From Methanohalophilus profundi (GTDB lineage: Archaea; Halobacteriota; Methanosarcinia; Methanosarcinales; Methanosarcinaceae): DNA of 64,000 nt. Under the pieces are notes generated by a model. The model was not told the DNA's origin. It made no database searches and saw only the letters and a list, made by a program, of their open reading frames with translations. Where the stretch lies: positions 1,437,368-1,501,367 of the forward strand of contig NZ_QBKB01000002.1 of NCBI RefSeq assembly GCF_004137855.1, read 5' to 3'. The translations under genes were made by a program, and so were the position numbers. Below are positions 1 to 64,000 of this stretch, one piece after another (the first letter of the stretch is position 1; every line of letters starts with the position of its first letter).

Positions 1-210
1 ATCATAGAGGCACATGTAAGTAATCCCAAAGTTGTAGGCAAAGCTATAAGTGAACTTAACTTGCCTGAAAGCAGTCTTCTGCTGATGGTAAGGAGAGGTG
101 AGGAGTCCTTTATCGCCAATGGAAATGTTGTACTCGAATATGACGACATTGTAACTGTAATTGGTGAAGGCGATTCAGCACAGAAGGTTGCAGACCTTTT
201 TGAGCGTTGA
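1..210 (+). CDS. TrkA-C (RCK C-terminal) domain protein, 3' end only
   Basis: Reading frame 1 is open from the window edge to TGA at 208-210 and gives about 69 residues of a C-terminal domain. The stretch resembles TrkA-C, the small ligand-binding domain that follows RCK domains in K+ uptake regulators or sits on membrane antiporters. Visible features are an opening NPKVVGK segment, then RRGEE, and a closing DDIVTVIGEG strand followed by a short helix. The N-terminal part lies outside the window, so I cannot tell a soluble TrkA from a transporter carrying this domain. A separate full-length TrkA is found at 55465-56799. Confidence 0.7.
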   Translation: MIEAHVSNPKVVGKAISELNLPESSLLLMVRRGEESFIANGNVVLEYDDIVTVIGEGDSAQKVADLFER

Positions 211-234
211 TTACTTTCAGTCCACTTCAAACAT

Positions 235-244
235 CTATATATAC
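235..244 (+). promoter_or_regulatory. TATA box (box A) for the RPA operon
   Basis: CTATATATAC lies between the stop of the TrkA-C protein and the RPA start at 305. Archaeal box A elements sit about 25-30 bases before the transcript start, which would leave a leader of roughly 35 bases holding the AAGGTGAT ribosome site just before the ATG. Confidence 0.45.
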
Positions 245-304
245 CCAAACACCATATTCACCTTTGCCTCTCTAGAAGGAAAAACAAGAGGTCAAGGTGA
301 TTTC

Positions 305-1855
305 ATGGAAGATATTGCAAAGGGTATACAGACCCAATTTAAGGATATGGGAATAGAAGTTCCTCTGGAAGAAATTGAAGAACGGCTTGATAAACTTATT
401 AACAAGTTCAAAGTTCCCGCCAATGAGGCACGAAAAAATACTGTAAATGTTTTACTGAAACAGTATAATGTCGACAAGAATGAATTTTTCAACCAATCAA
501 AACCCGCAACAATGTCTAATATTGCGGATGTGAAAGCAGATCAATGGGTAAATGTTGACATTAAAGTATTACAATTATGGGATAATTCAAACAGTTCAAT
601 TTCCCAGGTAGGTCTCGTAGGCGACTCTACCGGTCGAATAAAATTTATCAAATGGGCCAGGGATAATCTTCCTGATGTTGAAGAAGGCAAATCATACCGT
701 TTTAGTAATGTGGTTGTTAATGAATGGAATGGTAAACTGGAATTAACCCTGAATCGTACCAGTTCTATAGAACCGCTTGCAACAGATATTGATGCCGGTT
801 CAACTTCTGCGGGTTCTCCTGAAGAATGTCAGGTTTCAGATCTTAACCAGGAAAACATGTGGGCCAATCTCAAAGCCAAGGTTGTCCAGTTATGGGACAA
901 TTCCAATGAAGCGGTTTCCCAGGTTGGAATTCTTGGGGATGAATCCGGCACTATCAAATTCATCAAATGGTCTCGTGATGATCTGCCTGATGTAGAAGAA
1001 GGCAAATCTTACCTTTTCAATAATGTGGTTGTCAATGAATGGAATGGTAAGTATGAAGTTACCCTAAACCGCACCAGTAGCATTGAGCCTCTGGAAGAAG
1101 ATATTGAGACATCCTTCCAGCCACAGGGGTCGGCTGAAGACCGTTTACTTTCAGAATTACGTCAGGAAAATATGTGGGCCAACATTGAAGCCAAGGTTGT
1201 CCAATTATGGGACAATTCCAATGATGCGATATCCCAGGTAGGGATTCTTGGTGACAAAACAGGCACTATCAAATTCATCAAATGGTCTCGTGATGATCTG
1301 CCTGATGTAGAAGAAGGACGGGTTTATCGCTTCAATAACATTGTTGTCAATGAGTGGAATGGAAACTATGAGGTAATTCTCAACCGCACTACTACAATTG
1401 AACCTCTCTCTGAAGAAATAGAGGTGGGAGCTAATAGTTTCCAGGGTGCAATGATTGATATCCAGGACGGTTCCGGGCTTATTAAACGCTGTCCTGAATG
1501 TAACAGGGCACTTACAAAAGGAGCCTGTATGGAGCACGGCAAGGTTGATGGGAATTATGACCTGCGTATCAAAGCTGTGCTTGATAATGGGGAAACGGTG
1601 CAGGATGTTCTTCTGAACAGGGAAATTACCGAAGAATTGACCGGTATCACTCTTGAGGAAGCAATTAATCTTGCAGCGGATGCCCTTGATCAAACGGTAG
1701 TGGTAAGTAAAATGCGTGAGGACCTTGTGGGAAAATATTATTGTGTGGAAGGATCGCTTGCTGATCGTTACTTAATAGCAAAATCCATTGAACCATTATC
1801 CACTGTTGATATGGAAAAGGTTGATGAGCTTATTGCAGATCTGGAGGTGGCCTGA
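305..1855 (+). CDS. rpa: Replication protein A (single-stranded DNA-binding protein), three OB folds plus zinc finger
   Basis: 516-residue single-stranded DNA-binding protein for replication and repair. Residues 1-60 form a charged helical region. Three nearly identical OB-fold units follow, each with LWDNSN, KFIKW and VVNEWNG motifs, at about 70-160, 175-265 and 280-370. A C-x2-C-x8-C-x2-H zinc finger lies at about 396-411, followed by a final OB-like domain. The ATG at 305 is chosen because AAGGTGATTTC precedes it; the frame is open further upstream without a ribosome site. Its stop directly abuts the ATG of the RPA partner gene, the usual rpa-rpap operon of euryarchaea. Methanosarcina RPAs differ in OB number, and this one is a three-OB zinc-finger form. 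Confidence 0.93.
   Translation: MEDIAKGIQTQFKDMGIEVPLEEIEERLDKLINKFKVPANEARKNTVNVLLKQYNVDKNEFFNQSKPATMSNIADVKADQWVNVDIKVLQLWDNSNSSISQVGLVGDSTGRIKFIKWARDNLPDVEEGKSYRFSNVVVNEWNGKLELTLNRTSSIEPLATDIDAGSTSAGSPEECQVSDLNQENMWANLKAKVVQLWDNSNEAVSQVGILGDESGTIKFIKWSRDDLPDVEEGKSYLFNNVVVNEWNGKYEVTLNRTSSIEPLEEDIETSFQPQGSAEDRLLSELRQENMWANIEAKVVQLWDNSNDAISQVGILGDKTGTIKFIKWSRDDLPDVEEGRVYRFNNIVVNEWNGNYEVILNRTTTIEPLSEEIEVGANSFQGAMIDIQDGSGLIKRCPECNRALTKGACMEHGKVDGNYDLRIKAVLDNGETVQDVLLNREITEELTGITLEEAINLAADALDQTVVVSKMREDLVGKYYCVEGSLADRYLIAKSIEPLSTVDMEKVDELIADLEVA
511..1455 (+). repeat. Three tandem 315-bp units encoding the RPA OB folds
   Basis: Matching anchors (CAATTATGG, CAGTTATGG, CAATTATGG) fall at 572, 887 and 1202, an exact period of 315 bases or 105 codons. 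Units 2 and 3 share an uninterrupted 56-base identity at 947-1002 and 1262-1317. Unit 1 is more diverged. The pattern shows internal duplication with recent homogenisation of the last two units. Confidence 0.85.
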
Positions 1856-2422
1856 ATGTCTACCTATGTACGTGAAGTAGCAAAAAGAATGTTTGCAAAA
1901 GAGTTTAGGAATTCGGATCTCTCATTCAGGGAAGGTGACGATGTTTATTCTCCTCAGTATCTGTTAACACCAACCGGGGCCAGGGTAAATCGCCTTTTTA
2001 TTGTAGGGACTCTTATCGAGAAGGAAAATATAGGTAATGAAGCGGAATACTGGAGAGGTCGGGTTACAGATCCTACAGGTACCTTCACAATATATGCAGG
2101 TCAGTATCAACCGGAAGCAGCACAACTGCTGTCAGAATGTGAAACTCCCGCATTTGTAGCTGTTGCAGGCAAACCCAGTGTTTATGAGACTCCTGATGGG
2201 GACACTATTACTTCCATAAGACCAGAATCCATAAGTATAGTTGATGGTAACACACGGGATATGTGGGTTGTCGATACTGCCATTCAGACAATTAATCGAT
2301 TACATAACCTGGATGGTTCGGATACATATGTGATTCGTGCTAAAGAACATTACAATACCGATAAGGGAAGTTATTCATCCATGGTACTGGATGCTCTGAA
2401 ATCCCTTAAAGAACAGATTTGA
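1856..2422 (+). CDS. RPA-associated protein (COG3390 family)
   Basis: 188-residue partner of RPA. The family is encoded directly after RPA in many euryarchaea and in haloarchaea has been shown to act together with RPA in DNA repair. The N-terminal half looks like an OB fold (a GARVNRLFIVGTL strand, then WRGRVTDPTGTFTIYAG). The C-terminal third is helical. Start ATG directly follows the TGA of rpa, so translation is probably coupled. An intrinsic terminator begins two bases after its stop, so the operon is these two genes. Confidence 0.85.
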   Translation: MSTYVREVAKRMFAKEFRNSDLSFREGDDVYSPQYLLTPTGARVNRLFIVGTLIEKENIGNEAEYWRGRVTDPTGTFTIYAGQYQPEAAQLLSECETPAFVAVAGKPSVYETPDGDTITSIRPESISIVDGNTRDMWVVDTAIQTINRLHNLDGSDTYVIRAKEHYNTDKGSYSSMVLDALKSLKEQI

Positions 2423-2423
2423 T

Positions 2424-2446
2424 GTGTGCTTTATGCACACTTTTTT
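2424..2446 (+). terminator. Intrinsic terminator of the rpa operon
   Basis: GTGTGC, a five-base loop TTTAT, GCACAC and then six T residues. This perfect 6-bp stem with a T-run starts just after the stop at 2422. Confidence 0.8.
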
Positions 2447-2494
2447 GCATAAGTATAATAAATGAGTAAATCTATTTTTATTCGGGTGATATTT

Positions 2495-2737
2495 GTGAAA
2501 ACTTATCTGCTGGTGTGGTTTAACAGTGAAGGTGCAAGTCCCTCTGAAGTTAACCGTCGCCTTCTGTCTCTGGGGTTTAAACCAATTCAGGGATATTATG
2601 ACTATGTCTATGAATGGGGCAACAATGTTCATGTTGAGGAAATCCTCCAGTTTGGAGATAAAGTACACCTAAGCCTCAATGGGCTTGGAGTTATATTTAA
2701 AATAGAAACGATTGATGGGAAAAAGGAAACGGATTAA
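2495..2737 (+). CDS. Small conserved hypothetical protein
   Basis: About 80 residues starting at GTG 2495, preceded by GGGTGAT at a good distance. An in-frame ATG at 2462 exists but has no ribosome site and adds a non-conserved-looking leader. The protein opens with a beta strand (KTYLLVWFNS), then SPSEVNRRLLSLGF and a compact alpha/beta pattern with a C-terminal acidic tail. I do not recognise the family. The gene ends tail to tail with the phosphoesterase, overlapping it by 4 bases. Confidence 0.6.
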   Translation: MKTYLLVWFNSEGASPSEVNRRLLSLGFKPIQGYYDYVYEWGNNVHVEEILQFGDKVHLSLNGLGVIFKIETIDGKKETD

Positions 2738-3267
2738 TTGTCCGCTTTTTCCAGTTCTCTTGAAAATCCGACAAATCCACAGGATTGTCCTTTTATTTCT
2801 ATAAATCTTGCTTTTACTTCACCCTTTTCAATATTTAGTTCGGCGGCCATAGGGTCTGACATGCGGGGTGATGTCGGGGAGCCGGGACACAATACCAGTA
2901 CATCTGTTTTTTCCAGTATTGGCCTGTGAATATGGCCGAATATCAGCACATTAACACTCATTTCAAGGGCTTTGTAGCGCAGGGCAGTTGTATCATTTAT
3001 TGATAGGGCGGCTTCGTGGACAACGCCTACACTTACGCCTTCAATGTCAAGTTGCAGGGTTTCGGGAAGTATCTCTTTTAATTCGTATGTATCGGAATTA
3101 CCATATACTGATTTGAGTTTCCCTGTATCGTTGAAAGCCTTATAACATTCAAGTGTAGTAAAATCTCCGGCGTGTATTACCATGTCATATCTATCAATCA
3201 GGCCTTTCAAGCCGGGAGGAATTTCTCCACTTTTGAGATGTGTATCTGAAATAACAAGTACCTTCAT
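2734..3267 (-). CDS. Metallophosphoesterase (YfcE/MJ0936-like)
   Basis: 177 residues with the calcineurin-like phosphoesterase signature in order: SDTH near residue 8, HAGD near 32, YGNSD near 55, VVHEA near 83 and GHIHRP near 112. These supply the dinuclear metal ligands. The family hydrolyses small phosphodiesters in vitro and its cellular substrate is unknown. The length matches the archaeal YfcE/MJ0936 group. It lies 9 bases downstream of the transcription regulator at 3277-4065 and could be the last gene of that minus-strand operon. Confidence 0.85.
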   Translation of the reverse strand: MKVLVISDTHLKSGEIPPGLKGLIDRYDMVIHAGDFTTLECYKAFNDTGKLKSVYGNSDTYELKEILPETLQLDIEGVSVGVVHEAALSINDTTALRYKALEMSVNVLIFGHIHRPILEKTDVLVLCPGSPTSPRMSDPMAAELNIEKGEVKARFIEIKGQSCGFVGFSRELEKADN

Positions 3268-3276
3268 GTTTTTACC

Positions 3277-4065
3277 TTAATGAAAACTCAGGTCTACAAG
3301 TTCGTATTCCAGGTTTTCCATCTCAAGTTTACTCATTATGGTGGGAACCTGCTCATCGATTGCAAGCACTAGGGACGAAAGCCCATGGAATGCAGCTTCT
3401 ACAACTGATTCCTTTGCCCCATACATAACATCGGGTTGACTTCCTATTTTTTTGAGTGCCACGAGCGATTCAACTCCAATCACCGCTATATAGTCCTTTG
3501 ATTCGGTGAGTTTTTTCAATCGTTCCAAATCTACATTTCTGGAGCCCTGCCTTTCGCTGCGGGGAATCTTGCAGACTGTAATACTTGCCGTTTCCAGATC
3601 GATCATCCCGGTAAGGTTGGTGACACCTACATCTTCTCCTTCTTCTGCATCAGATACGGTGACGCCCCGGGCATCTGCTTCTTCTTTAGTGTCAACATAT
3701 AGCAAACCGTTTCTCATATGAAGATAGACATCTTCGCCTTTATCCAGATTTTCATCGGCAATAGCAGTCCAGGTAGATACATGGCTTATGATATCACTCA
3801 TTACGAATTTGGCATATCTTTTCATGTCAGCAGCATTTTCCAGAACCCACTCTACTCCATTTTTTGTAATCCTGTAGCGTACCCTTCCATCAGAATAAAT
3901 ATATCCTTCAGATGTAAGTTCCTTGATATATTCTGAAACTGCCTGGGGGGTCACTCCGACTTTCTCTGCTATTTCTTTCTGTCTGACATTGGGTTGATGG
4001 GCGGCAACTTCGATAAGTATCTGGAATTTGGTAATGCCGCTTTTACTCTGGAGAATGTCAATCAT
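3277..4065 (-). CDS. Predicted transcriptional regulator, winged helix plus unknown C-terminal domain (COG1497-like)
   Basis: 262 residues. The first 75 form a winged helix-turn-helix of MarR/ArsR style, with QKEIAEKVGVTPQAVSEYIKEL as recognition region and a YRITKNG wing. The remainder is a conserved archaeal domain with a NLTGMIDLE strand and a C-terminal alpha/beta region (IAVIGVESLVAL) that may bind a small ligand. The target is unknown. The start codon overlaps the stop of the preceding regulator gene by 4 bases (ATGA), so the two regulators are translationally coupled. Confidence 0.75.
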   Translation of the reverse strand: MIDILQSKSGITKFQILIEVAAHQPNVRQKEIAEKVGVTPQAVSEYIKELTSEGYIYSDGRVRYRITKNGVEWVLENAADMKRYAKFVMSDIISHVSTWTAIADENLDKGEDVYLHMRNGLLYVDTKEEADARGVTVSDAEEGEDVGVTNLTGMIDLETASITVCKIPRSERQGSRNVDLERLKKLTESKDYIAVIGVESLVALKKIGSQPDVMYGAKESVVEAAFHGLSSLVLAIDEQVPTIMSKLEMENLEYELVDLSFH

Positions 4066-4571
4066 TTCTTTTCCTCATTTATTTTCAATCTCTGGCCCAT
4101 AACCGTTAACCCCTTTGCTCTTCTGGCAAGGGATCTTATGTATAATGCACTTCTGTTGAGCTTACGTGTAAGAGCACTCATAGAATGGTTGCCACTTTCT
4201 ACTTCCTTTTCAAGTTCTCCTATCAGATCTTTTATCTCTTCGTAAGGAGTGAATGTTAAAGTAATTATTTCACTGAGGTCGTCAAAAGAACACTGGAAAT
4301 TCGCCTGTACTTTTGAATACGATGAGTGATATTCCTTATCCGGTTTCTCTCCAGGTTTGGGCATGCGCCACTGGCTTTCCAGTAACCCGCATTTCTGGAG
4401 TATATCGATACTTTCCTCTGTGTCAATTCCCATTTTTTCGTCAAGCTGGCCTTTTGTCATCCACTCTGAACTGAGTGCATTGAAGACATGTTTATGCTCC
4501 TTTGACCTGAATGTTTGTAGGAGGGGTACCATTTCAGATGGGTCGTTTATTATTCGGGTTCTCCTGGGCAT
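4062..4571 (-). CDS. Predicted ArsR-like winged-helix protein
   Basis: 169 residues, first gene of a two-regulator unit. The ATG at 4571 is preferred over the GTG directly before it because GAGG lies seven bases upstream. Residues 20-60 (VFNALSSEWMTKGQLDEKMG and following) look like a winged helix reading module. The middle has an FQCSFDDLSEIITLTF strand pair, and the end is helical and basic (RSLARRAKGL). Similar proteins occur across Methanosarcinaceae, generally annotated only as ArsR family. Function is inferred from the fold alone. Confidence 0.6.
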   Translation of the reverse strand: MPRRTRIINDPSEMVPLLQTFRSKEHKHVFNALSSEWMTKGQLDEKMGIDTEESIDILQKCGLLESQWRMPKPGEKPDKEYHSSYSKVQANFQCSFDDLSEIITLTFTPYEEIKDLIGELEKEVESGNHSMSALTRKLNRSALYIRSLARRAKGLTVMGQRLKINEEKK

Positions 4572-4751
4572 CACAAAACCTCATATGTAGGTTATTGATT
4601 CGATTTAGAAAAGGCTAATACAGCTATACTAATATGGTCTTAAGATTAATAAATGTGTTGTAGTATTTGTGTTGATACTTATCGCAGTTTTTCGTCATAC
4701 ATCTATACCGTTACATTTATTCAATCCTGTTAACAATACTGTTCAGTTATT

Positions 4752-5357
4752 ATGACAGAGGCACTGTATTCTAAAATTTTCAGGTTACTTGATAACCGAC
4801 AGCTTTCGATCAGTAGCATCACGAGAGACCTCAAATCAGAAGGTATTGATGAGCATCGTTTGATCATGACCGGTTATTTGAGGGCACTGAGAGATCTGAA
4901 AAAACTTGATGAAATAGAGGTGCCTCCATCAAAGACCTATAAACTTTCAGATAACGTTGAGAAAGAAGAAGATAATATTTATTCTCTTATAGGCCACCAT
5001 CTGAAAGATGTTCCTGCATCTAAACGCATCTATGTAGCAATCTATGTATTTTCTTATCTGTTGGAAAGGCCAGTTTTCAGAGCTGAGTTAAAATCAATGG
5101 GTTTTCATGAAAATACTATCATGGATGCGGTGCAACAGGGCAATCCTATAATAGAAGTGCCTGAAAAAGATATTAGGCCTTTTCGTAATTCCATAACACG
5201 AATCACAATACCTTCAGTAGACCCAGCTTATGAAATAACTGGTGAAGATAATGATAATCTCCGGTATGTAGGTATAGTCCTTCTGCCGGTACTCAAGGCG
5301 CTTATGAATCTGGAAGGCCTTGTACCCAAGACTAAACAAACAAAACTGGCAACTTAA
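4752..5357 (+). CDS. Conserved hypothetical protein with possible N-terminal winged helix
   Basis: 201 residues, start ATG 4752. The first 65 residues (LYSKIFRLLDNRQLSISSIT, then a helix with LRALRDLKKL) resemble a winged-helix module. The second half is helical with a C-terminal hydrophobic helix (YVGIVLLPVLKALMNLEGLV). I do not recognise a named family. The gene stands alone on the plus strand between divergent regulators and the convergent leuS. The 180-base gap upstream (4572-4751) is AT-rich promoter DNA with no other feature I can support. Confidence 0.6.
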   Translation: MTEALYSKIFRLLDNRQLSISSITRDLKSEGIDEHRLIMTGYLRALRDLKKLDEIEVPPSKTYKLSDNVEKEEDNIYSLIGHHLKDVPASKRIYVAIYVFSYLLERPVFRAELKSMGFHENTIMDAVQQGNPIIEVPEKDIRPFRNSITRITIPSVDPAYEITGEDNDNLRYVGIVLLPVLKALMNLEGLVPKTKQTKLAT

Positions 5358-5365
5358 AAAAAAAA
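5356..5365 (-). terminator. T-run terminator downstream of leuS
   Basis: Ten A residues on the plus strand read as ten T residues about 35 bases past the leuS stop on the minus strand. A U-tract after a gene end is enough to terminate archaeal RNA polymerase. The tract overlaps the stop of the convergent gene. Confidence 0.45.
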
Positions 5366-5398
5366 GAAGAGTAGAGAAAAGAAAGGGTTTAATCCCCT

Positions 5399-8283
5399 TC
5401 ATTCAAGATAGATAGCCGGCCTCATTGGTGCTGCAAAGCGGGCTTTCTTTTCGGGATCATACGTCTCTTCTCCTTCCCTGGCGATCTGCACTTCACAACC
5501 AATTTCCTTTTCAAAGAAATTTTTTGCTTCTTGCAGTGTTTCTTTTTCGTCCAGGTTGAAACCGCATACCATCTCGAATTTCTCTTCTTTCATGGCCTTT
5601 ATGTCATCAACAACTTTCTTTGCAAACTTTGGTACTTCTTTTCCATAAGGTCTCATCTCGGGGTCCTGCATGAGCTTCTTTATGAGAATTCCCGGGTTGA
5701 GATCTCCCTGTTGCTGGAGTTCAAGAGCCTGTTTAAAAGCCTCTGATTTCCATTGGGAGGCTGTGTAGAGGACAAGTTTTTGCGGCTTTATACCGGTGAC
5801 TTTTATTATTTCCTCTACATCTGAAAAGTGTTGCTGATCAGCTCTTCGCCAGCTTCGGCATCCCTGTCTATAAATTGCGGGTCATACTCTGGATATTTTT
5901 CCAGGGACACATAACCTTGCGTTTCTTCCATTTCACTCCAGATTTCCTCACATATGTGGGGAGTGAAAGGTGCCATCAGGCGCACCCATGTATCGAGTAT
6001 ATCATACTGGAGGGTCTTTCCTCCTCTCCTCTGATACCATTTCACATCATTAAGAAGCAGGAAGAAAGAATTCTGTAGGGCCTGCCGGGTACGTATGCTT
6101 TTAAGTGCCTCGTTTGTCTCACTGATACGTTGCTGCAGGCGGCTCTGTATCCACCTATCTATCAATTGTTTTTCCTTACAGGCTCCAGAGGTACATTTGG
6201 TATCGATAGTATCTTTTGCAAAATGGTAGAACCTGTCCACCTGTCTCCTGGCGGACTCGATACCACTGTTCTTCCAGTCAGCATCCTGTGTCTGTTCTGC
6301 ACTGGACAGGATATACATCCTGGAAATATCCGCACCATAATCTTTCACTGCTTCACTGAGTGTTAGCAGTGGTCCCTTGGACTTACTCATTTTCTGTCCT
6401 TCAAGAGATACAAAACCATTGATTGCAATGGCACGAGGCCAGTTCTCTTCTCCGAACATCGCAACATGATGGAAAAGGAAGAACAGGAGGTGGTTGGGTA
6501 TGAGATCTTTTCCTGAGGACCTGAGATTGACGGGATACCAGTAATTGAACTCCTCTCGCATGCTTTCAATTACAGAGGCATCAATTCCACTTTTTCCTGC
6601 TGCATCCTGCACACTTCCCTTTCCAAGAAGCACATGATCAAAGAGTTCGGGAACCAGTTGCTCGGTCTTAATATCTTCACTGAGAAACTTTGCAACGATG
6701 TAGTAAGACATGTATACCGTGGAATCTCCCAGGGATTCGATCAACCAGTCCTTATCAAAGGGCAGGCGTGTTCCGAGTCCTTTTTTACGGGCGCAGGCCT
6801 TGTCTTTTAGCCAGTCAACCTTATTATTGAACTCTACCCTCAGTTCTTCGGGAATTATATCCATATTCTCTATGCAGCGGTATACTTTATCCTTCCATTC
6901 AGGATTGGAATAATTGAGGAACCACTGGCCCTTAACCATGTTTACTACACATGGAGTTCCACAGCGGCAGACCACAGGTTCACTGAATTCATAGAATATC
7001 TCACCGATTTTCTCATCGATCAAATCCTGTGTAAGAAGATCCTTTATCTTTGAGACCTTCGTGCCTGCATATTTCCCGGTATTCTCTTTCAGGGTACCTC
7101 CGTGGAATTCCCGCCGATATACCATCTTTGTTGCAGATTCGGCCTTTGGATCATCCTGGTCCTGTACTCCAAATTCCTCTACCGCTTCAACTGCCGGATA
7201 CTCTCCGTACTCAGGAACATCGATAAGAGGTATGAGCTGGATATTCTGGAGATTTTCTGTAATACCGTATTCTGAAAGATCTTTATCATAAAGGTCCTTC
7301 AGGGCCAGATAATCATAAGGCGCATGTGCGGGCACACTCATCACAACTCCGCTTCCGTTACCTCCCCTGACAAAAGATGCCGGCAGGGTGATTACTTCCG
7401 AGTCTGTCAACGGGTTTTTGACCTTTATCCCGATGATGTCCAGACCACTTATTTTTCCTATGAATTCGACTTTACGGTCGGTGTAGGTAAGTTTGTTGTA
7501 TGCTTCTTCACTTACAATCCAGGTCTCTTCATACTCGTCGGTTTTCACCTTCGCCTTGACATATTCCACATCAGGGTTTATCCAGAGGTTGGTGACCCCG
7601 AATGTGGTTTCCGGACGCAGGGTAGCACAGGGTAATACCATGCCATCATATGTGAATTTGATCAGTGTATAATCCACGATAGTGGCTTCTTCTCCCCTGA
7701 GGATGTCATGGTCTTCCACAGGATTGTCATCATTGGGGCACCATTTGACAGGATGTGAGCCTTTTACAATCAGTCCCTTTTCGTAAAGCAGATTGTATTG
7801 CCATTCGATGAATTTTTTATATGTTTCATCGGTTGTAGTGAACTTTCTTCTCCAATCAATGGAATATCCAATGGATCGCATGGCTTTTTCTGCTTCCACA
7901 CTGAAATATTCCACGATTTTTTCCGGGGAATCAAGTCCTTCGAGGATATCCTTCGGGATGCCGTGGAACTTAGAATAGACTTCCATCGTCTGAGGTTCCC
8001 TGTTGGCGATTAGTTCGGCAAGTCCTACAATGGGTGTACCGGTTACGTGGAATCCCATAGGGTAGAGTACATTGTATCCCTGCATCCTCTTGTGCCTTGC
8101 AATAACGTCCCCGATGGTGAAGGTCCTGGTATGGCCTGCATGCAGGTTCCCATTTAGATATGGGTAGGGAATTGTTATGAAATATTTATCCCTGCTGTCA
8201 GGTTCGGCCTCGAAAACTTTGTCCTGAGACCAGATATTTTGCCACCTTTTTTCAATGGTGGCAGGGTTGTAGTTCTGTTCCAT
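5399..8283 (-). CDS. leuS: Leucyl-tRNA synthetase, archaeal type (one frameshift)
   Basis: Class I synthetase charging tRNA-Leu. The HAGH form of the HIGH motif is at residues 48-51, a CP1 editing domain contains TLRPETTFG, and KMSKS is at about 631-635. The frame breaks at the A-run 5824-5827 (TTTT on the coding strand); restoring one base joins the main frame to the last 140 residues (minus 5399-5823) and gives about 961 residues, the usual archaeal length. ATG 8283 is preferred over ATG 8289 because GAGGGG then sits eight bases upstream. It lies 12 bases after thrC, so the two are one operon. The break is probably a sequencing deletion, since the gene is essential. Confidence 0.92.
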
Positions 8284-8295
8284 TATCATATCCCC

Positions 8296-9498
8296 TCAGT
8301 ACAGGACCTTTCTGATAGCCTCCATTGTGGCATCAACTACAATGGGTTTTGGTGCAACAGATATTACTTCTTCCGGATCCTTGAGAAGGTGTCCTGTGGT
8401 CACACAGACCACGGATTCGTTTGCACCTATTACTCCGGTCCCTACAAGTTTTTTCAGGCCGGCAACTGAGGTGGCACTTGCAGGTTCAACGCCGATTCCT
8501 TCAAGTTGTGCCAGGTCTATCTGGGCTTCCACCAATTCCTCGTCAGTAACACTTTCAGCACCACCATTTGATTCGGAAATGGCTATAAGGGCCTTTCTGG
8601 CATTAACCGGATTCCCTATCCGGATTGCTGTTGCAATTGTTTCGGGGTCTTTTTCGGGGGTAATGTCAGTTTTTCCTTCCCTTACGGCTTTTACTATTGG
8701 ACAGGAACCTTCAGTCTGTATTCCCATCATCTGTGGGACTTTATCTGTAATTCCCAGTTTCTTGAATTCTTTGAAGCCTTTATGGATGGCAGTAATGTTT
8801 CCTGCATTACCTACCGGAAGTACCAGTCGGTCAGGCATTTGGAAATCCAGCTGGTCTGCTATCTCAAAACCTATTGTTTTCTGTCCTTCCAGCCTGTAGG
8901 GATTAATGGAGTTTAAGAGGTAGATCTTTTCCTCATCGCAGAGTTCTCTTACAAGTTCCAGAGCATCATCAAAATTGCCGCGTATACTAAGCACCTTTGC
9001 GCCATGCATCAGGGCCTGCGCAACCTTGCCCAGTGCAACTTTCCCTTCCGGTAACAGTACAACGGCAGGAACTGCCGCTTTTGCACCGTAGATGGAAAGG
9101 GCTGCGGAAGTATTACCTGTAGATGCACATGCAATTGTTTTCATCCCTAATTCCAGGGCTTTGCTGACACCTACGGTCATACCCCTGTCCTTGAAGGAAC
9201 CGGTAGGATTCATGCCTTCATGTTTGACATATAGTTCCCTGACACCGATCTTTTCGGCTAACCTGTCACATTTATAGAGAGGTGTGCCACCTTCCTGTAT
9301 TGTTATGGGTTTTCTATCAACAGGAAGAAGTTTTGCATATTTCCATACAGAAAGTGCAATTCCCTCTAAATCTTCCTTTTTTATATCAATTTGAGAATAA
9401 TCATAAATTACATCAAGCAAACCGCCGCATTCACAGGTATACAGGACCTCTGTTTTAGGATATTCCTTACCGCATTCGATGCATTTTAAATAGTACAT
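8296..9498 (-). CDS. thrC: Threonine synthase
   Basis: 400-residue PLP enzyme converting O-phosphohomoserine to threonine. An N-terminal zinc-ribbon-like segment has CIECG and a CECGG pair at about residues 6-25. The PLP lysine is K103 in GSFKDRGM. A glycine-rich phosphate loop (PVGNAGN) and the SGGAESV-type C-terminal region follow. The length is typical for the archaeal class. It is the first gene of a minus-strand operon with leuS. Confidence 0.94.
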   Translation of the reverse strand: MYYLKCIECGKEYPKTEVLYTCECGGLLDVIYDYSQIDIKKEDLEGIALSVWKYAKLLPVDRKPITIQEGGTPLYKCDRLAEKIGVRELYVKHEGMNPTGSFKDRGMTVGVSKALELGMKTIACASTGNTSAALSIYGAKAAVPAVVLLPEGKVALGKVAQALMHGAKVLSIRGNFDDALELVRELCDEEKIYLLNSINPYRLEGQKTIGFEIADQLDFQMPDRLVLPVGNAGNITAIHKGFKEFKKLGITDKVPQMMGIQTEGSCPIVKAVREGKTDITPEKDPETIATAIRIGNPVNARKALIAISESNGGAESVTDEELVEAQIDLAQLEGIGVEPASATSVAGLKKLVGTGVIGANESVVCVTTGHLLKDPEEVISVAPKPIVVDATMEAIRKVLY

Positions 9499-9559
9499 TG
9501 GAGTTCTCCTGGTAGTTTTAAAGCTTTAATAGGGTGAATCTTATAACCTAATCAATTCC

Positions 9560-9570
9560 AATATAAATAA
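9560..9570 (-). promoter_or_regulatory. TATA box for thrC-leuS
   Basis: On the minus strand the bases read TTATTTATATT, a near-consensus box A about 62 bases before the thrC start. This would give a leader of about 35-40 bases. Confidence 0.45.
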
Positions 9571-9673
9571 AGTACTCGGAAATGGCGCCTGACCCGTTCT
9601 ATTATGTAATTGTTATTAAATCTGTTGAAAGACCACCGTTATCTTTATTGTAGGGAAGCCCCATCCATCCACC

Positions 9674-10183
9674 ATGTATTGGAAGACAGTTCAGGGTACT
9701 CTTTTTATTGATGACCTGAATGCCTTTTTGCAAAAACTGAATGTTCTTGCAGATGAGTATGATGTTACCATACAGGCAATGGATGCAGGTAAAATAGCAG
9801 GTATGGCCCATATCGAACTTGCAATAAAAAAAGCCAGAAGAGCATTTGAATCCGGCAGCAATGTGGCCAGGGACCCCGGGGTTGAAATTCTCCGGTATGC
9901 TTCCGGAAAACGACAGATTGTTGAAGCTTTTTCTATGGGTATGAAGGAAGGGGATATTTCTGTTGTTTTTCTTGTCCTGGGCGAAAAAAATAAAGTAGAT
10001 GCTGTTTTACCTGCACTTGATTCAATGGTCTGCAAGAGTGAAGTGATCGATTATTCAGGCCAAAAGGAAGAGAATATAAGGGCTCATTTCGGAATTGGTT
10101 ATGCAGAGACAGCTGCAATCGGGGTATCGCGGATACCTGACATCGTGCTGGAGCGGGTGTCACTGGTGGACATCCTGAAATAA
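9674..10183 (+). CDS. cgi121: KEOPS complex subunit Cgi121
   Basis: 169 residues matching archaeal Cgi121, the KEOPS subunit that binds the 3' CCA end of tRNA and stimulates Bud32-Kae1 in making t6A37. Family-like features are the central helix with AGMAHIELAIKKARRAF, the SGKRQIVEAFSMG strand-helix and the acidic C-terminal half. The length is typical. It is followed after 73 bases by glpX and then by a gene whose product is expected to methylthiolate t6A. Confidence 0.85.
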   Translation: MYWKTVQGTLFIDDLNAFLQKLNVLADEYDVTIQAMDAGKIAGMAHIELAIKKARRAFESGSNVARDPGVEILRYASGKRQIVEAFSMGMKEGDISVVFLVLGEKNKVDAVLPALDSMVCKSEVIDYSGQKEENIRAHFGIGYAETAAIGVSRIPDIVLERVSLVDILK

Positions 10184-10225
10184 GACCATTGGTAAACTTA
10201 TTAATAAGTACATACAGATTATTCA

Positions 10226-10235
10226 TCTATATATC
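10226..10235 (+). promoter_or_regulatory. TATA box upstream of glpX
   Basis: TCTATATATC lies about 27 bases before the ATG at 10257. That spacing places the transcript start close to the start codon, so the GAGAGGA at 10244-10250 may or may not be transcribed. Confidence 0.45.
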
Positions 10236-10256
10236 TATCAAATGAGAGGATTATTA

Positions 10257-11345
10257 ATGCCACACCCCAAGACTGCAGAGAATATTATGAAAAATGCCGG
10301 TCCGATAGAAAGTGCCTTACTCCCCAAACTGATCCATGTCACAGAAGCTGCTGCGATTGCTGCTGCCCATCAGATCGGCAAGGGTGACAAGAATTATGCC
10401 GATCAGGTATCGGTGGAAGCAATGCGCAGGATTCTCAATTGCCTGGATATCAGTGGTGTCATCCAGATCGGTGAAGGTGAAAGGGACGAGGCACCAATGC
10501 TCTATATTGGTGAAGAAGTCGGTACAGGTAAAGGTGATCTTAAGGTAAATATTGCCGTTGATCCGCTGGAAGGTACCAACCTCTGTGCAGACGGTGTACC
10601 GGGTTCCATCTCAGTTATGGCCATGTCAGAACCCAATGGTTTGTTCCACGGTCCAGATGTCTATATGGATAAAATCGTAGTCGGTCCAGAAGTCGTAAAG
10701 TATGGACGAGAACACCCCGGAGAGGAAATTGATCTGGACGCCCCGGCAATTGACAATCTTGAGATAGTGGCCCGTGCCTTAAACCGCAGTGTAGAGGAAC
10801 TTGTGGTTGTGATTCTGGACCGTGAGCGTCATAAGGATAAAATCGAGGAAATCCGGAAAACCGGTGCTAGGGTAAATCTGGTTTCCGACGGTGATCTTAT
10901 GCCCGGCGTATCAACGGCTATACGTGGCTCAGGTATCCATGTGGTAATGGGTTCGGGTGGTTCGGGTGAAGCTGTACTTACAGCCTCTGCAATGAAGATA
11001 CTGGGTGGAAAGGTGCTTGCACGCCTGGTTTTACCTTCAGTTGCCAATCGCAAACCCGATGATGTAATTGCACGGGAGGTAGAGGAAAAGATGCCCCGGC
11101 TTAAAAAGATGGGCATAACTGAAGACAACATGCATGATGTTCTTGATACTGAAAAACTTGTACCCGGTAAAGACGTAATCTTTGCTGCAACCGGTGTGAC
11201 CTCCGGGCATTTCCTCAAGGGCACCAACCTTTTTGGTTATGGGGACGCAAGGGTACACAGTATATCAATGGGTAGTTCAGGTATTGTCAAATTTTCAGAT
11301 TCAGTATATATACACGACAAGGAAAAAACGCCTCTCAGGCTATAA
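10257..11345 (+). CDS. glpX: Class II fructose-1,6-bisphosphatase (GlpX)
   Basis: About 362 residues. It dephosphorylates fructose 1,6-bisphosphate in gluconeogenesis, and the fold is the lithium-sensitive phosphatase type. Visible metal and substrate motifs are GEGERDEAP near residue 80, DPLEGT near residue 107 and a GSGGSGEAVLTA loop in the C-terminal half. The ATG at 10257 is chosen over the one at 10242 because GAGAGGA lies between them. Together with pgk nearby and the ADP-dependent kinases at 23-26 kb it covers part of central sugar metabolism. Confidence 0.9.
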   Translation: MPHPKTAENIMKNAGPIESALLPKLIHVTEAAAIAAAHQIGKGDKNYADQVSVEAMRRILNCLDISGVIQIGEGERDEAPMLYIGEEVGTGKGDLKVNIAVDPLEGTNLCADGVPGSISVMAMSEPNGLFHGPDVYMDKIVVGPEVVKYGREHPGEEIDLDAPAIDNLEIVARALNRSVEELVVVILDRERHKDKIEEIRKTGARVNLVSDGDLMPGVSTAIRGSGIHVVMGSGGSGEAVLTASAMKILGGKVLARLVLPSVANRKPDDVIAREVEEKMPRLKKMGITEDNMHDVLDTEKLVPGKDVIFAATGVTSGHFLKGTNLFGYGDARVHSISMGSSGIVKFSDSVYIHDKEKTPLRL

Positions 11346-11360
11346 TATGGAGATTTTGTC

Positions 11361-12656
11361 CTGTTAAATATACATGTTGCAACCTTTGGCTGTACGGCCA
11401 ACCAGTCCTCTTCCGAGATCCTTGAGGCTAAAGCGGTGGATCTGGGCCACAGGCTTGTATCTGAAAGAGAAGCTGATGTGATCATATGCAACACCTGTAC
11501 AGTCAAGGATACTACAGAGCAGAAGATATTGCACAAGATCAAGGAATGGGGTCTTCAGGGCAGGGAAGTAATTGTCACAGGTTGCATGCCTCAGGTTCAA
11601 ATGGACGAAATATTAGAAAATAATCCCGAGGTTCATGTCCTGGGCATGAATTCCCTTCTTAAGCTCGGAGTAATTCTCAACCGGGTTCATGAAAGGCTGG
11701 GGGGACTCTCATTGAGGCCCATGAGTGTCTTTGATGATTCTCCTGAAGGTTTACTCAATGTGCCCCGCAACAGGTCCAGTCCGAATATCCATATCTGCCA
11801 GATATCACAGGGTTGCAATAACCGTTGTTCCTATTGTATTGTTACACTTGCCAGGGGTCCCCTTTACTCCTTTGATGCCGATTCAATCGTTACCGACATC
11901 GAGCAGGCTGTTTACGAAGGATGCAGTGAGATCTGGCTAACATCCCAGGACAATGCTCAGTATGGTTTGGATAAAGGTATTTATCTGCCTGCACTGCTTG
12001 AGAGGATTACTGCAATTCCTGGAGATTTCAGGCTACGTGTGGGTATGATGAATCCTGCTTCAACACTTGAAATTCTGGATGACTTGTTAGAGGCTTATTC
12101 AAGTGAAAAGATCTACAAAGTTTTACACCTTCCCATCCAGTCAGCTTCGGACAAAGTGCTTGACAGGATGAAACGCAAACATACAATGGAACAGGCAAAC
12201 ATTATAGTCGAAAAGTTCAGGGGTGCGTTTCCCGAAAGTACCCTTTTCACAGATATTATTGTGGGTTTTCCCGGGGAGGATGAGGAGGATTTCGAACTTA
12301 CGCTGGACTGGATTCGAACCTATCGCCCTGATAAGGTAAATATTTCACGTTACACACCAAGGCCGCACACTGAAGCATTGCAATTCAGAAATATAGATAC
12401 ACGTATCGTTGTGGAGCGTTCGGGCAAACTCCATCGTCTCTGTAATCAAATCAAACTCGGAAAAAAGGAAGATATGGTAGGAAGGGAAGTTGATGTATTC
12501 ATCTCACAACAGGCAAAGGTAAAAGGATTGATGTCCCGCACCGATTCTTATAAACCTGTTGTGATCCCTGAAGCAGGTGAATTTTGTCCGGGTCAACGTT
12601 GCAGGGTGAAGATAGAGGAAGCAACCCCTGGTTACTTTATCGGCCACCCTGTTTAA
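11361..12656 (+). CDS. tRNA t6A37 methylthiotransferase (e-MtaB/CDKAL1-like)
   Basis: About 431 residues. This radical SAM enzyme adds a methylthio group to t6A37 of tRNA. The N-terminal UPF0004 domain carries FGCTANQ, CNTCTVK and GCMPQ cysteines. The radical SAM CxxxCxxC is in CNNRCSYC. A TRAM domain closes the protein. No ATG, GTG or TTG precedes the conserved N-terminus in frame. The first candidate is CTG at 11361, eight bases after GGAG, so either a CTG start or a base error. The gene follows glpX by 15 bases and its end overlaps the convergent ClC gene by 20 bases. Confidence 0.87.
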   Translation: MLNIHVATFGCTANQSSSEILEAKAVDLGHRLVSEREADVIICNTCTVKDTTEQKILHKIKEWGLQGREVIVTGCMPQVQMDEILENNPEVHVLGMNSLLKLGVILNRVHERLGGLSLRPMSVFDDSPEGLLNVPRNRSSPNIHICQISQGCNNRCSYCIVTLARGPLYSFDADSIVTDIEQAVYEGCSEIWLTSQDNAQYGLDKGIYLPALLERITAIPGDFRLRVGMMNPASTLEILDDLLEAYSSEKIYKVLHLPIQSASDKVLDRMKRKHTMEQANIIVEKFRGAFPESTLFTDIIVGFPGEDEEDFELTLDWIRTYRPDKVNISRYTPRPHTEALQFRNIDTRIVVERSGKLHRLCNQIKLGKKEDMVGREVDVFISQQAKVKGLMSRTDSYKPVVIPEAGEFCPGQRCRVKIEEATPGYFIGHPV

Positions 12657-14379
12657 GATTATCATCTTCACCGGTTTGCATTCTGTTAACTATTTCCCGG
12701 TCATAGGATTTCACGATATCACTGCGGGTTATTATTCCGATCAGGCTTATTCCATCATTTCTGGAGACAACAGGTAATCTGCCCACATCATGTGCTGCCA
12801 GTCTTTTTAGTACTATGTCAAGAGATTCATCAGGATACGCAGTAGCAACATTTTTAGTCATTATTTGAGTGACCGGTTTTTCCAGTTCCCCCTGCTCTAC
12901 TTTATCGCGCATGTCATGCAGGGTGACAATTCCTGCAATTTTTCCCTAGTTGTCAAGTACCGGGAAACCTGCATGTTTGCTTTTTTGCATTAGATTTAGA
13001 AGATTGGCAGTTGTATCTTTTACATTAAGGAATAACACATCTCTTACCATATTATCCCTGACATTCAGTGATTCCATAACATTTACCTCGGTGCCGGCCC
13101 TGATGACGTGCCCTCTTCTCCTGAGCAATTCTGTAAATATCGATTCTTCATGAAGGTGAGTTGATATTACATTGCTGATCACACAGGCCAACATGAGGGG
13201 CAGGATAAGGTTGTAATCACGGGTAAGTTCAAAAAGAATAAGCATGGCAGTCAGGGGTGCACGTACCACTCCCGCAAAGACTGCCCCCATACCTACAAGG
13301 GCATATGCTCCCGCAGGTGCTGTATAAAAAGGAAAAATATAATTCACCAGATTTCCAAAACCCCCTCCCAGCATAGAACCTGCAAAAAGGGACGGGACTA
13401 TAACTCCCCCCGAACCTCCGGAACCAACTGTGAAGGCAAATGCCACAATTTTAAGGACAAGCAGTATCAACAGCATCTGCAGGGCAAGTTCGTTGTTGAG
13501 GGATTGCTTGATAACATCGTAGCCGATTCCGAATATCTGCGGATAGAAATAACCGATACACCCGACTACAAGTCCTCCAAGTGCAGGTTTCACGTAGGGT
13601 TTGACAGGAACTTTTTCAAATGAATCCCGGGTAAGGTATGTAAATTTTATGAATATTGCAGCAGCAATTCCTGAAAGAACGCCCAGGATGATGTATAGTG
13701 CTGGCTCGTGAAACGGGCTCTCCATACCGTAATAGGAAACCTGTATGGGCTGGATACCAAAAACGATGTCCGTTACAAGGGTAGAGAACACTGAAGAAAG
13801 AACTATCGGTATAAGTGTCTTGGCCTGTAATTCCCCGAGAATTACCTCTACTACAAAAACCACCCCGGCAAGAGGGGCATGAAATGCCGCTGCAATTCCT
13901 CCAGAAGCCCCGCAGGCAATCAATGTCCTGAAACGGTGATCCGGACTTTTCAGCCGGCTGCCTACCGTGGCTCCCACACCGGCTCCCGCGAGAATACCGG
14001 GAGCTTCTTTGCCCACCGATCCTCCTGTACAGATTGAGATCATTGAAAGGAATACTTCATAAAAAGCAAATTTACTCTTTATCTTCCCGCCCTGAAGAGC
14101 TGTTGCTTCCATTACCTCTGCAACTCCACAACGACTTTTTCTCATAAATTTATGGGATATCAGGCCAACGCATAATCCTCCTGCAGCCGGAAGGAGGATG
14201 ATATATTTAGGAAGGTTACTATCCGGGGCATTGAAAAAAAGGGTTGTAAAGTAAAAGGTAACCTGATCATAGGCTACAAAAGCCAGGCCTGTTATTATTC
14301 CTATTATTATGGCAAGGAAATTAGAAATGAACCCTTCGGTGTAATACCGATTCTTTAACTCGTTTTTGGAAATATTCAA
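12637..14379 (-). CDS. ClC-type chloride channel/antiporter with C-terminal CBS pair, in-frame TAG
   Basis: About 580 residues when the TAG at 12946-12948 (coding strand 12948-12946) is read as an amino acid. The membrane part has ClC signatures: GSVGKEAPG near residue 120 and GSGGSGGVIVPSLF near 318. Two CBS domains follow. The TAG falls inside the first CBS domain, between VLDN and GKIAGIVTLHD, where relatives carry a charged residue, and the frame is unchanged on both sides. It may encode pyrrolysine. Termination there would remove most of the CBS pair. The start is TTG at 14379 with a weak ribosome site. Confidence 0.85.
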
Positions 14380-14397
14380 AAAAGGTCGCCTTCATAA

Positions 14398-14429
14398 ATA
14401 AAAAAGTAATGAGGAAAGAAGTCCTCATT
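14398..14429 (-). terminator. Intrinsic terminator of the iron-sulfur flavoprotein gene
   Basis: On the minus strand AATGAGGA, a six-base loop, TCCTCATT and then ACTTTTTT. The stem begins within the stop codon region of the flavoprotein gene. Confidence 0.7.
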
Positions 14430-14995
14430 TATTTTTTCTTCATCATTTCTAGTAAGTCACACACCTTTTCAATAGTATCGTCCAGCGTCTTGGTCCCGGT
14501 CTTATCTTCTTCAAAGGGCTTTTTCACAATCCCGCCGAAGTGTCCGCCATCTCCCACAACAACCATTCCATGAATGTGCATCCAGTCCTGGATTACCTGT
14601 ATGGTCTTTTCCTGTCCTCCGTTCCTGGAGCCACCAATAGCAATACCTGCACCAATCTTATTACTGAGCTTGAAATTATGTCTCCTGAGCAGGACGCTTC
14701 TGTCAAATAGGGCCTTCAGCTGGGCAGTTGGACTTCCGAAATAGACCGGTGAAGCCACGATAATTGCATCCGCTTCATCCAGTTTTGGATAGATCATTTC
14801 CATATCGTCTTTGATAGGACATTCCTCGCTTTCCCTGCAATTGCCGCATGCAATACAGGGTTTGACTTCCATCTCTGAGAGGAATACGCTGTCGGTGGTA
14901 AATCCTCTTTTTTCAGCCATTGCGAGGGCCCTGTTTATCATCTGTTCACTGTTTCCGTTCTTTTTAGGACTGCCTGATATGCCCAGAATTTTCAT
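14429..14995 (-). CDS. Iron-sulfur flavoprotein (Isf-like, NADPH-dependent FMN reductase family)
   Basis: 188 residues with a flavodoxin-like fold. An SGSPKKNGNS phosphate loop for FMN lies at residues 6-15. A compact C-x2-C-x2-C-x5-C cluster motif is in CIACGNCRESEEC near 47-59. SPVYFGSPTAQLKALFDR is the second flavin loop. In methanogens such proteins take electrons from ferredoxin and act on O2 or H2O2 or on other acceptors. The length is typical. It is monocistronic, with a terminator after it and no close partner upstream. Confidence 0.87.
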   Translation of the reverse strand: MKILGISGSPKKNGNSEQMINRALAMAEKRGFTTDSVFLSEMEVKPCIACGNCRESEECPIKDDMEMIYPKLDEADAIIVASPVYFGSPTAQLKALFDRSVLLRRHNFKLSNKIGAGIAIGGSRNGGQEKTIQVIQDWMHIHGMVVVGDGGHFGGIVKKPFEEDKTGTKTLDDTIEKVCDLLEMMKKK

Positions 14996-15111
14996 AAGAT
15001 CACCTGTCTGCCGTATAGGTTTATGTTAATATTAGCTTTTGGGTGACTTTGGTATAAATTTATTAATCATAGGCCCTTCTCCTTATTGTAAAGAGGGAGC
15101 CGGGAATACTC

Positions 15112-17205
15112 ATGTTATCCAGTCTTTTTAATCCTGATTCAGTGGCTGTGATCGGTGCATCAAGGAAAAAAGGTAAAGTGGGAAATGCAGTCCTGTCCAA
15201 CCTGGTAAAGGATTTCAGAGGAAATATCTACCCTGTCAATCCCGGCGAGGAAAAGATTGAGGACCTTACATGCTATGCCTCCATTCTTGATGTGGCTGAT
15301 GAAGTGGATCTTGCTGTTGTAGTCGTACCTGCAAAAGTAGTGCCTCCTACGCTGGAAGAATGCGGCAGGGCAGGGGTGAAGTACGTGGTGGTAATCTCTG
15401 CGGGTTTCAAGGAGGCAGGTGTTGAGGGAGCTAAACTTGAACGCAGGTCCATGGAGATTTGTAAGGAATACGGAATGCACATGGTAGGTCCCAACTGTCT
15501 GGGAATCATGGATCCGGTTGCAGGTCTGAACGCCTCTTTTGCCGCATCGATGGCATATGAGGGCAATATTGCAATGATGTCACAGTCCGGTGCCATATGT
15601 ACTTCTACCCTTGATTGGGCAGAAGCCAATGGAATGGGTTTTTCCAAATTCGTAAGCCTTGGGAATAAGGCTGATCTGGGGGAAAACGAATTCCTGGCCG
15701 AATTCCGGGACGATTCGTCAACCTCGGTTATTGCAGCCTATCTGGAAGGTATCAAAAATGGGTCACAATTCATTGAAATTGCCAGGGATGTTTCCAGGAA
15801 AAAACCTGTGGTTTTGGTCAAATCAGGCCGTACTGCTGCCGGTTCCCGGGCCGTATCCTCTCACACCGGTACACTTGCCGGCTCGGACCAGGCCTATAAT
15901 GCCGCTTTTGATAAATCCGGTGTGGTACGTGCGGATACACTGGAAGACATGCTGGATTACATAAGGGCTTTTTCAACCCAGCCAATCCCTGCAGGCAGGC
16001 GGATAGCCATACTCACCAATGCCGGGGGCCTGGGAATTCTTACGGCAGATGCATGTTATTATGAAGGTCTGGAGCTGGCTTCGTTCTCTGCTGAAACAAT
16101 TGAAGGGTTACGTGAGTTTCTACCCGGTGCTGCCAGTTTTTACAATCCTGTGGATGTACTGGGGGATGCAAGTGCAAAACTCTACGGTGATGCCCTTGAA
16201 ATTGTGTTAAAAGATCCTAATGTGGATGGTGTTATCCTGTTGACTTCTCCCCAGGCTATGACTGATGTGGGAAGCATCGCAAGGATTGTAATTCAAAAAA
16301 TGGAAAATTCTGATAAACCGGTACTTTGCAGTTTTGTGGGGGGTACACGGGTTATGGAAGGCAATTCCATTCTTGTAGCGGGGGGAGTGCCCAATTACAC
16401 CTTCCCCGAAAGAGCAGTGGCCAGTATGGGTGCCCTGTGTGATTACGGAAAAAGGCGAAACATGGTTTATCCTTTACCCAAACCGGTTCATTCGGACAGG
16501 AAAATGGCATCTGCACTGCTCGATGAAGCAGCAGCAAAGGATAAAAAAATCCTGGGGCTTGAATCATTTGATCTTCTGAAAGCCTATGGCATTCCAGTTG
16601 TGGAAATCGGGAAGGCTTCCACTGTGGAAGAAGCGGTGGAGGAAAGCGAAAGGATTGGTTACCCTGTAGTTATGAAAGTCCTTTCCCCTGACATTTCACA
16701 TAAGACCGATGTCGGAGGTATCCGGCTTTCACTGATGAGTAAAGAGGATATCAGGCGTGCCTATCATACAATGATGTCGGATGTAGGCCGCTACATGCCT
16801 TCTGCACGAATTACAGGTGTGCAATTGCAGAGAATGATTGAAGGTGGCCGGGAAGTGATAATAGGTATGAACAGGGATGTGCAGTTCGGCCCGCTTCTTA
16901 TATTTGGTCTGGGGGGGACATATGTAGAGATCCTTAAAGATGTGTCTTTCAGGCTCGCTCCCCTCAATGAAAAGGATGCTCACTCAATGATTTCTTCCAT
17001 CCGTTCCTATCCTTTACTTACAGGTGTGAGGGGAGAAAAAGCATATGATGTGAATGCGGTGGCGGATGTTCTCGTGCGTGTTTCCAGGCTTGTGGAAGAT
17101 TTCCCGCAGGTCCTTGAGTTTGAAATAAATCCGTTGATGGTCCTTCCGGAAGGTGAAGGTTGTTTTGCTATGGATATGCGTCTTACATTGAAAGAATCAA
17201 ATTGA
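15112..17205 (+). CDS. acd: Acetyl-CoA synthetase (ADP-forming), fused alpha and beta subunits
   Basis: 697 residues. The family interconverts acetyl-CoA, ADP and phosphate with acetate, CoA and ATP; related acyl-CoAs are possible substrates. The N-terminal CoA-binding Rossmann domain has VAVIGASRKKGK. The ligase domain carries the phosphorylated-histidine loop SSHTGTLAGSD. The C-terminal ATP-grasp domain starts near residue 470 and contains HKTDVGGIRLSL. Some archaea split this enzyme; here it is one chain. GGGAGCC lies upstream of the ATG. The gene leads an operon with the DRTGG protein, pgk and AMMECR1. Confidence 0.9.
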   Translation: MLSSLFNPDSVAVIGASRKKGKVGNAVLSNLVKDFRGNIYPVNPGEEKIEDLTCYASILDVADEVDLAVVVVPAKVVPPTLEECGRAGVKYVVVISAGFKEAGVEGAKLERRSMEICKEYGMHMVGPNCLGIMDPVAGLNASFAASMAYEGNIAMMSQSGAICTSTLDWAEANGMGFSKFVSLGNKADLGENEFLAEFRDDSSTSVIAAYLEGIKNGSQFIEIARDVSRKKPVVLVKSGRTAAGSRAVSSHTGTLAGSDQAYNAAFDKSGVVRADTLEDMLDYIRAFSTQPIPAGRRIAILTNAGGLGILTADACYYEGLELASFSAETIEGLREFLPGAASFYNPVDVLGDASAKLYGDALEIVLKDPNVDGVILLTSPQAMTDVGSIARIVIQKMENSDKPVLCSFVGGTRVMEGNSILVAGGVPNYTFPERAVASMGALCDYGKRRNMVYPLPKPVHSDRKMASALLDEAAAKDKKILGLESFDLLKAYGIPVVEIGKASTVEEAVEESERIGYPVVMKVLSPDISHKTDVGGIRLSLMSKEDIRRAYHTMMSDVGRYMPSARITGVQLQRMIEGGREVIIGMNRDVQFGPLLIFGLGGTYVEILKDVSFRLAPLNEKDAHSMISSIRSYPLLTGVRGEKAYDVNAVADVLVRVSRLVEDFPQVLEFEINPLMVLPEGEGCFAMDMRLTLKESN

Positions 17206-17222
17206 TAACAGGGAGGGTTTGT

Positions 17223-18289
17223 ATGGCTTCAATACTTGTAAGTTCTTCTGAAAATTATTCCGGGAAAAGTTCGATATGCAGTGGCCTTGGCCTGATACTT
17301 AAAGAACGTGGGAAAAGTGTGGGCTACATGAAACCGGTGGGTAACCTGCTGGTTGATGTTGATGGTGTTCTCTCCGATGAGGATGCAGAACAAATGCGGG
17401 ATCTGCTGGCTCTTGAAACCCCACGCAGTTGCATCACTCCAATTATGCTTACCGAGAATCTTACCAATGATGCTCTACTGGGAGTGGAAAAACATCTGGA
17501 CGAAACCCTGAAACAGGCTTATTCGGAAGTTTCCAGGGATAAAGATATGGTGATCATAGAGGGGGAAGGAGGTATCGGAAGCGGGGCCATGTACAATTTG
17601 TCAGATCCCCAGGTAGCTTCCATACTGGACAGTAAGATCCTGCTGATTACCCGTTTTGATTCGGTTAGTGCAGTGGACAGGATTCTCTGTGACATCGAAT
17701 TAATAGCTGACAGGAATATGCTTTCAGGTGTTATTCTCAACGAAGTTGAAGAAGACAAAATAGGAATGGTAAGGGACATGGTTGTACCCTTCCTTGAAAA
17801 GAAGGGGGTGAAGGTATTTGGTGTAATTCCCCGCGATCATACTCTTGGAGCGGTTTCTATAGCAGAAATTGTGGAAGATTTGAGAGGAGATGTCCTGACA
17901 GGTAGACAGGAAATGGGCAATCTTGTTGAACATTATCTTGTGGGTGCTATGGAAGTTAATTCGGCGATCAAGTATTTCCGGCGCTCTCCAAACAATGTTG
18001 TAGTGACAGGGGGGGACGCGCGGATATACAGATGGCGGCTATAGAGGTCGGAGCAAAGGCATTGATCCTGACGGGCAATCTCCGTCCCAGCGAAGCTGTA
18101 CTTGGAAGTGCTGATGAAGCAGGCGTGGTTGTTGTGCTTGTAAGGGGTGACACTCTTTCCACGATAGAAAGAATGGAGAACCTAATCGGACACTCCCGGA
18201 TTCAGCAGAAGACCAAGATTGAAACAATCGTTAGACTGATTGAAGAGAATGTGGATGTTGACTCTATACTGGATTCAGCAGGTTTGTGA
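17223..18289 (+). CDS. BioD-like/DRTGG domain protein (one frameshift)
   Basis: About 355 residues once one base is restored near 18015-18019, where GGGGGGACGCGC should read with an extra C. This joins the main frame to the last 86 residues. A P-loop (SSSENYSGKSSIC) opens a BioD-like ATPase domain and the C-terminus is a DRTGG domain. The family is the stand-alone version of the N-terminal regulatory part of some phosphotransacetylases. Position 17 bases after an acetyl-CoA synthetase suggests a role in acetyl-CoA metabolism or its control, but this is inference. The start ATG follows GGGAGGG. Confidence 0.82.
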
Positions 18290-18293
18290 GAAC

Positions 18294-18303
18294 ATATATA
18301 ATA
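18294..18303 (+). promoter_or_regulatory. Possible internal TATA box before pgk
   Basis: CATATATAAT lies just after the DRTGG gene stop and about 60 bases before the pgk start. It could provide an extra promoter inside the operon. Confidence 0.35.
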
Positions 18304-18363
18304 TGGATATGTATATAGGGGCCTGGCTGAAGTAGCCTATGTTAATGGAAAGGTTGACTGGTG

Positions 18364-19605
18364 ATGGATACCGTGCAGGACAAGGATTATTTCACTATTG
18401 ATGATTTTGATGTTGACGACAAAACAATTCTGGTGCGAGTTGATATCAATACCCCGATGGACCCCGAGGGCAGTATTCTGGATGACCTGAGGATAAGCAG
18501 CCACATTCCCACAATAAAGGATCTTGAAGATTCACGGGTAGTATTGCTTGCCCATCAAAGCCGGGCGGGAAAAAGTGATTTCACAACTATGCAGCCTCAT
18601 GCAGAAATACTAAGTTACTATCTGGGTAGGGAAGTGGAATACGTAGATGATATTTTCGGCTCTCATGCACGTTCAAGGATTGCAGCAATGGAAAAAGGGG
18701 ATGTGCTTTTGCTGGAAAATGTACGTTTCTATTCTGAGGAAACCATTTCACGATCTGCCAAAGAGCATGCAAGCACACATATGGTGAAAAACCTGGCTCC
18801 CCTTGCGGACATCTTTTTGAATGATGCTTTTGCCGTATCCCATCGTTCTCATCTTTCTTTAATGGGGTTTACACATCTCCTTCCCTGTGGTGCAGGCCGT
18901 TTAATGGAAAAAGAGATTACCTCACTGGACAGAGGGATAAAGGGAGGGGGAAGACCCTGTATTTTCGTACTGGGTGGTGCCAAGGTTGACGATTCCCTTA
19001 CGGTTGCTGAAAATGTACTTTCAAATGGTGGCGCTGACCGCGTACTTGTGACAGGTGTTGTTGCAAATGTAATGCTGGCTGCATCAGGTTTTGATATCGG
19101 GAAAGCAAATAAGGATCTCATTGAATCCCAGGGCTATCTTGAACAGATAGATAGGTCAAAGAAAATTCTTGACGATTTTGACGGAAAAGTGGGTTTACCC
19201 GTAGATGTAGCATTGAATGATAACGGCAGCAGGATCGAAGTATCGGTCGAAGAAGTTGGGGATTCGATACTACCAATCAATGATATAGGAATTGAAACGA
19301 TTGTTGCTTATTCCAGAGAAATCAGTCAGGCAGGCACTGTGATTCTCAATGGACCCGCCGGGGTTTCCGAACAGGATGGATTTGAACTGGGGACCTATGA
19401 AATTGTAAAAGCTGCCACAGAAGCCGATTATTCCATTGCAGGAGGTGGCCATATTTCTGCCGAGGTGCGGGATATGGGTTTCGATCACAGTTTTTCCCAT
19501 ATAAGTACAGGAGGCGGCTCATGTATCGACTATCTTGCAGGAACCCCCCTGCCGGCAATCGAAGCCCTTAAAAAAGCTGCTGTCCTAATTTCAAAACACG
19601 ATTAA
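18364..19605 (+). CDS. pgk: Phosphoglycerate kinase
   Basis: 413 residues. It transfers phosphate between 1,3-bisphosphoglycerate and ADP. Substrate-binding VRVDINTPMD is near residue 25, with NDAFAVSHR near 155 and the nucleotide-binding GGGHISAEV and NGPAGV loops near the C-terminus, in standard order. A GTG directly before the ATG is an alternative start. The length and insert pattern are archaeal. Confidence 0.93.
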   Translation: MDTVQDKDYFTIDDFDVDDKTILVRVDINTPMDPEGSILDDLRISSHIPTIKDLEDSRVVLLAHQSRAGKSDFTTMQPHAEILSYYLGREVEYVDDIFGSHARSRIAAMEKGDVLLLENVRFYSEETISRSAKEHASTHMVKNLAPLADIFLNDAFAVSHRSHLSLMGFTHLLPCGAGRLMEKEITSLDRGIKGGGRPCIFVLGGAKVDDSLTVAENVLSNGGADRVLVTGVVANVMLAASGFDIGKANKDLIESQGYLEQIDRSKKILDDFDGKVGLPVDVALNDNGSRIEVSVEEVGDSILPINDIGIETIVAYSREISQAGTVILNGPAGVSEQDGFELGTYEIVKAATEADYSIAGGGHISAEVRDMGFDHSFSHISTGGGSCIDYLAGTPLPAIEALKKAAVLISKHD

Positions 19606-19619
19606 GTGGAGGTAATATT

Positions 19620-20213
19620 ATGCTTGGCCTGGATGAAGGCAAGATGGCGGTAAACCTTGCCCGCAATACGATCACTGAATTTCTTGAGAGCGGTACTAAG
19701 ATGGACCCGAATTCTATAACCCTCTCTCCGGTCTTTGAAGAGGAGCGCGGCGTTTTCGTAACCCTCTCCATGGAAGGAGATTTGAGAGGCTGTATTGGTC
19801 ATCCCTATCCAGATTCATCCCTGAAGGATGCAATTGTTGATTCTGCCATCTCAGCATCAACAAGGGATCCGCGTTTTCCTCCTGTAAAGTTACAGGAGAT
19901 GTCTGTAATCACGGTCGAAGTTACCGTCCTGACCCCGCCTGAAAAGATTGATGCGGCTCCTGAAGATTTGCCCGGTCTTATAGAGATAGGCAGGCATGGG
20001 CTTATAGTCAAACAGGGTTTCTATCAGGGTTTACTCCTGCCACAGGTGGCCCCTGAGCAGGGATTTAATTCTTTGGATTTTTTGAGTCATACCTGCATAA
20101 AAGCCGGACTTGCACCGGATGCATGGCTTACAGGTGCCGAAGTGTACTGGTTTGAAGGACAGGTCTTTTCCGAAGAATCTCCTGAGGGGCAAATCGTGGA
20201 AAAGCAGTTCTAA
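19620..20213 (+). CDS. AMMECR1 domain protein
   Basis: 197 residues with the diagnostic LRGCIGH motif near residue 58. The conserved STRDPRFPPV and LLPQVAPEQGF segments are also present. AMMECR1 proteins occur in archaea and eukaryotes and their biochemical role is unknown, often guessed to be in RNA or radical chemistry. The ribosome site GGAGGT precedes the ATG. It is the last gene of the acd operon, and a bidirectional hairpin overlaps its stop. Confidence 0.9.
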   Translation: MLGLDEGKMAVNLARNTITEFLESGTKMDPNSITLSPVFEEERGVFVTLSMEGDLRGCIGHPYPDSSLKDAIVDSAISASTRDPRFPPVKLQEMSVITVEVTVLTPPEKIDAAPEDLPGLIEIGRHGLIVKQGFYQGLLLPQVAPEQGFNSLDFLSHTCIKAGLAPDAWLTGAEVYWFEGQVFSEESPEGQIVEKQF

Positions 20214-20220
20214 ACTGCTT
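20202..20220. terminator. Bidirectional terminator hairpin
   Basis: AAGCAGTT, loop CTA, AACTGCTT. It spans the stop codons of the convergent AMMECR1 and deoxyribosyltransferase genes. T-rich DNA follows on both strands. Confidence 0.6.
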
Positions 20221-20647
20221 ATCTTTTCATATTTTCAAGTTCTGTAAGCAGCTTATCGGTTGAATACACGAGTTTAATTAGGGTTTTTTCTATCATCAGG
20301 TTGACCGTACCTTCGATTCCAAGTGTGCGGAAATCAGTCCTCAGCCCCATTACCGGGATGTTTTTAGCATAAGCATAGCCGATTTCCCAGGCTGTACCGG
20401 AATCCACATCGCTGCCTCCATCCAGTATAGCAATTATAAGATCGGCTCTATCTATAGCTTCTGAATTTTTCCGGAACAATTCTGCAGCATCCTGTTCTTT
20501 GCGCATATTTTTCGTATCTGCTGAATCCCTTTGTGGCAGGAACACGTCATATCCTGCACTTTCGATTCTCTCTGTGAGTTGTTCATTGAAATTCTTCTCA
20601 GCCTCGGAAAAAAGAGGGCCCGCCAGGTATATTTTTTCGTAATTCAT
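20219..20647 (-). CDS. Nucleoside 2-deoxyribosyltransferase family protein
   Basis: 142 residues. YLAGPLFSEAE at the N-terminus, DVFLPQRD near residue 34 and the active-site-like DGGSDVDSGTAWEIGYA near 76-92 match the deoxyribosyltransferase fold. Members exchange bases on deoxynucleosides or hydrolyse nucleoside monophosphates. The exact substrate cannot be read from sequence. The gene stands alone, head to head with argC across a 62-base gap. Confidence 0.85.
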   Translation of the reverse strand: MNYEKIYLAGPLFSEAEKNFNEQLTERIESAGYDVFLPQRDSADTKNMRKEQDAAELFRKNSEAIDRADLIIAILDGGSDVDSGTAWEIGYAYAKNIPVMGLRTDFRTLGIEGTVNLMIEKTLIKLVYSTDKLLTELENMKR

Positions 20648-20709
20648 TGTGTCCCTTGCCTGCCTGTATGGTAATAACTTTAATTAGTGGTAAAACATAA
20701 CACTAAGGC

Positions 20710-21729
20710 ATGAAAGATAAGGTTAATGCAGGCATAATCGGTGCCACCGGCTATACCGGGGGAGAATTGATGCGCCTTCTTCTCAATCATCCTCATGTAA
20801 ATCTTGAAATGGCAACTTCAAGAAAACTTGCCGGACAAAATGTATCCAAAAAACATGCTCATCTGGCCGGTTTGACAGATCTTGAATTTGAAGAACTTGA
20901 TCCGGTTGCTGTAAGGCAGAGGTGTGACGTGGTATTCCTGGCGGTACCTCATGGCAGTGCGATGGATATTGTACCTCAACTTATTGACAGTGGCCTGCGT
21001 ATTGTGGATTTGAGTGCGGATTATCGTCTGGGTGTGGACGAATTTGAAAAGGTCTATGGCATTAAACACCATGACCCCCGCAAAGCAGTATTTGGCTTGG
21101 TGGAGCTGCATCCCGAGGTAAAGGGGGAAACTTTTGTTGCCAATCCGGGTTGTTATCCCACAGGAGCTACCCTGGCGGCTGCTCCTGTTGTTAATGCAGG
21201 GCTTGCAGATATTGCAGTTTTTGATTCCAAATCCGGCATAACAGGCGCCGGTGTGAATCCAAGCCAGGCATCCCATTACCCCAACATGGCGGAAAACATC
21301 CAGCCCTACAAGCTCACAACCCATCGCCACCAGGCGGAGATCTGGCAGGAATTGAATGGCCTTGGTGGCCTTGATAGTGTTAATTTCACTCCTCATGTAA
21401 TCCCTGCTATCCGCGGGATACTGACTACAGCTCATCTCTTTCTTAATGAAGAATGCTCAGAAGAAGATATCCGGCAACTATACGATTCTTTTTACTCTGA
21501 CTGTCCCTTTGTAAGACTGGTCGATGATATACCTGCGCTGGGTAATGTACGTGGCTCCAATTTCTGTGATATTGGTTTTGAGATTGACGCAAACAGTAAC
21601 AGGCTTGTAGTTATCTCGGCAATTGACAATCTCGTAAAAGGAGCTTCAGGACAGGCTATACAGAACATGAATCTCATGTGTGGTTTCAGGGAAACCGATG
21701 GTCTATGGAACGCAGGGCTTGCGCCCTGA
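20710..21729 (+). CDS. argC: N-acetyl-gamma-glutamyl-phosphate reductase
   Basis: 339 residues. It is the NADPH-dependent third step of arginine synthesis. The Rossmann loop GATGYTGGEL lies at residues 11-20. The catalytic cysteine is C148 in NPGCYPTG. The GxGxNP-type substrate loop and a C-terminal HTVKGAS-like segment (NLVKGASGQAIQNMN) are intact. It opens an operon that runs through a CBS protein and argJ into two sugar kinases. Confidence 0.94.
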   Translation: MKDKVNAGIIGATGYTGGELMRLLLNHPHVNLEMATSRKLAGQNVSKKHAHLAGLTDLEFEELDPVAVRQRCDVVFLAVPHGSAMDIVPQLIDSGLRIVDLSADYRLGVDEFEKVYGIKHHDPRKAVFGLVELHPEVKGETFVANPGCYPTGATLAAAPVVNAGLADIAVFDSKSGITGAGVNPSQASHYPNMAENIQPYKLTTHRHQAEIWQELNGLGGLDSVNFTPHVIPAIRGILTTAHLFLNEECSEEDIRQLYDSFYSDCPFVRLVDDIPALGNVRGSNFCDIGFEIDANSNRLVVISAIDNLVKGASGQAIQNMNLMCGFRETDGLWNAGLAP

Positions 21730-21748
21730 TTTATTTGGAGGTGGATTT

Positions 21749-22213
21749 ATGCTTGTAAAAGAAATTATGAACAGTGATGTGATTTATTGCAGTCCCGAAG
21801 ACAAAGTAAGTGATGCTGCCAGGTCGTTGAAGGATAATGACATAAGTGGTATGCCTGTAGTGGAAAACGGCAAGATTGTAGGTATACTTTCAGAGGTTGA
21901 TTTGCTTGCTTTGCTTGAATCTCCCAAACATGGTGATTTCTGGCTCCCCAGTCCCTTTGAGGTAATAGAAATTCCTATCCGGGAATTTATCAGCTGGGAA
22001 GATACCAAAAAAATGCTTTCTGATGTAGGTTCAATGCCGGTTAGCAAAATAATGCGCTCCGGTGTATTCACTGTCTCTCCTGAAGATTCAATTGAGGATG
22101 CTTCCCACCTGATGTCCAGACACAAGATAAACCGCCTGCCAGTTGTTGAAAATGATAAGCTTACAGGCATCATTACCAGGGGAGATATCATCAGGGGTTT
22201 AGGTAGTCAGTGA
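21749..22213 (+). CDS. CBS-pair protein between argC and argJ
   Basis: 154 residues, two CBS domains and nothing else: residues 1-60 (DAARSLKDNDISGMPVV) and about 95-154 (HLMSRHKINRLPVVEN). Start ATG 21749 follows GGAGGTG. CBS pairs usually bind adenosine nucleotides or AdoMet and change partner activity. Its position, 19 bases after argC and 11 bases before argJ, suggests sensing of energy or AdoMet for arginine synthesis. That is inference only. Confidence 0.85.
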   Translation: MLVKEIMNSDVIYCSPEDKVSDAARSLKDNDISGMPVVENGKIVGILSEVDLLALLESPKHGDFWLPSPFEVIEIPIREFISWEDTKKMLSDVGSMPVSKIMRSGVFTVSPEDSIEDASHLMSRHKINRLPVVENDKLTGIITRGDIIRGLGSQ

Positions 22214-22224
22214 GGTTTACGTTC

Positions 22225-23403
22225 ATGAGATCAATTGACGGTGGTATATGTGCAGTACGTGGTGTCCATGCTGCCGGTTTGAAGGATGATTACATGGGCC
22301 TTGCTCTGATTGAAGGTGCAGGTCCTTGCGCAGGTGTTTTTACACGCAATAAGGTTGTAGCGGCGCCGGTGGTGTTTACCAGGGACAATCTTGAGAATCA
22401 TAAATATGTTGCAGGCACAATTATAAACAGCGGAAATGCCAATGCCTTCACCGGTGAACAGGGAATGGCTGATGCCCGTGAGATGGCAAGGCTTGCTGCC
22501 GATAAACTGGGAGTTCAGGAGTCCCACATCGCAGTTGCATCTACCGGTGTGATTGGCCGTTTTCTTGATGTAGGTTGGATAAAAGACCATCTGGATGAAG
22601 TTTACGGGACACTTTCTGCAGATCCCCAGGGCTGTCGCAATGCTACAAAAGCCATCATGACCACTGACCTGATCGAAAAGGAAGTGGCTGTAGAACTGGA
22701 ATGTGGTGTACGTATCGGAGGCATTACCAAGGGTTCCGGTATGATCGAGCCCAACATGGGAACAATGCTTGCTTTTATCTATACTGATGCTATTCTTTCT
22801 GCCGATACACTGAAAGCATGTCTTGTAAAAGCCAACGATTCCAGTTTCAATATGATGGTAGTCGATGGTGATACCAGTACCAATGACATGGCTCTGTTAA
22901 CCGCAACAGGTGCTTCTTCAATAGCTCCTGATGTAGCAAATTTCCAGAGAGGACTTGATTATGTCCTTGTGGAACTTGCAAAGAAAATCGCCCGCGATGG
23001 GGAAGGTGCTACCAAACTTATTGAAGTACAGGTAAATGGTGCTTCTGACCTGGCCGATGCACGCAAGGCTGCCAAAACCATTGTACGATCACCTCTTGTG
23101 AAATCCGCGATATACGGGCATGATCCCAACTGGGGTAGGGTTGTTGCCGCAGCTGGATACTCAGGTGCCTCTCTTGATCAGGATACAATTTCCCTGAAAT
23201 TTTCGGATGGGGAAAATGCAGTTACTCTGGTGGATCACGGTCAGGTGGCGGATACCTCTGCCAACAAACAACTAAAATCCATAATGGAAAGCGATACTGT
23301 CATAATTTCAGTGGACCTTTCACTTGGTGAAGCTTTTGCGGTTGCCTGGGGTTGTGATCTTACCTATGATTATGTGCGTATTAATGCGGAATATACTACA
23401 TGA
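22225..23403 (+). CDS. argJ: Glutamate N-acetyltransferase / ornithine acetyltransferase
   Basis: 392 residues. It recycles the acetyl group from acetylornithine to glutamate. The self-cleavage site is in NMGTMLAF near residue 178, where Thr becomes the N-terminus of the beta chain and the nucleophile. The oxyanion-hole pair is in ASTGVIG near residue 108. ATG 22225 is preferred over the upstream GTG, because GTGAGG sits nine bases before it. Whether it also uses acetyl-CoA (bifunctional type) cannot be decided here. Confidence 0.93.
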   Translation: MRSIDGGICAVRGVHAAGLKDDYMGLALIEGAGPCAGVFTRNKVVAAPVVFTRDNLENHKYVAGTIINSGNANAFTGEQGMADAREMARLAADKLGVQESHIAVASTGVIGRFLDVGWIKDHLDEVYGTLSADPQGCRNATKAIMTTDLIEKEVAVELECGVRIGGITKGSGMIEPNMGTMLAFIYTDAILSADTLKACLVKANDSSFNMMVVDGDTSTNDMALLTATGASSIAPDVANFQRGLDYVLVELAKKIARDGEGATKLIEVQVNGASDLADARKAAKTIVRSPLVKSAIYGHDPNWGRVVAAAGYSGASLDQDTISLKFSDGENAVTLVDHGQVADTSANKQLKSIMESDTVIISVDLSLGEAFAVAWGCDLTYDYVRINAEYTT

Positions 23404-23424
23404 TATTGTTTCAGGGGAATTTTA

Positions 23425-24900
23425 ATGGATATATCTGAGTGGGATAAGAGATACATTGAAGGTTATGAGTCGGTTGCACGAAATATTTCCTGTGTAAACG
23501 GAATATTTGTTGCCTATAACAGTAATGTGGACGCCATCAAGCATATTGGCCCCGGTGATGTGGAAAACCTGCTGAGAAAAGTGGATGTGGATACTGTCCA
23601 GCAGAGAATATTTTCCTATCCCCGACATATAGATTCTCCTGTAGATTTCCTTGCACGACTCCTGATTGCTATGAAGGACGGTAAAGCTGCGGAAATTCCC
23701 ACCTATTCAACTGATATCCATGAATGGTTGACCGATAATCTTGTTTTTGATGAAGCCAGGATGGGGGGGCAAGCCGGGATAATATCCAATCTGCTTGCCA
23801 ACATGGACCTGAATAAAGTAATTGCTTATATCCCCTGGCTTTCCCCTGAACAGGCGGATTATTTTGTATCTTCACCTAATCTTTTACATCCTTTTGTCAG
23901 GGAAGGCAGGATGGAATTGCTTTCTCCTGCAGAGGCCTCTAATCCCGATTATAAAGCCAAGGTCAACTGGATTATTGAATTCAATAAAGGACTTTCTGTT
24001 AAATATGCCGAGGACAGGATAATAGTTCCTCGCAATAACCGCCTGATCATTTCATCACGTCCGCCCTGGATCCGTATAGATATGTCTGATGATGTCTATG
24101 AGCATCTTCCCGAGATGGGTAAAACCGTTGATGGGGCAATTCTCTCTGGTTACCAGATGATAAAAGAAGAATATGAGGATGGCAAGACTTACAGGGATTA
24201 TGTAGAACGTGCGGTGGGGGCAATAGGCCAGTTAAAAAAAGCCAATCCTGATATTTGCATACATGTGGAATTCACTTCCATACAGAATAAATTCATTCGC
24301 TCAGCAATTCTGAATGATATTGTGCGCAATCATGTCCAATCACTGGGTCTTGATACTGTGGAAGTTGCCAATGCATTGAATGTTTTAGGTTATGAAGAAC
24401 TTGCATATTCGGTAATCAAAAAGGAAGAAGATGCTATAGTAGCCCTTTATGAAGGAGCTGTCCGGCTGCTTCATGAGCTCAAGTTGCAGAGGATTCATGT
24501 ACACTCTTTGGGCTTTTATATATGTGTTGTTTCCAAAGATTGTCCTATTGATGTTGAACAACATCTTGATTCCCTGCTTTTTGCATCCACTACAGCCGCT
24601 TCCAGGGCCCTTCAGGGAGGGATAAAAGATTTTGAGGACATAAAAGCAGGTCTTGATGTACCTATATCCACACAGGGAATGGACCAAATTGACAAACTGG
24701 GTGCCTATCTTGTCAGGCAGGGAAAATGTAATCTGGAATATTTTGAAAAAGGTTGTATCTGCACCCGCAATCATGATGTATTGATCATTCCGGCCAGGGT
24801 GGTGGATCATCCCGTTGATACGGTAGGTATAGGAGATACTATTTCAGCAAGTGCCTTTGCAGCTGTGCTGGCAGGTATGTGCAGTCTGCGGGAGGATTGA
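23425..24900 (+). CDS. pfkC: ADP-dependent phosphofructokinase/glucokinase
   Basis: 491 residues of the archaeal ADP-dependent sugar kinase family, which phosphorylates fructose 6-phosphate or glucose with ADP in the modified Embden-Meyerhof pathway. VAYNSNVDAIKHI at the N-terminus is the sugar-binding opening, GGQAGIISNLL near residue 115 is the GG switch, and the catalytic aspartate lies in DTVGIGDTI near the C-terminus. It begins 22 bases after argJ and its stop abuts the start of a second kinase of the same family. Confidence 0.9.
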   Translation: MDISEWDKRYIEGYESVARNISCVNGIFVAYNSNVDAIKHIGPGDVENLLRKVDVDTVQQRIFSYPRHIDSPVDFLARLLIAMKDGKAAEIPTYSTDIHEWLTDNLVFDEARMGGQAGIISNLLANMDLNKVIAYIPWLSPEQADYFVSSPNLLHPFVREGRMELLSPAEASNPDYKAKVNWIIEFNKGLSVKYAEDRIIVPRNNRLIISSRPPWIRIDMSDDVYEHLPEMGKTVDGAILSGYQMIKEEYEDGKTYRDYVERAVGAIGQLKKANPDICIHVEFTSIQNKFIRSAILNDIVRNHVQSLGLDTVEVANALNVLGYEELAYSVIKKEEDAIVALYEGAVRLLHELKLQRIHVHSLGFYICVVSKDCPIDVEQHLDSLLFASTTAASRALQGGIKDFEDIKAGLDVPISTQGMDQIDKLGAYLVRQGKCNLEYFEKGCICTRNHDVLIIPARVVDHPVDTVGIGDTISASAFAAVLAGMCSLRED

Positions 24901-26222
24901 ATGAATATCCTTTGCGGTTACAACGCTAATATCGATGCAGTTTACAGGATAACCGGCAGGGAGGTGGAATCCATCCTTGATGAGGTGGATAAAAATGAAC
25001 TGCTGATGAAGATCGAAAACCAACCGCATATCATCAATTCCCTCGAAGATTTCCTTGCCGGACTTATCCATTGTATGGAATATGGCAGGGGTGCAGAATG
25101 GTTCATTTATTCCCGGGATGTTCTTGATTTTCTCAAAAACGTTTTTTTGAAGAGGCAGAGATAAGGATAGGGGGGAATATGGGTATAATGGCCAATGTCC
25201 TCTCCGGGCTCAATGTAGATATGATTCTTCCCAATGTTGTTTATCTTTCCGGGACACAGGAGGCTCTTTTTTCAAAAAAGGGAATGGTGCTGCCTCCAAA
25301 ATTCGAAAGCCAGAGTGGCGATGAGGAACCGGTACATTTTGTTTTTGATTTCCGTCAGGGAGACAGTTTCGACTTATACGGCCGCAGGATAACTGTATCC
25401 CGGGAAAACAGGTTCATTGCGACATTTGATGAATTCAACCCTCAAATGACGATTTCTTCCTTCTTCAAGCAATATGCAACCGCACATATTGGGGAAATGG
25501 ATGGTGCAGTTGTATCCGGTTTTCATATGCTCCAACCCTCCTATCCGGATGGCTCTTCTTTCGAGGAAAAGTTATCTCCTGTCCTTGCACAGATCGATGA
25601 ATGGAATTTGATGTCTGATATGTTCATCCATGCTGAGTTGGGTCATTTTGCGACATCGGATATAGCCAAACATGTCTTCGTTGAACTTGCAGGAAGGGTT
25701 GATTCTATGGGTTTGAATGAAGACGAACTTGCAACCCTAGCGCAGAAGATGGGTTTTAGGATTGAAGGCATACATGAAATGGATATTTCTGCAATGTTTC
25801 AAGCGGCCCACAATTGCATTAAAAGTTGTTTGGCCAGGGCCCTTGTAGTCCATACCAGGGATTTTGTCTTTTGCCTCTCTGCTTCAGATAACCTGGATGG
25901 AAAGAAAATAGATGCTATTGATTTTGGTTTGAAGTGTGCGGCATACTTTGCTTCTTCAGGCTCATTGCCTGACAGGTCCAATCTGGAGGAAAAGTGCAGC
26001 CAATTCAAGCGCAGTGAATATGGTAGCCTGCAGGTCAAGAGAATAAAGTCTATTACTGGAGCCAAGCATTACGGTTTTGGAATCTATGGTATCTTCAATG
26101 AGTATTATTTTTGTGCAATTCCCACACTTGTGGTCAATGAGCCGGCAGTGACAGTTGGATTGGGAGATACATTTACTGCATCTTCTTTTCTACGCTTGCT
26201 TGAATTACGCAACAACACCTAA
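24901..26222 (+). CDS. Second ADP-dependent sugar kinase (one frameshift)
   Basis: About 440 residues after restoring one T in the run 25142-25148. This joins the N-terminal 80 residues to the rest and rebuilds a GGNMGIMANVL switch region. The N-terminus (CGYNANIDAVYRI) and the catalytic loop VTVGLGDTF near the C-terminus show it is a diverged paralogue of the kinase just upstream. The ATG directly follows the upstream TGA. Its substrate may differ. The break sits in a homopolymer and is probably a sequence error. Confidence 0.82.
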
Positions 26223-26360
26223 AATTTTAGACTATTCCTTCTGTGTTAGATTCTCATATTAGTTTTATTGGATTCGAGATAAGTTTAATATAGTCTCAAG
26301 TACACTTGCCATAAGTTAAAATAATTAGGGTTCTTATTTGTAACTCAGGAGTATTTTCTT

Positions 26361-27079
26361 ATGATCGGTATCTCTTCGTTTGCTTATCACGACTTATCTC
26401 TTGGTGAAGCTTTACAAAATATTGAACACGTTGTCAATTGTGCAGAAATCTTTTCCGAAGGAAAACATGACCTCTTCAGGCAGGATGAAATCGCTTTTTC
26501 CTATGACCTGGAATATACGGTTCATGCTCCCAGTACAGACCTCAATCTTGCAAGTATTCGTGAGCCTATAAGGAATGCAGCTCTTCAACTTGTGGAAGAC
26601 ATGGCAGATATTTGTAATGAAATTGATGCTGAAGTCATGGTTGTCCATCCTGGTTATTTCCCCTTTGCTTATGATAGGGATTTTGCATTTAATGCATTCC
26701 AAAAATCGTTGCCTGTACTGGAAAGGATTGGTGAGGATGCCGGTGTACGGATATGTGTGGAAAATATGCCCAAATGGGAATGTTTCCTTTTCAGGGAACC
26801 GGATTTGAGATAGGGGCAAATGATTTTGTACTGGATATTGGTCATGCCAACACAATGGGCAATCTGGAGGCTTTTCTTGAACGTGAGATTTCCCATTTTC
26901 ATATTCATGATAACCACGGGAATAACGATGAACATTTGCCTCCTGGTGAGGGAAACATTGATTTTTCGGCCATACAGGGATTACTCCGCCAAAACAACTC
27001 TATTAAGATAATTGAGAACAAATCAGCTGAAGATGCCCTTCAGAGTATTTTTGCTCTGAAAAATATGGGTGTCAAATAA
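26361..27079 (+). CDS. Endonuclease IV/sugar phosphate isomerase-like TIM barrel (one frameshift)
   Basis: About 239 residues after restoring one T near 26804-26806. It is an AP endonuclease family 2 / xylose isomerase-like barrel. Metal-binding motifs appear in order: VHAPS near residue 57, VVHPGYF near 97, VENMP near 134, DIGHANT near 161 and HIHDNHG near 181. The family includes both DNA repair endonucleases and sugar epimerases. Presence at the front of a probable DNA-repair block favours the former but does not prove it. The stop of the 5' fragment is a shifted-frame TAG, not a recoded one. Confidence 0.78.
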
Positions 27080-27094
27080 ACAAATCCAGTTAAA

Positions 27095-27103
27095 TTTATA
27101 TAT
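27095..27103 (+). promoter_or_regulatory. TATA box, leaderless ArsR transcript
   Basis: TTTATATAT centred about 27 bases before the ATG at 27126, so the transcript is expected to begin at or next to the start codon. Confidence 0.6.
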
Positions 27104-27125
27104 TTACAATTCACTTGACTTATGT

Positions 27126-27641
27126 ATGAGTTCGATGGGATGCAGGATTTTTCATGCACTTGGTAGTGAAACCCGGATTAAAATACTGGAACTCTTAAGC
27201 AGCAACGAAATGCATATATCTGAAATTGCCCGGGAGCTGGATATTTCAGTACCGGTAATTTCCAAGCATGTAAAGGTACTTGAAGAATCCGAACTCCTTG
27301 AAAGACATATTTTCGGTAAATCCCATGTATTAAAACCCAACAGGAAAAATATTCATCTGGCCGTTGATTCGTTTGCTCCCACCAGGCATGTGGAAGTCGA
27401 GAAAGGTGCCTCCCTTATGGAAGCCCTGCGCAATGTGGCAGATATTGATGTCAGGAAAAAGGGAGATAGGGAGATGATTGTTTCTACTGATGGGGAGGAA
27501 GGTCTTTTTGTTTATGAGATTGATGGCCAGTTCGGGGATAAAAACGTGAATGACTGCGTGCTGGAAGATAATACAATCGTGGACTGGAAAAAGCTGGAAC
27601 CGGTCACAAGGATTCGGCTGGACATTCATGTCAGGGAATGA
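27126..27641 (+). CDS. ArsR-family transcriptional regulator with C-terminal DUF4430-like region
   Basis: 171 residues. Residues 1-75 are a clear ArsR winged helix (FHALGSETRIKILELL, then ISEIARELDISVPVISKHVK and a RHIFGKSHVLK wing). The rest is an alpha/beta region with EGLFVYEIDGQ and NTIVDWKKLEP that looks like a small ligand-binding fold. Start ATG 27126 fits the box A spacing for a leaderless message. No CxC metal site is visible in the recognition helix. It sits between the endonuclease-like gene and the radical SAM gene and may control them. Confidence 0.8.
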   Translation: MSSMGCRIFHALGSETRIKILELLSSNEMHISEIARELDISVPVISKHVKVLEESELLERHIFGKSHVLKPNRKNIHLAVDSFAPTRHVEVEKGASLMEALRNVADIDVRKKGDREMIVSTDGEEGLFVYEIDGQFGDKNVNDCVLEDNTIVDWKKLEPVTRIRLDIHVRE

Positions 27642-27680
27642 AGGTGCCCAATGAATACTTTCAATCCACTTTCTTGTCTC

Positions 27681-27688
27681 TTATATAG
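27681..27688 (+). promoter_or_regulatory. TATA box of the radical SAM-HhH operon
   Basis: TTATATAG lies about 27 bases before the ATG at 27711. No ribosome site precedes that ATG, which again fits a leaderless message. Confidence 0.5.
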
Positions 27689-27710
27689 GCGATGAACTTA
27701 GTTACATGTA

Positions 27711-28847
27711 ATGAGTATTCCTTCAGACGGCTATCATTTCACTTTGCATGAGAGAATGCGATACCTTTCCTCGGGTACAAAGTATGACAGCTGTAACCAG
27801 AGTGCAGTATGCCACGCTTTCGGGCCTGACGGGCGCTGTATACAATTATACAAGACATTGCTGACCAACTACTGTGCCGGAGAATGTACCTATTGCCCGA
27901 ATCGCTGCCATAGGGATGTGCGCAGGGTTTCCCTGTCCCCGGAAGAAATTGTGAAGATTACCTGGGATTTTTACAGGAAAAATGCGATTGAAGGCCTGTT
28001 CCTTTCCTCCGGTGTTATCGGGGATCCTGAAACAACAACCGAAAAACAACTTCATGTGGCCCGTCTATTGAGAAGTCAGGGGTTTAATGGCTATATCCAC
28101 CTTCGACTCATGCCCGGTACACCTTTGCATTTGCTGCAGGAGGTAGCCGGGGTTGTCAACAAATTCGGGGTAAATGCAGAAACAGCGGGTTCTGTGAACT
28201 ATTCGGAAATATGTCCCAATTTCGATTACAAGAATGATGTCCTTCAGCGTTTGAACTGGACCTGTAAATTGATAAGAAAACAGAGGAAATTGCACAGATA
28301 TGATAGTAAGATCATAGGTGCCAACGATACCCAGTTTGTGGTGGGTGCCCTTGACGAACCCGACAGGGATATTGTGAATACCGTGCATGATTTCATGGAA
28401 AAATTCCAGTTGCGCAGGCCTTATTTTATGAGTTTTGACCCGGTTCCTGATACGCCGCTTGAGAATGGTTCAACATCTCCGAAATGGAGGGAACAGAGGC
28501 TCTATCAGGTATCCTATCTTTTGAAGGATTATGGCCTGGATTCCGGGCATATTGATCAAATCTATAATGATGATGGTTTCCTTTTGAATGAGGATCCAAA
28601 ACTAGAACTTGCCCGGCTTAACCCGGAAATGTTTCCTGTAGAAATAAACAGTGCCGATTACTCTACTTTGCTCAGGGTGCCGGGTATAGGGCCTATAAGT
28701 GCTTCCCGTATCCTGATATCCAGGCCAATTTATGGGGAGGATGAACTTGCACGTGTGGGTGTTGTTATAGGTCGTGCACGCTCCTTTATCAAAATTGGTG
28801 GTTCCGGGCAAACTAACCTTATACAGTTTGCAGGAGAATGCACATGA
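27711..28847 (+). CDS. Putative DNA modification/repair radical SAM protein with HhH
   Basis: 378 residues. The radical SAM cluster ligands are C55, C59 and C62 in CAGECTYC. Three further cysteines (C28, C34, C43) precede them and could hold another cluster. The C-terminal 70 residues contain a helix-hairpin-helix (LLRVPGIGPISASRI), the usual DNA-backbone-binding element. The protein matches the family described as uracil-DNA-glycosylase-linked radical SAM (TIGR03916), which is paired in genomes with the protein encoded next. The reaction is not known. Its stop overlaps the next start (ATGA). Confidence 0.85.
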   Translation: MSIPSDGYHFTLHERMRYLSSGTKYDSCNQSAVCHAFGPDGRCIQLYKTLLTNYCAGECTYCPNRCHRDVRRVSLSPEEIVKITWDFYRKNAIEGLFLSSGVIGDPETTTEKQLHVARLLRSQGFNGYIHLRLMPGTPLHLLQEVAGVVNKFGVNAETAGSVNYSEICPNFDYKNDVLQRLNWTCKLIRKQRKLHRYDSKIIGANDTQFVVGALDEPDRDIVNTVHDFMEKFQLRRPYFMSFDPVPDTPLENGSTSPKWREQRLYQVSYLLKDYGLDSGHIDQIYNDDGFLLNEDPKLELARLNPEMFPVEINSADYSTLLRVPGIGPISASRILISRPIYGEDELARVGVVIGRARSFIKIGGSGQTNLIQFAGECT

Positions 28848-29697
28848 TTATTCTTTTTGAGGCCACTGTGACAGGTGTCTTACTGGCCTGTCTGGAATTG
28901 AGGAAAAGGCCTGAGGCAGATCTGGTTTTTGCCTGTGATCCCGGAGAAGGGGAAACGAAATTGAAAATGTCCAACCCGGCAGCTGAAGTAATTCGGGTTG
29001 GATTCAATAGTAAGGTTGATAAGCAGCAGTTGGTCGAAAGAGTTTTTCCCGATGGGTGGCACAGAATAACCAATTTTGATTCCCCTCCATTAAATTATAT
29101 AGAATTGGTGCTCAGGCACAGGAAATGCAATCCTGCAGAGTTTGTGAGGCTATTGCATGGGTGTGAAGGGGTGGTAGATGGTCTTTATTGTGGTAAAGAA
29201 AGACTTTGCAAGCGATATTACCGGTACATGCGTGAGGTCAAGAACAATTATCACAGACTTGCATGTTTGTGCGGCCAGTTTGCGGAGAAACAGTCCTTTA
29301 TGCAAATGTAACTCCCAAAAACCGTGTGTCTGATATGCTTTGCAGGTGGCTTGCAGTACGCAATCCAGATAGGGCGGTAATTGTTGTTGATGGAATGTTT
29401 GCTTATGTATGCAATGGTGAAATCCTGAAGATGCAGCACTTCCTGAAAACATCTGTGGATTTAATACAACATTTGATTCCTTCTGAAGATTCTGCTAATC
29501 TGGAAGAATTGTGGGATACTTACTACAAAAGCCAGATGATAGACAACAGACGCAACCATTCACTTTCAATAAAATTACAGCCCCGCGGGGATTCCGGCTA
29601 TAGTACAATGTCTAAAAAAGACCGGTATTTTGTAGAGCGGGGTATTCCCACATCTACACTACTTGATTTTGTGAATGAGAAACAAGGTGGTCAATAA
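28844..29697 (+). CDS. TIGR03915-like DNA metabolism protein (one frameshift)
   Basis: About 284 residues after restoring one base near 29258-29262, which joins the first 139 residues to a frame beginning with FVRPVCGETVLYANVTP. The latter half resembles the conserved core of the partner always found beside the radical SAM-HhH family. It shows a FVR strand, an LYANVTP strand and a final helix-rich region with FVERGIPTS. Function is unknown; linkage to DNA glycosylases in other genomes suggests repair of base damage. GGAG lies upstream of ATG 28844. Confidence 0.78.
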
Positions 29698-29698
29698 T

Positions 29699-31801
29699 AT
29701 GCAGTCACTGGTTGATGCTCCGCGTATAGGGGAAAAGATGGCACAGCGCTTTATATCTCATTTTGGATGTGAAGAGGATGCCATGGCGGCAATTCTCAGA
29801 GGTGATATAGCCAGTATATCGGAGATCGAAGGAGTAGGTAGAAGATATGCCATATCCCTCGTACACGATGTGAGGTCTACACAGGATGGTATTGATATCT
29901 CCTCTTTTTTGAAAACCCGGGATTCAGTCGATATTTATGAGCGGGTAATCGATTCTATCAAAAATTATGCTTCTACTCCTTATGCAAGGGATAAGTTGCA
30001 CACCTATATCCCATATCCTTCAAGCAGGAAAGACCTTATTGGCATAAACCGGGACTGGGTTGAAAACCATATGGAATATCTCTCCATGCTCGATGATATG
30101 AATGGGGTTTCAGCAAGTCTTTCCAGAATAAAACCCCTGAAAAACTCTCCTTCAATTCCCCGGATCAGGGATAGGGCAATTGTCACTTCAAATACCGATG
30201 ATTACAGCACTTTAAAGGAAAAATATGGTAAAAGCATTGAGGTCCAGCTGGTGGAAGATCCTCTGGAATTTGCAGATGTTGCACGCAGTTATCCCCATGT
30301 AATTGCCATAGGAGAACCCTTCCTGGAGTATGATTTTCCAGAGGGCACGAATCCCGAAATAATAACAAATGCCCGGGAAATTGAGGAATGGCATATTTTA
30401 CCCGAAAAACAAATTTCTTTCTTTGCTTTCAATCATGAACGGATAATGAATGCATTGGATCTTGCAATAACACTGGATAAAGCGGGCATACCTTCAATAG
30501 TCAATGCGGATCTTTCGGCTCTTTGCAATCTCATGGCTGCCATTAATCCTGAAGGAAATATTGTTGAGGGCAGGGACGGGGAAATAGACCGCTTACATCA
30601 TATTCTGGACAATGTGGATTCGGAACTTACAAAATATGTAGACCAGTGCAACCGGGAAATAAATGATCTCCTCCAGAAAAGTAGTATTACACTCAGCGGG
30701 AATGATATGTTGGGTGTTATCAGGGATGAGGTGGAGTTAAAGGATATTCTTTCACGCAATATATCGGCATCTTTCAGCCAGATAATTAATGATGCCAGGA
30801 AAGAATTCATCGAAACCCTTTCACTGAAGCAAAATGAATGCCTATTTGTGGATTATTTTTTCCCCTCTGAACTTTGTTATCCTGTAGAAGCCGACACGTC
30901 CCAGTTACAAAAATTCAAAGAACAGATCAAACAGCAGATATTCCGCAGGGAAGTGACTCATAAAAGGGATATTGCATATGAGCTACACGAATTCAGGCAA
31001 CACCTGAAACAACTTGTTATGAGGTTACTTGATCTGGATGTGGGTTTGGCAGTGGCCCGTTTTGGTCATTCTCTGAAGATGCAACTTGCCGGCTTTGAAG
31101 ATGAATGTGGTATGGGAATCAAGAATGGAAGAAATATTTTCCTTTGCGAAAAGGGCGTTGATGTGGAACCTATAGATTATTCCCTGGGCTCGATAATGTC
31201 TCCTTCGCAAGTTCCCACTTCTGCGGTAGTCCTGTTGAGCGGTGTGAATTCCGGAGGAAAAACATCCATGCTGGAGTTAGTGGCTCAATGTACAATTCTT
31301 TCCAATATGGGTTTCCCTGTGCCGGCAGATGAATTAAAGATCGGGCCGGTTGATAGTTTGTATTATTTCAGCAAATCCAGGGGTACTCTTGATGCGGGGG
31401 CCTTTGAAACAACCTTACGCTCATTTTCAGCTCTGGCAGGGGCGGGATCCAAACTTGTGCTTGTCGATGAACTTGAATCCATTACCGAACCTGGAGCTTC
31501 TGCAAAAATCATAGCCGGGATCCTTGAGACCCTTTCTGAAGAATCCAATACAATGGCTATTTTTGTTTCCCATCTTGCCGACCAGATACTGGAAAATACC
31601 GATGCCTCCATCAGGGTAGATGGAATTGAAGCAAAAGGACTTGATAATGAATTGAACCTGATTGTTGATCGCAATCCGATTTACAATCATATTGCAAAGA
31701 GTACTCCGGAGTTAATCGTGGAGCGTCTTTTCAGAAGTGGGGGGGAAGTTGAAAGGGAGTTTTACAGACGTTTGAAAAATAAATTCGAAAAAGGATGCTA
31801 A
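29699..31801 (+). CDS. MutS-related ATPase with N-terminal helix-hairpin-helix
   Basis: 700 residues. The N-terminus carries a helix-hairpin-helix (DAPRIGEKMAQRFI and IEGVGRRYA). The middle is helical, like the MutS core and clamp. The C-terminal ABC-type ATPase has Walker A GVNSGGKTS near residue 515, Walker B LVLVDELES near 590 and an FVSHLADQ switch. It lacks the MutS mismatch-recognition domain, as do archaeal MutS-related proteins of unknown role. It starts one base after the TIGR03915-like gene, so the three genes form one operon. Its stop is shared with a hairpin facing hisB. Confidence 0.85.
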   Translation: MQSLVDAPRIGEKMAQRFISHFGCEEDAMAAILRGDIASISEIEGVGRRYAISLVHDVRSTQDGIDISSFLKTRDSVDIYERVIDSIKNYASTPYARDKLHTYIPYPSSRKDLIGINRDWVENHMEYLSMLDDMNGVSASLSRIKPLKNSPSIPRIRDRAIVTSNTDDYSTLKEKYGKSIEVQLVEDPLEFADVARSYPHVIAIGEPFLEYDFPEGTNPEIITNAREIEEWHILPEKQISFFAFNHERIMNALDLAITLDKAGIPSIVNADLSALCNLMAAINPEGNIVEGRDGEIDRLHHILDNVDSELTKYVDQCNREINDLLQKSSITLSGNDMLGVIRDEVELKDILSRNISASFSQIINDARKEFIETLSLKQNECLFVDYFFPSELCYPVEADTSQLQKFKEQIKQQIFRREVTHKRDIAYELHEFRQHLKQLVMRLLDLDVGLAVARFGHSLKMQLAGFEDECGMGIKNGRNIFLCEKGVDVEPIDYSLGSIMSPSQVPTSAVVLLSGVNSGGKTSMLELVAQCTILSNMGFPVPADELKIGPVDSLYYFSKSRGTLDAGAFETTLRSFSALAGAGSKLVLVDELESITEPGASAKIIAGILETLSEESNTMAIFVSHLADQILENTDASIRVDGIEAKGLDNELNLIVDRNPIYNHIAKSTPELIVERLFRSGGEVEREFYRRLKNKFEKGC

Positions 31802-31813
31802 TCAGAGGCATCC
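31793..31813. terminator. Bidirectional hairpin over two stop codons
   Basis: GGATGC and GCATCC form a 6-bp stem that covers the ends of the MutS-like gene (stop 31799-31801) and of hisB (stop 31802-31804). It is flanked by an A-run on one side and T residues on the other. Confidence 0.5.
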
Positions 31814-32379
31814 CTTTGTACTTTTGACCTCTTTACCCTCGATAACCGTTGCTTTTTCCATTGCATGAGCAAATGCCTTGAAAAGGGCTTCGATTTTGTG
31901 ATGGTCATTGTAACCATATACAGTTGCATGTAGGGTAATTTTTGCATTGGAGACGAATGATTCAAAAAAGTGCCTTGTAAGCTGGGTGTTGAATTCCCCT
32001 ACTTTTCGGATTCAAAAGTAGTGTCCATCACGAGATAACTGCGCCCTCCTATATCCACTACTACACTGGCAAGGGCTTCATCCATTGGTATTCTTGCTTC
32101 TCCGAAACGGGCAATTCCTGACTTTTCTGCCATTATCCGATCAAATGCCTGCCCCATTACGATCCCAATGTCCTCAATCAGGTGGTGACCGTCTACTTCC
32201 AGATCACCTTTAGCATCGATTGTAAGGTCAAAACCTGAATGTCGTGCAAAACATACCAGCATGTGGTCAAAAAAACCGATGCCTGTATTTATCTGTGAAT
32301 CCCCTTTGCCATCGATGTTAATCGTAAGTTCTATGCTGGTTTCTCTGGTAGTCCGGGATACAGTGGAAGTTCTTGGCAT
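31802..32379 (-). CDS. hisB: Imidazoleglycerol-phosphate dehydratase (one frameshift)
   Basis: About 192 residues after restoring one base near 31999-32003. The visible frame otherwise stops at a TAG created by the shift. The restored tail reads [14 protein letters not shown] and then [17 protein letters not shown], the standard end of HisB. The first metal-binding block GFFDHML is near residue 40 and [12 protein letters not shown] near 66. It catalyses the sixth step of histidine synthesis and is the last gene of hisG-hisA-hisB. The TAG here should not be counted as recoded. Confidence 0.92.
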
Positions 32380-32381
32380 AC

Positions 32382-33134
32382 TTACTCTCCACCAGAAGTT
32401 TCCTCTCTGATCGTATTTATTGCTTCTGTAAGGGTAAAATTTCCTGCATAAAGAGCACTCCCCACCACAACACCGCAGGCACCGGTCATTTTCAGGGTCA
32501 TTATGTCTTCCAGGGTGGTAACTCCTCCTGAAGCAATCACCGGTATTGTAAGTTCATTAACCAGCTCTGTTGTGGGTTCTGTGTCCACACCTTCCATTAA
32601 TCCTTCTTTGTCGATGTTGGTGAACAGGATGCTTCCTGCACCTTTTTCTTCGAACATTTTCCCGAGTTGTACTGCAGTATATTCGGATTGCTCGGTCCAT
32701 CCCTTTGTAGAAACTTTCCCATTTTTTGAGTCCAGGGCAACATTAATATTTTCGGGCTTGAATTCTCTGGCAAGTTTTTCAACCAGGTCCGGATTTTGGA
32801 CAGCTGCGGTGCTTAGTATCACCCTGTCAGCCCCCATGTGCAGGAGATTTGCAGCATCCTCAAAAGAGCGAATTCCACCGCCTACCTGTACTTCGACTCC
32901 TTCCTTTTCACATTGCATAATGATTTTTTCTATAATCGGGGCGTTCTTCCTTTTACCTTCGATGGCCCCGTCAAGGTCTATCAGATGCAGGGTTTTTGCT
33001 CCCTGTCCGATCCACTTAATCGCAACTGCTTCGGGATCATCAAGTGAAATACGTTCCTTATCTGGTAGTCCCTGTATTAACTGGACACATTTCCCGTTTT
33101 TCATATCTACAGCGGGGATGACCTCAAATTCCAT
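32382..33134 (-). CDS. hisA: ProFAR isomerase (phosphoribosylformimino-AICAR-P isomerase)
   Basis: 250-residue TIM barrel. The catalytic aspartates lie in [11 protein letters not shown] near residue 9 and in FTNIDKEG near 175. The two phosphate loops are GGGIRS near 81 and ASGGV near 200. It acts on the histidine pathway intermediate ProFAR. The spacing to hisB is 2 bases and to hisG 12 bases, so all three are co-transcribed. Confidence 0.93.
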
Positions 33135-33146
33135 TCTTTGTTCTCC

Positions 33147-34001
33147 TCAGGGTATCATTCTTTCAATGGGTACAACCAGTATGTCTGATGCACCTGCTTT
33201 TTTCAGTTCGCTGACTATTGCAAAGACCTGGTCTGCATCAATAACGGCATGTACTGCATGGGTGGAATTTTTTGATTCTACTTTCATTACAGTCGGGCCC
33301 GCAAGACCGGGCAGGATGTCTTTGATAGTTTCCAGTTTGCCCGATGGCACATTCATCATAAGGTAGCGCTTTTGTTTTGCATGGAGTACGCTTTCAAGGG
33401 CTGTTTTGATGTGCTGGATTTTTTCTTCTCTTTGGGAACTTTCGGCATTTGAAATAAGGTAAACAGATGAGCTGAACACATCTGCAATTTTCCTGAGATG
33501 GTTTGTCACAAGAGTTGTGCCGGAACTGGATATATCAACAATCGCATCCGCAATTCCCACATGGGGTGTCATCTCGCAGGCACCACTTACTTTGATTACT
33601 TCAATTGGGATGTCAATATTTTCAAAATATTTCTCTGTAATATTTGGGAACTCAGTAGCAACCCGCATGTTTTTCAGGTCTTCAGGAGTTTTAATTCCTG
33701 ATTCTTCAGGGACTGCAAGTACCAGTTTTGCCCTCCCAAACTGCAGGTCCAGCATAACTTCAACTTCTGAATCAGTTTCATCTATAAGATCAAGCCCGGT
33801 AATTCCCACGTCTGCAGCTCCGTCCTGCACATATTCGGGAATATCCGCCGCTCTTGCGAATAAAAAGGTCATTTCTGGGTCTGTTGTTTTTGCAAAAAGT
33901 TTCCGGCTTGATCCTTCATGTACCGGGAGACCTGCTTCTTTGAAGAGTTTCACGGTCGGATCGTGGAGTCTGCCTTTATTTGGTATTGCAATGCGTATCA
34001 T
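33147..34001 (-). CDS. hisG: ATP phosphoribosyltransferase, long form
   Basis: 284 residues; commits ATP and PRPP to histidine synthesis. Start ATG 34001 (MIRIAIPNKGRL) follows GAGGTAACC, and a longer upstream reading lacks any family similarity. The catalytic region has GITGLDL near residue 67 and the PRPP loop DISSSGTTL near 160. The C-terminal 75 residues form the ACT-like HisG regulatory domain, which allows feedback inhibition by histidine and makes the protein independent of HisZ. It is the first gene of the his operon, divergent from metK. Confidence 0.93.
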   Translation of the reverse strand: MIRIAIPNKGRLHDPTVKLFKEAGLPVHEGSSRKLFAKTTDPEMTFLFARAADIPEYVQDGAADVGITGLDLIDETDSEVEVMLDLQFGRAKLVLAVPEESGIKTPEDLKNMRVATEFPNITEKYFENIDIPIEVIKVSGACEMTPHVGIADAIVDISSSGTTLVTNHLRKIADVFSSSVYLISNAESSQREEKIQHIKTALESVLHAKQKRYLMMNVPSGKLETIKDILPGLAGPTVMKVESKNSTHAVHAVIDADQVFAIVSELKKAGASDILVVPIERMIP

Positions 34002-34126
34002 CCTGGTTACCTCTGGAATCTGGGTCAACATTTCCAATACTTTCATTGCATATAAAGGTTTGATGAAGAAAAAGTACCCATGATATCTATTACCTCTAGT
34101 AATTAATTCATCTTCATATAGTACCC

Positions 34127-34137
34127 AATTTATATAG
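34127..34137 (+). promoter_or_regulatory. TATA box for metK
   Basis: AATTTATATAG lies in the 216-base divergent spacer between hisG and metK. It gives a leader of about 55-60 bases carrying a TGAGG ribosome site. The rest of the spacer is AT-rich with no further feature I can support. Confidence 0.55.
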
Positions 34138-34217
34138 AATGGATTTTTCATATCAATACAGATTTGATACTGGAGCCTTATTTAATTCATATTTCAGTGT
34201 TTTCATGAGGTTTGGTT

Positions 34218-35417
34218 ATGCGGAATATAAAAGTTGAACAACTTGTCCAGACACCTGTGGAAAATCAGGAGATAGAGCTTGTTGAACGTAAGGGTGTGGG
34301 ACATCCTGATAGTATATCTGATGGAATTGCAGAGGCTGTAAGCCGTGCCCTTTGTGCTGAATATATCGAAAAATGCGGTGCAGTACTTCATCATAATACG
34401 GACGAGACCCAGATTGTTGCAGGTCGTTCCTCCCCTGCTTTTGGAGGTGGGCAAGTCCTCAAGCCAATCTATACTCTTCTTGTGGGGCGGGCTACAAAGG
34501 AATTTAACGGTGTGGAAATCCCGGCTGAAACAGTGGCTCTTTCAGCAGCACGTGATTACCTGAGGAAGAATATTGTAAATCTTGATCTTGAGAGGGATAT
34601 TATTCTTGACTGCAAACTCGGTACGGGTTCTTCTGATCTGAGGGATGTTTTTGGAAGGGAAAAAATTCCTACTGCTAATGACACGTCCTTTGGGGTAGGG
34701 CATGCGCCCTTTTCCGAACTTGAGCGTATCGTGTATGATACCGAGAAGCAGCTTATAGGTGACCTGAAGGAAAAAATGCCTGCAATCGGTGAGGATATCA
34801 AGGTCATGGGATTGCGGGAGAAAGATGATATTTCCCTGACTGTTTGCTGTGGAATGGTTGACAAATATGTTGATGATATGGATGCTTATGTTAGTTTCAA
34901 GGAACAGATGAAGGATTATATTCTGGATCTTGCGGGCAAATACACTGACAGGGATGTGAACGCATATATCAATGCTGCCGATAATACCGAGGGTGGTTGT
35001 GGCTGTATATTCCTGACTGTAACAGGCACCTCTGCGGAAATGGGTGATGATGGTTCTGTTGGTCGGGGTAACCGGTGTAATGGTTTGATAACCCCGAACA
35101 GGCCCATGAGTATGGAGGCTACAAGCGGTAAGAACCCTATCAATCATGTAGGTAAGATCTACAATTTGCTTTCCACTCAGATGGCCTGGGATATCGTGGA
35201 AGCCGTGCCGCAAGTGGATGAAGTATACGTGAGGTTACTGTCTCAGATAGGTAAACCTATTGATCAGCCCATGGCTGCCAGTATCCAGGTAATTCCCGAA
35301 GATGGGGCAAATTTTGCTACGGTTCAGGATGATGCCGAGGCGGTTGCCGATGAATGGCTTGGTAATATTACCAAAATTACCGATCTTGTTATCAACGGCG
35401 CAATTGACACTTTCTGA
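34218..35417 (+). CDS. metK: S-adenosylmethionine synthetase, archaeal type
   Basis: 399 residues of the archaeal AdoMet synthetase family, distinct in sequence from bacterial Met[19 protein letters not shown] near residue 25 supplies the ATP and metal ligands, and [14 protein letters not shown] follows near 58. [20 protein letters not shown] near 262 is the glycine-rich phosphate loop. The ATG is chosen because GAGG lies eight bases upstream. It supplies AdoMet for the many radical SAM enzymes encoded here. A strong terminator follows immediately. Confidence 0.95.
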
Positions 35418-35435
35418 GGGAATCTCCCTCTTTTT
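35416..35435 (+). terminator. Intrinsic terminator of metK
   Basis: GAGGGA, short loop ATC, TCCCTC and then TTTTTA. The stem begins at the metK stop codon. Confidence 0.8.
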
Positions 35436-35550
35436 ATTCTTTTCAGTGGTTTTCAATTCTGTCTTTTTTATTTTTGCTTTTAAGCGCTGGTGAAATTTCC
35501 TGCGGACATTGGATTTATATGACTTTGAAATGGGAAATCGGCGAAAAGTC

Positions 35551-35558
35551 TATATAAG
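35551..35558 (+). promoter_or_regulatory. TATA box for tRNA-Tyr
   Basis: TATATAAG lies 42 bases before the mature 5' end of the tRNA, leaving a short leader for RNase P to remove. Confidence 0.6.
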
Positions 35559-35592
35559 ATTGTGAGGATGGAAATATCTCGCTGAGTAATGT

Positions 35593-35704
35593 CCCGCCTT
35601 AACTCAGTTGGTAGAGTGCGCGGCTGTAGTATGGTTTGTGTGGTTTATCCACATACCGCGCGGTTACCGCGATGCCCCCGGTTCGAGTCTGGGAGGCGGG
35701 ACCA
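35593..35704 (+). tRNA. tRNA-Tyr (GTA) with 36-base intron
   Basis: Acceptor CCCGCCT pairs with AGGCGGG at 35694-35700, giving the C1-G72 pair typical of archaeal tRNA-Tyr. The discriminator is A and CCA is encoded (35702-35704). The D arm lies at 35602-35617. The anticodon stem CGCGG (35619-35623) pairs with CCGCG (35667-35671), and GTA is at 35626-35628. An intron at 35630-35665 interrupts after position 37, the canonical archaeal site. The T arm CCCGG/CTGGG encloses TTCGAGT. Confidence 0.93.
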
Positions 35705-35737
35705 AACACCTCTTCTAAAGGGGTGCAAACAAAACCC

Positions 35738-35746
35738 TTATATACA
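35738..35746 (+). promoter_or_regulatory. TATA box for tRNA-Asp
   Basis: CTTATATAC lies about 55 bases upstream of tRNA-Asp and separates it from the tRNA-Tyr unit. Confidence 0.5.
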
Positions 35747-35799
35747 ATTAAATGTATTTGGGTGCTGCTCTTGTGAGCGGAAAAGTGTGCCCGGACATT

Positions 35800-35872
35800 G
35801 TCCGAATAGTGTAGAGGCCTATCATGGGGCCCTGTCGAGGCCCCGACCCGGGTTCGAATCCCGGTTCGGGCG
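35800..35872 (+). tRNA. tRNA-Asp (GTC)
   Basis: 73 bases. Acceptor GTCCGAA pairs with TTCGGGC (one G-T pair). GTGTAG and AGGCC occupy the D arm, anticodon GTC is within CCTGTCGAG, and the T arm is CCGGG-TTCGAAT-CCCGG with discriminator G. CCA is not encoded. The leader just upstream carries a second possible acceptor strand, GCCCGGA at 35789-35795. Confidence 0.93.
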
Positions 35873-35891
35873 TACAAAACTTTTCCGAATG

Positions 35892-35910
35892 GCCCCGGTT
35901 TTGCCGGGGT
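35892..35910 (+). terminator. GC-rich hairpin after tRNA-Asp
   Basis: CCCCGG, loop TTTTG, CCGGGG. It lies 20 bases after the tRNA and is followed by T-rich DNA, so a transcript end or 3' processing structure is likely. The rest of the gap to 36058 holds only the next promoter. Confidence 0.4.
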
Positions 35911-36025
35911 CGAAACTCACATCTAATTTTGTTTTCTATAATGTTGTCACAGAGTAGTATCTTTGCTGTTTTAAAACCACGCCTGCAAATGTGTATATAC
36001 AATTAATTAGGTATAAGAAGATAAT

Positions 36026-36035
36026 TTTTATATAG
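36026..36035 (+). promoter_or_regulatory. TATA box of the surface protein gene
   Basis: TTTTATATAG is centred about 28 bases before the ATG at 36059. No ribosome site lies between them, so a leaderless message is expected. Confidence 0.6.
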
Positions 36036-36058
36036 TTTTCATCCTTATTTGTTTCAGA

Positions 36059-36748
36059 ATGTCGGATAAAATATTACCACGGATCAGGAACACAGATCGC
36101 TACATACTCAGATTGCTCTGTGTCTTTTTCATTTTCACAGTATGTTTTTCTACAGGCGTGCTTGCCAATGATTCCTATGCAGTGACTGAGGTCTATTGTA
36201 ATGGTGAATTATATCCGGAACATTTCACCCCTTCTCCTGTTCTGGATGCAAATGAGTCTTTCACATTGGCGGTTGATATGACAGTAAAACAGGCAAGTGT
36301 TGTCGATGTCACTATCGACCAACATATTTTGGATCCTGGCACATCTCTGGAAATACAGAAAGGGCCATGTGCATTCAATTCAACTCATTCACGTGAGTTT
36401 GCCCCCAATGAAACATTTACCTATAAGTGGGTAATCAGGGAGGCAGCAAATACGGCATGTGGTGCGGTTCCGGTTGGATTCAACTATTCAATCAACCCGG
36501 CAAACTCTTCAGATTTAACTATTGAGCAATCTTCTATTGTTGTAACTCCCCGCATCACGGATGAATATGTTGAAGATGGGATATGGGATGATAATTATCC
36601 TCTCTCTTTAAATTCCTACATCCCACGATCAGAATCACCTTCAGGGTCTTTATTTGTTGGTTTTGCCAGTCCTCTTTTTGCTTTTGCAATAGTGGGTTTA
36701 CTATTGCTTCGTCGCAAAATTAATAATATTGTAATTTCTGGCTTTTAG
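36059..36748 (+). CDS. Secreted, membrane-anchored surface protein (possibly sarcinarray-like)
   Basis: 229 residues. The first 37 are a signal peptide with a basic start, a hydrophobic core and a VLA-ND cleavage site. The outside part is beta-rich with several NxS/T sites (NES, NSTH, NET, NSS). Near the end SPSGSLFVGFASPLF leads into one hydrophobic helix and an RRK tail, a layout like archaeal cell-surface sorting signals but without a clear PEF motif. The NGELYP and YKWVI spacing recalls the sarcinarray family, a weak guess. It ends in TAG, the only gene to do so, with TGA two codons later (36755-36757). Confidence 0.7.
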   Translation: MSDKILPRIRNTDRYILRLLCVFFIFTVCFSTGVLANDSYAVTEVYCNGELYPEHFTPSPVLDANESFTLAVDMTVKQASVVDVTIDQHILDPGTSLEIQKGPCAFNSTHSREFAPNETFTYKWVIREAANTACGAVPVGFNYSINPANSSDLTIEQSSIVVTPRITDEYVEDGIWDDNYPLSLNSYIPRSESPSGSLFVGFASPLFAFAIVGLLLLRRKINNIVISGF

Positions 36749-36850
36749 AACAATTGAAAAGCTACAAATATCATTAGTAAATTGAAACCATCGGATAGAC
36801 TTTTATACGTACATCTCTCCCTCTTATCCAATAATCGTTGATGTGATCAT

Positions 36851-37702
36851 ATGTCTTACAATATAATTGAAACACGCAATCTTGTTCCGGATGTGGATCT
36901 CATGAAGGTCGAAGCTCCGGATATAGCAAAAGCAGCAAAAGCAGGCCAATTTGTGATATTACGTATTGATGAAAGTGGTGAACGCATTCCTCTTACAATA
37001 GCCGACTTTGATGTTGAAGAGGGTTCTATAACTGTAATCTATCAGGTAATGGGCAAGACTACCAAACAATTAACAACCCTCAAAACAGGTGACACACTGC
37101 AGGATTTTGTCGGTCCTCTGGGCACTCCCTCGGATATCCGCAAACTTGGTACAGTAGTAATGGTTGGGGGGGGTATCGGTGTGGCTCCTGTGTACCCACA
37201 GGCACGTGCCTATCGCGAGGCAGGTAACCATGTAATATCTATAATCGGTGCCCGCAATGAAGAAATGCTCATTCTTGAAGATGAAATGGCAGAGGTGAGT
37301 GATGAACTCTATGTGGCAACAGATGATGGGAGCAAAGGTCATCACGGTTTTGTAACAGATATTGTCAAAGATATTCTTGATAGTGACCAGCAGGTTGACC
37401 GTATTGTCATAATCGGTCCGCCTATAATGATGAAAGTAGGGGCCGGTGTAACTGCCCCCTATGGCGTGGAAACCCTTGTAAGCCTCAATCCAATTATGAT
37501 CGATGGTACCGGGATGTGTGGTGGTTGTCGTGTATCTGTTGGCGGGGAAACCAAATTTGCATGTGTGGATGGGCCGGAGTTTGATGCCTCCGGTGTGGAT
37601 TTTGACCTTATGATGAGCAGGCTATCCTTTTACAGGCCGCAGGAAAAGGAAGCCCTTGAAAGTTACAGCAAAAAATGCGGAGGGGATTGCAAGTGTCACT
37701 GA
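36851..37702 (+). CDS. FAD/NAD-binding subunit of Nfn or sulfide dehydrogenase type
   Basis: 283 residues of the ferredoxin-NADP reductase family, as in NfnA or sulfide dehydrogenase beta. The FAD site RIPLTIAD is near residue 54, the NAD loop MVGGGIGVAPVYPQAR is near 105, and the C-terminal [2Fe-2S]-type cysteine cluster is in GMCGGCRVSV plus FACVDGP. In NfnAB the complex couples NADH, NADPH and ferredoxin by electron bifurcation; in Pyrococcus the homologue reduces polysulfide. Which applies here cannot be told from sequence. Its end overlaps the next gene, so the two form one complex. Confidence 0.85.
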   Translation: MSYNIIETRNLVPDVDLMKVEAPDIAKAAKAGQFVILRIDESGERIPLTIADFDVEEGSITVIYQVMGKTTKQLTTLKTGDTLQDFVGPLGTPSDIRKLGTVVMVGGGIGVAPVYPQARAYREAGNHVISIIGARNEEMLILEDEMAEVSDELYVATDDGSKGHHGFVTDIVKDILDSDQQVDRIVIIGPPIMMKVGAGVTAPYGVETLVSLNPIMIDGTGMCGGCRVSVGGETKFACVDGPEFDASGVDFDLMMSRLSFYRPQEKEALESYSKKCGGDCKCH

Positions 37703-39069
37703 AACAGCAAATGTCTGAGCAAAAGCCAGAGGAAAGAATTGGAAACTTCGATGAAGTCGCATTGGGGTACACAGAACAGCAGGCTGTAATTGAGGCGGAA
37801 CGCTGTCTTGAGTGCAGTGATCCCCAATGTGTGGCAGGATGTCCTGTTAATATTGATATCCCCGGGTTTGTTTCAAGGATCAAGAACAAAGACTTTGATA
37901 AGGCTATAGGTATACTCAAGAAATCCAATGCCCTGCCGGCAATCTGTGGACGTGTTTGTCCTCAGGAAGAGCAGTGTGAGAAACTCTGTGTACTTGGCAA
38001 AAAGGGTGAACCGCTTGCTATCGGAAGGCTTGAGCGTTTCTGTGCGGATTATGAAAGGGATGCAGGAGTAAAATCCCCTGCAAAAGCAAAATCCAGCGGG
38101 AAAAATGTGGCTGTCATTGGTGCAGGTCCTGCTGGACTTACTGCAGCAGCAGAACTTGCAAAAGCAGGGCATGGTGTAACTATTTATGAAGCCCTCCATG
38201 AACCGGGAGGGGTCTTGACCTACGGTATACCCGAATTCAGGCTACCCAAGGACATTGTCAGGCAAGAAGTAGATTATATCCGTAACCTTGGTGTTGACAT
38301 AAAAGTGGATTATGTTATAGGAAGGATAAAAACCCTTGATGAACTCCGCGATGAATTCGATGCGGTCTTTGTAGGTACAGGTGCCGGTCTTCCCAGATTT
38401 ATGCGTATTGAAGGGGAGAACCTCAACGGTGTTTATTCTGCAAATGAGTTCCTTACAAGGGTCAATCTGATGAAAGCCTATCGTTTCCCGGATTATGACA
38501 CACCCATCAAATGCGGAAATAAGATTGTTGTGGTAGGGGCCGGCAACGTTGCGATGGATGCTGCCCGCTGTGCCCTCCGGCTGGGTGCAGAAGAAGTAAC
38601 AGTTGTGTACCGGCGCAGCGAGGCGGAGATGTCTGCCCGTATTGAAGAGGTTGAACATGCAAAGGAAGAAGGTGTGATTTTCAACCTGCTTACCAATCCG
38701 GTCCGTATCCTTGAAGGTGAAAATAAGACTGCTACAGGTGTGGAATGCGTAAATATGGAACTCGGTGAACCCGATGAATCCGGCAGAAGGCGCCCTATAC
38801 CAATTGAGGGTTCTGAGCATGTGATTGATGCGGATATAGTAATAGTTGCTATCGGAACATCTCCAAATCCGGTCATCTTTGCAGGCTCTGAAGAACTTGA
38901 AACCACTTCGAAGGGCACAATAGTTGTCGATGAGGATGCGATGTCATCCCTGGCAGGATTATGCGCAGGGGGCGATGTGGTTACCGGTGCTGCAACCGTA
39001 ATCAGTGCAATGGGTGCAGGGAAACAGGCAGCTTCAACCATTAGCCGGTATCTGGGTAATCAGTCCTGA
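37693..39069 (+). CDS. GltD-like flavoprotein partner (NfnB / sulfide dehydrogenase alpha type)
   Basis: 458 residues from GTG 37693, which has GGAGGGG upstream; it overlaps the partner gene by 10 bases. The N-terminal double cluster region has CLECSDPQCVAGCPV and ICGRVCPQEEQCEKLC. Two Rossmann units follow: VIGAGPAGLTAAAEL near residue 142 for FAD and VVGAGNVAMDAARCAL near 280 for NAD(P)H. A final GDVVTGAATVISAMGAGK closes the FAD site. It resembles the small subunit of glutamate synthase, but no large subunit is nearby, so pairing with the upstream FNR-like protein is the better reading. Confidence 0.87.
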   Translation: MSLKQQMSEQKPEERIGNFDEVALGYTEQQAVIEAERCLECSDPQCVAGCPVNIDIPGFVSRIKNKDFDKAIGILKKSNALPAICGRVCPQEEQCEKLCVLGKKGEPLAIGRLERFCADYERDAGVKSPAKAKSSGKNVAVIGAGPAGLTAAAELAKAGHGVTIYEALHEPGGVLTYGIPEFRLPKDIVRQEVDYIRNLGVDIKVDYVIGRIKTLDELRDEFDAVFVGTGAGLPRFMRIEGENLNGVYSANEFLTRVNLMKAYRFPDYDTPIKCGNKIVVVGAGNVAMDAARCALRLGAEEVTVVYRRSEAEMSARIEEVEHAKEEGVIFNLLTNPVRILEGENKTATGVECVNMELGEPDESGRRRPIPIEGSEHVIDADIVIVAIGTSPNPVIFAGSEELETTSKGTIVVDEDAMSSLAGLCAGGDVVTGAATVISAMGAGKQAASTISRYLGNQS

Positions 39070-39108
39070 CAAAAGGTTAATTGAAGAAAGGATTCATATC
39101 ACTATAAA

Positions 39109-41082
39109 ATGCAAAAAAAACGCTCTACATTTACTTTTGCTTCTGCAGGCAAAAAGAATCGTCCCAAGGCCAGGAAGGCCCGAAAACAATCCGATAAACA
39201 GGTGTTAGCCGACCATATTTTCTGGTGTGCTTCCTGCAATTTACCTTTAATAGATCCTGTCTGTGATATTTGTGGCAGTGAAGGTACGAAATTACCCCTG
39301 ACCTCTCCTTGTGATGTGAGATTTGCTTCTGTTTATGAAAGAGACTTACTTGATGGCCTGCTACGGCAACTTTATGATTGTAATCCTTTTGTTGACAGAG
39401 TCATACTGTTGAACAAGGTTGCAGGGGATGACCGCAATGATGAGGTGCTGGTTGATGGCATATGTATCGGGCATATGTATTTTGATATCCTGCAAAAACA
39501 ATTCAGGTTTGAACCCACTGACATTGGTGCCAGCGTCCTGCTAAACCATACACATTCAAAAACGGCACATCTTCATTATACCGGTCGCCATCTGAACGGT
39601 AAAAAAATCTCTCTGGAAGGTATCGATCATTTTTCACCGGATATCGAAAAAGGCGACCCGGTATTGCTGCGATGTGGAAAACTGGTGGGTATTGGCATAT
39701 CTCTTGAGGATTCAGCTAATTACAGGCCGGGCAAACCGTTGCTTCGGGTCAAAAAAATCAAAAAGGTTTCTGCAAATCTGAAACAATCAGCGCCTTCCAT
39801 GGATTCTGTCATTAGGGCCAACCAATCTTCTCTCAAAAGAATAGAATCCAATGCGATAAACATGATAAAAGGGATTGGCAATGATCCTGCCTATTCTTCT
39901 TTTCCCGTCAATGTATCATTCAGTGGGGGCAAGGATAGTCTGGTTGTGCTGGACCTTGCCCGAAGGGCACTGGATGCCAGCCGTCTCAGGGCAATTTTCC
40001 TCAATACGGGGATAGAATTTCCTGAGACAGTGCAATTTGCACATGAGTTTTGCAATGCCAATGGTATAGAACTTATTGAAAAAAGGGCAGAGAATGCTTT
40101 CTGGGATAATGTGGAGAGTTTCGGTCCACCCGGAAAGGATTTCCGCTGGTGTTGCAAAGTCTGTAAACTGGGTCCTGCGAATTCGGCTTTTGAATCCTGC
40201 AGTGCGAAGAATCCCTGTCTTGCAGTTGACGGTAAACGCAAATATGAGTCTTTTTCCAGGCAGGAGACTGCCGCAACCGAGGCCAATCCCTTTGTGCCGG
40301 GCCAGCTGAACGTTTTTCCAATCAGGCAGTGGAGGGCTATTGAGGTCTGGCTGTACATCTACTGGAAAAAACTTGCTTATAATCCCCTTTATGACATGGG
40401 TTTTGAAAGGGTGGGTTGCTATCTTTGCCCTTCGGCCCCTGAATGTGAATTTGAGAGGGTCAGGCAATTGTTTCCCGACTTGTATGAAAGATGGATTGCA
40501 TACCTTCAAAATTGGACGGCTTCAAAGGGTCTGTCCTCGGAATATGCTGAATATGGTTTCTGGCGCTGGCAGCAACATCCTCCTAAAATGCTTGCCCTGG
40601 CAAAACAGCTGGGAATATCTATCACACCTGTTGAAACAGAAGATTTCAGCATAAGTGCAGTTTCCGGACATTCTGTCTGTAGTGGAGGCGATTTTTCCGT
40701 TGAGGCCCGGATACGTGGGGTGTCACTTTTAGAAGCAGCGGATGTAATGAGAATGCTGGGTAATGTCGTATATTCCCCTGAGATAGGTGTTGTCCTCGCA
40801 AAGGGCCGCTCATATACGGTTAAATTCTTTGCATCGGGTAACTTGAAAGTAACAGCTTCTGACAGGAAGATTGCAGACAGGATGTACAGGAATACATGTT
40901 TGCAGTTGCTACGTATTGCCCGTTGCAGTGGCTGTGGGGTATGTCTCAATGCATGTGCCAGAGGTTCCATTGAATTGAAAAACGGGAAAATAAAAATACA
41001 TGACTCATGCTCAGGCTGTGGAAAATGCAATGAATCCTGTGTGGTAGTCCGCTATGCTGATCGAATCATTCCTGACCTTTGA
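39109..41082 (+). CDS. PAPS-reductase-family protein with zinc ribbon, PUA-like region and two ferredoxin clusters
   Basis: 657 residues in one chain. A basic N-terminal tail is followed by a zinc ribbon (WCASCNLPL, CDICG) at about 38-60. A PUA-like region spans about 150-225, then comes a PP-loop SGGKDSLVVLDLARR near residue 272. Catalytic-region cysteines follow (WCCKVCKLGP, GCYLCPSAPECEFERV), and two 4Fe-4S motifs close the protein (CSGCGVCLNAC and CSGCGKCNESC, residues about 606-650). Methanogens carry such fusions instead of classical PAPS reductases. Whether the substrate is sulfate-derived or tRNA-bound is unknown; the PUA-like region suggests RNA. It follows the Nfn-like pair by 39 bases. 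Confidence 0.85.
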   Translation: MQKKRSTFTFASAGKKNRPKARKARKQSDKQVLADHIFWCASCNLPLIDPVCDICGSEGTKLPLTSPCDVRFASVYERDLLDGLLRQLYDCNPFVDRVILLNKVAGDDRNDEVLVDGICIGHMYFDILQKQFRFEPTDIGASVLLNHTHSKTAHLHYTGRHLNGKKISLEGIDHFSPDIEKGDPVLLRCGKLVGIGISLEDSANYRPGKPLLRVKKIKKVSANLKQSAPSMDSVIRANQSSLKRIESNAINMIKGIGNDPAYSSFPVNVSFSGGKDSLVVLDLARRALDASRLRAIFLNTGIEFPETVQFAHEFCNANGIELIEKRAENAFWDNVESFGPPGKDFRWCCKVCKLGPANSAFESCSAKNPCLAVDGKRKYESFSRQETAATEANPFVPGQLNVFPIRQWRAIEVWLYIYWKKLAYNPLYDMGFERVGCYLCPSAPECEFERVRQLFPDLYERWIAYLQNWTASKGLSSEYAEYGFWRWQQHPPKMLALAKQLGISITPVETEDFSISAVSGHSVCSGGDFSVEARIRGVSLLEAADVMRMLGNVVYSPEIGVVLAKGRSYTVKFFASGNLKVTASDRKIADRMYRNTCLQLLRIARCSGCGVCLNACARGSIELKNGKIKIHDSCSGCGKCNESCVVVRYADRIIPDL

Positions 41083-41161
41083 TGCGCTGCTTTTAATATA
41101 ATGAAATAGTAATATGAGGTAGTTTATTGAGAGAATATTGTCAGTAATGTAAGGGAGTTTC

Positions 41162-42256
41162 ATGGAGTTAAAAGATATAGACGGTGTATCCGTAATTATC
41201 GAAAACAGGTGGAAAATACTTGCTTTTATTGCTTTTTTCATTGTATTCCTGGCTCTTGTGAAAATTCTTCTTCCTCTTGCAGACGGTATCGTGTTGGGTC
41301 TGGTTTTTGCCTATATCTGCAGGCCTATATATGACAAGATAAACAGGAAAAACCATTATGGGGCATTCATTGCGACGATGTTTATCGTAACGCCTCTCGT
41401 TATCATAATAGGCACAGGTTTTGTAGAGATATTCAGACAGCTTATCTGGGTTCTCGAAAACCAGTCACAGGTCCTGGAGATCATATTTGATTTTATAAGG
41501 GCAATAGTGCCGGGTACATATTTTGAACATATCAACCAGCTTGTTTGGGACTCATCGCTTTCGATTCTTTCTTTTGCAGGTAGCCTGGGTTTTGTTTCGT
41601 ATGCCAAAAGTCTGGGTATGTTTATGATCAATCTGATTGTGGCAATCTTTGTTTGCTATTTCCTGCTGCTTGAAGGTGAGAAACTGTATGCTTCCGCGGT
41701 ATGTATCGCTCCAACGGGAACCCAATTAAATGCAGGCCGCTACCTGCGGGAGCTGGACCGGATTTTGAGTGGTATATTTATAGGTAATGCCTACGCTGCT
41801 CTTACTGTAAGTACGATTTCAGTAATTGTGTTTTATGCCTTTGGTTTATCTCATATACCGGCACTTGCGACCCTGATATTTATTGCTTCTGTGATACCCC
41901 TTTTTGCCGGTTATATGGTACTTCTGGCACTGTCTGTTATCAGGTACATAGAAATGGGTGCAGAGGCTGCAATTGTCTTTTTCATTGTGTCATCTATAGT
42001 AATCTACGTCCCGCCTGAGCTTTTCCTGCGTCCATATTTTGTGAGCATGAAATCCCAGATACATCCGGTAGTACTTGTCGTTGTATTTCTGGGTGGAGGT
42101 TTTGTAGGGGGAATAGCGGGATTCTTTGCCGCACCGGTACTCCTGGGGGCTTTGGTGGCGGCTTACCGGGTATATATTGACAATTCGAACAGTCAGGATA
42201 CCGAAGATTCCGGCAATGATTTGGATGAAGCGTGTCTTAAGGATGATTCCATTTGA
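41162..42256 (+). CDS. AI-2E family transporter (PerM-like membrane protein)
   Basis: 364 residues with about eight hydrophobic helices. The first pair is at residues 18-55. A long soluble segment at 80-140 interrupts, and the last helices contain the conserved GGGFVGGIAGFFAAPVLLGA stretch of the family. The C-terminus is acidic. Members export autoinducer-2 in some bacteria or act as Na+/H+ antiporters in halophiles; the substrate here is open. AAGGGAG precedes the ATG. It is followed by thrS after 52 bases. Confidence 0.85.
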   Translation: MELKDIDGVSVIIENRWKILAFIAFFIVFLALVKILLPLADGIVLGLVFAYICRPIYDKINRKNHYGAFIATMFIVTPLVIIIGTGFVEIFRQLIWVLENQSQVLEIIFDFIRAIVPGTYFEHINQLVWDSSLSILSFAGSLGFVSYAKSLGMFMINLIVAIFVCYFLLLEGEKLYASAVCIAPTGTQLNAGRYLRELDRILSGIFIGNAYAALTVSTISVIVFYAFGLSHIPALATLIFIASVIPLFAGYMVLLALSVIRYIEMGAEAAIVFFIVSSIVIYVPPELFLRPYFVSMKSQIHPVVLVVVFLGGGFVGGIAGFFAAPVLLGALVAAYRVYIDNSNSQDTEDSGNDLDEACLKDDSI

Positions 42257-42308
42257 AAAAGGTTAATAAGGATTGTTCCAATTTATCCAGAAGACCCGAG
42301 GTGAGTTC

Positions 42309-44205
42309 ATGCAATTATTGCTTATCCATTCCGATTATATTGAATACGAAGTGAAAAAAAAGTACTCCTGTTGCAGAGCAAATAGAGGATTCATTCAAAA
42401 AAGGTAGACTAGATGAAGCTTTGACCGTTTTTATAGCGGTGGAAAGTACTGATGAAGCAAACCCGAAAGATGTGGCTGAAAAGGCAGTTGCTGAGATCAA
42501 AAAGACTGCATCCCAGGTAAATACAGACAATGTAATGCTGTATCCTTATGCCCATTTAAGTTCCGACCTTTCTTCCCCTAAGATGGCGGTTTCTGTAATG
42601 AAGGATATTGAAAATAGCCTTATTGATTCATTTAATGTCAAACGTGCTCCTTTTGGGTGGTACAAAGCATTCAAAATCAGTTGCAAAGGGCATCCTCTCT
42701 CAGAACTTTCCCGAACTATCAACCCGGAAAGCGAATCATGTGGCGAAGGCGTAGATACAGAGGAAGAAGTTGTATCTGAAGCCCTGAAAGCCGAAAGTAC
42801 GGCCAAATCTTACTGGAAGGTCCTGTCTCCGGACGGTGTTCTACATGATGTTGATGATTTCAATTTCAATGATCATGAGAATTTAGGTACCTTTGTAGAT
42901 CATGAAATCTCCAAAAGCAGGGCTGTGGAAAAGGTTCCTCCTCATGTTGAATTGATGCGCAGGCTTGAGATTGCTGATTATGAACCCGGGTCTGACTCCG
43001 GTAACATGCGTTATTATCCCAAAGGCAGGCTGATCAAATCCCTGCTTGAGCGGTATGTGCTGGATTCTTCTGCCAGGGAAGGAGCAATGGAAGTAGAAAC
43101 ACCTTTGATGTACGATATGAACCACCCTACACTCAAAAAATACCTGGACAGGTTCCCTGCACGTCAGTATTCAATCGAATCCGACAAACGCCAGATGTTT
43201 TTGAGATTTGCTGCATGCTTTGGCCAGTTCCTGATGAGTCATGATATGACCATCTCCCACCACAACCTCCCGATGAAAATGGTGGAACTTACACGTTACA
43301 GTTTCCGTAAGGAACAGAGGGGTGAACTGGTGGGCCTGCGCAGGTTGCGGGCTTTTACCATGCCGGATATGCATACAATGTGTGGCGATATGGACCAGGC
43401 TGTTGAACAGTTCGGTCGTCAGTACCAGATGTCAATAGATGTGTTGAAAGATGTCGGAATCGATGTTTCCGATTATGAAGTTGCAATCAGGCTAACCCGG
43501 GACTTTTATGAGGAGAACAAGGAATTTATCACTGCTCTTGCAAAGAAAGTCAATAAACCTGTTCTTGTGGAAATGTGGGAGAAACGTTTCTTCTACTTTG
43601 TGCTCAAGTTCGAGTTCAATTTTGTGGATGCCCTGAAAAAGGCAAGTGCGCTTTCCACAGTCCAGATAGATGTGGAAAATGCAGAACGATACGACATTAA
43701 GTATATCGACCAGGCAGGGGAAGCTAAAAGACCTGTCGTATTGCATTGTTCACCCAGCGGAGCAATTGAACGCTGTATTTATGCCCTGCTGGAAAAAGCC
43801 TCGATGAAGGCTGAAGGTGGAGAAGTCCCGATGCTTCCGGTCTGGTTATCACCCACACAGGTCAGGATCATACCCATTGCAGAGCGACATATGGAATTTG
43901 CCGAAGAGATTGCATCACGTCTTCAGTGTCGGGCGGATATAGATGACAGGGAAGAAACAGTTGGCAAGAAGATACGTAATGCAGGACAGGAATGGGTTCC
44001 CTATGTGGTAGTTGTCGGGGACAGGGAAGTCGAAAGCGGTAATGTCAATGTCACTGTGAGGGAAGAATCTAAACCAAAGAAGCCTTCCAAGATTGAGATG
44101 TCCGTGGATGAACTCAACAGCCGCATTCTTGCAGAGACTGCCGGGATGCCTCAGGGTCACCTGCCTCTTGCACAAAAACTTAGCATGAGACCAAGATTCA
44201 TATAA
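42309..44205 (+). CDS. thrS: Threonyl-tRNA synthetase, archaeal type (one frameshift)
   Basis: About 631 residues when one A is removed from the eight-A run 42354-42361. The first 17 residues ([17 protein letters not shown]) then join the rest. The N-terminal 140 residues are the archaeal D-tyrosyl deacylase-like editing domain ([10 protein letters not shown]). The class II core has [17 protein letters not shown] and [13 protein letters not shown], and an anticodon-binding domain begins near residue 520 ([13 protein letters not shown]). The enzyme is essential, so the break is most likely an insertion error. Confidence 0.92.
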
Positions 44206-44226
44206 TATCATCTCGAAAATTAATTT

Positions 44227-44505
44227 ATGGATATGGAACGCGCAATAATACATGTATCCGGTGTTGTGCAAGGTGTTTTCTTTCGCTCCTTTACCATGCA
44301 GAAAGCATCCGACATCGGACTTACCGGTTATGTGGTAAACCTCACGGACGGCAGGGTTAAAGCTGTTGTCGAAGGTAGCAAGGGAAAAATAGATGCCCTG
44401 TTGAATGCTCTCAAATAGGGCCCTCCGGCATCCCAGGTCAGAGATGTCGAAATAGTTTGGGAGTCACCAACAGGCGAATTTAATGATTTCAGTATCAGGA
44501 GATAA
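44227..44505 (+). CDS. acyP: Acylphosphatase with in-frame TAG
   Basis: 92 residues if the TAG at 44416-44418 is read through. VQGVFFRSFTMQKA near residue 14 holds the phosphate-binding loop and the catalytic arginine. GYVVNLTDGRVKAVVEG follows with the catalytic asparagine. After LLNALK the TAG occurs, and the same frame goes on with GPPASQVRDVEIVWE and a normal family end at TAA 44503-44505. No indel is needed. The TAG replaces a position usually filled by a charged residue. Stopping there would remove the last 29 residues, including the final strand of the fold. Confidence 0.87.
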
Positions 44506-44506
44506 T

Positions 44507-44965
44507 TCATCTCCTGTCAACTACTCTTTTGGGGCGTCCCTTGACTTTATAGAATTCCATATCTCCTTCAGGAAGGAAATTGAATAATATCTCAAAGGCT
44601 TCCTCATTATAGGCATCCTGCAGGCCAGGTTTGTATTGCAGGAAACTCTTCAGGAAGTTTTCCTGAACCATCTCGCGGTCACATTTTTCAGGTTCTTCAC
44701 ATTCAAGACTTACCCGTAAAGTGGTGTTTCCGGTTTCGCCGTAAAGGAATGCCTCATATTCACCGGTCAGGTATTCCATGTTATCTCTCTGGAAGACTCC
44801 TTTTTCAACATTCACACGGTTGAAGGGTGTTCCTTCCACCCAGAATGTCTCGGCTTCCCTTTCAGGATTTAATCCTTTCATCAACAAGGTTATCCAGTTC
44901 TTCTCTTCCGAGATTTTCCATTTCCGGGTTAAAATAAGGGATAAATCGTCCTCCTTATTTATCAA
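44507..44965 (-). CDS. Stand-alone C-terminal domain resembling F390 synthetase/phenylacetate-CoA ligase
   Basis: 152 residues. The final FYKVKGRPKRVVDRR and the preceding alpha/beta pattern look like the C-terminal lobe of the PaaK/coenzyme F390 synthetase group, but there is no adenylate-forming N-domain in the protein or nearby. The rest is acidic with a CEEPEKCD segment. Its start overlaps the stop of a small zinc ribbon gene (ATGA). It ends one base from the convergent acylphosphatase. The assignment rests on a short motif and is uncertain. Confidence 0.5.
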   Translation of the reverse strand: MINKEDDLSLILTRKWKISEEKNWITLLMKGLNPEREAETFWVEGTPFNRVNVEKGVFQRDNMEYLTGEYEAFLYGETGNTTLRVSLECEEPEKCDREMVQENFLKSFLQYKPGLQDAYNEEAFEILFNFLPEGDMEFYKVKGRPKRVVDRR

Positions 44966-45168
44966 CGGATAGTTTCTTCAACTATCTCATATTCTACGGA
45001 AGAAACTTCCCTCTCAAGAGAGGTGATTCCCAGTACATCTCGCAATTCTTCGATACAGTCCATACATATATGGACTTTCCCTATTATTTTTCCCGGTTCT
45101 GCATCTTTTTCGGATCCGCCCTCAATATCGTAATCCATACATTCTTTTCCACAAAATATACAGCTCAA
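44962..45168 (-). CDS. Small zinc-ribbon protein
   Basis: 68 residues with CIFCGKEC near the start and CMDC near residue 37, which make a likely zinc site; the second half is a helix rich in Glu. I do not recognise a named family. It is translationally coupled to the F390-synthetase-like C-domain protein and the two may act together. Confidence 0.6.
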   Translation of the reverse strand: MSCIFCGKECMDYDIEGGSEKDAEPGKIIGKVHICMDCIEELRDVLGITSLEREVSSVEYEIVEETIR

Positions 45169-45237
45169 GAAACCCCCTCCTTCTTATTATATTTGAAAAG
45201 ATTTGTATATATTACTTTCGACCCTTAACAGAAGGGT

Positions 45238-45249
45238 TATTTTTATAAG
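45238..45249 (+). promoter_or_regulatory. TATA box of the toprim gene
   Basis: TTATTTTTATAA is centred about 28 bases before ATG 45272, with no ribosome site between them. It supports that ATG as the start of a leaderless message. Confidence 0.55.
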
Positions 45250-45271
45250 TTCTCCCTTTCTATGGCTATTG

Positions 45272-45724
45272 ATGTCTTCTTTTTTGAACAATAGTTCCTT
45301 GACCCCTTCTTCTATGTATGAAATTAAGAGAAGATATGGACTGCTTGATGAATTGCTGAAAGAGCTCATCAAATGTTCTGATGAAGGTGACATTATTCTG
45401 GTTGAAGGAAAAAGGGATGTTTCTTCATTGCGCAGTCTCGGTATACATGGTATTATTAAAAAAGTAACTCATATTCCTCTGCTTGATCTATCCGAAAAAC
45501 TGCGGGAAATGGATCGCTGTGTTATTGTTCTGACTGATTGGGACAGAAGGGGAAACATACTTGCAGACAAAATTTCTACCGATCTGGAATATATGGATGT
45601 CGATGTGGATACTTCTATCAGAAATAGATTGGTGTCTCTTGTTCAAAAAGAGATAAAAGATGTAGAAAGTCTTGTTAGTCACATGAAAAAAATGAAACAT
45701 ACTGTTTTACAACAGTATTATTGA
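45272..45724 (+). CDS. Toprim domain protein (RNase M5/small primase-like)
   Basis: 150 residues from ATG 45272, chosen from the box A spacing; ATG 45317 is an alternative. The toprim signature is VEGKRD (catalytic Glu) near residue 45 and LTDWDRRG (DxD) near 89, with the conserved GIHGIIKK glycine strand between. COG1658-type toprim proteins in archaea are of unknown role; the bacterial relative cuts 5S rRNA precursor. The end overlaps a convergent small zinc-ribbon gene by 7 bases. Confidence 0.82.
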   Translation: MSSFLNNSSLTPSSMYEIKRRYGLLDELLKELIKCSDEGDIILVEGKRDVSSLRSLGIHGIIKKVTHIPLLDLSEKLREMDRCVIVLTDWDRRGNILADKISTDLEYMDVDVDTSIRNRLVSLVQKEIKDVESLVSHMKKMKHTVLQQYY

Positions 45725-45849
45725 AGTAATTCTCGGGAAGTTGTCCTGCCACACTTGCGGCAGTAGTAAAGGACATTGGATTTCATCTTCATTACTTTTA
45801 ACTTTTCCCTGCATTGAGTGCATATCTTACAGGAGGATGCTTGCATCAT
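45718..45849 (-). CDS. 43-residue zinc-ribbon protein
   Basis: A short gene with ribosome site GAGGGG before two adjacent ATG codons (45849 and 45846). It has CKICTQC near the start and CRKCG near residue 32, a four-cysteine zinc site. It starts 8 bases after the next small zinc-ribbon gene, so the two form a tiny operon. It overlaps the toprim gene tail. The cysteine pattern and ribosome site support coding despite its size. Confidence 0.6.
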   Translation of the reverse strand: MMQASSCKICTQCREKLKVMKMKSNVLYYCRKCGRTTSRELLQ

Positions 45850-45857
45850 ACTACCCC

Positions 45858-45995
45858 TCAAGCAAGCATAGTTATGGAATCAAGGCGTGCTGTTCCCTCT
45901 ACTGTCCAGTAATCGCACACATTGCAGTATTCTATTCCATTTTCGTTGACTTCCATTTCGGAATGGCATTCCGGACATCTTTTCAGTCTTGTCAT
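45858..45995 (-). CDS. 45-residue zinc-ribbon protein
   Basis: A short gene preceded by GGGGAG at good spacing. CPEC near residue 7 and CNVC near 24 form a zinc-ribbon site. The tail TVEGTARLDS is regular. It opens a two-gene unit with the 43-residue zinc-ribbon protein. The role is unknown; such proteins often bind nucleic acids or attach to larger complexes. Confidence 0.62.
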   Translation of the reverse strand: MTRLKRCPECHSEMEVNENGIEYCNVCDYWTVEGTARLDSITMLA

Positions 45996-46101
45996 ATTAT
46001 TCTCCCCAGATATCTTTGAAATAGGATTAGTGCTAAAAGTAAATTATTCGTACCCCACTTTTTAGTAAATCCCGTTTGTACTTATAGGATTATTTTTGTA
46101 T

Positions 46102-46597
46102 TTAAATGTAGTGGAACAATTCAACTTGTTTTTCCTCAATTGTTATTTCCATGTATACCTGGGCAATTGATGCACTTGCTATAGGCTTTGTATCAATTTC
46201 ATCAAAATATCCCAGCACCTGTTCCATTGATATTTCAGGTTCACCGTTCTGGGTGCCCGGTATTGCACATTGCAGGCTTGAAAAGGAAGGCAGCATCTGT
46301 TCAAACTCAAGGGGTTTTACGCGGTCCTGCAGATTTGCCAGTTCCCTTATGTAACTCTGGGGGCAGGATATCGGACCTTTTACTCATTATTTGGCCCAAT
46401 TTAACAAAAGTAGGTCCCAATTCCTAAAAAGCAAGTCGCATTCTGCGGGCATTGTGCTGGTTCTCAACATCGAGATAACAGGTACCACGTCTACCGGGTA
46501 TGTAGTTGCGATTTATTTCTTTATATAGAAGACTGAAAAGATTATATTTTGTAGAAATCCTGAGAATTTCCAGATATCTGCGAACCTTTTTTAGCAT
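46102..46597 (-). pseudogene. Remnant of an ABC1/AarF/UbiB-like kinase
   Basis: The minus strand from ATG 46597 reads like the N-terminus of an AarF/UbiB protein. It shows NYIPGRRGT, an in-frame TAG at 46424-46426, then ELGPTFVKLGQIMSKRSDIL, a one-base insertion near 46353, the LANLQDRV segment, and IDTKPIASASIAQVY. The reading then diverges and ends at 46102, about 165 residues in and far short of the 500 or so usual. The kinase core is missing, so the gene is decayed. The TAG here is weak evidence for recoding because the gene is broken anyway. Confidence 0.75.
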
Positions 46598-46684
46598 CAA
46601 CCCGTTTTTGCATTTTCCTTATTAAATATGTATTGTTATATTTTGTGGAATAGGTTTAATTAACAAATGTGAATATTTCTTCCC

Positions 46685-47857
46685 ATGAACAATATAGTCA
46701 TTGTAAGATACGGCGAACTGTCCCTGAAAAGTCCGGGTGTGCGTAATTTTTTCGAACGTACACTGGTTAATAATCTTAAAGCAATGCTTGAGCAGCAGGC
46801 AGTTTCATATAATGAAGTTATTAGGGACAGGGGGCGTATTTTTATCGAATCCGATGACCCGGCAGCTGCAGAAGTGTGTTCGAATGTTTTCGGGGTGGTA
46901 TCTACCTCTTTTGCCCGTAAGTCGATCCAAATTTGAAATCAGCCGCAGAGGAATGTGCTGCAATCGCTGGTGATTTCATCGCAGAATCCGAATCGTTTGC
47001 AATCCGTCCACGTCGCTCGGGGAATCACTCTTTTACCTCCGCGGATTTAGGAAGGATTTGTGGCGATGCGGTGTATGAGAAACTTGAGTCCCTGGGAAGG
47101 AATCCTTCGGTGAATCTTGATAATCCTGATAAAGAGATATTTGTGGAAATGAGGCAAAACGCCGCTTATGTGTTTACGGGAATTTCCAAAGGTGTGGGTG
47201 GTCTGCCAGTGGGTACTCAGGGTAAAATGGTAGTTCTGGTATCTGGAGGAATAGATTCCCCGGTTGCTGCCTGGTTGCTGATGAGAAGGGGTGTAAAAAT
47301 CATTCCTGTATTCTGCAATAATGCACCCTTTTCTGATGAAGCAACCCGAAAGAAAGCCATCAAATGTGTGAAAGTGCTTAACGAGTGGTCTGCCGGCAAC
47401 CCCATGAAAATGTATGAAGTTCCCAACGGAAAAAATTTACAGGCAATTCAGGACAACTGTTCTCTCAAAAATACCTGTATATTATGCAAGAGGATGATGT
47501 ACAGGATTGCTTTTGAAGTTATGGAAAAAGAAAAAGCATCAGGTATTATTACCGGGTCATCCCTGGGTCAGGTGGCTTCCCAGACAACTTCAACCTGCAT
47601 GCTGAAATTTATGGTCTGGGATTTCCGATATATCATCCCCTCATAAGTTTTGACAAAACTGAAATAATCGATCTGGCCAGAAAAATAGGTACTTTTGATA
47701 TTTCTACTCTGAGTTCTGCAGAGTGTGGAGCAGTTCCTGACGTCCGGAGGTAAGGGCCATGTATGATGCGGTAGTTGAAGAGGAAGCAAAACTGGATGTT
47801 GATAGCCTTATTGACGATTCCCTGGTAAATGCCAAGGTATTGTATGAGTTTGAGTGA
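46685..47857 (+). CDS. thiI: tRNA 4-thiouridine sulfurtransferase ThiI (three frameshifts)
   Basis: About 391 residues after restoring one base at each of three sites, near 46920, 47592 and 47740. THUMP domain residues cover about 60-165. The PP-loop is SGGIDSPVAAWLLM near residue 188 and NNAPFSDE follows. The restored C-terminal part has FPIYHPLISFDKTEII and ECGAVPD. ThiI thiolates U8 of tRNA and supplies sulfur for thiamine. No rhodanese domain is present, as is usual in archaea. Three separate single-base deletions could mean a true pseudogene, but the rest of the sequence shows no decay. Confidence 0.82.
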
Positions 47858-47875
47858 AAATAAGGCTTGAAGGGA

Positions 47876-47947
47876 TGGACCTGGCGGGATTCGAACCCGC
47901 GGCCTTTACGTTGCGAACGTAACGATCTTCCCCTGATCTACAAGCCC
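47876..47947 (-). tRNA. tRNA-Ala (CGC)
   Basis: 72 bases on the minus strand. Acceptor GGGCTTG pairs with CAGGTCC with two G-T pairs. The anticodon stem TTACG/CGTAA encloses the TTCGCAA loop with anticodon CGC. The T arm is GCGGG-TTCGAAT-CCCGC and the discriminator is A. CCA is not encoded. Confidence 0.92.
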
Positions 47948-47969
47948 AAAAAAAGAGTTGTGAAGACCT

Positions 47970-48239
47970 TCAGACAGGTCTTCCTACTTCTTCTACCTGT
48001 ACGCTCTCGACACCTTCGATGGTTGCTATGGCTTCCTCAACAGGCTCGGTTCCGCCTTCCAAGTCGCCTACAAGAACTGTAGCTTTAATGGCCTTGAGGC
48101 CAAATGCAATAGGCTCTTCGACAGTTCCGAAGAGTTCTGAACCTTCAGGCAAAACACCTGCGATCTTTGCTTTGATCTCTTCAAGATCTCTTTCTACGCC
48201 ATCGGGCATTATTTTAATAGTAGCTGCAACATCTCCCAT
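47970..48239 (-). CDS. Translation elongation factor 1-beta (aEF-1 beta)
   Basis: 89 residues, the guanine nucleotide exchange factor for aEF-1 alpha. The small alpha/beta sandwich is visible: VAATIKIMPDG at the start, a central EEPIAFGLKAIKATVLV segment and VESVQVEEVGR at the end. The length is typical. It follows a zinc-ribbon gene by 9 bases, a pairing common in euryarchaea, and tRNA-Ala lies 22 bases downstream. Confidence 0.93.
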   Translation of the reverse strand: MGDVAATIKIMPDGVERDLEEIKAKIAGVLPEGSELFGTVEEPIAFGLKAIKATVLVGDLEGGTEPVEEAIATIEGVESVQVEEVGRPV

Positions 48240-48248
48240 ATTTACACC

Positions 48249-48413
48249 TCATGGACCCATGAATCCACATTTAGGACAGACGTAATTGTTACTCTGCTGT
48301 CTGCATTTTATGCATCTTCCAAGTTCGGTGTCACATTCGGGGCATGCAAAATGTGCAAAACCCTTGTCCGAAAGGTGTACACCGCAGGAGGTACAGTAAT
48401 TGACCTTCTCCAT
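48249..48413 (-). CDS. Zinc-ribbon RNA-binding-type protein (COG2888-like)
   Basis: 54 residues from ATG 48413, with GGAG seven bases upstream; longer readings lack a site. Four CxxC pairs give two zinc sites: CTSC, CPEC, CIKC and CPKC. The family is conserved next to aEF-1 beta in euryarchaea and is thought to bind RNA, which fits its place beside translation genes. Confidence 0.85.
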
Positions 48414-48478
48414 TGTATTTCTCCTTATTGTGATTTTACTATAAGTATGACGGATTGAGTACATAATCCGTATATAAT

Positions 48479-49108
48479 TTAAAATTTCCCCCTGATGTAG
48501 GTACTTGTGTCTCTGTTTCCCATAATAGTCTCTGTTATTCTGGAAAAATAGTTGCCATTTACAATAGTGCAATTCATTTCATGTTGTTTAAGGTAGTGTG
48601 GAAGATAGGAATCCACACAACACTGTCCCATTCTTATGATGTCAGAAGCGGTAATTTCCCGTAATAATTTTCCCTGTTGCAGGATTCCGTCCACATCTGT
48701 TACTTTAATATATTCTGCTCCTGTCATTTGGGCAAATTTTGCACCTATTGTGTCGGATGTGACCTTCCACGAATGAGGCAGGTCGTCGCTATCTGTAAGA
48801 ATCCTGTAGGGTAGCATAATTCGTACCCCTTCAAAAGGTCTGAGGGTAGCAGTTGTTTCAATTTTCGTTTTTTCCCTGAGGTATATGCCGTACTGTTCCA
48901 TGGATAGGATCGCCAGCCAGTGAGAGGTATCATCATCAAAACCTGTTGTCTTTTCCATGTCCCTTATTCTATCTGCAAAGGGTCCTCCGCCGGGAACCAC
49001 GAGCAACTGTACTTTTTTATCCTTTGCCCAGCTTTTCAGTGACAGCAGTAATTCAGGCCCCTGTTTTATCAGGCTCCCACCCAGTTTTAATACAACTTTT
49101 TCTTTCAT
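48479..49108 (-). CDS. mfnE: Methanofuran synthesis kinase MfnE
   Basis: 209 residues of the amino acid kinase fold. LKLGGSL at residues 8-14 is the phosphate loop, [11 protein letters not shown] near 38 the substrate loop, and VTDVDGI near 140 the nucleotide site. In the methanofuran pathway MfnE phosphorylates the aminomethyl-furan phosphate to the diphosphate. Its place after mfnD and mfnF, 13 bases from mfnF, supports this identity. Confidence 0.87.
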
Positions 49109-49121
49109 GTTTTGTTCAGTT

Positions 49122-50081
49122 TCACTCCAGCAGATTGGCTACAGCATAGGCGGGGAATACCTTTGATATATCCTGGCTCCATTTGTCTGCCAGTGAAATA
49201 CATTCAATGCCCAGTTCTTCACATGAGTTTTGATCAAATTCACCAAGTCCTGCTGCCAGGACGGTATTTATGTCGTGTTTGTGACAAAGTTCGGAGATCG
49301 CTTCTGCGAGCCTTTCTTTCTGTCTATTCTTGACAGCCACTGCTATCTTTCTGACATCTGCCATGTCAATTTCATTCAGGTCTGCGCAGACAACCCTTGC
49401 AAGTCTTCTGGCAGCCTCTTTTTCTGATTTGCCATGCCCATCAGCAGTTTCACATGTGTATGCATCTTCATCGATATCGGACAGGAGGAGGTAAGCATCC
49501 GCGCTTGTGGCAAAGAGCTCAGAGGCGACTAGGCAATTCCCCGGACTTATCGCTACACTGTCCAGCAGGGCTGCTATATTTGTTCTCAGGATTCCCTGAT
49601 ACAATAATTCGCTGTTTGCAAGACGTTGTGTATCGGTATTGTGTGCAACTACTTTCCCGTTTTTGACAGGGATTATGTCACTAGTAGTACTGCCCATATC
49701 CACAAAAAGGCAATTTTCCATTTTCCTGGCAATAAAACTTGCAGAAGCCATCCAGTTTGCTGCGGCAAGGGAGGCGGGATTTTGTGCATGTTTTACAAAA
49801 TTGCCTCTTTGGTCCAGAAAATCAATTTCACAGTCAAAACTGTCTCTTACAATATCCATAATGCCAGTAACCCCTGAGGCTTTGTCTTCGTAACAATCTG
49901 CAAGTTCTCCGGTCATCACAACGCCTACATGAGATGGATTGTGCTTTTCTGAGATATTTTTCAGAACCGTTGGAAGTTTTGTTTCTCTCCAGAGGGGTAC
50001 ATAATAAAGTTCACAGACAGCGCCGTCTGAGGAGGCTATTTTTGTATTTGCCCCTCCAATATCTATACCGAGTTTTTTCAT
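49122..50081 (-). CDS. mfnF: Methanofuran synthesis coupling enzyme MfnF
   Basis: 319 residues of the hydantoinase/ASKHA fold, earlier called the tetrahydromethanopterin-linked C1 transfer pathway protein. GIDIGGANTKIA at residues 5-16 and VDMGSTTSDIIP near 127 are the two phosphate loops, and AAGLGEF near 280 is the third. MfnF joins the furan moiety to gamma-glutamyltyramine. The start overlaps the mfnD stop by 4 bases. Confidence 0.87.
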   Translation of the reverse strand: MKKLGIDIGGANTKIASSDGAVCELYYVPLWRETKLPTVLKNISEKHNPSHVGVVMTGELADCYEDKASGVTGIMDIVRDSFDCEIDFLDQRGNFVKHAQNPASLAAANWMASASFIARKMENCLFVDMGSTTSDIIPVKNGKVVAHNTDTQRLANSELLYQGILRTNIAALLDSVAISPGNCLVASELFATSADAYLLLSDIDEDAYTCETADGHGKSEKEAARRLARVVCADLNEIDMADVRKIAVAVKNRQKERLAEAISELCHKHDINTVLAAGLGEFDQNSCEELGIECISLADKWSQDISKVFPAYAVANLLE

Positions 50082-51001
50082 AAAAGGTCCTCCTTTCGGA
50101 ATTCATAATTGCCGGTAATATGTACTGTTGATGGTAAGTTCTCTTCCAGGGCACCAATCAACAATTCTCCGATTTGGGGTTTGATTATTTTGCAGATGCC
50201 CACAAGCGAAGTGGTTGGCCTGGGATTTATGTCTATTACATAGGGCCTGTCACCCATTACAATATCAACACCTGTGTACCCCCTGCATCCAAGCGCCCGT
50301 ACCGCCCGTTTTGCAGTATCGATAATCAGTTCCCTATCAGGTGTCTCATAGGGGGTTATTCCTCCCCTGTAATCGATGGTGGTTTTATTCTCTCTTCCTG
50401 TAATTTCTATGTACTGGCGATTGATTGTCAGGGGAAGGGGCGCATCGGCACAGACAAGACTCACACTCAGGTGTTCTCCTTCGACATATTCGGTTACGAC
50501 CATGTCCTGGGATATTGAAGGATTGGATGTAATGATCGTATTTTCCGCAGCACATCCATATCGTGGCTTGACCACATAATTGGTATCTTTTTTGAGCTCT
50601 TCTACCGTTTCAACAAGTTGAGGGGCAGGTATTCCTTTGTTTTCAAGAATTTTTCCGCACTTGAATTTATCCGCACACTCCCGGATAACTGCCGGTGACG
50701 ATCCCATATTTGAGGTATGTTCTTCTATTTCTTCCACAAGCCCCGCAAGCAGATCATCCGGGGCAATTATCAGTGCAGCATCACATTTTTTGGCCTCGGT
50801 CTGTAAAATCGTCTTTATATTTCCTTCGTCACAATATACAGGTGTGCCGACCTGAATTTCGGTTGCAGATGTCGTATATTTAATTTCATGATGGCCTGCG
50901 TCAAAGCTTTCTGCAAGGCTTTTTAGCATGGCTTTACCCTCAAGCAGGAAGGTACCTCCCATTCCCGTACTTGTGGCATATTCGCAAATTAGGATGTTCA
51001 T
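50078..51001 (-). CDS. mfnD: Tyramine-glutamate ligase MfnD
   Basis: 307-residue ATP-grasp enzyme that links glutamate to tyramine in methanofuran synthesis. NYVVKPRYGCAAENT near residue 145 is the ATP lid and lysine, EYVEGEHLSVSLV near 170 the hinge, and DINPRPTTSLVG near 269 the metal-binding end. It is the first gene of the mfnD-mfnF-mfnE operon, with probable leaderless transcription from a TATA box 25 bases upstream. Confidence 0.88.
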   Translation of the reverse strand: MNILICEYATSTGMGGTFLLEGKAMLKSLAESFDAGHHEIKYTTSATEIQVGTPVYCDEGNIKTILQTEAKKCDAALIIAPDDLLAGLVEEIEEHTSNMGSSPAVIRECADKFKCGKILENKGIPAPQLVETVEELKKDTNYVVKPRYGCAAENTIITSNPSISQDMVVTEYVEGEHLSVSLVCADAPLPLTINRQYIEITGRENKTTIDYRGGITPYETPDRELIIDTAKRAVRALGCRGYTGVDIVMGDRPYVIDINPRPTTSLVGICKIIKPQIGELLIGALEENLPSTVHITGNYEFRKEDLL

Positions 51002-51020
51002 ATTTCGAGAAATGTTTTAT

Positions 51021-51030
51021 TTAATATATG
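51021..51030 (-). promoter_or_regulatory. TATA box of the mfn operon
   Basis: On the minus strand CATATATTAA is centred about 25 bases before the mfnD ATG at 51001. No ribosome site precedes that ATG. Confidence 0.5.
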
Positions 51031-51057
51031 CTTTGGGTTTATATCGGGGAGACAATA

Positions 51058-51066
51058 AATATATAC
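51058..51066 (+). promoter_or_regulatory. TATA box of the small membrane protein gene
   Basis: AATATATAC about 45 bases before the ATG at 51107. Together with the minus-strand box at 51021-51030 it makes a compact divergent promoter. Confidence 0.5.
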
Positions 51067-51106
51067 TATCAGGACCTCTTTTTTGCAGAGAGGGATGGAT
51101 TTGGAA

Positions 51107-51508
51107 ATGTCAGAAAATCCTTTTATTCAGGCACTGTTAATATCTTTTGCAATGGCAATTTTCATGGTTGGTATGGCCATGGGTATAATGCAAATAGTAA
51201 CCACCGGTTCAAACCCCGTACCTTATGCCATTATACTTTTGGTATTCGCCATAATCTTCATTCTTGGCTCTGTTTTCTTTGAAAAGAGAGGGGCTGACGA
51301 ATTGGGATCAATTGCTGGTGCAGCACTTGTTTCCTCGGTAAGTACCTTTTCAATCATCTCTTTTCTGGGAGGACTGAGTTTTGCTTTTAATGATGGTCTT
51401 TTTTCCATAGGATGGAATAGACTAGTTTCCGCACTGGCGATTTGTATGATTGTTAGTATGCTGGTTGTCAAGTTCTTCTCTTACAGGATCCAGAACCAGT
51501 ATTCCTGA
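51107..51508 (+). CDS. Small membrane protein of unknown function
   Basis: 133 residues with four hydrophobic helices, at about 6-32, 38-58, 68-95 and 107-125 (for example YAIILLVFAIIFILGSVFF). A short charged loop (EKRGADELG) lies after helix 2. ATG 51107 is preferred; ATG 51095 is possible. I do not recognise a family. It is divergent from the mfn operon and may be carried with either neighbour. Confidence 0.65.
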   Translation: MSENPFIQALLISFAMAIFMVGMAMGIMQIVTTGSNPVPYAIILLVFAIIFILGSVFFEKRGADELGSIAGAALVSSVSTFSIISFLGGLSFAFNDGLFSIGWNRLVSALAICMIVSMLVVKFFSYRIQNQYS

Positions 51509-51570
51509 TTAGATGCCCACCATCCGCAAACTATTTATAGAACATCATACAATCCAATTCATTGCAATTT

Positions 51571-51580
51571 CTATTATAAG
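51571..51580 (+). promoter_or_regulatory. TATA box of the grpE-dnaK heat-shock unit
   Basis: CTATTATAAG lies about 30-40 bases before the grpE starts. The 98-base spacer holds a second TATA-like stretch (CTATTTATAG) near 51531. No palindromic heat-shock operator (CIRCE type) was seen. Confidence 0.45.
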
Positions 51581-51615
51581 TTGGACCGCTCAATACACAG
51601 GCGGAGATGTCAGTG

Positions 51616-52158
51616 ATGGTAGGTAAAGATAAACAAGAAGATGATAACTCCTCAGACGCGGGATATTCTCCTGAAGAGCTGGAACAGCTGGTTCAGGAAA
51701 AGGATGCGGAAATTGCATCCCTGAAGGAAGACCTTTTGCGTAAGAGAGCAGAATTTGATAATTTCCGTAAACGTACCCGCAAGGAGCAGGAAGAATTCCG
51801 CAATTTTGCGGTGGAAAACCTAATGGTGGAATTGCTTGATGTCTATGATAACTTCGAAAGGGCCATAGAATCCGCTCACAATACCGATGATGTGAACTCG
51901 GTGGTCGAAGGGGTAGAAATGGTATTCAAGCAATTTGTATCGATCCTGGAAAAACAAGGTCTCAAAAGGATTGAATGTGAAGGTGAGGAATTTGACCCAT
52001 CCGAACATGAAGCCATGATGCACGTTGAACATGCGGATCATCCTGACAATACTATCATTGATGTTTGTAAGCCTGGGTACAAGTTAAATTCCAGGATAAT
52101 CCGGCCCGCTATGGTGGCGGTGTCCAAAAATACTTCTTCTGACAAAGAGGAGAAGTAA
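51616..52158 (+). CDS. grpE: Nucleotide exchange factor GrpE
   Basis: About 180 residues; releases ADP from DnaK. A long acidic coiled coil covers residues 20-90 (EELEQLVQEKDAEIASLKED). It contains the family-typical AEFDNFRKRTRKEQ. The beta domain near the C-terminus has GVEMVFKQF and the NSRIIRPAMV end motif. ATG 51616 has better ribosome-site spacing (GGCGGAG) than ATG 51607. It is the first gene of grpE-dnaK-dnaJ, a set archaea obtained from bacteria. Confidence 0.92.
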   Translation: MVGKDKQEDDNSSDAGYSPEELEQLVQEKDAEIASLKEDLLRKRAEFDNFRKRTRKEQEEFRNFAVENLMVELLDVYDNFERAIESAHNTDDVNSVVEGVEMVFKQFVSILEKQGLKRIECEGEEFDPSEHEAMMHVEHADHPDNTIIDVCKPGYKLNSRIIRPAMVAVSKNTSSDKEEK

Positions 52159-52227
52159 AGTTCATTGAAATGAATCGATAAGAAATATCAACTATAAATC
52201 TGATAATATTACAAAGAGGTAATCTAT

Positions 52228-54103
52228 ATGGGTAAAATACTTGGAATTGATCTGGGAACTACAAATTCCTGTATGGCAGTGATTGAAGGTGGCGAACCAA
52301 CTGTATTACCGAATGCAGAAGGTAGCAGGACGACCCCCTCTGTTGTGGGATTCTCAAAGAAGGGAGAAAAACTTGTGGGCCAGGTAGCCAAAAGACAGAT
52401 GGTGGCAAATCCGGACAATACGGTAAGCTCAATCAAACGTCATATTGGTGAAGGGGACTATCAGGTAACTCTCAATGGCAAGGAATATACTCCACAGGAA
52501 ATTCTGCAATGATACTGCGCAAACTCAAGGAAGATGCAGAAAATTACCTTGGTGAAACAATTACAGATACTGTAATCACAGTACCTGCTTATTTCAACGA
52601 CTCCCAGAGACAGGCTACAAAGGATGCCGGTAAGATCGCAGGGCTTGAAGTTAAGAGGATCATAAATGAGCCCACAGCAGCTTCTCTGGCATATGGATTG
52701 GACAAGGAAACCGGTGACCACAAGATCCTTGTTTACGATCTCGGAGGCGGTACATTTGATGTGTCCATCCTTGAGTTGGGAGATGGGGTTTTTGAAGTAC
52801 TATCCACAAGTGGTGATACCCATCTTGGAGGAGATGACTTCGATGACAGGATTGTCAACCACATCATAAGCGAATTCAAAAAGGAAGAAGGTATCGATCT
52901 ATCCGGTGACAAGGCAGCAATGCAGAGGTTCAAGGATGCCGCGGAGAAGGCCAAGATTGAATTATCCGGTGTAGGTACCACAAACATCAACCTTCCTTTC
53001 ATTACAGCTGATTCTAACGGCCAGCCAAAACATGTCGACATAGATATTACAAGGGCACAGTTCGAAAAGATGACCGAAGATCTGATTGACAAGACCCTCC
53101 AATCCATGAAAAAAGCTCTCAGTGATGCAAACCTTAAAACTTCAGATATCGAAAAGATCCTGCTAATTGGTGGTTCTACCAGGATGCCTGCAGTTGTCAG
53201 GACTGTGAAAGAATTCATCGGTAAGGATCCGTACAAGAATATCAATCCTGATGAAGCGGTTGCTGTGGGTGCTGCCATACAGGCCGGTGTAATGGGAGGA
53301 GAAGTTGAAGATGTATTGCTGCTGGATGTCATTCCTCTGACCCTTGGTATCGAAACAATGGGTGGGGTCGCACGCCCTTGATTGAGAGAAATACCACAAT
53401 TCCTACACGTAAGAGTCAGGTGTTCTCGACAGCTGCGGATAACCAGAGTTCTGTGGAAATTCACGTATTGCAGGGTGAAAGAGGCGTTGCTTCTGCTAAC
53501 AAGAGTCTGGGGCGCTTTATCCTTGATGGTATACCACCTGCACCGCGGGGAATGCCACAGATTGAAGTAACCTTCGATATAGATGCCAATGGTATCCTCA
53601 ATGTTTCTGCAGAGGATAAGGGAACTGGTAAAGAGCAGTCTATAACCATCCAGAAGCCAGGAGGTCTCTCTGATGAGGAGATCGACCAGATGGTCAAGGA
53701 TGCAGAGGCACATGCTGAAGAGGATAAGGCAAAGAAAGAAGAGGTTGAAGCAAGGAATAATGCACAAACCCTGGTAAGTTCTGCCGAGAAGGCTATCAAG
53801 GAAGCAGGAGACATTGCTTCTGATGAGCAGAAATCCAAGGTAGAATCCGCGATTTCAGATCTCAATACTGCTCTTGAAGGCAGTGACATTGAAGCAATCA
53901 AGAGTAAAACCGAGGCTCTGCAGGAAGCAATGTATGAAATCTCTGCCCTTCTCTACCAGAAGGCACAGGAAGAGGCTGAGGCTTCCGGACAGGCCGCAGG
54001 CGGAGAAGGTGCTTCTACATCTGATGCTGAAGGTGGATCAGATGAAGATGTTGTCGATGCTGACTTTGAAGAAGTAGACAACAACAACAACAACAACAAA
54101 TAA
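52228..54103 (+). CDS. dnaK: Chaperone DnaK (Hsp70) (two frameshifts)
   Basis: About 625 residues after restoring one base near 52503 (ATTCTGCA to ATTTCTGCA) and one near 53372 (GCACG to GCAACG). ATPase motifs [31 protein letters not shown] and [11 protein letters not shown] are in order. The substrate domain opens near residue 385 and the lid is helical. The tail has ADFEEVD followed by six Asn, coded by six AAC repeats, and Lys. The breaks are in short homopolymers of an otherwise intact gene. Confidence 0.92.
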
Positions 54104-54113
54104 TTTAAACCAG

Positions 54114-54138
54114 TGCAGGGAAGCCCCCTGCAATTTTT
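54114..54138 (+). terminator. Intrinsic terminator between dnaK and dnaJ
   Basis: TGCAGGG, loop AAGCC, CCCTGCA and then ATTTTTA. A 7-bp stem with a T-run ten bases after the dnaK stop. It may reduce read-through so that dnaJ is expressed less than dnaK. Confidence 0.75.
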
Positions 54139-54172
54139 ATTTAATTAATTACAAAAGATTCACGGGTTTTCT

Positions 54173-55372
54173 ATGTCTACCAAGCGAGATTATTACGAAA
54201 TACTGGGTGTTTCCAAGGATGCATCAGCTAGCGAGATTAAGAAAGCGTATCGCAAGCTTGCAATGAAACATCATCCGGACAAGAATGAGGAATCGGATGC
54301 GGAGGAAAAGTTCAAGGAGATATCCGAGGCCTATGCTGTCCTTTCCGATGAGGGAAAGAGGGCTCAATATGATCGCTTTGGACACTCGGGAATCGATGAC
54401 CAGTATTCTGAAGAGGATATCTTCCGTTCAGCTGATTTCGGTGGTTTTGAAGACATCCTGGAACATATCTTTGGTGGAGGTTTCGGTGGTTTTGGCGGAG
54501 GCTTTGGTGGCTTTGGTGGCTCAGGCCGAACCCAACAGGGCCCTCGCAGAGGTTCTGACCTGAGATATGACATGGATATTACCCTCAAACAGGCTGCATT
54601 CGGAGATAAGGTTAACATCGATGTTCCACGGGCCCATAAATGTGACACCTGTGGTGGGACAGGAGCCAAACCCGGCACAGAACCAGTCAACTGTTCTAAC
54701 TGTGGTGGTAGTGGACAGGTAACCCATGCCCGCCGCACTCCCCTTGGTAACTTTATGACAGCTACCACCTGTGACAAATGCCACGGCAGGGGCCAGATTA
54801 TTGAATCACCTTGTGAAACCTGCAAGGGTACCGGTAAAGTCAGAAAAACAAAAACTATCGAGGTAACCATCCCCAAAGGTGTGGAAACCGGTCTGCGTTT
54901 GAAAATGTCCGGGGAAGGCGAAGCCGGAAGTCCAGGTGCCCCTCCCGGGGATCTTTACATTGTACTTCATGTAAAACCCCATGAACACTTTGAAAGAATG
55001 GGTGACGACATCGTATGCGAAATCCCTATCTCTTTTGCACAGGCTGCTCTGGGTGACAGCATACAGGTTCCCACTCTTTACGGGGATGTAAAGATGAATA
55101 TAAAACCCGGCACCCAGACCCATTCAGTATTGCGTCTTAAAGGCAAGGGGATGCCTCATCTGCATGGGCATGGACAGGGTGATCAGCTCGTAAAAGTTAT
55201 CGTACAGACCCCTACAAAGCTCAATGAGGAACAGAAAAAGCTCCTCAAGGAATTTGACAGTCTGGGTGGAGGATCCGCCGGCTCAGGCAAAGGTGGTGTT
55301 TTTGATAAATTCAAAAATGCTTTTGAATCTGTAATCTCCCCTGATGACTCTCCAGGCGATTCTCCTGCCTGA
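54173..55372 (+). CDS. dnaJ: Chaperone DnaJ (Hsp40), type I
   Basis: 399 residues. The J domain covers residues 1-70, with HHPDKN holding the HPD that stimulates DnaK. A Gly/Phe-rich linker at about 100-125 has repeated GGFGG units. The zinc-binding region at about 150-230 has four repeats (CDTCGG, CSNCGG, CDKCHG, CETCKG). A C-terminal beta domain follows ([13 protein letters not shown]). The N-terminal and zinc motifs are complete and the frame is intact. Confidence 0.94.
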
Positions 55373-55464
55373 TTTTCTTTTTTTCAGTAAGCTTTAACAA
55401 CAATAGCATATATTATCGCTCAATCCAGTTTATTGTTGTATGTTAATTGGATAGAGGTGCCTTT

Positions 55465-56799
55465 ATGAAAATCATTGTCATAGGTGCAGGTGAAGTTGGG
55501 TATCATATAGCTAAATCACTGTACCTGGAAAATGATCTTGTTATCATTGATGAAGATGAAGATGCTTGCCTGAGGGTCGATGAATTCGATGTTCAGGTTA
55601 TTCAGGGCAACGGAGCAAACGCTGCAATTCTTGAAAAAGTTTTGATCGGTGCAGATCTCCTTGTGGCTGTAACCGGTGATGATGAAGTAAACATAGTTTC
55701 ATGTATGGCTGCTAAATTGATAAAACAGTCCAATAAGAATTTCAAGACCATGGCAAGGGTCAGTAATCCTGATTATATAGATAGGCCGGTAGCCAAACGT
55801 ACACAGGTTGGTATTGATGTAATGGTGTGTCCCGAACTTGCCCTTGCATCTGAAGTTGCTGACATTTTATCAATTCCTTCTGCTATCGATTCTGAATCCT
55901 TTGCAGATGGAAAAGTAAAAATGATGGAGTTTGTTGTAAAGGACAATAGTAATATTGCAGGCAAACATCTTCGAGATGTAGATTTGCTCGATTGCTGTAT
56001 CGTAAGTGCTCTTTTCAGAGGTTCGCAACTGATCATTCCTCATGGTGAAGATATTATTCAGGCCGGCGACCACATCGTAATTATTGGTAAAACAGAAGCA
56101 ATGAAGGACATTTCTTCCTTTTTTGGCGAGATTAATAAATCACGCAGCCGTGTGATGATAATCGGAGGGGGTGTAGTCGGGTTTTACCTGGCACAGCTGC
56201 TTGAAAATACCCGTTTGAACGTAAAGATTATTGAAAAGGGTCGCCACAGGTCTGAAATGGTAGCCGATAATCTTCAAAAGGCACTTGTTTTGCGTGGGGA
56301 CGGTTCCGACCTGAATCTTCTAAAGGAAGAAGGTGTCGGTGAAATGGACGTAGTTATCTCTGTCACAGACAGTGATGAAAAGAATTTATTGTGTTCGCTA
56401 ATGGCCAAACAGCTGGGGGCAAAGAAGGTAATTGTCAGAGCTGATCACTTTGATTATGTGCCACTTTTCGAAATGGTAGGTGTAGACCGTGCTGTCAGTC
56501 CCAGGGAAGCCACGGTTAATGAAGTACTCAAACTTACTATGGGAACGGGAATCGAAGCCCTGACAACCATTGAAGGTGAAAAGGCAGAAATTATTGAATA
56601 TACCGTATCTAGCAAATCAAGAGTTACAGGAAAGCTTCTAAAAGATATGAATTTCCCGGATGATTCACTCGTAAGCATGGTCGTACATGGAGGAGTTACT
56701 ATTATTCCCAGAGGTAACTACAGGATAAGGGAGGGGGATCACCTGCTTGTATTTTCCCTGCCCACGGCACATCAGGCCGTAGAAAAACTGTTCAAGTAA
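55465..56799 (+). CDS. trkA: Trk potassium uptake regulator TrkA
   Basis: 444 residues with two full RCK units. Rossmann motif IVIGAGEVGYHIAKSL lies at residues 4-19 and a second IIGGGVVGFYLAQLLE near 233. Each is followed by a TrkA-C domain (residues about 140-215 and 365-440). It binds NAD(H) and gates the TrkH/KtrB channel, which is not encoded in this window. ATG 55465 is used because GAGGTG lies eight bases upstream. A TATA box (CATATATTATC) lies near 55408. Confidence 0.92.
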   Translation: MKIIVIGAGEVGYHIAKSLYLENDLVIIDEDEDACLRVDEFDVQVIQGNGANAAILEKVLIGADLLVAVTGDDEVNIVSCMAAKLIKQSNKNFKTMARVSNPDYIDRPVAKRTQVGIDVMVCPELALASEVADILSIPSAIDSESFADGKVKMMEFVVKDNSNIAGKHLRDVDLLDCCIVSALFRGSQLIIPHGEDIIQAGDHIVIIGKTEAMKDISSFFGEINKSRSRVMIIGGGVVGFYLAQLLENTRLNVKIIEKGRHRSEMVADNLQKALVLRGDGSDLNLLKEEGVGEMDVVISVTDSDEKNLLCSLMAKQLGAKKVIVRADHFDYVPLFEMVGVDRAVSPREATVNEVLKLTMGTGIEALTTIEGEKAEIIEYTVSSKSRVTGKLLKDMNFPDDSLVSMVVHGGVTIIPRGNYRIREGDHLLVFSLPTAHQAVEKLFK

Positions 56800-56879
56800 G
56801 GGTAAATTTCTGTGTCCATACCCGGTGACTGGAGGATAGAGAAGCCGAAAACTCCTGAATTCTGGAAAAATAAAAATAA

Positions 56880-58112
56880 TCAGTCAAACTGATTCTTTTT
56901 ATATTTGAATTCGAAGTTGTTGTTAACTACATCTCTGAAAAGGCCCCTCAGGTCCCATAATAGTTTTTTGTTTGCTTTGAATAGGGCATAAAGCAGGTCC
57001 TTGAGACTGAGGCTATAAAAATTAACATTGGACAGGGATTGTGCAAGGTGATTGAGGTCCCTGTCTGTAAATTTGATAAATGTCTCTTTTACTACCAGGC
57101 TATATTCGATTTCCTTTCCGATGGTGGATCTCCAGAGAGTTTCATATTCGTTCAGGGTATCTGTGGTGTAATCTCCTTTTTTAATGGCATCCGCAGCAAC
57201 TTCTGCAGCAATCTTTCCAGCTTCCATGGCATTGATTATACCTCCTCCTGTAATTGGATCTGATTGGCGTGCAGCATCACCTACGAGGATTAACCCATCA
57301 CTAACTGTTTTTTCGATGGGGCCACTAACAGGAACTCCTCCATAGACCATTTCGATGATCCTCCCTTCGGGATAGACATCTCTCATAAATTTATCAAGAT
57401 AGTCGATGGCTCTGTGGTCACCTGATTTACTTCCCAGAATGCCAACGCCTATGTTTGCCATATTTTCACCTTTCGGGAATACCCAGAGGTAGCCTGCTGG
57501 TGCAATTTCGTTTCCGAGATAAAAATCACAGAATTGTGGATCAATATCAATATTAGTAACAAGATATTGTACGCAGGTTTCCATATCGGTTGGTTTCAGG
57601 GAGGTATCGATCCCGGCCCATCTGCCTACCTTTGATTCCATACCGTCAGCGCCGATTACGATCTTTGAGCGTATTTCGTATTCCTCACCCAGGTGCATTG
57701 CATAAATTCCACATACAACACCTTTTTCCATTATAAGCCCGGTTGCCCGGGTCTTGACCCTAACTTCTGCACCTGCCTTGGCACATTGGTCCACAAGGGC
57801 ACGGTCGAAAACTTTTCTTTCAAGGACGTAACCTACTTCCCCTCCGGACATTTCTTCACTCATTTCAACCATCGTGCCGTCCGGGGAATATATACGGGAG
57901 CCTGTAAGGTCTGCGCATATCCATCTTGGATCGGGTTCAATGTGGTCGCTGAGGCAGATTTTAGAAACTCCCTCTGCACAGCGCACAGGGTCTCCTATTT
58001 CCTGCCTTTTTTCGATAAGGAGAACATCAAGTCCGAGTTCTGCAGCATTTTTTGCGGCGATTGCTCCCCCGGGTCCACCACCTACGACTATTAAGTCATA
58101 CATTTCTTTCAT
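56880..58112 (-). CDS. Geranylgeranyl reductase (archaeal lipid saturation)
   Basis: 410-residue flavoprotein that saturates the isoprenoid chains of archaeal membrane lipids. The FAD loop [19 protein letters not shown] is at residues 8-26, [16 protein letters not shown] near 90 and the second FAD motif [20 protein letters not shown] near 278-297. The GGR substrate pocket segment follows. The start overlaps the stop of a small ferredoxin gene (ATGA), the arrangement known from Methanosarcina, where this ferredoxin supplies electrons. Confidence 0.9.
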
Positions 58113-58282
58113 TTATTCACCTCAATAGCTCCTACAGGGCAGATTTTGGCACAGAGACCACAACTTGTGCAGCAATCATTAGCTTCCACCCATGTTTCTA
58201 CAAGCTCGAGGGCTCCGCCGGGGCATACACCCACACATGCACCACAGTATCCGCACTTGTATCGATTTATCTTAATACTCAT
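58109..58282 (-). CDS. Two-[4Fe-4S] ferredoxin coupled to geranylgeranyl reductase
   Basis: 57 residues with two complete cluster motifs, [14 protein letters not shown] and [14 protein letters not shown]. It is translated just before geranylgeranyl reductase with a 4-base overlap, so it is its likely electron donor. It is too short to be noticed by length alone, but the cysteine spacing is unambiguous. Confidence 0.92.
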
Positions 58283-58400
58283 CCAATCACCGAAATAAGA
58301 TATGAATTTACCCTAATAACACATGTAAAGATATATGTTTTGTCAGTAAAGGTTTAAAATTATTACATTTTACCTTTTCAAGTATCATATATGCAGGAGA

Positions 58401-58409
58401 TTTATAAAT
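58401..58409 (+). promoter_or_regulatory. TATA box of cutA
   Basis: TTTATAAAT is centred 26-27 bases before the ATG at 58431. No ribosome site lies between them, so a leaderless message is likely. Confidence 0.55.
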
Positions 58410-58430
58410 TATTGCATGTTATCATTTATT

Positions 58431-58742
58431 ATGGAATTTATTATTGTTTATATCACAACTTCAGGTACAGTTGAGGCACGCAATATAGCATCCGAGTTAG
58501 TTTCCAGAGGTCTTGTCGCCTGCGTGAATATGTATCCTATAAGATCGGTTTTTATGTGGGAGGGAGAAGTAAACGAGGACGATGAAGTCGTCCTTTTTGC
58601 CAAAACGACCAAGAACAATTTTGAACCTGTACGAGAGTTTGTGCGCAGCATACACAGTTATGAGTTACCTGCAATTGTTTCATGGGATATTGAGGCAGAT
58701 CCTGTATTTTTGGAATGGATCAGGACATCGGTATCTAATTAA
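58431..58742 (+). CDS. cutA: Divalent cation tolerance protein CutA
   Basis: 103 residues; small trimeric protein of the PII-like fold. The signature [20 protein letters not shown] covers residues 28-47, followed by the [10 protein letters not shown] helix and the [13 protein letters not shown] strand. The length is typical. Its role in metal tolerance in archaea is unproven. Its end overlaps the convergent cofC by 8 bases. Confidence 0.92.
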
Positions 58743-59364
58743 AGGGGCTTATTTTCACCCTTCCTTTACCTTCCTTTTTACCGAATCTTTTTTCGGCATA
58801 ATCCTTTGCAATTCCCTGTCCATGTAATAGGAGTTCTGTAATATCCTGTGGTTCATCAATATCCGTACTTGCAAGGAATGAATCATATACCCGAATAGAG
58901 AGTTTTTGTTGTGCGGCAATCATGCAGTGATTCTCAAAACTTGAACCGTAGTATTTGACCCTGAAATTCTCAGGTTTGCGGATGAACAGTATATTTGTGC
59001 CGCCTCCCTTGCCCGGAACGATTGTCATATCCGCTTTACTCGCTACTATATCTTTTATATGACTGAATTTCACAAGGGGCAGATCCGCCATAATGATCAG
59101 TATCGGCTCTTCCTTTTGAGAGAGATATTTATTCAAACAATCGTTGAGGTCCGTGTCATCCTCAATTATATTTGCTTTTACTTCCCTTTTCACGTCACAG
59201 GCTTTGGGGGTGATTATATCTATATTCAGAATCCCACCTTTCCTTAAAGTTGCAACAACATCCAGAAGCATCTTTTCGACAAAGGTTTCCCTCTGCTCCT
59301 TTGTCATAACAGTTGAAAGCCTGGATTTGGCATTTTCCTTTTTGTAGGGAATTACTGCTCTCAT
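58735..59364 (-). CDS. cofC: 2-phospho-L-lactate guanylyltransferase CofC
   Basis: 209 residues. It activates 2-phospholactate with GTP for coenzyme F420 assembly. The N-terminal [14 protein letters not shown] is the nucleotide-binding loop of this transferase family, IIMADLPLV near residue 90 supplies the metal aspartate, and GGGTNILFI near 120 closes the site. It is the last gene of cofG-cofH-cofH-cofC, and its start overlaps the cofH stop by 4 bases. Confidence 0.9.
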
Positions 59365-60431
59365 TTACATTCCCTGTAATGTGTATCTCGTCTGACAGGC
59401 CTGCGTCCGATTCCTTTGATGATCCATTGCATCTCTTCGGGGTGCAGGTATTCACCATTCTTTCCCCCGGATGCAACGGTGATCTGGTCTTCCATAAGTG
59501 TACCACCCAGATCGTTGGCACCACAATTCAGGGCTACCTGTGCAAGCTTGTTTCCAAGTTTTACCCAGCTGGCCTGTATATTTGGTATATGTTTATTGAG
59601 AAGAACGCGTGCAATAGCATAGAATTTCAGGTCTTCTATTCCACCCGGGCCATATCTCCCTTCTTTAATCATTTTTTTACCCACTCTGTTATTGTAGGGC
59701 AGAAATGGAAGAGGGACAAGTTCTGTGAATTTGCCCGTTTTTTGTTGGATCTCCCTGAGTATAAGGAGGTGGTCGATTCGCTCCTCCCAGGTCTCCACAT
59801 GGCCATACATAATGGTTGAATTTGTGACCAGACCTGCATTATGTGCTGATTTAATTGTATCAATCCATTCTTCTGTAGTGATCTTTTCAGGACAAATTAT
59901 ATTTCGCACTCTCTGGCATAGGATTTCCGCAGAGGTTCCTGTAAGGGTCCCCAATCCGGCTTCCAGCAATTTTGTGAATGCCTCTTCCAGAGAAATACCA
60001 TCAACCCTGGCAGCGTGGTTGATCTCCATGGGAGAATATCCATGAATGCTTATATCTGGATATTTTTCCTTGATCGCTCGTACGATCTCAAGGTAAAAAT
60101 CAAGTTTGAGTTCAGGAAGAAAACCTCCCTGTATGCAAATCTCGGTGGCGCCTGCAACATATGCTGTTTCCACCTTTTCCAGGATTTCCGGTATTGTCAG
60201 TATGTAACCGTCAGGCTGGTTGTATGAGCAGAAATTACATTTGCCCCTGCACATATTGGTGATGTACACATTGCGATTCACAACATAGGTAACATCGTCA
60301 CCGACTGATTCCCTGCGCAGCCGGTCTGCAAGGTCAAAAAGCTCAAAAGGGTTTTCTTTGAGAAGTTTCAGGGCATCTTCCCTGGTGGCCAATCCGTTTC
60401 TAGCCCGATTTTCAATATCTTCAGGAATCAT
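59361..60431 (-). CDS. cofH: FO synthase subunit 2 (CofH), intact copy
   Basis: 356 residues. This radical SAM enzyme joins tyrosine-derived radical chemistry with the pyrimidine to form the FO precursor. The cluster ligands are in [10 protein letters not shown] near residue 57-64, followed by [10 protein letters not shown] and the HGYSPMEI barrel segments. The [12 protein letters not shown] end motif is complete. Its start overlaps the end of a second, related cofH by 4 bases. Confidence 0.92.
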
Positions 60432-61514
60432 TTCCCTGCCTCAATGCTTTCATAGAGAGTATTCCTTTGCACAGGTTTGCGGCCGGCAGTATGGATCAAC
60501 CATTTTATTTCGGAAACTTCCATACTTTCCCCGTTTTTTGCACCTGCAGAGCTGGAGATTTTCTCTTCCATCAATGTCCCCCCAACATCGTTGGCACCAC
60601 AGGTAAGAGCTACCTGTGCAAGTTTCTTTCCGAGCTTGACCCAGCTTGCCTGTATATTGGGGATGTGGGTATGCAGGAGGATACGGGAGAGCGCATAAAA
60701 CTGTAAATCCTCTATGCCGCCGGTGGCATACTTGCCTTCTTTTATCATCTTTTTGCCGATAGGATTGTTATAGGGCATGAACGGCAAAAGTACAAATTCG
60801 GTAAAACCAGCGGTTTTGCTGGATCTCCCTTATTTTCAGTATATGATCTATTCTTTCTTCCTTTGTTTCCACATGCCCGTACATCATGGTTGCAGTAGTG
60901 GCAATTCCAAGCCTGTGGGCTGTAGTGATTACATTTTCCCATTGCAGGGTGTTCAGTTTTCCGGGACATATTATTTCGCGCACCCTGTCTGAAAGGATCT
61001 CTGCAGCAGTACCGGGCATAGTTTCAAGGCCACTGTTTTTGAGCCTTTTTATTGTGGATTCGATAGAAAGTCCGTTTTTCTTTGCAAGGTGGAAAATTTC
61101 CATCGGGGAATAGGCGTGAATATGTATGTCGGGATAGTTTGCTTTGATGGAACTGAGAATATTCTGGTAAAATTCCAGATTTGCATCTTCAAGTAGGCCG
61201 CCCTGGATACAGACTTCTGTAGCACCTAACTCAACAGCTTCTTTTGTTTTTCTGATTATATCCGATTTTTCCAGAAGGTAATTTTCCTGGTTCCTGAAAG
61301 CACAGAAACCACAGTTGCCTATGCATCGGTCTGTGAAATTGATATTTCTGTTGACAACATATGTCACATCATCGCCGACGGCTTGTTTGCGTAATTCATC
61401 GGCAAGGGAAAAAAGTTGCAAAGGGGGCACTTCCAGCAATTTGAGGGCATTTTTTTTTGTGACGTCTCCCTCATATGCCTGCTGTATTATATCATCAGGT
61501 ATCGTGGTTTTCAT
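60428..61514 (-). CDS. cofH: Second CofH-like FO synthase subunit (one frameshift)
   Basis: About 362 residues, with a break in the T-run 60814-60817 (AAAA on the coding strand). Two A residues are missing by comparison with the IQQKT segment of the neighbour cofH; one extra A would also fit. The radical SAM motif CIGNCGFCAF is near residue 59-66. The C-terminal NDVGGTLMEEKI block is present. It shares the whole domain layout of the downstream cofH but is clearly diverged, so this is an old tandem duplication. ATG 61514 follows AGAAGGAT. Confidence 0.85.
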
Positions 61515-61527
61515 AGGAATCCTTCTG

Positions 61528-62511
61528 TTATTTTCGATAACCTCTGGAATTTGCAAGGGAATTTATCAATCCATCAAGTTGCTTACTATACCATCCACTT
61601 CTTATGTATTGCGGGTAGATGGGTAATCTTTCCTTTAATGGGATATCTCTTGCCATAATTTTCAATTTTTCAACATCCGGCCATTCAGCTTCGGGATTTA
61701 TCCAGTCAATCGTAGTGGGGGAGATTCCTCCCATATCTTTGGCACCGGCTTTTATCAGCAGGTGAGGATCAATTAGGTTTGGGGCTACCTGCACTTCTAC
61801 GTCTGCAGGCAGGATGCTTCTTGCCAGCTGTACGGTATCGAGCATCTCTTCCTTTGATGGTGGTCTGATGCTTTCCATCATGGTGGAGGGTTTGGGCATG
61901 AAATTCTGGATTATTACTTCCTGGATATGGTCATATTTGAATTGTAGCTCTGCAATGGCTTCAAGGGAATCGATACGATTTTTGCGGGTTTCTCCGATAC
62001 CTACAAGGATGCCTGTTGTGAATGGGATATGTAATTTGCCTGCATCTTCTATCATGGTAAGGCGGATGTCGGGTTCTTTACCAGGCGACAGTTCATGGGC
62101 AGGTAACCGGGCAGTGGTTTCGAGCATGAGGCCCATACTTGCGTTTACAGGTTTAAGGACTTCCATTTCTTCATAGGTCAGTATCCCGGCATTTGTATGG
62201 GGCAACAACCCTTTTTCAATTGCCATCTCGCACAATTTGTAGACATAATCCACAGTTGAAGAATAGCCTCTTTGTTCCAGCCACTCCATGTATTCGGGAA
62301 CTTCCTCTGCATACTCTCCGAACACGAACAGGGCTTCCGTACACCCTGCCCTTTTTCCGTGGCTTAGAATATCACCTATCTCTTTTTCACCCATCAGTTG
62401 TGCATCAGGATGGGATGGTTCACGACGGAAGGTACAGTAATGGCAGTTGTTCCTGCAGATGTTTGTGACAGGAATGAATACATTACGTGCGAATGTGGCA
62501 TACTCTGGCAT
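61528..62511 (-). CDS. cofG: FO synthase subunit 1 (CofG)
   Basis: 327 residues. It is the radical SAM partner of CofH that couples the two halves of FO, the F420 chromophore. The cluster motif CRNNCHYC is near residue 19-26. EALFVFGEYAEE, PHTNAGILTYEE and TTGILVGIGET follow in the order expected for CofG. It is the first gene of the F420 cluster and ends 13 bases before the next start. Confidence 0.93.
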   Translation of the reverse strand: MPEYATFARNVFIPVTNICRNNCHYCTFRREPSHPDAQLMGEKEIGDILSHGKRAGCTEALFVFGEYAEEVPEYMEWLEQRGYSSTVDYVYKLCEMAIEKGLLPHTNAGILTYEEMEVLKPVNASMGLMLETTARLPAHELSPGKEPDIRLTMIEDAGKLHIPFTTGILVGIGETRKNRIDSLEAIAELQFKYDHIQEVIIQNFMPKPSTMMESIRPPSKEEMLDTVQLARSILPADVEVQVAPNLIDPHLLIKAGAKDMGGISPTTIDWINPEAEWPDVEKLKIMARDIPLKERLPIYPQYIRSGWYSKQLDGLINSLANSRGYRK

Positions 62512-62613
62512 GAATGGAGAATGAAATGATATATATCCTACATAAGATTAATGCAACATAAATACGGGTTTATATTATGGGATGCACATTTCTTTTCGGG
62601 GAGGTCCGTATAA

Positions 62614-62775
62614 TTGCTTGAAGCATGGATTGAAAAATGTCCCCGTGCGGGCGGGAAGAATGTACTGTATTCGGAGTGTCGCTCTTGTGAAGACTTTGTG
62701 AAAGTGGATTGCATTTACATTGTCTGTGGCTATAAAGGCTATGCAAAGAGACGGTTTATTTATGAGCAACATTGA
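62614..62775 (+). CDS. Small cysteine-rich protein upstream of maf
   Basis: 53 residues from TTG 62614, with GGGGAGGT eight bases upstream. Cysteines occur as C9, CRSC near 22-25, C33 and C38, which could bind zinc or a cluster. The C-terminus is basic (GYAKRRFIYEQH). It ends 8 bases before the maf start, so the two are likely co-transcribed. I do not recognise a family; the strong ribosome site and clean frame support coding. Confidence 0.55.
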   Translation: MLEAWIEKCPRAGGKNVLYSECRSCEDFVKVDCIYIVCGYKGYAKRRFIYEQH

Positions 62776-62783
62776 GGCTGGCG

Positions 62784-63362
62784 ATGCGCAGGATTATTCT
62801 GGCTTCTACATCTCCCCGGCGCAGGGAATTGCTGACACAGCTCATTGGGGATAGCTTTGAGATAATCCCTTCTTCTTACAATGAGCTCATGGATGAGGAG
62901 TTGGACCCTCCTTCTCAGGCTCTTCGGCACGCTCTGGGAAAAGGTTGTGACGTTGCGACAAAATATCCGGATTCTGTGATAATCGCAGCTGACACGGTTG
63001 TATCATCCGGTGGAATACTTCTCGGCAAGCCTGCAGGTAAAGAAGACGCCATGTCTATGCTGAGGATGATTAGTGGCAGAACTGTGGAAGTTTTTACCGG
63101 AATTGTAGTTATTGATTCGGGAAAAGGGATTGAGGATACTGATATAATATCCACTCAAGTTAGGATGGCGAACCTCTCCCGGCAAGATATTGCAGCTTAT
63201 GTGAAAACCGGTGAACCAATGGATAAAGCAGGGGCCTTTGCCATACAGGGGCTTGGTGCTGTGCTTGTGGAAAAAGTGGAAGGGGATTTTTTTAATGTGG
63301 TCGGCCTTCCCCTTTTCAGGCTTTCGCAGATGTTAAAAAAGGTAGGTGTAGATGTATTTTAA
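62784..63362 (+). CDS. maf: Maf-like nucleotide pyrophosphatase
   Basis: 192 residues. It hydrolyses non-canonical or modified nucleoside triphosphates. The N-terminal ASTSPRRRELL is the diagnostic motif, AADTVVSSGGILLGKP near residue 70 holds the catalytic aspartate, and the GAFAIQGLGAVLVEKVEGDF and NVVGLPL blocks end the protein. ATG 62784 is preferred because GAGG lies six bases before it. Confidence 0.92.
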   Translation: MRRIILASTSPRRRELLTQLIGDSFEIIPSSYNELMDEELDPPSQALRHALGKGCDVATKYPDSVIIAADTVVSSGGILLGKPAGKEDAMSMLRMISGRTVEVFTGIVVIDSGKGIEDTDIISTQVRMANLSRQDIAAYVKTGEPMDKAGAFAIQGLGAVLVEKVEGDFFNVVGLPLFRLSQMLKKVGVDVF

Positions 63363-63363
63363 C

Positions 63364-64000
63364 TCATGCAGGCCGATTCCTGACCTTTTCCTTAAATAGA
63401 TAATAGATTGCACCTGTTGACAGGAGGGTGGAGACTACATAGACCATCCAGCCGATGTATGGGATGCTCCCCAGTAGCAGTAGTATTAATATGCCAGCTG
63501 CCATCTCCCGCCATCGTGTAGTAGTCCTGCCTAGCAATCCGAATAGTTTTTTTCCCAGCCATAAGCCGGCTATTATCCTTGCACAGTAGAGCAAAAAAAT
63601 CATTATCAATAACAGTATCAATGCAAGGGGGATTCCAACCACTGTTACTGCAAGTATAATTGCTCCCATGAGGATTCCAAGCAATGATAAAAGGCCGGCT
63701 ATAGTCTTGTGAGTTGGTTTATCCGTGAGGTGAAAGGTCATGTCCTCTATGCGATTGGTTGCCAGGTAGAGAATTATCCAGCCGGTTAACAGTAACATTA
63801 TGTAACGCAATAACCAGAAAACAATATCCATGAACCCGTATCCATTTTCATCGGATTCTGTTATACCCGGCTGCGTGTCTGTAGAGGTAATTCTTTCCCC
63901 TTGAATAGTGGCATCAGGAAGGGTTTGTATTTTATCGGTATCAACATCCAGTTCCCCTGCGACATTCCCGCCAAGTATTAGATTCCCGAAGTTTCCTGAC
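63364..64000 (-). CDS. Membrane protein with N-terminal bactofilin-like strand region, 5' end outside window
   Basis: The minus frame is open to the window edge and gives at least 211 residues. The first visible part (GNLILGGNVAGELDV and further short strands) resembles the repetitive beta helix of polymer-forming or bactofilin-like proteins. A linker follows, then four to five hydrophobic helices from about residue 58 on, among them LLRYIMLLLTGWIILYLA and the VVGIPLALILLLIMIFLLY pair. The protein ends at TGA 63364-63366. Function is unknown; a cell-envelope role is a guess. Confidence 0.65.
   Translation of the reverse strand, partial: SGNFGNLILGGNVAGELDVDTDKIQTLPDATIQGERITSTDTQPGITESDENGYGFMDIVFWLLRYIMLLLTGWIILYLATNRIEDMTFHLTDKPTHKTIAGLLSLLGILMGAIILAVTVVGIPLALILLLIMIFLLYCARIIAGLWLGKKLFGLLGRTTTRWREMAAGILILLLLGSIPYIGWMVYVVSTLLSTGAIYYLFKEKVRNRPA

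Follow-up and report, generated by a model that had tools for sequence, protein, structure and literature searches.

Does the in-frame TAG codon in a ClC chloride channel gene of the archaeon Methanohalophilus profundi encode pyrrolysine, end the protein, or reflect a wrong base in the assembly? The gene lies on the minus strand (12637..14379) of the 64,000 nucleotides of contig NZ_QBKB01000002.1 that were analysed, referred to here as the window. Its frame opens with a TTG at 14379 and closes with a TAA at 12637-12639. Read-through of the TAG gives it 580 codons, of which the 478th, at 12946-12948 (minus strand), is that TAG, the sole interruption. On the minus strand the context is GTA CTT GAC AAC (VLDN), TAG, then GGA AAA ATT GCA GGA (GKIAG). 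The membrane domain of a ClC channel is recognized by Pfam over residues 67-406 (PF00654, Voltage_CLC, E 2.9e-96; 13162..14181, minus strand) and lies wholly upstream of the TAG. Given read-through, two PF00571 CBS stretches follow it and complete the CBS pair. The first (about residues 440-495; 12895..13062, minus strand) contains the TAG; it is marked by Pfam and aligns with 2yzq, a CBS protein of solved structure, and its limits are our own reading. The second, the best Pfam CBS stretch (residues 503-558; 12706..12873, minus strand), lies downstream. If UAG terminates, the coding stretch shrinks to 12946..14379 (minus strand; open reading frame list, table 11) and the product to 477 residues. 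The genome holds one ClC gene.

The original prediction had placed the TAG inside the first CBS domain of a ClC channel with no shift of frame on either side, and it was right in both respects, as in its coordinates: one frame is open throughout and the orthologues align across it. That the two open stretches belong to a single gene, and did not come together by chance, follows from the alignment of the 575-residue read-through product, end to end and at 89-92% identity, with four congeneric orthologues, none of which has a stop. A frameshift, or two separate genes, could likewise be ruled out, since there is a single frame throughout and the orthologues cover both halves. Among the named genomes scanned, Methanohalophilus sp. 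RSK carries a close orthologue at 91% and M. euhalobius WG-1MB one at 89%, and in a search of the genus (eight genomes, this one among them) five others gave a near full-length, stop-free ClC match. The phage records searched held no match.

What kind of site is interrupted? In the alignment to 2yzq two matching stretches flank the residue of codon 478, which is paired with a Glu, and codon 478 is placed between two predicted strands of the first CBS domain. We read that alignment as probably placing the site in an exposed hairpin turn of the CBS domain. Two structure predictions of three sequences each likewise have a loop there, in models of very low confidence (mean pLDDT 30.3 and 39.5).

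The capacity to read UAG is present in this genome. The original prediction had appealed to the decoding of UAG by methylotrophic Methanosarcinaceae; family and lifestyle were correctly named, and the pylT, pylS and pylBCD genes that it had proposed to look for were all found, so that absence of pyl genes is ruled out. The pylT-S-B-C-D cluster is complete, with a tRNA-Pyl of anticodon CTA directly ahead of pylS (ARAGORN), followed by pylB, pylC and pylD, and each protein scores above its NCBIfam cut-off. Methylamine methyltransferase genes with in-frame TAG accompany it: mtbB and mttB carry the TAG at the same codon as in the congener G002 and, read through, match PF09505 and PF06253, while PF05369 marks three MtmB-family places, two of which hold one TAG each. 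Judged from this intact cluster and these amber-containing methyltransferases, the organism can decode UAG as pyrrolysine. PylS scores over its cut-off in 99 of the 111 family genomes; a looser count of 110 is uninformative, because 13 of 14 control genomes also score. A review describes Methanohalophilus as lacking the Pyl system (PMC8211752), which is contradicted by the pyl cluster described here and by the account of MttB of M. portucalensis, in which pyrrolysine was detected at position 334 by mass spectrometry (PMC4928046).

Decoding of UAG is, however, shared with termination. UAG is described as both sense and stop, with an introduced amber codon read through at 20-30% (PMC2933860), and Pyl as competing with the release factor without need of a cis element (PMC9499178, PMC8211752); use of UAG as a stop is put at under 6% in pyrrolysine-using archaea (PMC9723677). 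The release factor aRF1 is present in one copy over the cut-off in each of the eight genomes of the genus. The copy of this genome has four private residues relative to five congeners, all past position 190, and an ordinary N-terminal sequence. TAG gene ends are rare in the genus (11 of 708 open reading frames in G002 and 8 of 358 in G005, some of these being internal sense codons), and a few conserved genes, pylB for example, keep a TAG end in common with their orthologues.

If the TAG served a conserved function it should recur in relatives, and at codon 478 it does not. The four closest orthologues (G001, G002, G005, G006) have CAG (Gln), one base from TAG, and a further congener, G007, has AAC. 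Across the family, a ClC match at E <= 1e-80 was found in 82 of 111 genomes, at 86 places. Of the 85 places that belong to other genomes, 41 were read and 40 counted at codon 478; the broken copy L168 was left out of the tally, its top segment missing the site. The 40 relatives carry N (12), K (7), D (6), E (5), R (5), Q (4) and S (1), a polar residue in every case. The residue is charged in 23 and uncharged in 17, so the prediction of a usually charged residue here stands for a majority of relatives and fails for the rest, including the four nearest, with their Gln. None of the 40 has TAG, and a conserved functional pyrrolysine was accordingly rejected; here the comparison of orthologous codons weakens the stronger reading of the prediction. 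As far as these alignments reach, the TAG is a derived change limited to this assembly. The pattern, a species-limited TAG one base from the CAG of relatives at a tolerant site, is that of an accidental pyrrolysine of the kind seen in Thg1.

Elsewhere in the family, internal TAG codons occur at two more of the 86 places, in G101 and in a fragment in G090. The G090 fragment also holds a TGA, as does a second place in that genome, and internal TAA is found at none of the 86. PylS is over the cut-off in G101 and below it in G090. The G101 orthologue (L166, G101:C543:12897-14585), from another genus, has Lys at codon 478 and an independent TAG 17 codons further on, where the first CBS domain ends (the codon matching 495).

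Is the base itself correct? The main rival explanation is that the true codon is CAG and the channel ordinary, the TAG being an error of sequencing or assembly, which we regard as possible but on balance unlikely. The assembly (1.83 Mb, 4 contigs, completeness 89.98%) gives this explanation some weight. Indel errors are common in it, as its excess over congeners of frame changes and of non-triplet indels attests. Frame changes affect 67 of 501 genes when compared with G002 and 41 of 261 when compared with G005, whereas a comparison of G005 with G002 gives 2 of 270 and 1 of 272. With queries from this genome, in the reverse direction, frame changes number 21 in 507 and 13 in 267. The frame-change excess has a Fisher P of about 1e-12 and 1e-11. 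In 261,688 aligned bases this genome has 118 non-triplet indels, compared with 73 in 274,516 for G002; those in homopolymers number 47 compared with 14. Because the assembly has so many frame-shifting errors, the base at the TAG is uncertain.

Ten frame-change sites, relative to G002 or G005, lie in the window itself, near positions 5824, 18017, 26816, 29694, 31966, 44202, 46361, 47589, 53378 and 60816. The window frame at 5815-8289, which we take to encode leucyl-tRNA synthetase, ends at 824 residues, and its counterparts in G002 and G005 have 963.

The errors recognized in this way are, however, mostly indels of one base, and the TAG codon stands outside any homopolymer. The substitution spectrum of this genome is close to that of its congeners. 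Its ratio of nonsynonymous to synonymous changes is 0.305, compared with 0.286 and 0.249 in congeners, and amino-acid changes are only slightly more severe (mean BLOSUM of nonsynonymous changes 0.694, compared with 0.806 and 0.789; random, -0.430). If the nonsynonymous excess is taken as error, the sampled codons could contain 100-285 wrong bases, enough by themselves for 1.3-3.7 TAGs where 5 are seen. The form of the change also speaks for an error to some extent: AAT CAG of relatives has become AAC TAG, as though neighbouring bases had been swapped, and among 166 columns invariant in 25 relatives the one at which this protein alone differs, L481I, is three codons past the TAG. Yet control rows differ at 0 to 2 of these columns, and swaps are not clearly enriched among adjacent double changes (36 of 308 here, compared with 49 of 622 and 27 of 342).

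Random errors should also yield TAA and TGA, both of which are absent from the strict set below. Internal stops were surveyed in samples of this genome (740 kb), G002 (780 kb) and G005 (400 kb), with thresholds chosen after inspection of the data. Clean stops in coding-tested genes of this genome comprised 8 TAG, 2 TAA and 1 TGA with G002 queries (490 genes) and 6 TAG, 2 TAA and 1 TGA with G005 queries (232 genes). Under a strict filter (at least 45 codons in, at least 10 from the end, queries of at least 150 amino acids) this genome had 7 TAG and neither TAA nor TGA, G002 had 3 TAG and 1 TGA, and G005 had none. One of the seven was dropped as a homopolymer deletion, and another was kept though it resembles a compensated indel pair; for the remaining 6 of 6, P is 0.001-0.006 at expected TAG shares of 0.33-0.43. 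With the threshold at 20 codons or more, there were 8 TAG and 3 TAA, one TAA site being also in G002, and 7 of 10 were TAG after the same drop (P 0.02-0.08). In a three-way test of single changes (81,627 codons, 289 genes) this genome had 5 TAG, 2 TAA and 1 TGA (P 0.08-0.22), G002 had 1 TAG, 2 TAA and 1 TGA, which is no lean, and G005 none. The lean towards TAG is thus strong in the strict set and weak in the loose sets, a fading that, together with thresholds set post hoc, calls for caution in using it in favour of a genuine TAG.

Some TAGs of this genome are not errors of its assembly, because they are common to G005. One lies at window position 58735-58737 (G000:C2:1496102), in a 214-residue frame, four codons short of its end, where G002 has GAG; the other, at G000:C2:1598349, is codon 18 of a 405-residue frame. 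Both stand at gene edges. In-frame TAGs were also seen in cofD (G000:C2:1396782-1397698) and a hemA-like gene (1613543-1614811), genes that a methanogen should need. An argument that TAG must be read because essential genes such as cofD and hemA carry it was withdrawn: cofD also has a frame change, of which the assembly has many, and for this reason its TAG is likely an error.

A third possibility accepts the base and denies the read-through. The TAG could be true nonsense in a dispensable gene, leaving a CBS-less channel of 477 residues or a gene on its way to being lost, with read-through negligible; we consider this rather improbable. The arrangement of the gene would allow it, with the membrane domain entirely ahead of the TAG; the closest solved ClC matches, bacterial ClcA chains of about 440-490 residues, correspond to the membrane part only, and aRF1 is at hand with its ordinary N-terminal sequence. 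The gene is also dispensable in the genus: the search gave no full-length ClC match in congener G003, and G004 keeps only the ends. In G004 (L033, about 2595-2764) a 61-codon frame consists of roughly the first 30 and last 30 codons, nearly all of the middle being gone.

The tail beyond the TAG nevertheless looks constrained. Between this genome and four congeners dN/dS is 0.12-0.16 after the TAG and 0.12-0.15 before it; control pairs give 0.16 to 0.49 after it. Before the TAG, 33 synonymous and 12 nonsynonymous changes are private to this genome, and after it 5 and 2; no more than two nonsynonymous of seven would have P about 0.009 under neutrality. As estimated from these substitutions, the comparison shows a tail constrained over most of the history of the lineage and leaves the TAG itself undated. 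Low dN/dS in the tail thus counts against nonsense, but a recent TAG would show the same; nor is it proof of pyrrolysine, because bacteria without a pyl system are described as having low dN/dS after in-frame stops too (PMC7918605). A further objection to negligible read-through comes from the pyl system, which makes some read-through likely, given the behaviour of amber codons described in PMC2933860.

Our best explanation, held with modest confidence, is a neutral change of CAG to TAG that is partly read through as pyrrolysine, as in Thg1. An ordinary ClC-CBS channel gene would have exchanged its Gln codon for TAG on this lineage only, in a cell that produces pyrrolysine and tRNA-Pyl for its methylamine methyltransferases. 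Since no cis signal is needed, Pyl-tRNA would compete with the release factor aRF1 at the UAG of codon 478. Some ribosomes would insert pyrrolysine and finish a 580-residue channel with both CBS domains; others would release a 477-residue channel with its membrane domain whole and no complete CBS pair. A lysine derivative at codon 478 should be harmless because relatives carry assorted polar residues there, Lys included, and the change would then be neutral or nearly so. We infer that the base is correct, that codon 478 is read through and that the product works. Neutral gain of UAG in candidate genes is discussed in PMC3639795.

The prediction that pyrrolysine would occur here in an unusual class of protein survives in part. 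Partial read-through is to be expected if the codon is real, because of the pyl cluster, the amber methyltransferases and the pyrrolysine detected in MttB of a congener. The stronger reading of the prediction is weakened by the precedent of accidental pyrrolysine in Thg1, by the lack of conservation of the residue and by the uncertainty of the base. For a role of pyrrolysine in nucleotide sensing, nothing was found that points to one, and among the matches listed in the open-licence literature nothing concerned pyrrolysine in a ClC channel. There is no sign that pyrrolysine does something special in this channel; the case would be ordinary in kind.

Might the TAG instead act as a switch, the supply of pyrrolysine deciding how much of the channel is full-length and CBS-regulated and how much is CBS-less? 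The TAG does lie past the membrane domain and ahead of the second CBS domain, and G101, a member of another genus with PylS over the cut-off, has its independent TAG a short way on. The CAG of four congeners and the scarcity of internal TAG, at three family places of which one is a broken copy, argue against a switch, which we consider very improbable. If it existed, growth on methylamine, with plentiful Pyl-tRNA, would give the full-length CBS-regulated ClC and other conditions the CBS-less channel of 477 residues. Chloride handling in a hypersaline methanogen would thereby be tied to the supply of pyrrolysine, and the separate TAG of G101, where the same CBS domain ends, would be convergence.

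The accidental pyrrolysine that we favour finds its closest known counterpart in the tRNA-His guanylyltransferase Thg1 of Methanosarcina acetivorans, where neutral evolution is said to have given rise to a non-essential pyrrolysine (Heinemann et al. 2009, as cited in PMC2933860). Both are in-frame ambers of one species, outside methylamine metabolism, absent from relatives and present in a cell with the pyl system. The differences are that pyrrolysine was physically observed in Thg1, whereas the channel is known from error-rich draft sequence alone, and that the protein here is a membrane channel. With MtmB, MtbB and MttB the channel shares organism, codon and decoding machinery. These methyltransferases are described as having a conserved amber codon with pyrrolysine in the active site (PMC8211752, PMC2933860), whereas the TAG of the channel is unique to this assembly and its site variable. 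The membrane domain and CBS pair, from Pfam and from matches to solved ClC and CBS proteins, resemble those of other ClC proteins with C-terminal CBS domains, the difference here being the stop codon within the first CBS domain. A 2025 report is said to describe archaea that read all TAG codons as pyrrolysine. The rarity of TAG gene ends in this genus is similar; the few conserved TAG ends that remain, as at pylB, are a difference.

If the base is real, the channel is most likely a new candidate of a known kind, accidental pyrrolysine, and not a new sensor. As a membrane channel it would then join the few putative pyrrolysine proteins outside methylamine metabolism and support the view that these archaea tolerate UAG as an ambiguous sense codon; genes with an annotated break at TAG would deserve re-examination. 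Before a check of the reads, a lone in-frame stop in an indel-rich draft is weak evidence.

Two further features of the TAGs in this genome may be mentioned. Four of the six strict internal TAGs (G000:C2:1397498, 1450313, 1598250 and 1033838) are followed by a glycine codon, GGN. A systematic error that makes TAGGG was considered and rejected, with gains per 1000 changes of 7.2 here, 8.2 in G002 and 6.4 in G005; this genome does gain or lose some other 5-mers more often, including CCCCC and AAAAA. Finally, an in-frame TAG also interrupts the gene for another protein with CBS sequences, four stretches of them (L050, G000:C2:1094566), at a codon that is TAC in G002 and G005.

Follow-up and report, generated by a model that had tools for sequence, protein, structure and literature searches.

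The window, the whole 64,000-nt stretch of DNA that was analysed, belongs to an archaeal assembly of 1.83 Mb in 4 contigs. Judged by the sequence of its named relative Methanococcoides alaskense (L112), its family is Methanosarcinaceae; the relative has the same gene order, and its radical SAM protein is 96% identical to that of genus g4 of this family. Five genes lie in a row on the plus strand (Table 1), with frames, strand and order as given in the first-pass annotation. Its naming of an ArsR regulator, a radical SAM protein with a DNA-binding-type helix-hairpin-helix (HhH) and a MutS-related ATPase starting with HhH is borne out by profile matches.

Table 1. Genes and motifs of the locus (window positions), and loci of the GroEL paralogue in other lineages
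Feature	Position	Strand	Remarks
AP_endonuc_2-fold TIM barrel	26361..27079	+	frameshifted before 26807; neighbour, probably outside the trio
ArsR-type winged-helix regulator	27069..27641	+	PF01022 2e-12; relatives place the true start probably near 27126
Radical SAM protein with C-terminal HhH, TIGR03916 (rSAM_link_UDG) type, 378 aa	27711..28847	+	TIGR03916 287 bits, E 2e-85
Second cysteine motif CHAFGPDGRC (Cys34...Cys43 of the radical SAM protein)	27810..27839	+	tracks DUF4130 presence
CxxxCxxC radical SAM cluster motif (Cys55, Cys59, Cys62)	27873..27896	+	invariant in two alignments (A1 and A4)
HhH of the radical SAM protein (residues 310-338)	28638..28724	+	PF12836/PF00633; PDB profile matches to ComEA HhH
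DUF4130/TIGR03915 partner	28838..29697	+	PF13566 41 bits; 1-base deletion before 29261; 286 aa in intact relatives
HhH + MutS domain V ATPase, archaeal MutS5 architecture, 708 aa	29675..31801	+	MutS_V 3e-08, HHH_5 4e-04
N-terminal HhH of the MutS-like ATPase (residues 11-61)	29705..29857	+	PF14520; RuvA-like match
Walker A (SGVNSGGKT) of the MutS-like ATPase	31238..31264	+	kept in 32 aligned sequences
Walker B region (...VLVDE) of the MutS-like ATPase	31454..31471	+	kept in 32 aligned sequences
GroEL-paralogue loci, just downstream of DUF4130			L121, L124, L138, L144, L147, L154, L159, L164, L179

A single base is missing from a short run of equal bases in each of the barrel and DUF4130 genes, which splits both, and the same type of lesion is present in the genes for ADP-glucokinase (25140) and HisB (32003). 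Since four neighbouring genes share the lesion and close relatives (about 94-95% DNA identity) have all four unbroken, the deletions are most likely sequencing or assembly errors, and the proteins were therefore studied in intact relatives. The window's assembly probably holds many more such one-base errors.

The radical SAM protein has the CxxxCxxC motif, the C-terminal HhH and the DUF4130/TIGR03915 pairing that mark TIGR03916. Its score of 287.4 bits is under the curated cut-off of 343.5, which is reached in only 3 of 150 genomes of the class; the Radical_SAM and HhH profiles were matched with E-values of 3.9e-07 and 1.4e-04, respectively. Radical SAM proteins that come with DUF4130 carry a CH[x]GRC motif shortly ahead of CxxxCxxC. 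A DUF4130 gene lies near 98 of the 104 genes coding for this motif and near none of the 19 without it. Three of the six exceptions with the motif are at or near contig ends, or possibly hide an unrecognised partner. The partner had been called obligate, which holds for the CH...GRC subfamily and not for radical SAM homologues at large. In the maximum-likelihood tree of 70 proteins, computed from sequences that include the motif region itself, the motif requires six changes, of which well-supported branches force at least five. Repeated joint change of the motif and DUF4130 argues for their direct functional coupling, possibly a new observation as far as open-access papers show. Spore photoproduct lyase (SplB) likewise belongs to the radical SAM enzymes for which DNA is the proposed target, but the protein studied here differs by its HhH and its obligatory partner; a profile search of solved structures with the latter protein found no SPL chain at E 0.01. 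Two loci with unusual neighbours were also seen. In Thermodesulfobacteriaceae (L125:8169-9275), a radical SAM gene with the motif is followed by a gene for a B12-binding protein, with no recognisable DUF4130, and at L216:9098-10162 the gene of a motif-less homologue shares 13 nt with a DUF763 gene.

In the window, the DUF4130 match to PF13566 reaches the gathering score. The intact relative L062 scored 46.7 bits with TIGR03915, below the curated cut-off of 112.25. No sequence relative of DUF4130 was found in PDB. As the model of the Methanococcoides protein was poor (pLDDT 64.6), a Chryseobacterium homologue was modelled (pLDDT 92.6, pTM 0.87). Its top PDB matches in Foldseek belong almost all to the DHH phosphoesterase superfamily, including RecJ nucleases and a Pyrococcus DHH domain; PAP phosphatase 8a8k was matched with E 1.7e-4, probability 1.00 and TM 0.40. 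DUF4130 is thus predicted to be a remote, possibly non-catalytic DHH/RecJ-like scaffold, and such a fold would predict a nucleic-acid role. Against this part of our proposal stands that the fold comes from structure prediction, at the TM value given, and that no sequence profile agrees: Pfam gave no DHH match with the limit set as loosely as E 10, and a DHH motif could not be made out. The DHH-like fold is possibly new as far as open-access papers show. An earlier prediction saw in DUF4130 an enzyme related to mutagenesis and associated with SplB-like radical SAM proteins and with uracil-DNA glycosylases (UDGs) (PMC3765255). A search of the open-access literature found nothing on TIGR03915/TIGR03916 beyond one remark on DUF4130. 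In genome G003 the otherwise open DUF4130 gene has one in-frame TAG (L065:11174-11176, minus strand), which in Methanosarcinaceae could stand for pyrrolysine, be an error or mark a broken gene.

Walker A, Walker B and the C-terminal core of the MutS-like ATPase are kept in 32 relatives. Its closest NCBIfam match is KamC, the lysine 5,6-aminomutase reactivase, with 87.3 bits (cut-off 300), followed by MutS2 with 58.2 (cut-off 400) and MutS with 41, all short of their cut-offs; the protein differs from KamC also by its HhH and longer N-terminal part. A Pfam scan matched HHH_5 and MutS_V and found neither Smr nor a mismatch-binding domain. The ATPase is present in 147 of the 150 class genomes, mostly with no linked radical SAM pair, and the pair is often absent altogether. 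The protein fits archaeal MutS5, an assignment made by architecture and class-wide spread and not by comparison with a characterised MutS5. It shares with that group the N-terminal HhH, MutS domain V, lack of a detected Smr and class-wide presence, but stands here in an operon with a radical SAM pair. For archaeal MutS5, Holliday-junction binding is cited in PMC11276520, for a Pyrococcus protein. Anti-phage defence was considered and rejected: PADLOC gave no match for the radical SAM protein, DUF4130 or the barrel, and only a marginal one to AbiLi (0.0037) for the ATPase.

The upstream TIM barrel had been described as endonuclease IV-like. Its membership of the AP_endonuc_2 fold family stands, but it is not a recognisable Nfo: intact relatives score 16.9-27.3 bits with Nfo (cut-off 129.65) and 43.6-61.5 bits with CbiR (cut-off 105), so that the barrel is nearer to CbiR and far below both cut-offs. 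These scores do not support an endonuclease IV. His, Glu and Asp positions resembling the nine metal ligands of endonuclease IV, which we take, by eye, to correspond to those of the E. coli enzyme, are invariant among nine relatives, and the barrel is therefore probably a metal enzyme. It is inherited separately from the trio downstream, and a five-gene unit was for this reason not retained. In G003 (there with an ArsR neighbour) and G132 the barrel lies elsewhere than the trio, in G008 and G076 it stands with ArsR and MutS5 but without the radical SAM pair, and in most genera no barrel adjoins the trio. At L069:4475-6702, in the arrangement of genera g5 and g8, ArsR is preceded by genes for a CbiZ-like amidohydrolase and a further AP_endonuc_2-like barrel, a hint that the barrels found here may have a role with cobamides.

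The unit borne out is a trio of the radical SAM-HhH protein (TIGR03916 type), DUF4130/TIGR03915 and the HhH-MutS ATPase, and it is a conserved operon-like unit in Methanosarcinaceae. Forty-nine genomes of the family have a strong match of the radical SAM protein. In all 47 that carry both outer genes on one contig, these are 841-946 nt apart, which is the length of the DUF4130 gene and more regular than chance would give; in the remaining two the radical SAM and MutS5 genes are on different contigs. The genes overlap or nearly touch, with overlaps of 4-23 nt at linked loci. In the window, the radical SAM gene overlaps DUF4130 by 10 nt, and DUF4130 overlaps the ATPase gene by 23 nt. Together with the adjacency in the contiguous genomes, this agrees with the first-pass view of the last three genes as one operon. 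Of the five-gene order, whose conservation across archaea was proposed there as a check, the trio is kept within one family; the barrel is found at other places too, and in sister lineages the pair is apart from MutS5.

The trio persists across genera, as do the oppositely oriented his genes downstream, but the genes upstream vary: g1 and g4 have the barrel and ADP-glucokinase there, g5 and g8 the CbiZ-like gene and a different barrel. The his-metK block downstream is also syntenic, and the adjacency of the trio may thus partly be plain gene-order conservation. ArsR adjoins most of the linked trios and is a possible regulator of them; its homologues are also found elsewhere in genomes without the trio. 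Genera g6, g7 and g12 are without the pair and have MutS5 at another place, and g3 is without the pair and has ArsR-MutS5 still in place. In a sister family the pair stands by itself. In family f5 of the class it is apart from MutS5, by hundreds of kilobases where one contig has both. Outside the family, the radical SAM protein has its closest relatives (59-61% identity) in the f14 genomes, which are labelled Methanocellaceae-like by inference, tree position being among the grounds. There it is paired with DUF4130, and MutS5 is about 10.5 kb from the pair in one genome, while three have it far away or on a separate contig. Identity of the radical SAM protein from genus to genus is about 70%, like that of HisG and MetK; DUF4130, at about 40%, and MutS5, at about 47%, evolve much more quickly. 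One pair (L087, genome G142) is on a 4.1 kb contig and falls inside the Methanosarcinaceae clade though the genome is of another family, which could be transfer or contamination.

A scan of one genome per species gave 592 relatives, of which 80 were fetched; a BLAST-recognised DUF4130 was close by in 64 of these. The order in Sphingomonadales is ImuB, radical SAM protein, a DUF4130::UDG fusion and DnaE2, and a UDG fusion is present in a myxobacterium (Myxococcota), in line with the earlier statement that both families associate with UDG genes in other genomes. In Lachnospiraceae and relatives, a DinG/Rad3-like helicase gene lies near downstream of the pair (11 loci). A family-B DNA polymerase is encoded upstream of it in four f14 genomes (L212, L213, L214 and L215), with one to a few small genes between. 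In nine loci of uncultured Bacilli/Tenericutes, a gene for a GroEL paralogue of about 510 aa, below the GroEL cut-offs, overlaps or touches the end of DUF4130. A UDG beside the trio in its own genome was sought and rejected, as both UDG-family genes are more than 100 kb from it. The archaeal trio shares with the TIGR03916/TIGR03915/TIGR03914 set the adjacent, overlapping genes of the paired radical SAM-HhH protein and DUF4130, but it is a divergent branch under both cut-offs and has the HhH-MutS ATPase instead of an adjoining UDG. The UDG fusions and the ImuB/DnaE2, DinG-like helicase and family-B polymerase genes beside the pair make its role in DNA repair or damage tolerance likely.

We propose, with a probability of roughly 50%, that the trio is an oxygen-sensitive unit for processing DNA damage. 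The radical SAM protein would be held on DNA by its HhH and would use SAM and a 4Fe-4S cluster to form a 5'-deoxyadenosyl radical acting on an unusual DNA base. DUF4130 would be its dedicated partner, probably a scaffold of DHH/RecJ-like fold without a recognisable DHH motif that binds DNA or nucleotide phosphate, docking at the CH...GRC motif. The MutS5-like ATPase would recognise branched or stalled-fork structures and would have been recruited to co-expression with the pair in Methanosarcinaceae only. We infer DNA as the substrate, a pyrimidine lesion linked to UDG chemistry, complex formation and the function of MutS5. UDG-linked repair of a pyrimidine lesion is our best guess, and the chances of a working trio with MutS5 are about even. 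The proposal is supported by the trio order, kept with overlapping or near-touching genes in all contiguous family genomes while upstream genes differ, by HhH in both outer proteins, by the co-variation of the motif with DUF4130, and by repair genes beside the pair in separate lineages. The DHH-like model of DUF4130, the earlier prediction for this family and the Holliday-junction binding cited for archaeal MutS5 also speak for it.

Against it stand the near-universal presence of MutS5, mostly with no linked pair, and its separation from the pair in sister lineages. MutS5 is evidently not dependent on the pair, and it could instead be a mere syntenic neighbour with no joint work, the self-contained pair having landed beside it in the family ancestor and stayed; we regard this as a tentative but real possibility. 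Such a history would suit G008 and G076, which lost the pair and have ArsR-MutS5 in place, the separated genes of the Methanocellaceae-like and f5 genomes, the equally syntenic his-metK block, and the G142 pair, inside the family clade without an adjoining MutS5. It agrees less well with the turnover of upstream genes while the trio held, and the overlaps suggest translational coupling. The ATPase may also serve to reactivate or assemble the radical enzyme and not be a DNA clamp, which would match the annotated role of KamC towards lysine 5,6-aminomutase. KamC is its best NCBIfam match, well ahead of MutS2, and the GroEL paralogue, also an ATP-driven protein remodeller, is the third operon gene in one bacterial lineage; we nevertheless find this role improbable, with the KamC cut-off far off, a DNA-binding HhH at the start of the protein and the ATPase kept in many genomes without such a radical enzyme. 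It is speculative, and to be given little credit, that the ATPase loads, remodels or reactivates the radical SAM protein on branched DNA at stalled forks, an ATP-driven clamp gating the radical reaction with no mismatch patrol. If true, this would make it the first case of radical SAM chemistry working together with a protein of the MutS family.

Nucleic-acid modification is common among radical SAM enzymes, and the NCBI family name reads 'putative DNA modification/repair', so the pair might install a DNA or RNA base modification rather than repair damage. We hold this unlikely, as patchy presence, loss within genera and the ImuB/DnaE2 and UDG settings better fit a damage response. Hardly credible by now is the first-pass proposal that all five genes make up a single excision pathway in which the barrel serves as AP endonuclease. 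The genes are adjacent in this genus and the ligand-like columns of the barrel are kept, but the barrel has no Nfo-level score, is missing beside the trio in most genera, lies elsewhere in two genomes, and in two others stands with ArsR and MutS5 where the pair is gone.

For the damage-processing reading, the operon that joins the pair to a MutS-like DNA-junction ATPase strengthens the case for a radical SAM protein acting on damaged DNA. The repair link of the pair was already predicted (PMC3765255), and the operon with MutS5 in one family is new as far as open-access papers show. The pair occurs widely among both bacteria and archaea and has so far carried only the label of its family name. 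Cultured methanogens, where it is linked to MutS5, a sister group in which a family-B polymerase is its neighbour, and bacteria that have it with ImuB/DnaE2 would offer tractable hosts and a short list of candidate substrates. The CH...GRC motif, which comes and goes with DUF4130, marks a region of the enzyme suited to mutation.

Follow-up and report, generated by a model that had tools for sequence, protein, structure and literature searches.

Known and proposed pyrrolysine codons outside methylamine metabolism

An archaeal genetic code in which all TAG codons specify pyrrolysine was reportedly described in about 2025. Two single genes also offer parallels to the locus considered here. The tRNA-His guanylyltransferase Thg1 of Methanosarcina acetivorans contains a pyrrolysine that, in the account of Heinemann 2009 given in PMC2933860, arose "by neutral evolution", and the citrate synthase gene of Methanohalophilus mahii has an amber codon for which pyrrolysine has been proposed (PMC3017947). 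The window analysed here is a 64-kb stretch of another Methanohalophilus genome, G000 (G000:C2:1437368-1501367, in a 1.83 Mb assembly), which contains an acylphosphatase gene with a single in-frame TAG (Table 1). We think it probable that this TAG is real, is decoded as pyrrolysine and is neutral. A paper search on pyrrolysine and acylphosphatase found nothing relevant.

Table 1. Features of the window, numbered from its first letter
Feature	Position	Strand	Details
Acylphosphatase gene	44227..44505	+	92 codons with TAG as sense; ATG 44227, TAA 44503-44505
In-frame TAG, codon 64, putative pyrrolysine codon	44416..44418	+	ORF reading, genus-mate alignment
CLC chloride channel with CBS domains	12637..14379	-	TAG 12946-12948, codon 478
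Gene with TAG four codons before TGA	58720..59364	-	TAG 58735-58737
One- or two-base indels relative to relatives	5824, 18011, 25150, 26795, 29268, 31990, 42357, 46361, 46921, 47589, 47741, 52503, 53375, 60816

The acylphosphatase gene and its codon 64

The acylphosphatase gene lies directly 3' of a thrS-like (threonyl-tRNA-synthetase-like) gene that ends at 44205. The initial annotation placed the TAG within the acylphosphatase frame, with a normal end at 44505, and both the open reading frame and the PF00708 (Acylphosphatase) match bear this out. The frame continues past the TAG for 28 further codons before its TAA, and the match extends to both sides of the codon, spanning residues 8-90 of the read-through product (E 4.7e-27). 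The locus thus has the pattern of a pyrrolysine gene, an in-frame TAG followed by same-frame homology onward to a normal stop. A whole-genome Pfam search of G000 recovered it as the single acylphosphatase match (E 2.9e-26, with 1 TAG inside). Family score, catalytic Arg and Asn, and alpha/beta fold all place the product among the acylphosphatases. R20 and N38, the catalytic residues of the family, are unvarying across the alignment, and both are N-terminal to the TAG, as the initial annotation had it.

The predicted structure of the read-through product (pLDDT 95.5) has the classical acylphosphatase fold and superposes on solved acylphosphatases with a TM of 0.93. In this model, residue 64 is the final residue of helix 2 (52-64). 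The expectation that truncation at the TAG removes the last strand holds, but two strands follow the codon (70-79 and 88-90), not one. A 63-residue product would lack both and therefore should not fold.

Among named loci, the closest acylphosphatases are those of Methanohalophilus sp. RSK (96% identity) and M. euhalobius (92%). Comparison of orthologous codons had been put forward as a check on the initial annotation, and in all seven genus mates searched position 64 is a sense codon: CAG in G001 and G003, GAG in G006 and G007, GAA in G004, and ACA in G002 and G005. TAG occurs in G000 only. Across the order the residue at this position is almost free. The gene is intact in every genus mate searched, and the rest of the G000 protein matches theirs with no second lesion; there is therefore no further sign of gene decay. 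The hexamer GGCCCT (Gly-Pro) stands directly 3' of both the acylphosphatase TAG and the mtmB TAG (44416-44424 and L049:13340-13348, each spanning TAG and hexamer). This is probably a coincidence, as G003 has GGCCCT after its CAG too.

Pyrrolysine machinery and the use of TAG as a stop

The G000 genome contains an intact pylT-S-B-C-D cluster, as expected of a host of pyrrolysine genes. ARAGORN identifies a tRNA-Pyl with anticodon CTA, the sequence of which is the same in five genus mates. It is followed by pylS, which scores 370 bits against its NCBIfam model, above the family cut-off and without a stop, and by open reading frames assigned to pylB, pylC and pylD from gene order and sequence reading. 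A single in-frame TAG is also present in each of the genome's mtmB, mtbB and mttB genes. UAG is therefore decodable as pyrrolysine in this organism. The genome encodes one full-length aRF1, together with a second weak, partial match under the cut-off, in line with the single release factor of M. mahii (PMC2933860). A PYLIS-like structure after the UAG is non-essential (PMC3639795, PMC2933860).

TAG usage was compared with that of G003, the single-contig genome of a sister species. There (872 kb, called genes of at least 100 codons) TAG is, pylB excepted, almost unused as a terminator: it ends 10 of 728 genes, against 356 for TAA and 362 for TGA, and several of the ten clearly run on past the TAG. 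G000 has 49 genes that apparently end in TAG, and alignment shows those with a G003 counterpart to be mostly indel artefacts, true internal TAGs or shared TAGs. Together these counts indicate that TAG scarcely serves as a stop in the genus, pylB being a conserved apparent exception. A nearby back-up stop behind the TAG-ended G000 genes was considered and rejected, given that the G003 alignment shows mostly frameshift artefacts. A comparison of coding potential beyond TAA or TGA with that beyond TAG was dropped, confounded by same-frame neighbouring genes.

The apparent end of pylB is a TAG just before the pylC start in six Methanohalophilus genomes (L005:7321-7323), and read-through would add 39 residues. 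pylB ending at TAG has also been noted in other species (PMC2933860). Through this terminal TAG, pyrrolysine supply could possibly feed back on PylB. Its retention in six members of the genus suggests that UAG may not be read through everywhere.

Other interrupted genes

The initial annotation counted the acylphosphatase gene as the second gene in the 64 kb to be intact apart from a TAG. We agree, the other being the CLC/CBS gene, in which the TAG site is Gln (CAG) in G003 and G006 and has no stop in G001 and G004. That such defects are never TAA or TGA is true of the intact-frame genes within the window; elsewhere in the genome, four TAA codons and one TGA interrupt conserved genes. One- or two-base indels disrupt many other genes in the window. 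The TAG at 46424 (minus strand) was not counted as a case in an intact gene, since it falls in what is left of a gene whose G003 copy is full length and which is unaligned in G006 and G007. The TAG at 58735-58737 is the same in G003 and is replaced by GAG in G006 and G007.

Outside the window, an acetolactate-synthase-like gene (L050:9524-11221) has an in-frame TAG at codon 209 in G000, where four genus mates have CAG and a fifth CGG. A TPR-like protein gene has two internal TAGs common to G000 (C2 near 1721700) and G003 (C1 near 606100). Being common to both genomes, these are not errors of one assembly, and they show TAG within ordinary genes to be real in the genus.

Assembly error, nonsense mutation or pyrrolysine

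The most serious alternative is a sequencing or consensus error, in which case codon 64 is really CAG in an ordinary acylphosphatase gene. We regard this as distinctly less probable than a real pyrrolysine codon, though a substantial concern in an assembly of this kind. Local alignments with relatives reveal 14 indels of one or two bases across the window; these alignments replaced a first indel scan that placed gaps differently and missed most of them. The indels are mostly deletions in short runs and break leuS-like, hisB-like, thrS-like and other genes, several of which are expected to be essential. Aligned with G003, G000 shows 128 frameshift junctions in 225,499 residues, compared with 17 in the reverse direction, and G000 changes at codon positions 1 and 2 are in slight excess (0.328, against 0.28-0.31). 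Both excesses make base errors possible as well. The stated completeness of G000 is only 90%, even though one contig reaches 1.82 Mb. The assembly is error-rich: its indel errors are numerous, and some base errors are probable.

Codon 64 does not resemble the errors that can be seen. These are mainly one-base deletions in short runs, whereas the codon differs by a clean substitution with no indel nearby. Nor do the interruptions as a whole have the composition that base errors predict. Where G003 has sense, G000 has 14 clean in-frame interruptions by TAG (including two made doubtful by their position close to a start or within a 5' extension) against four by TAA and one by TGA (after exclusion of a local double frameshift and of an open reading frame full of stops). 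From the substitution spectrum, a TAG share of about 38% is expected; 14 of 19 departs from this at p ~0.002, and 12 of 17 at p ~0.006. No shared motif, which might have hinted at systematic base error, was found around the TAG sites in a check by eye. The TAA and TGA cases go beyond what pyrrolysine explains, and if all of them are errors, the same should hold for about three of the 14 TAGs. The opposite comparison is harder to reconcile, G003 having only one unshared TAG against the 14 of G000. Equal rates of neutral evolution would not lead to this, so either G000 gains TAGs faster than G003 or its errors exceed the estimate of about three in 14.

A true nonsense mutation appears unlikely. 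In this case UAG would mostly terminate, leaving an unfolded 63-residue product, and a dispensable acylphosphatase gene would be beginning to decay. In its favour, UAG was reported to act as a sense codon as well as a stop in M. acetivorans, where a reporter was read through at 20-30% (PMC2933860), pylB retains a terminal TAG, and the citrate synthase gene shows decay among members of the genus, one of which has a TAG in it. Set against this, the acylphosphatase gene has no other lesion, G003 makes almost no use of TAG as a stop, and a TAG is carried likewise by several genes that the cell presumably needs, acetolactate synthase among them. That pyrrolysine 64 has a selected function, or ties acylphosphatase level to pyrrolysine supply, is very improbable: only this decodable codon within an intact gene speaks for it, and the TAG, present in G000 alone, occupies a position that varies freely and lies apart from the catalytic residues.

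We therefore favour a neutral pyrrolysine codon. In a recent ancestor, the Gln codon CAG at position 64 would have mutated to TAG. The cell makes pyrrolysine and would charge tRNA-Pyl(CUA) with it; because this charged tRNA is available and termination at UAG is rare in the genus, insertion of pyrrolysine would prevail over termination and the ribosome would continue to the TAA. If the base is correct, the product would be a full-length, probably active acylphosphatase whose helix 2 closes with a pyrrolysine that would have no special job. That the TAG is translated, as the initial annotation implied, gains support from the pyl cluster, the pyrrolysine methyltransferases, the rarity of TAG stops and the excess of TAG over TAA and TGA, while sequence error continues to weigh against it. 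A broader reading is more tentative. UAG might be in effect a pure sense codon in this Methanohalophilus lineage, with pyrrolysine spreading neutrally, and faster than in the sister species, through housekeeping proteins that would include acetolactate synthase, the CLC channel, an aminoacyl-tRNA-synthetase-like protein, acylphosphatase and others.

Comparison with known systems

If the favoured interpretation is correct, a small, easily assayed housekeeping protein joins the few thought to carry a non-catalytic pyrrolysine and illustrates how a reassigned codon can spread by drift. It also bears on annotation, where such genes get called truncated or pseudogenes. As an error-rich assembly can imitate an in-frame TAG, read support must come first.

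The G000 acylphosphatase gene shares with mtmB, mtbB and mttB an in-frame TAG and the same pyl system. In those methyltransferases pyrrolysine is catalytic and conserved, whereas the acylphosphatase site is variable and has its TAG in one genome. The code in which TAG always means pyrrolysine is reportedly similar in that TAG is nearly absent as a stop and occurs inside ordinary genes.

M. mahii citrate synthase offers an example from the same genus, where a metabolic gene is likewise intact apart from an in-frame UAG. Citrate synthase is full length in G003 and G005, and full length with one TAG in G007 (L202, G007:C1:499583-500647). The search recovered no more than C-terminal remnants from G000 (L203, G000:C2:655907-656137), G001, G004 and G006, and gave no match in G002. 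In the light of these sequences, the published case for read-through of citrate synthase, namely that the cell cannot do without the enzyme, appears weak. With such remnants in the genus, decay is a live rival for citrate synthase, whereas acylphosphatase is intact in all genus mates searched.

Thg1, as described in PMC2933860, is similar in having a single in-frame TAG in one species with sense codons in relatives, no relation to methylamine use, and a full set of pyl machinery. It differs in gene and genus, and its pyrrolysine has been physically observed, while that of acylphosphatase is deduced from sequence. Acylphosphatase is most likely a further member of the kind represented by Thg1 and by the proposal for M. 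mahii citrate synthase.
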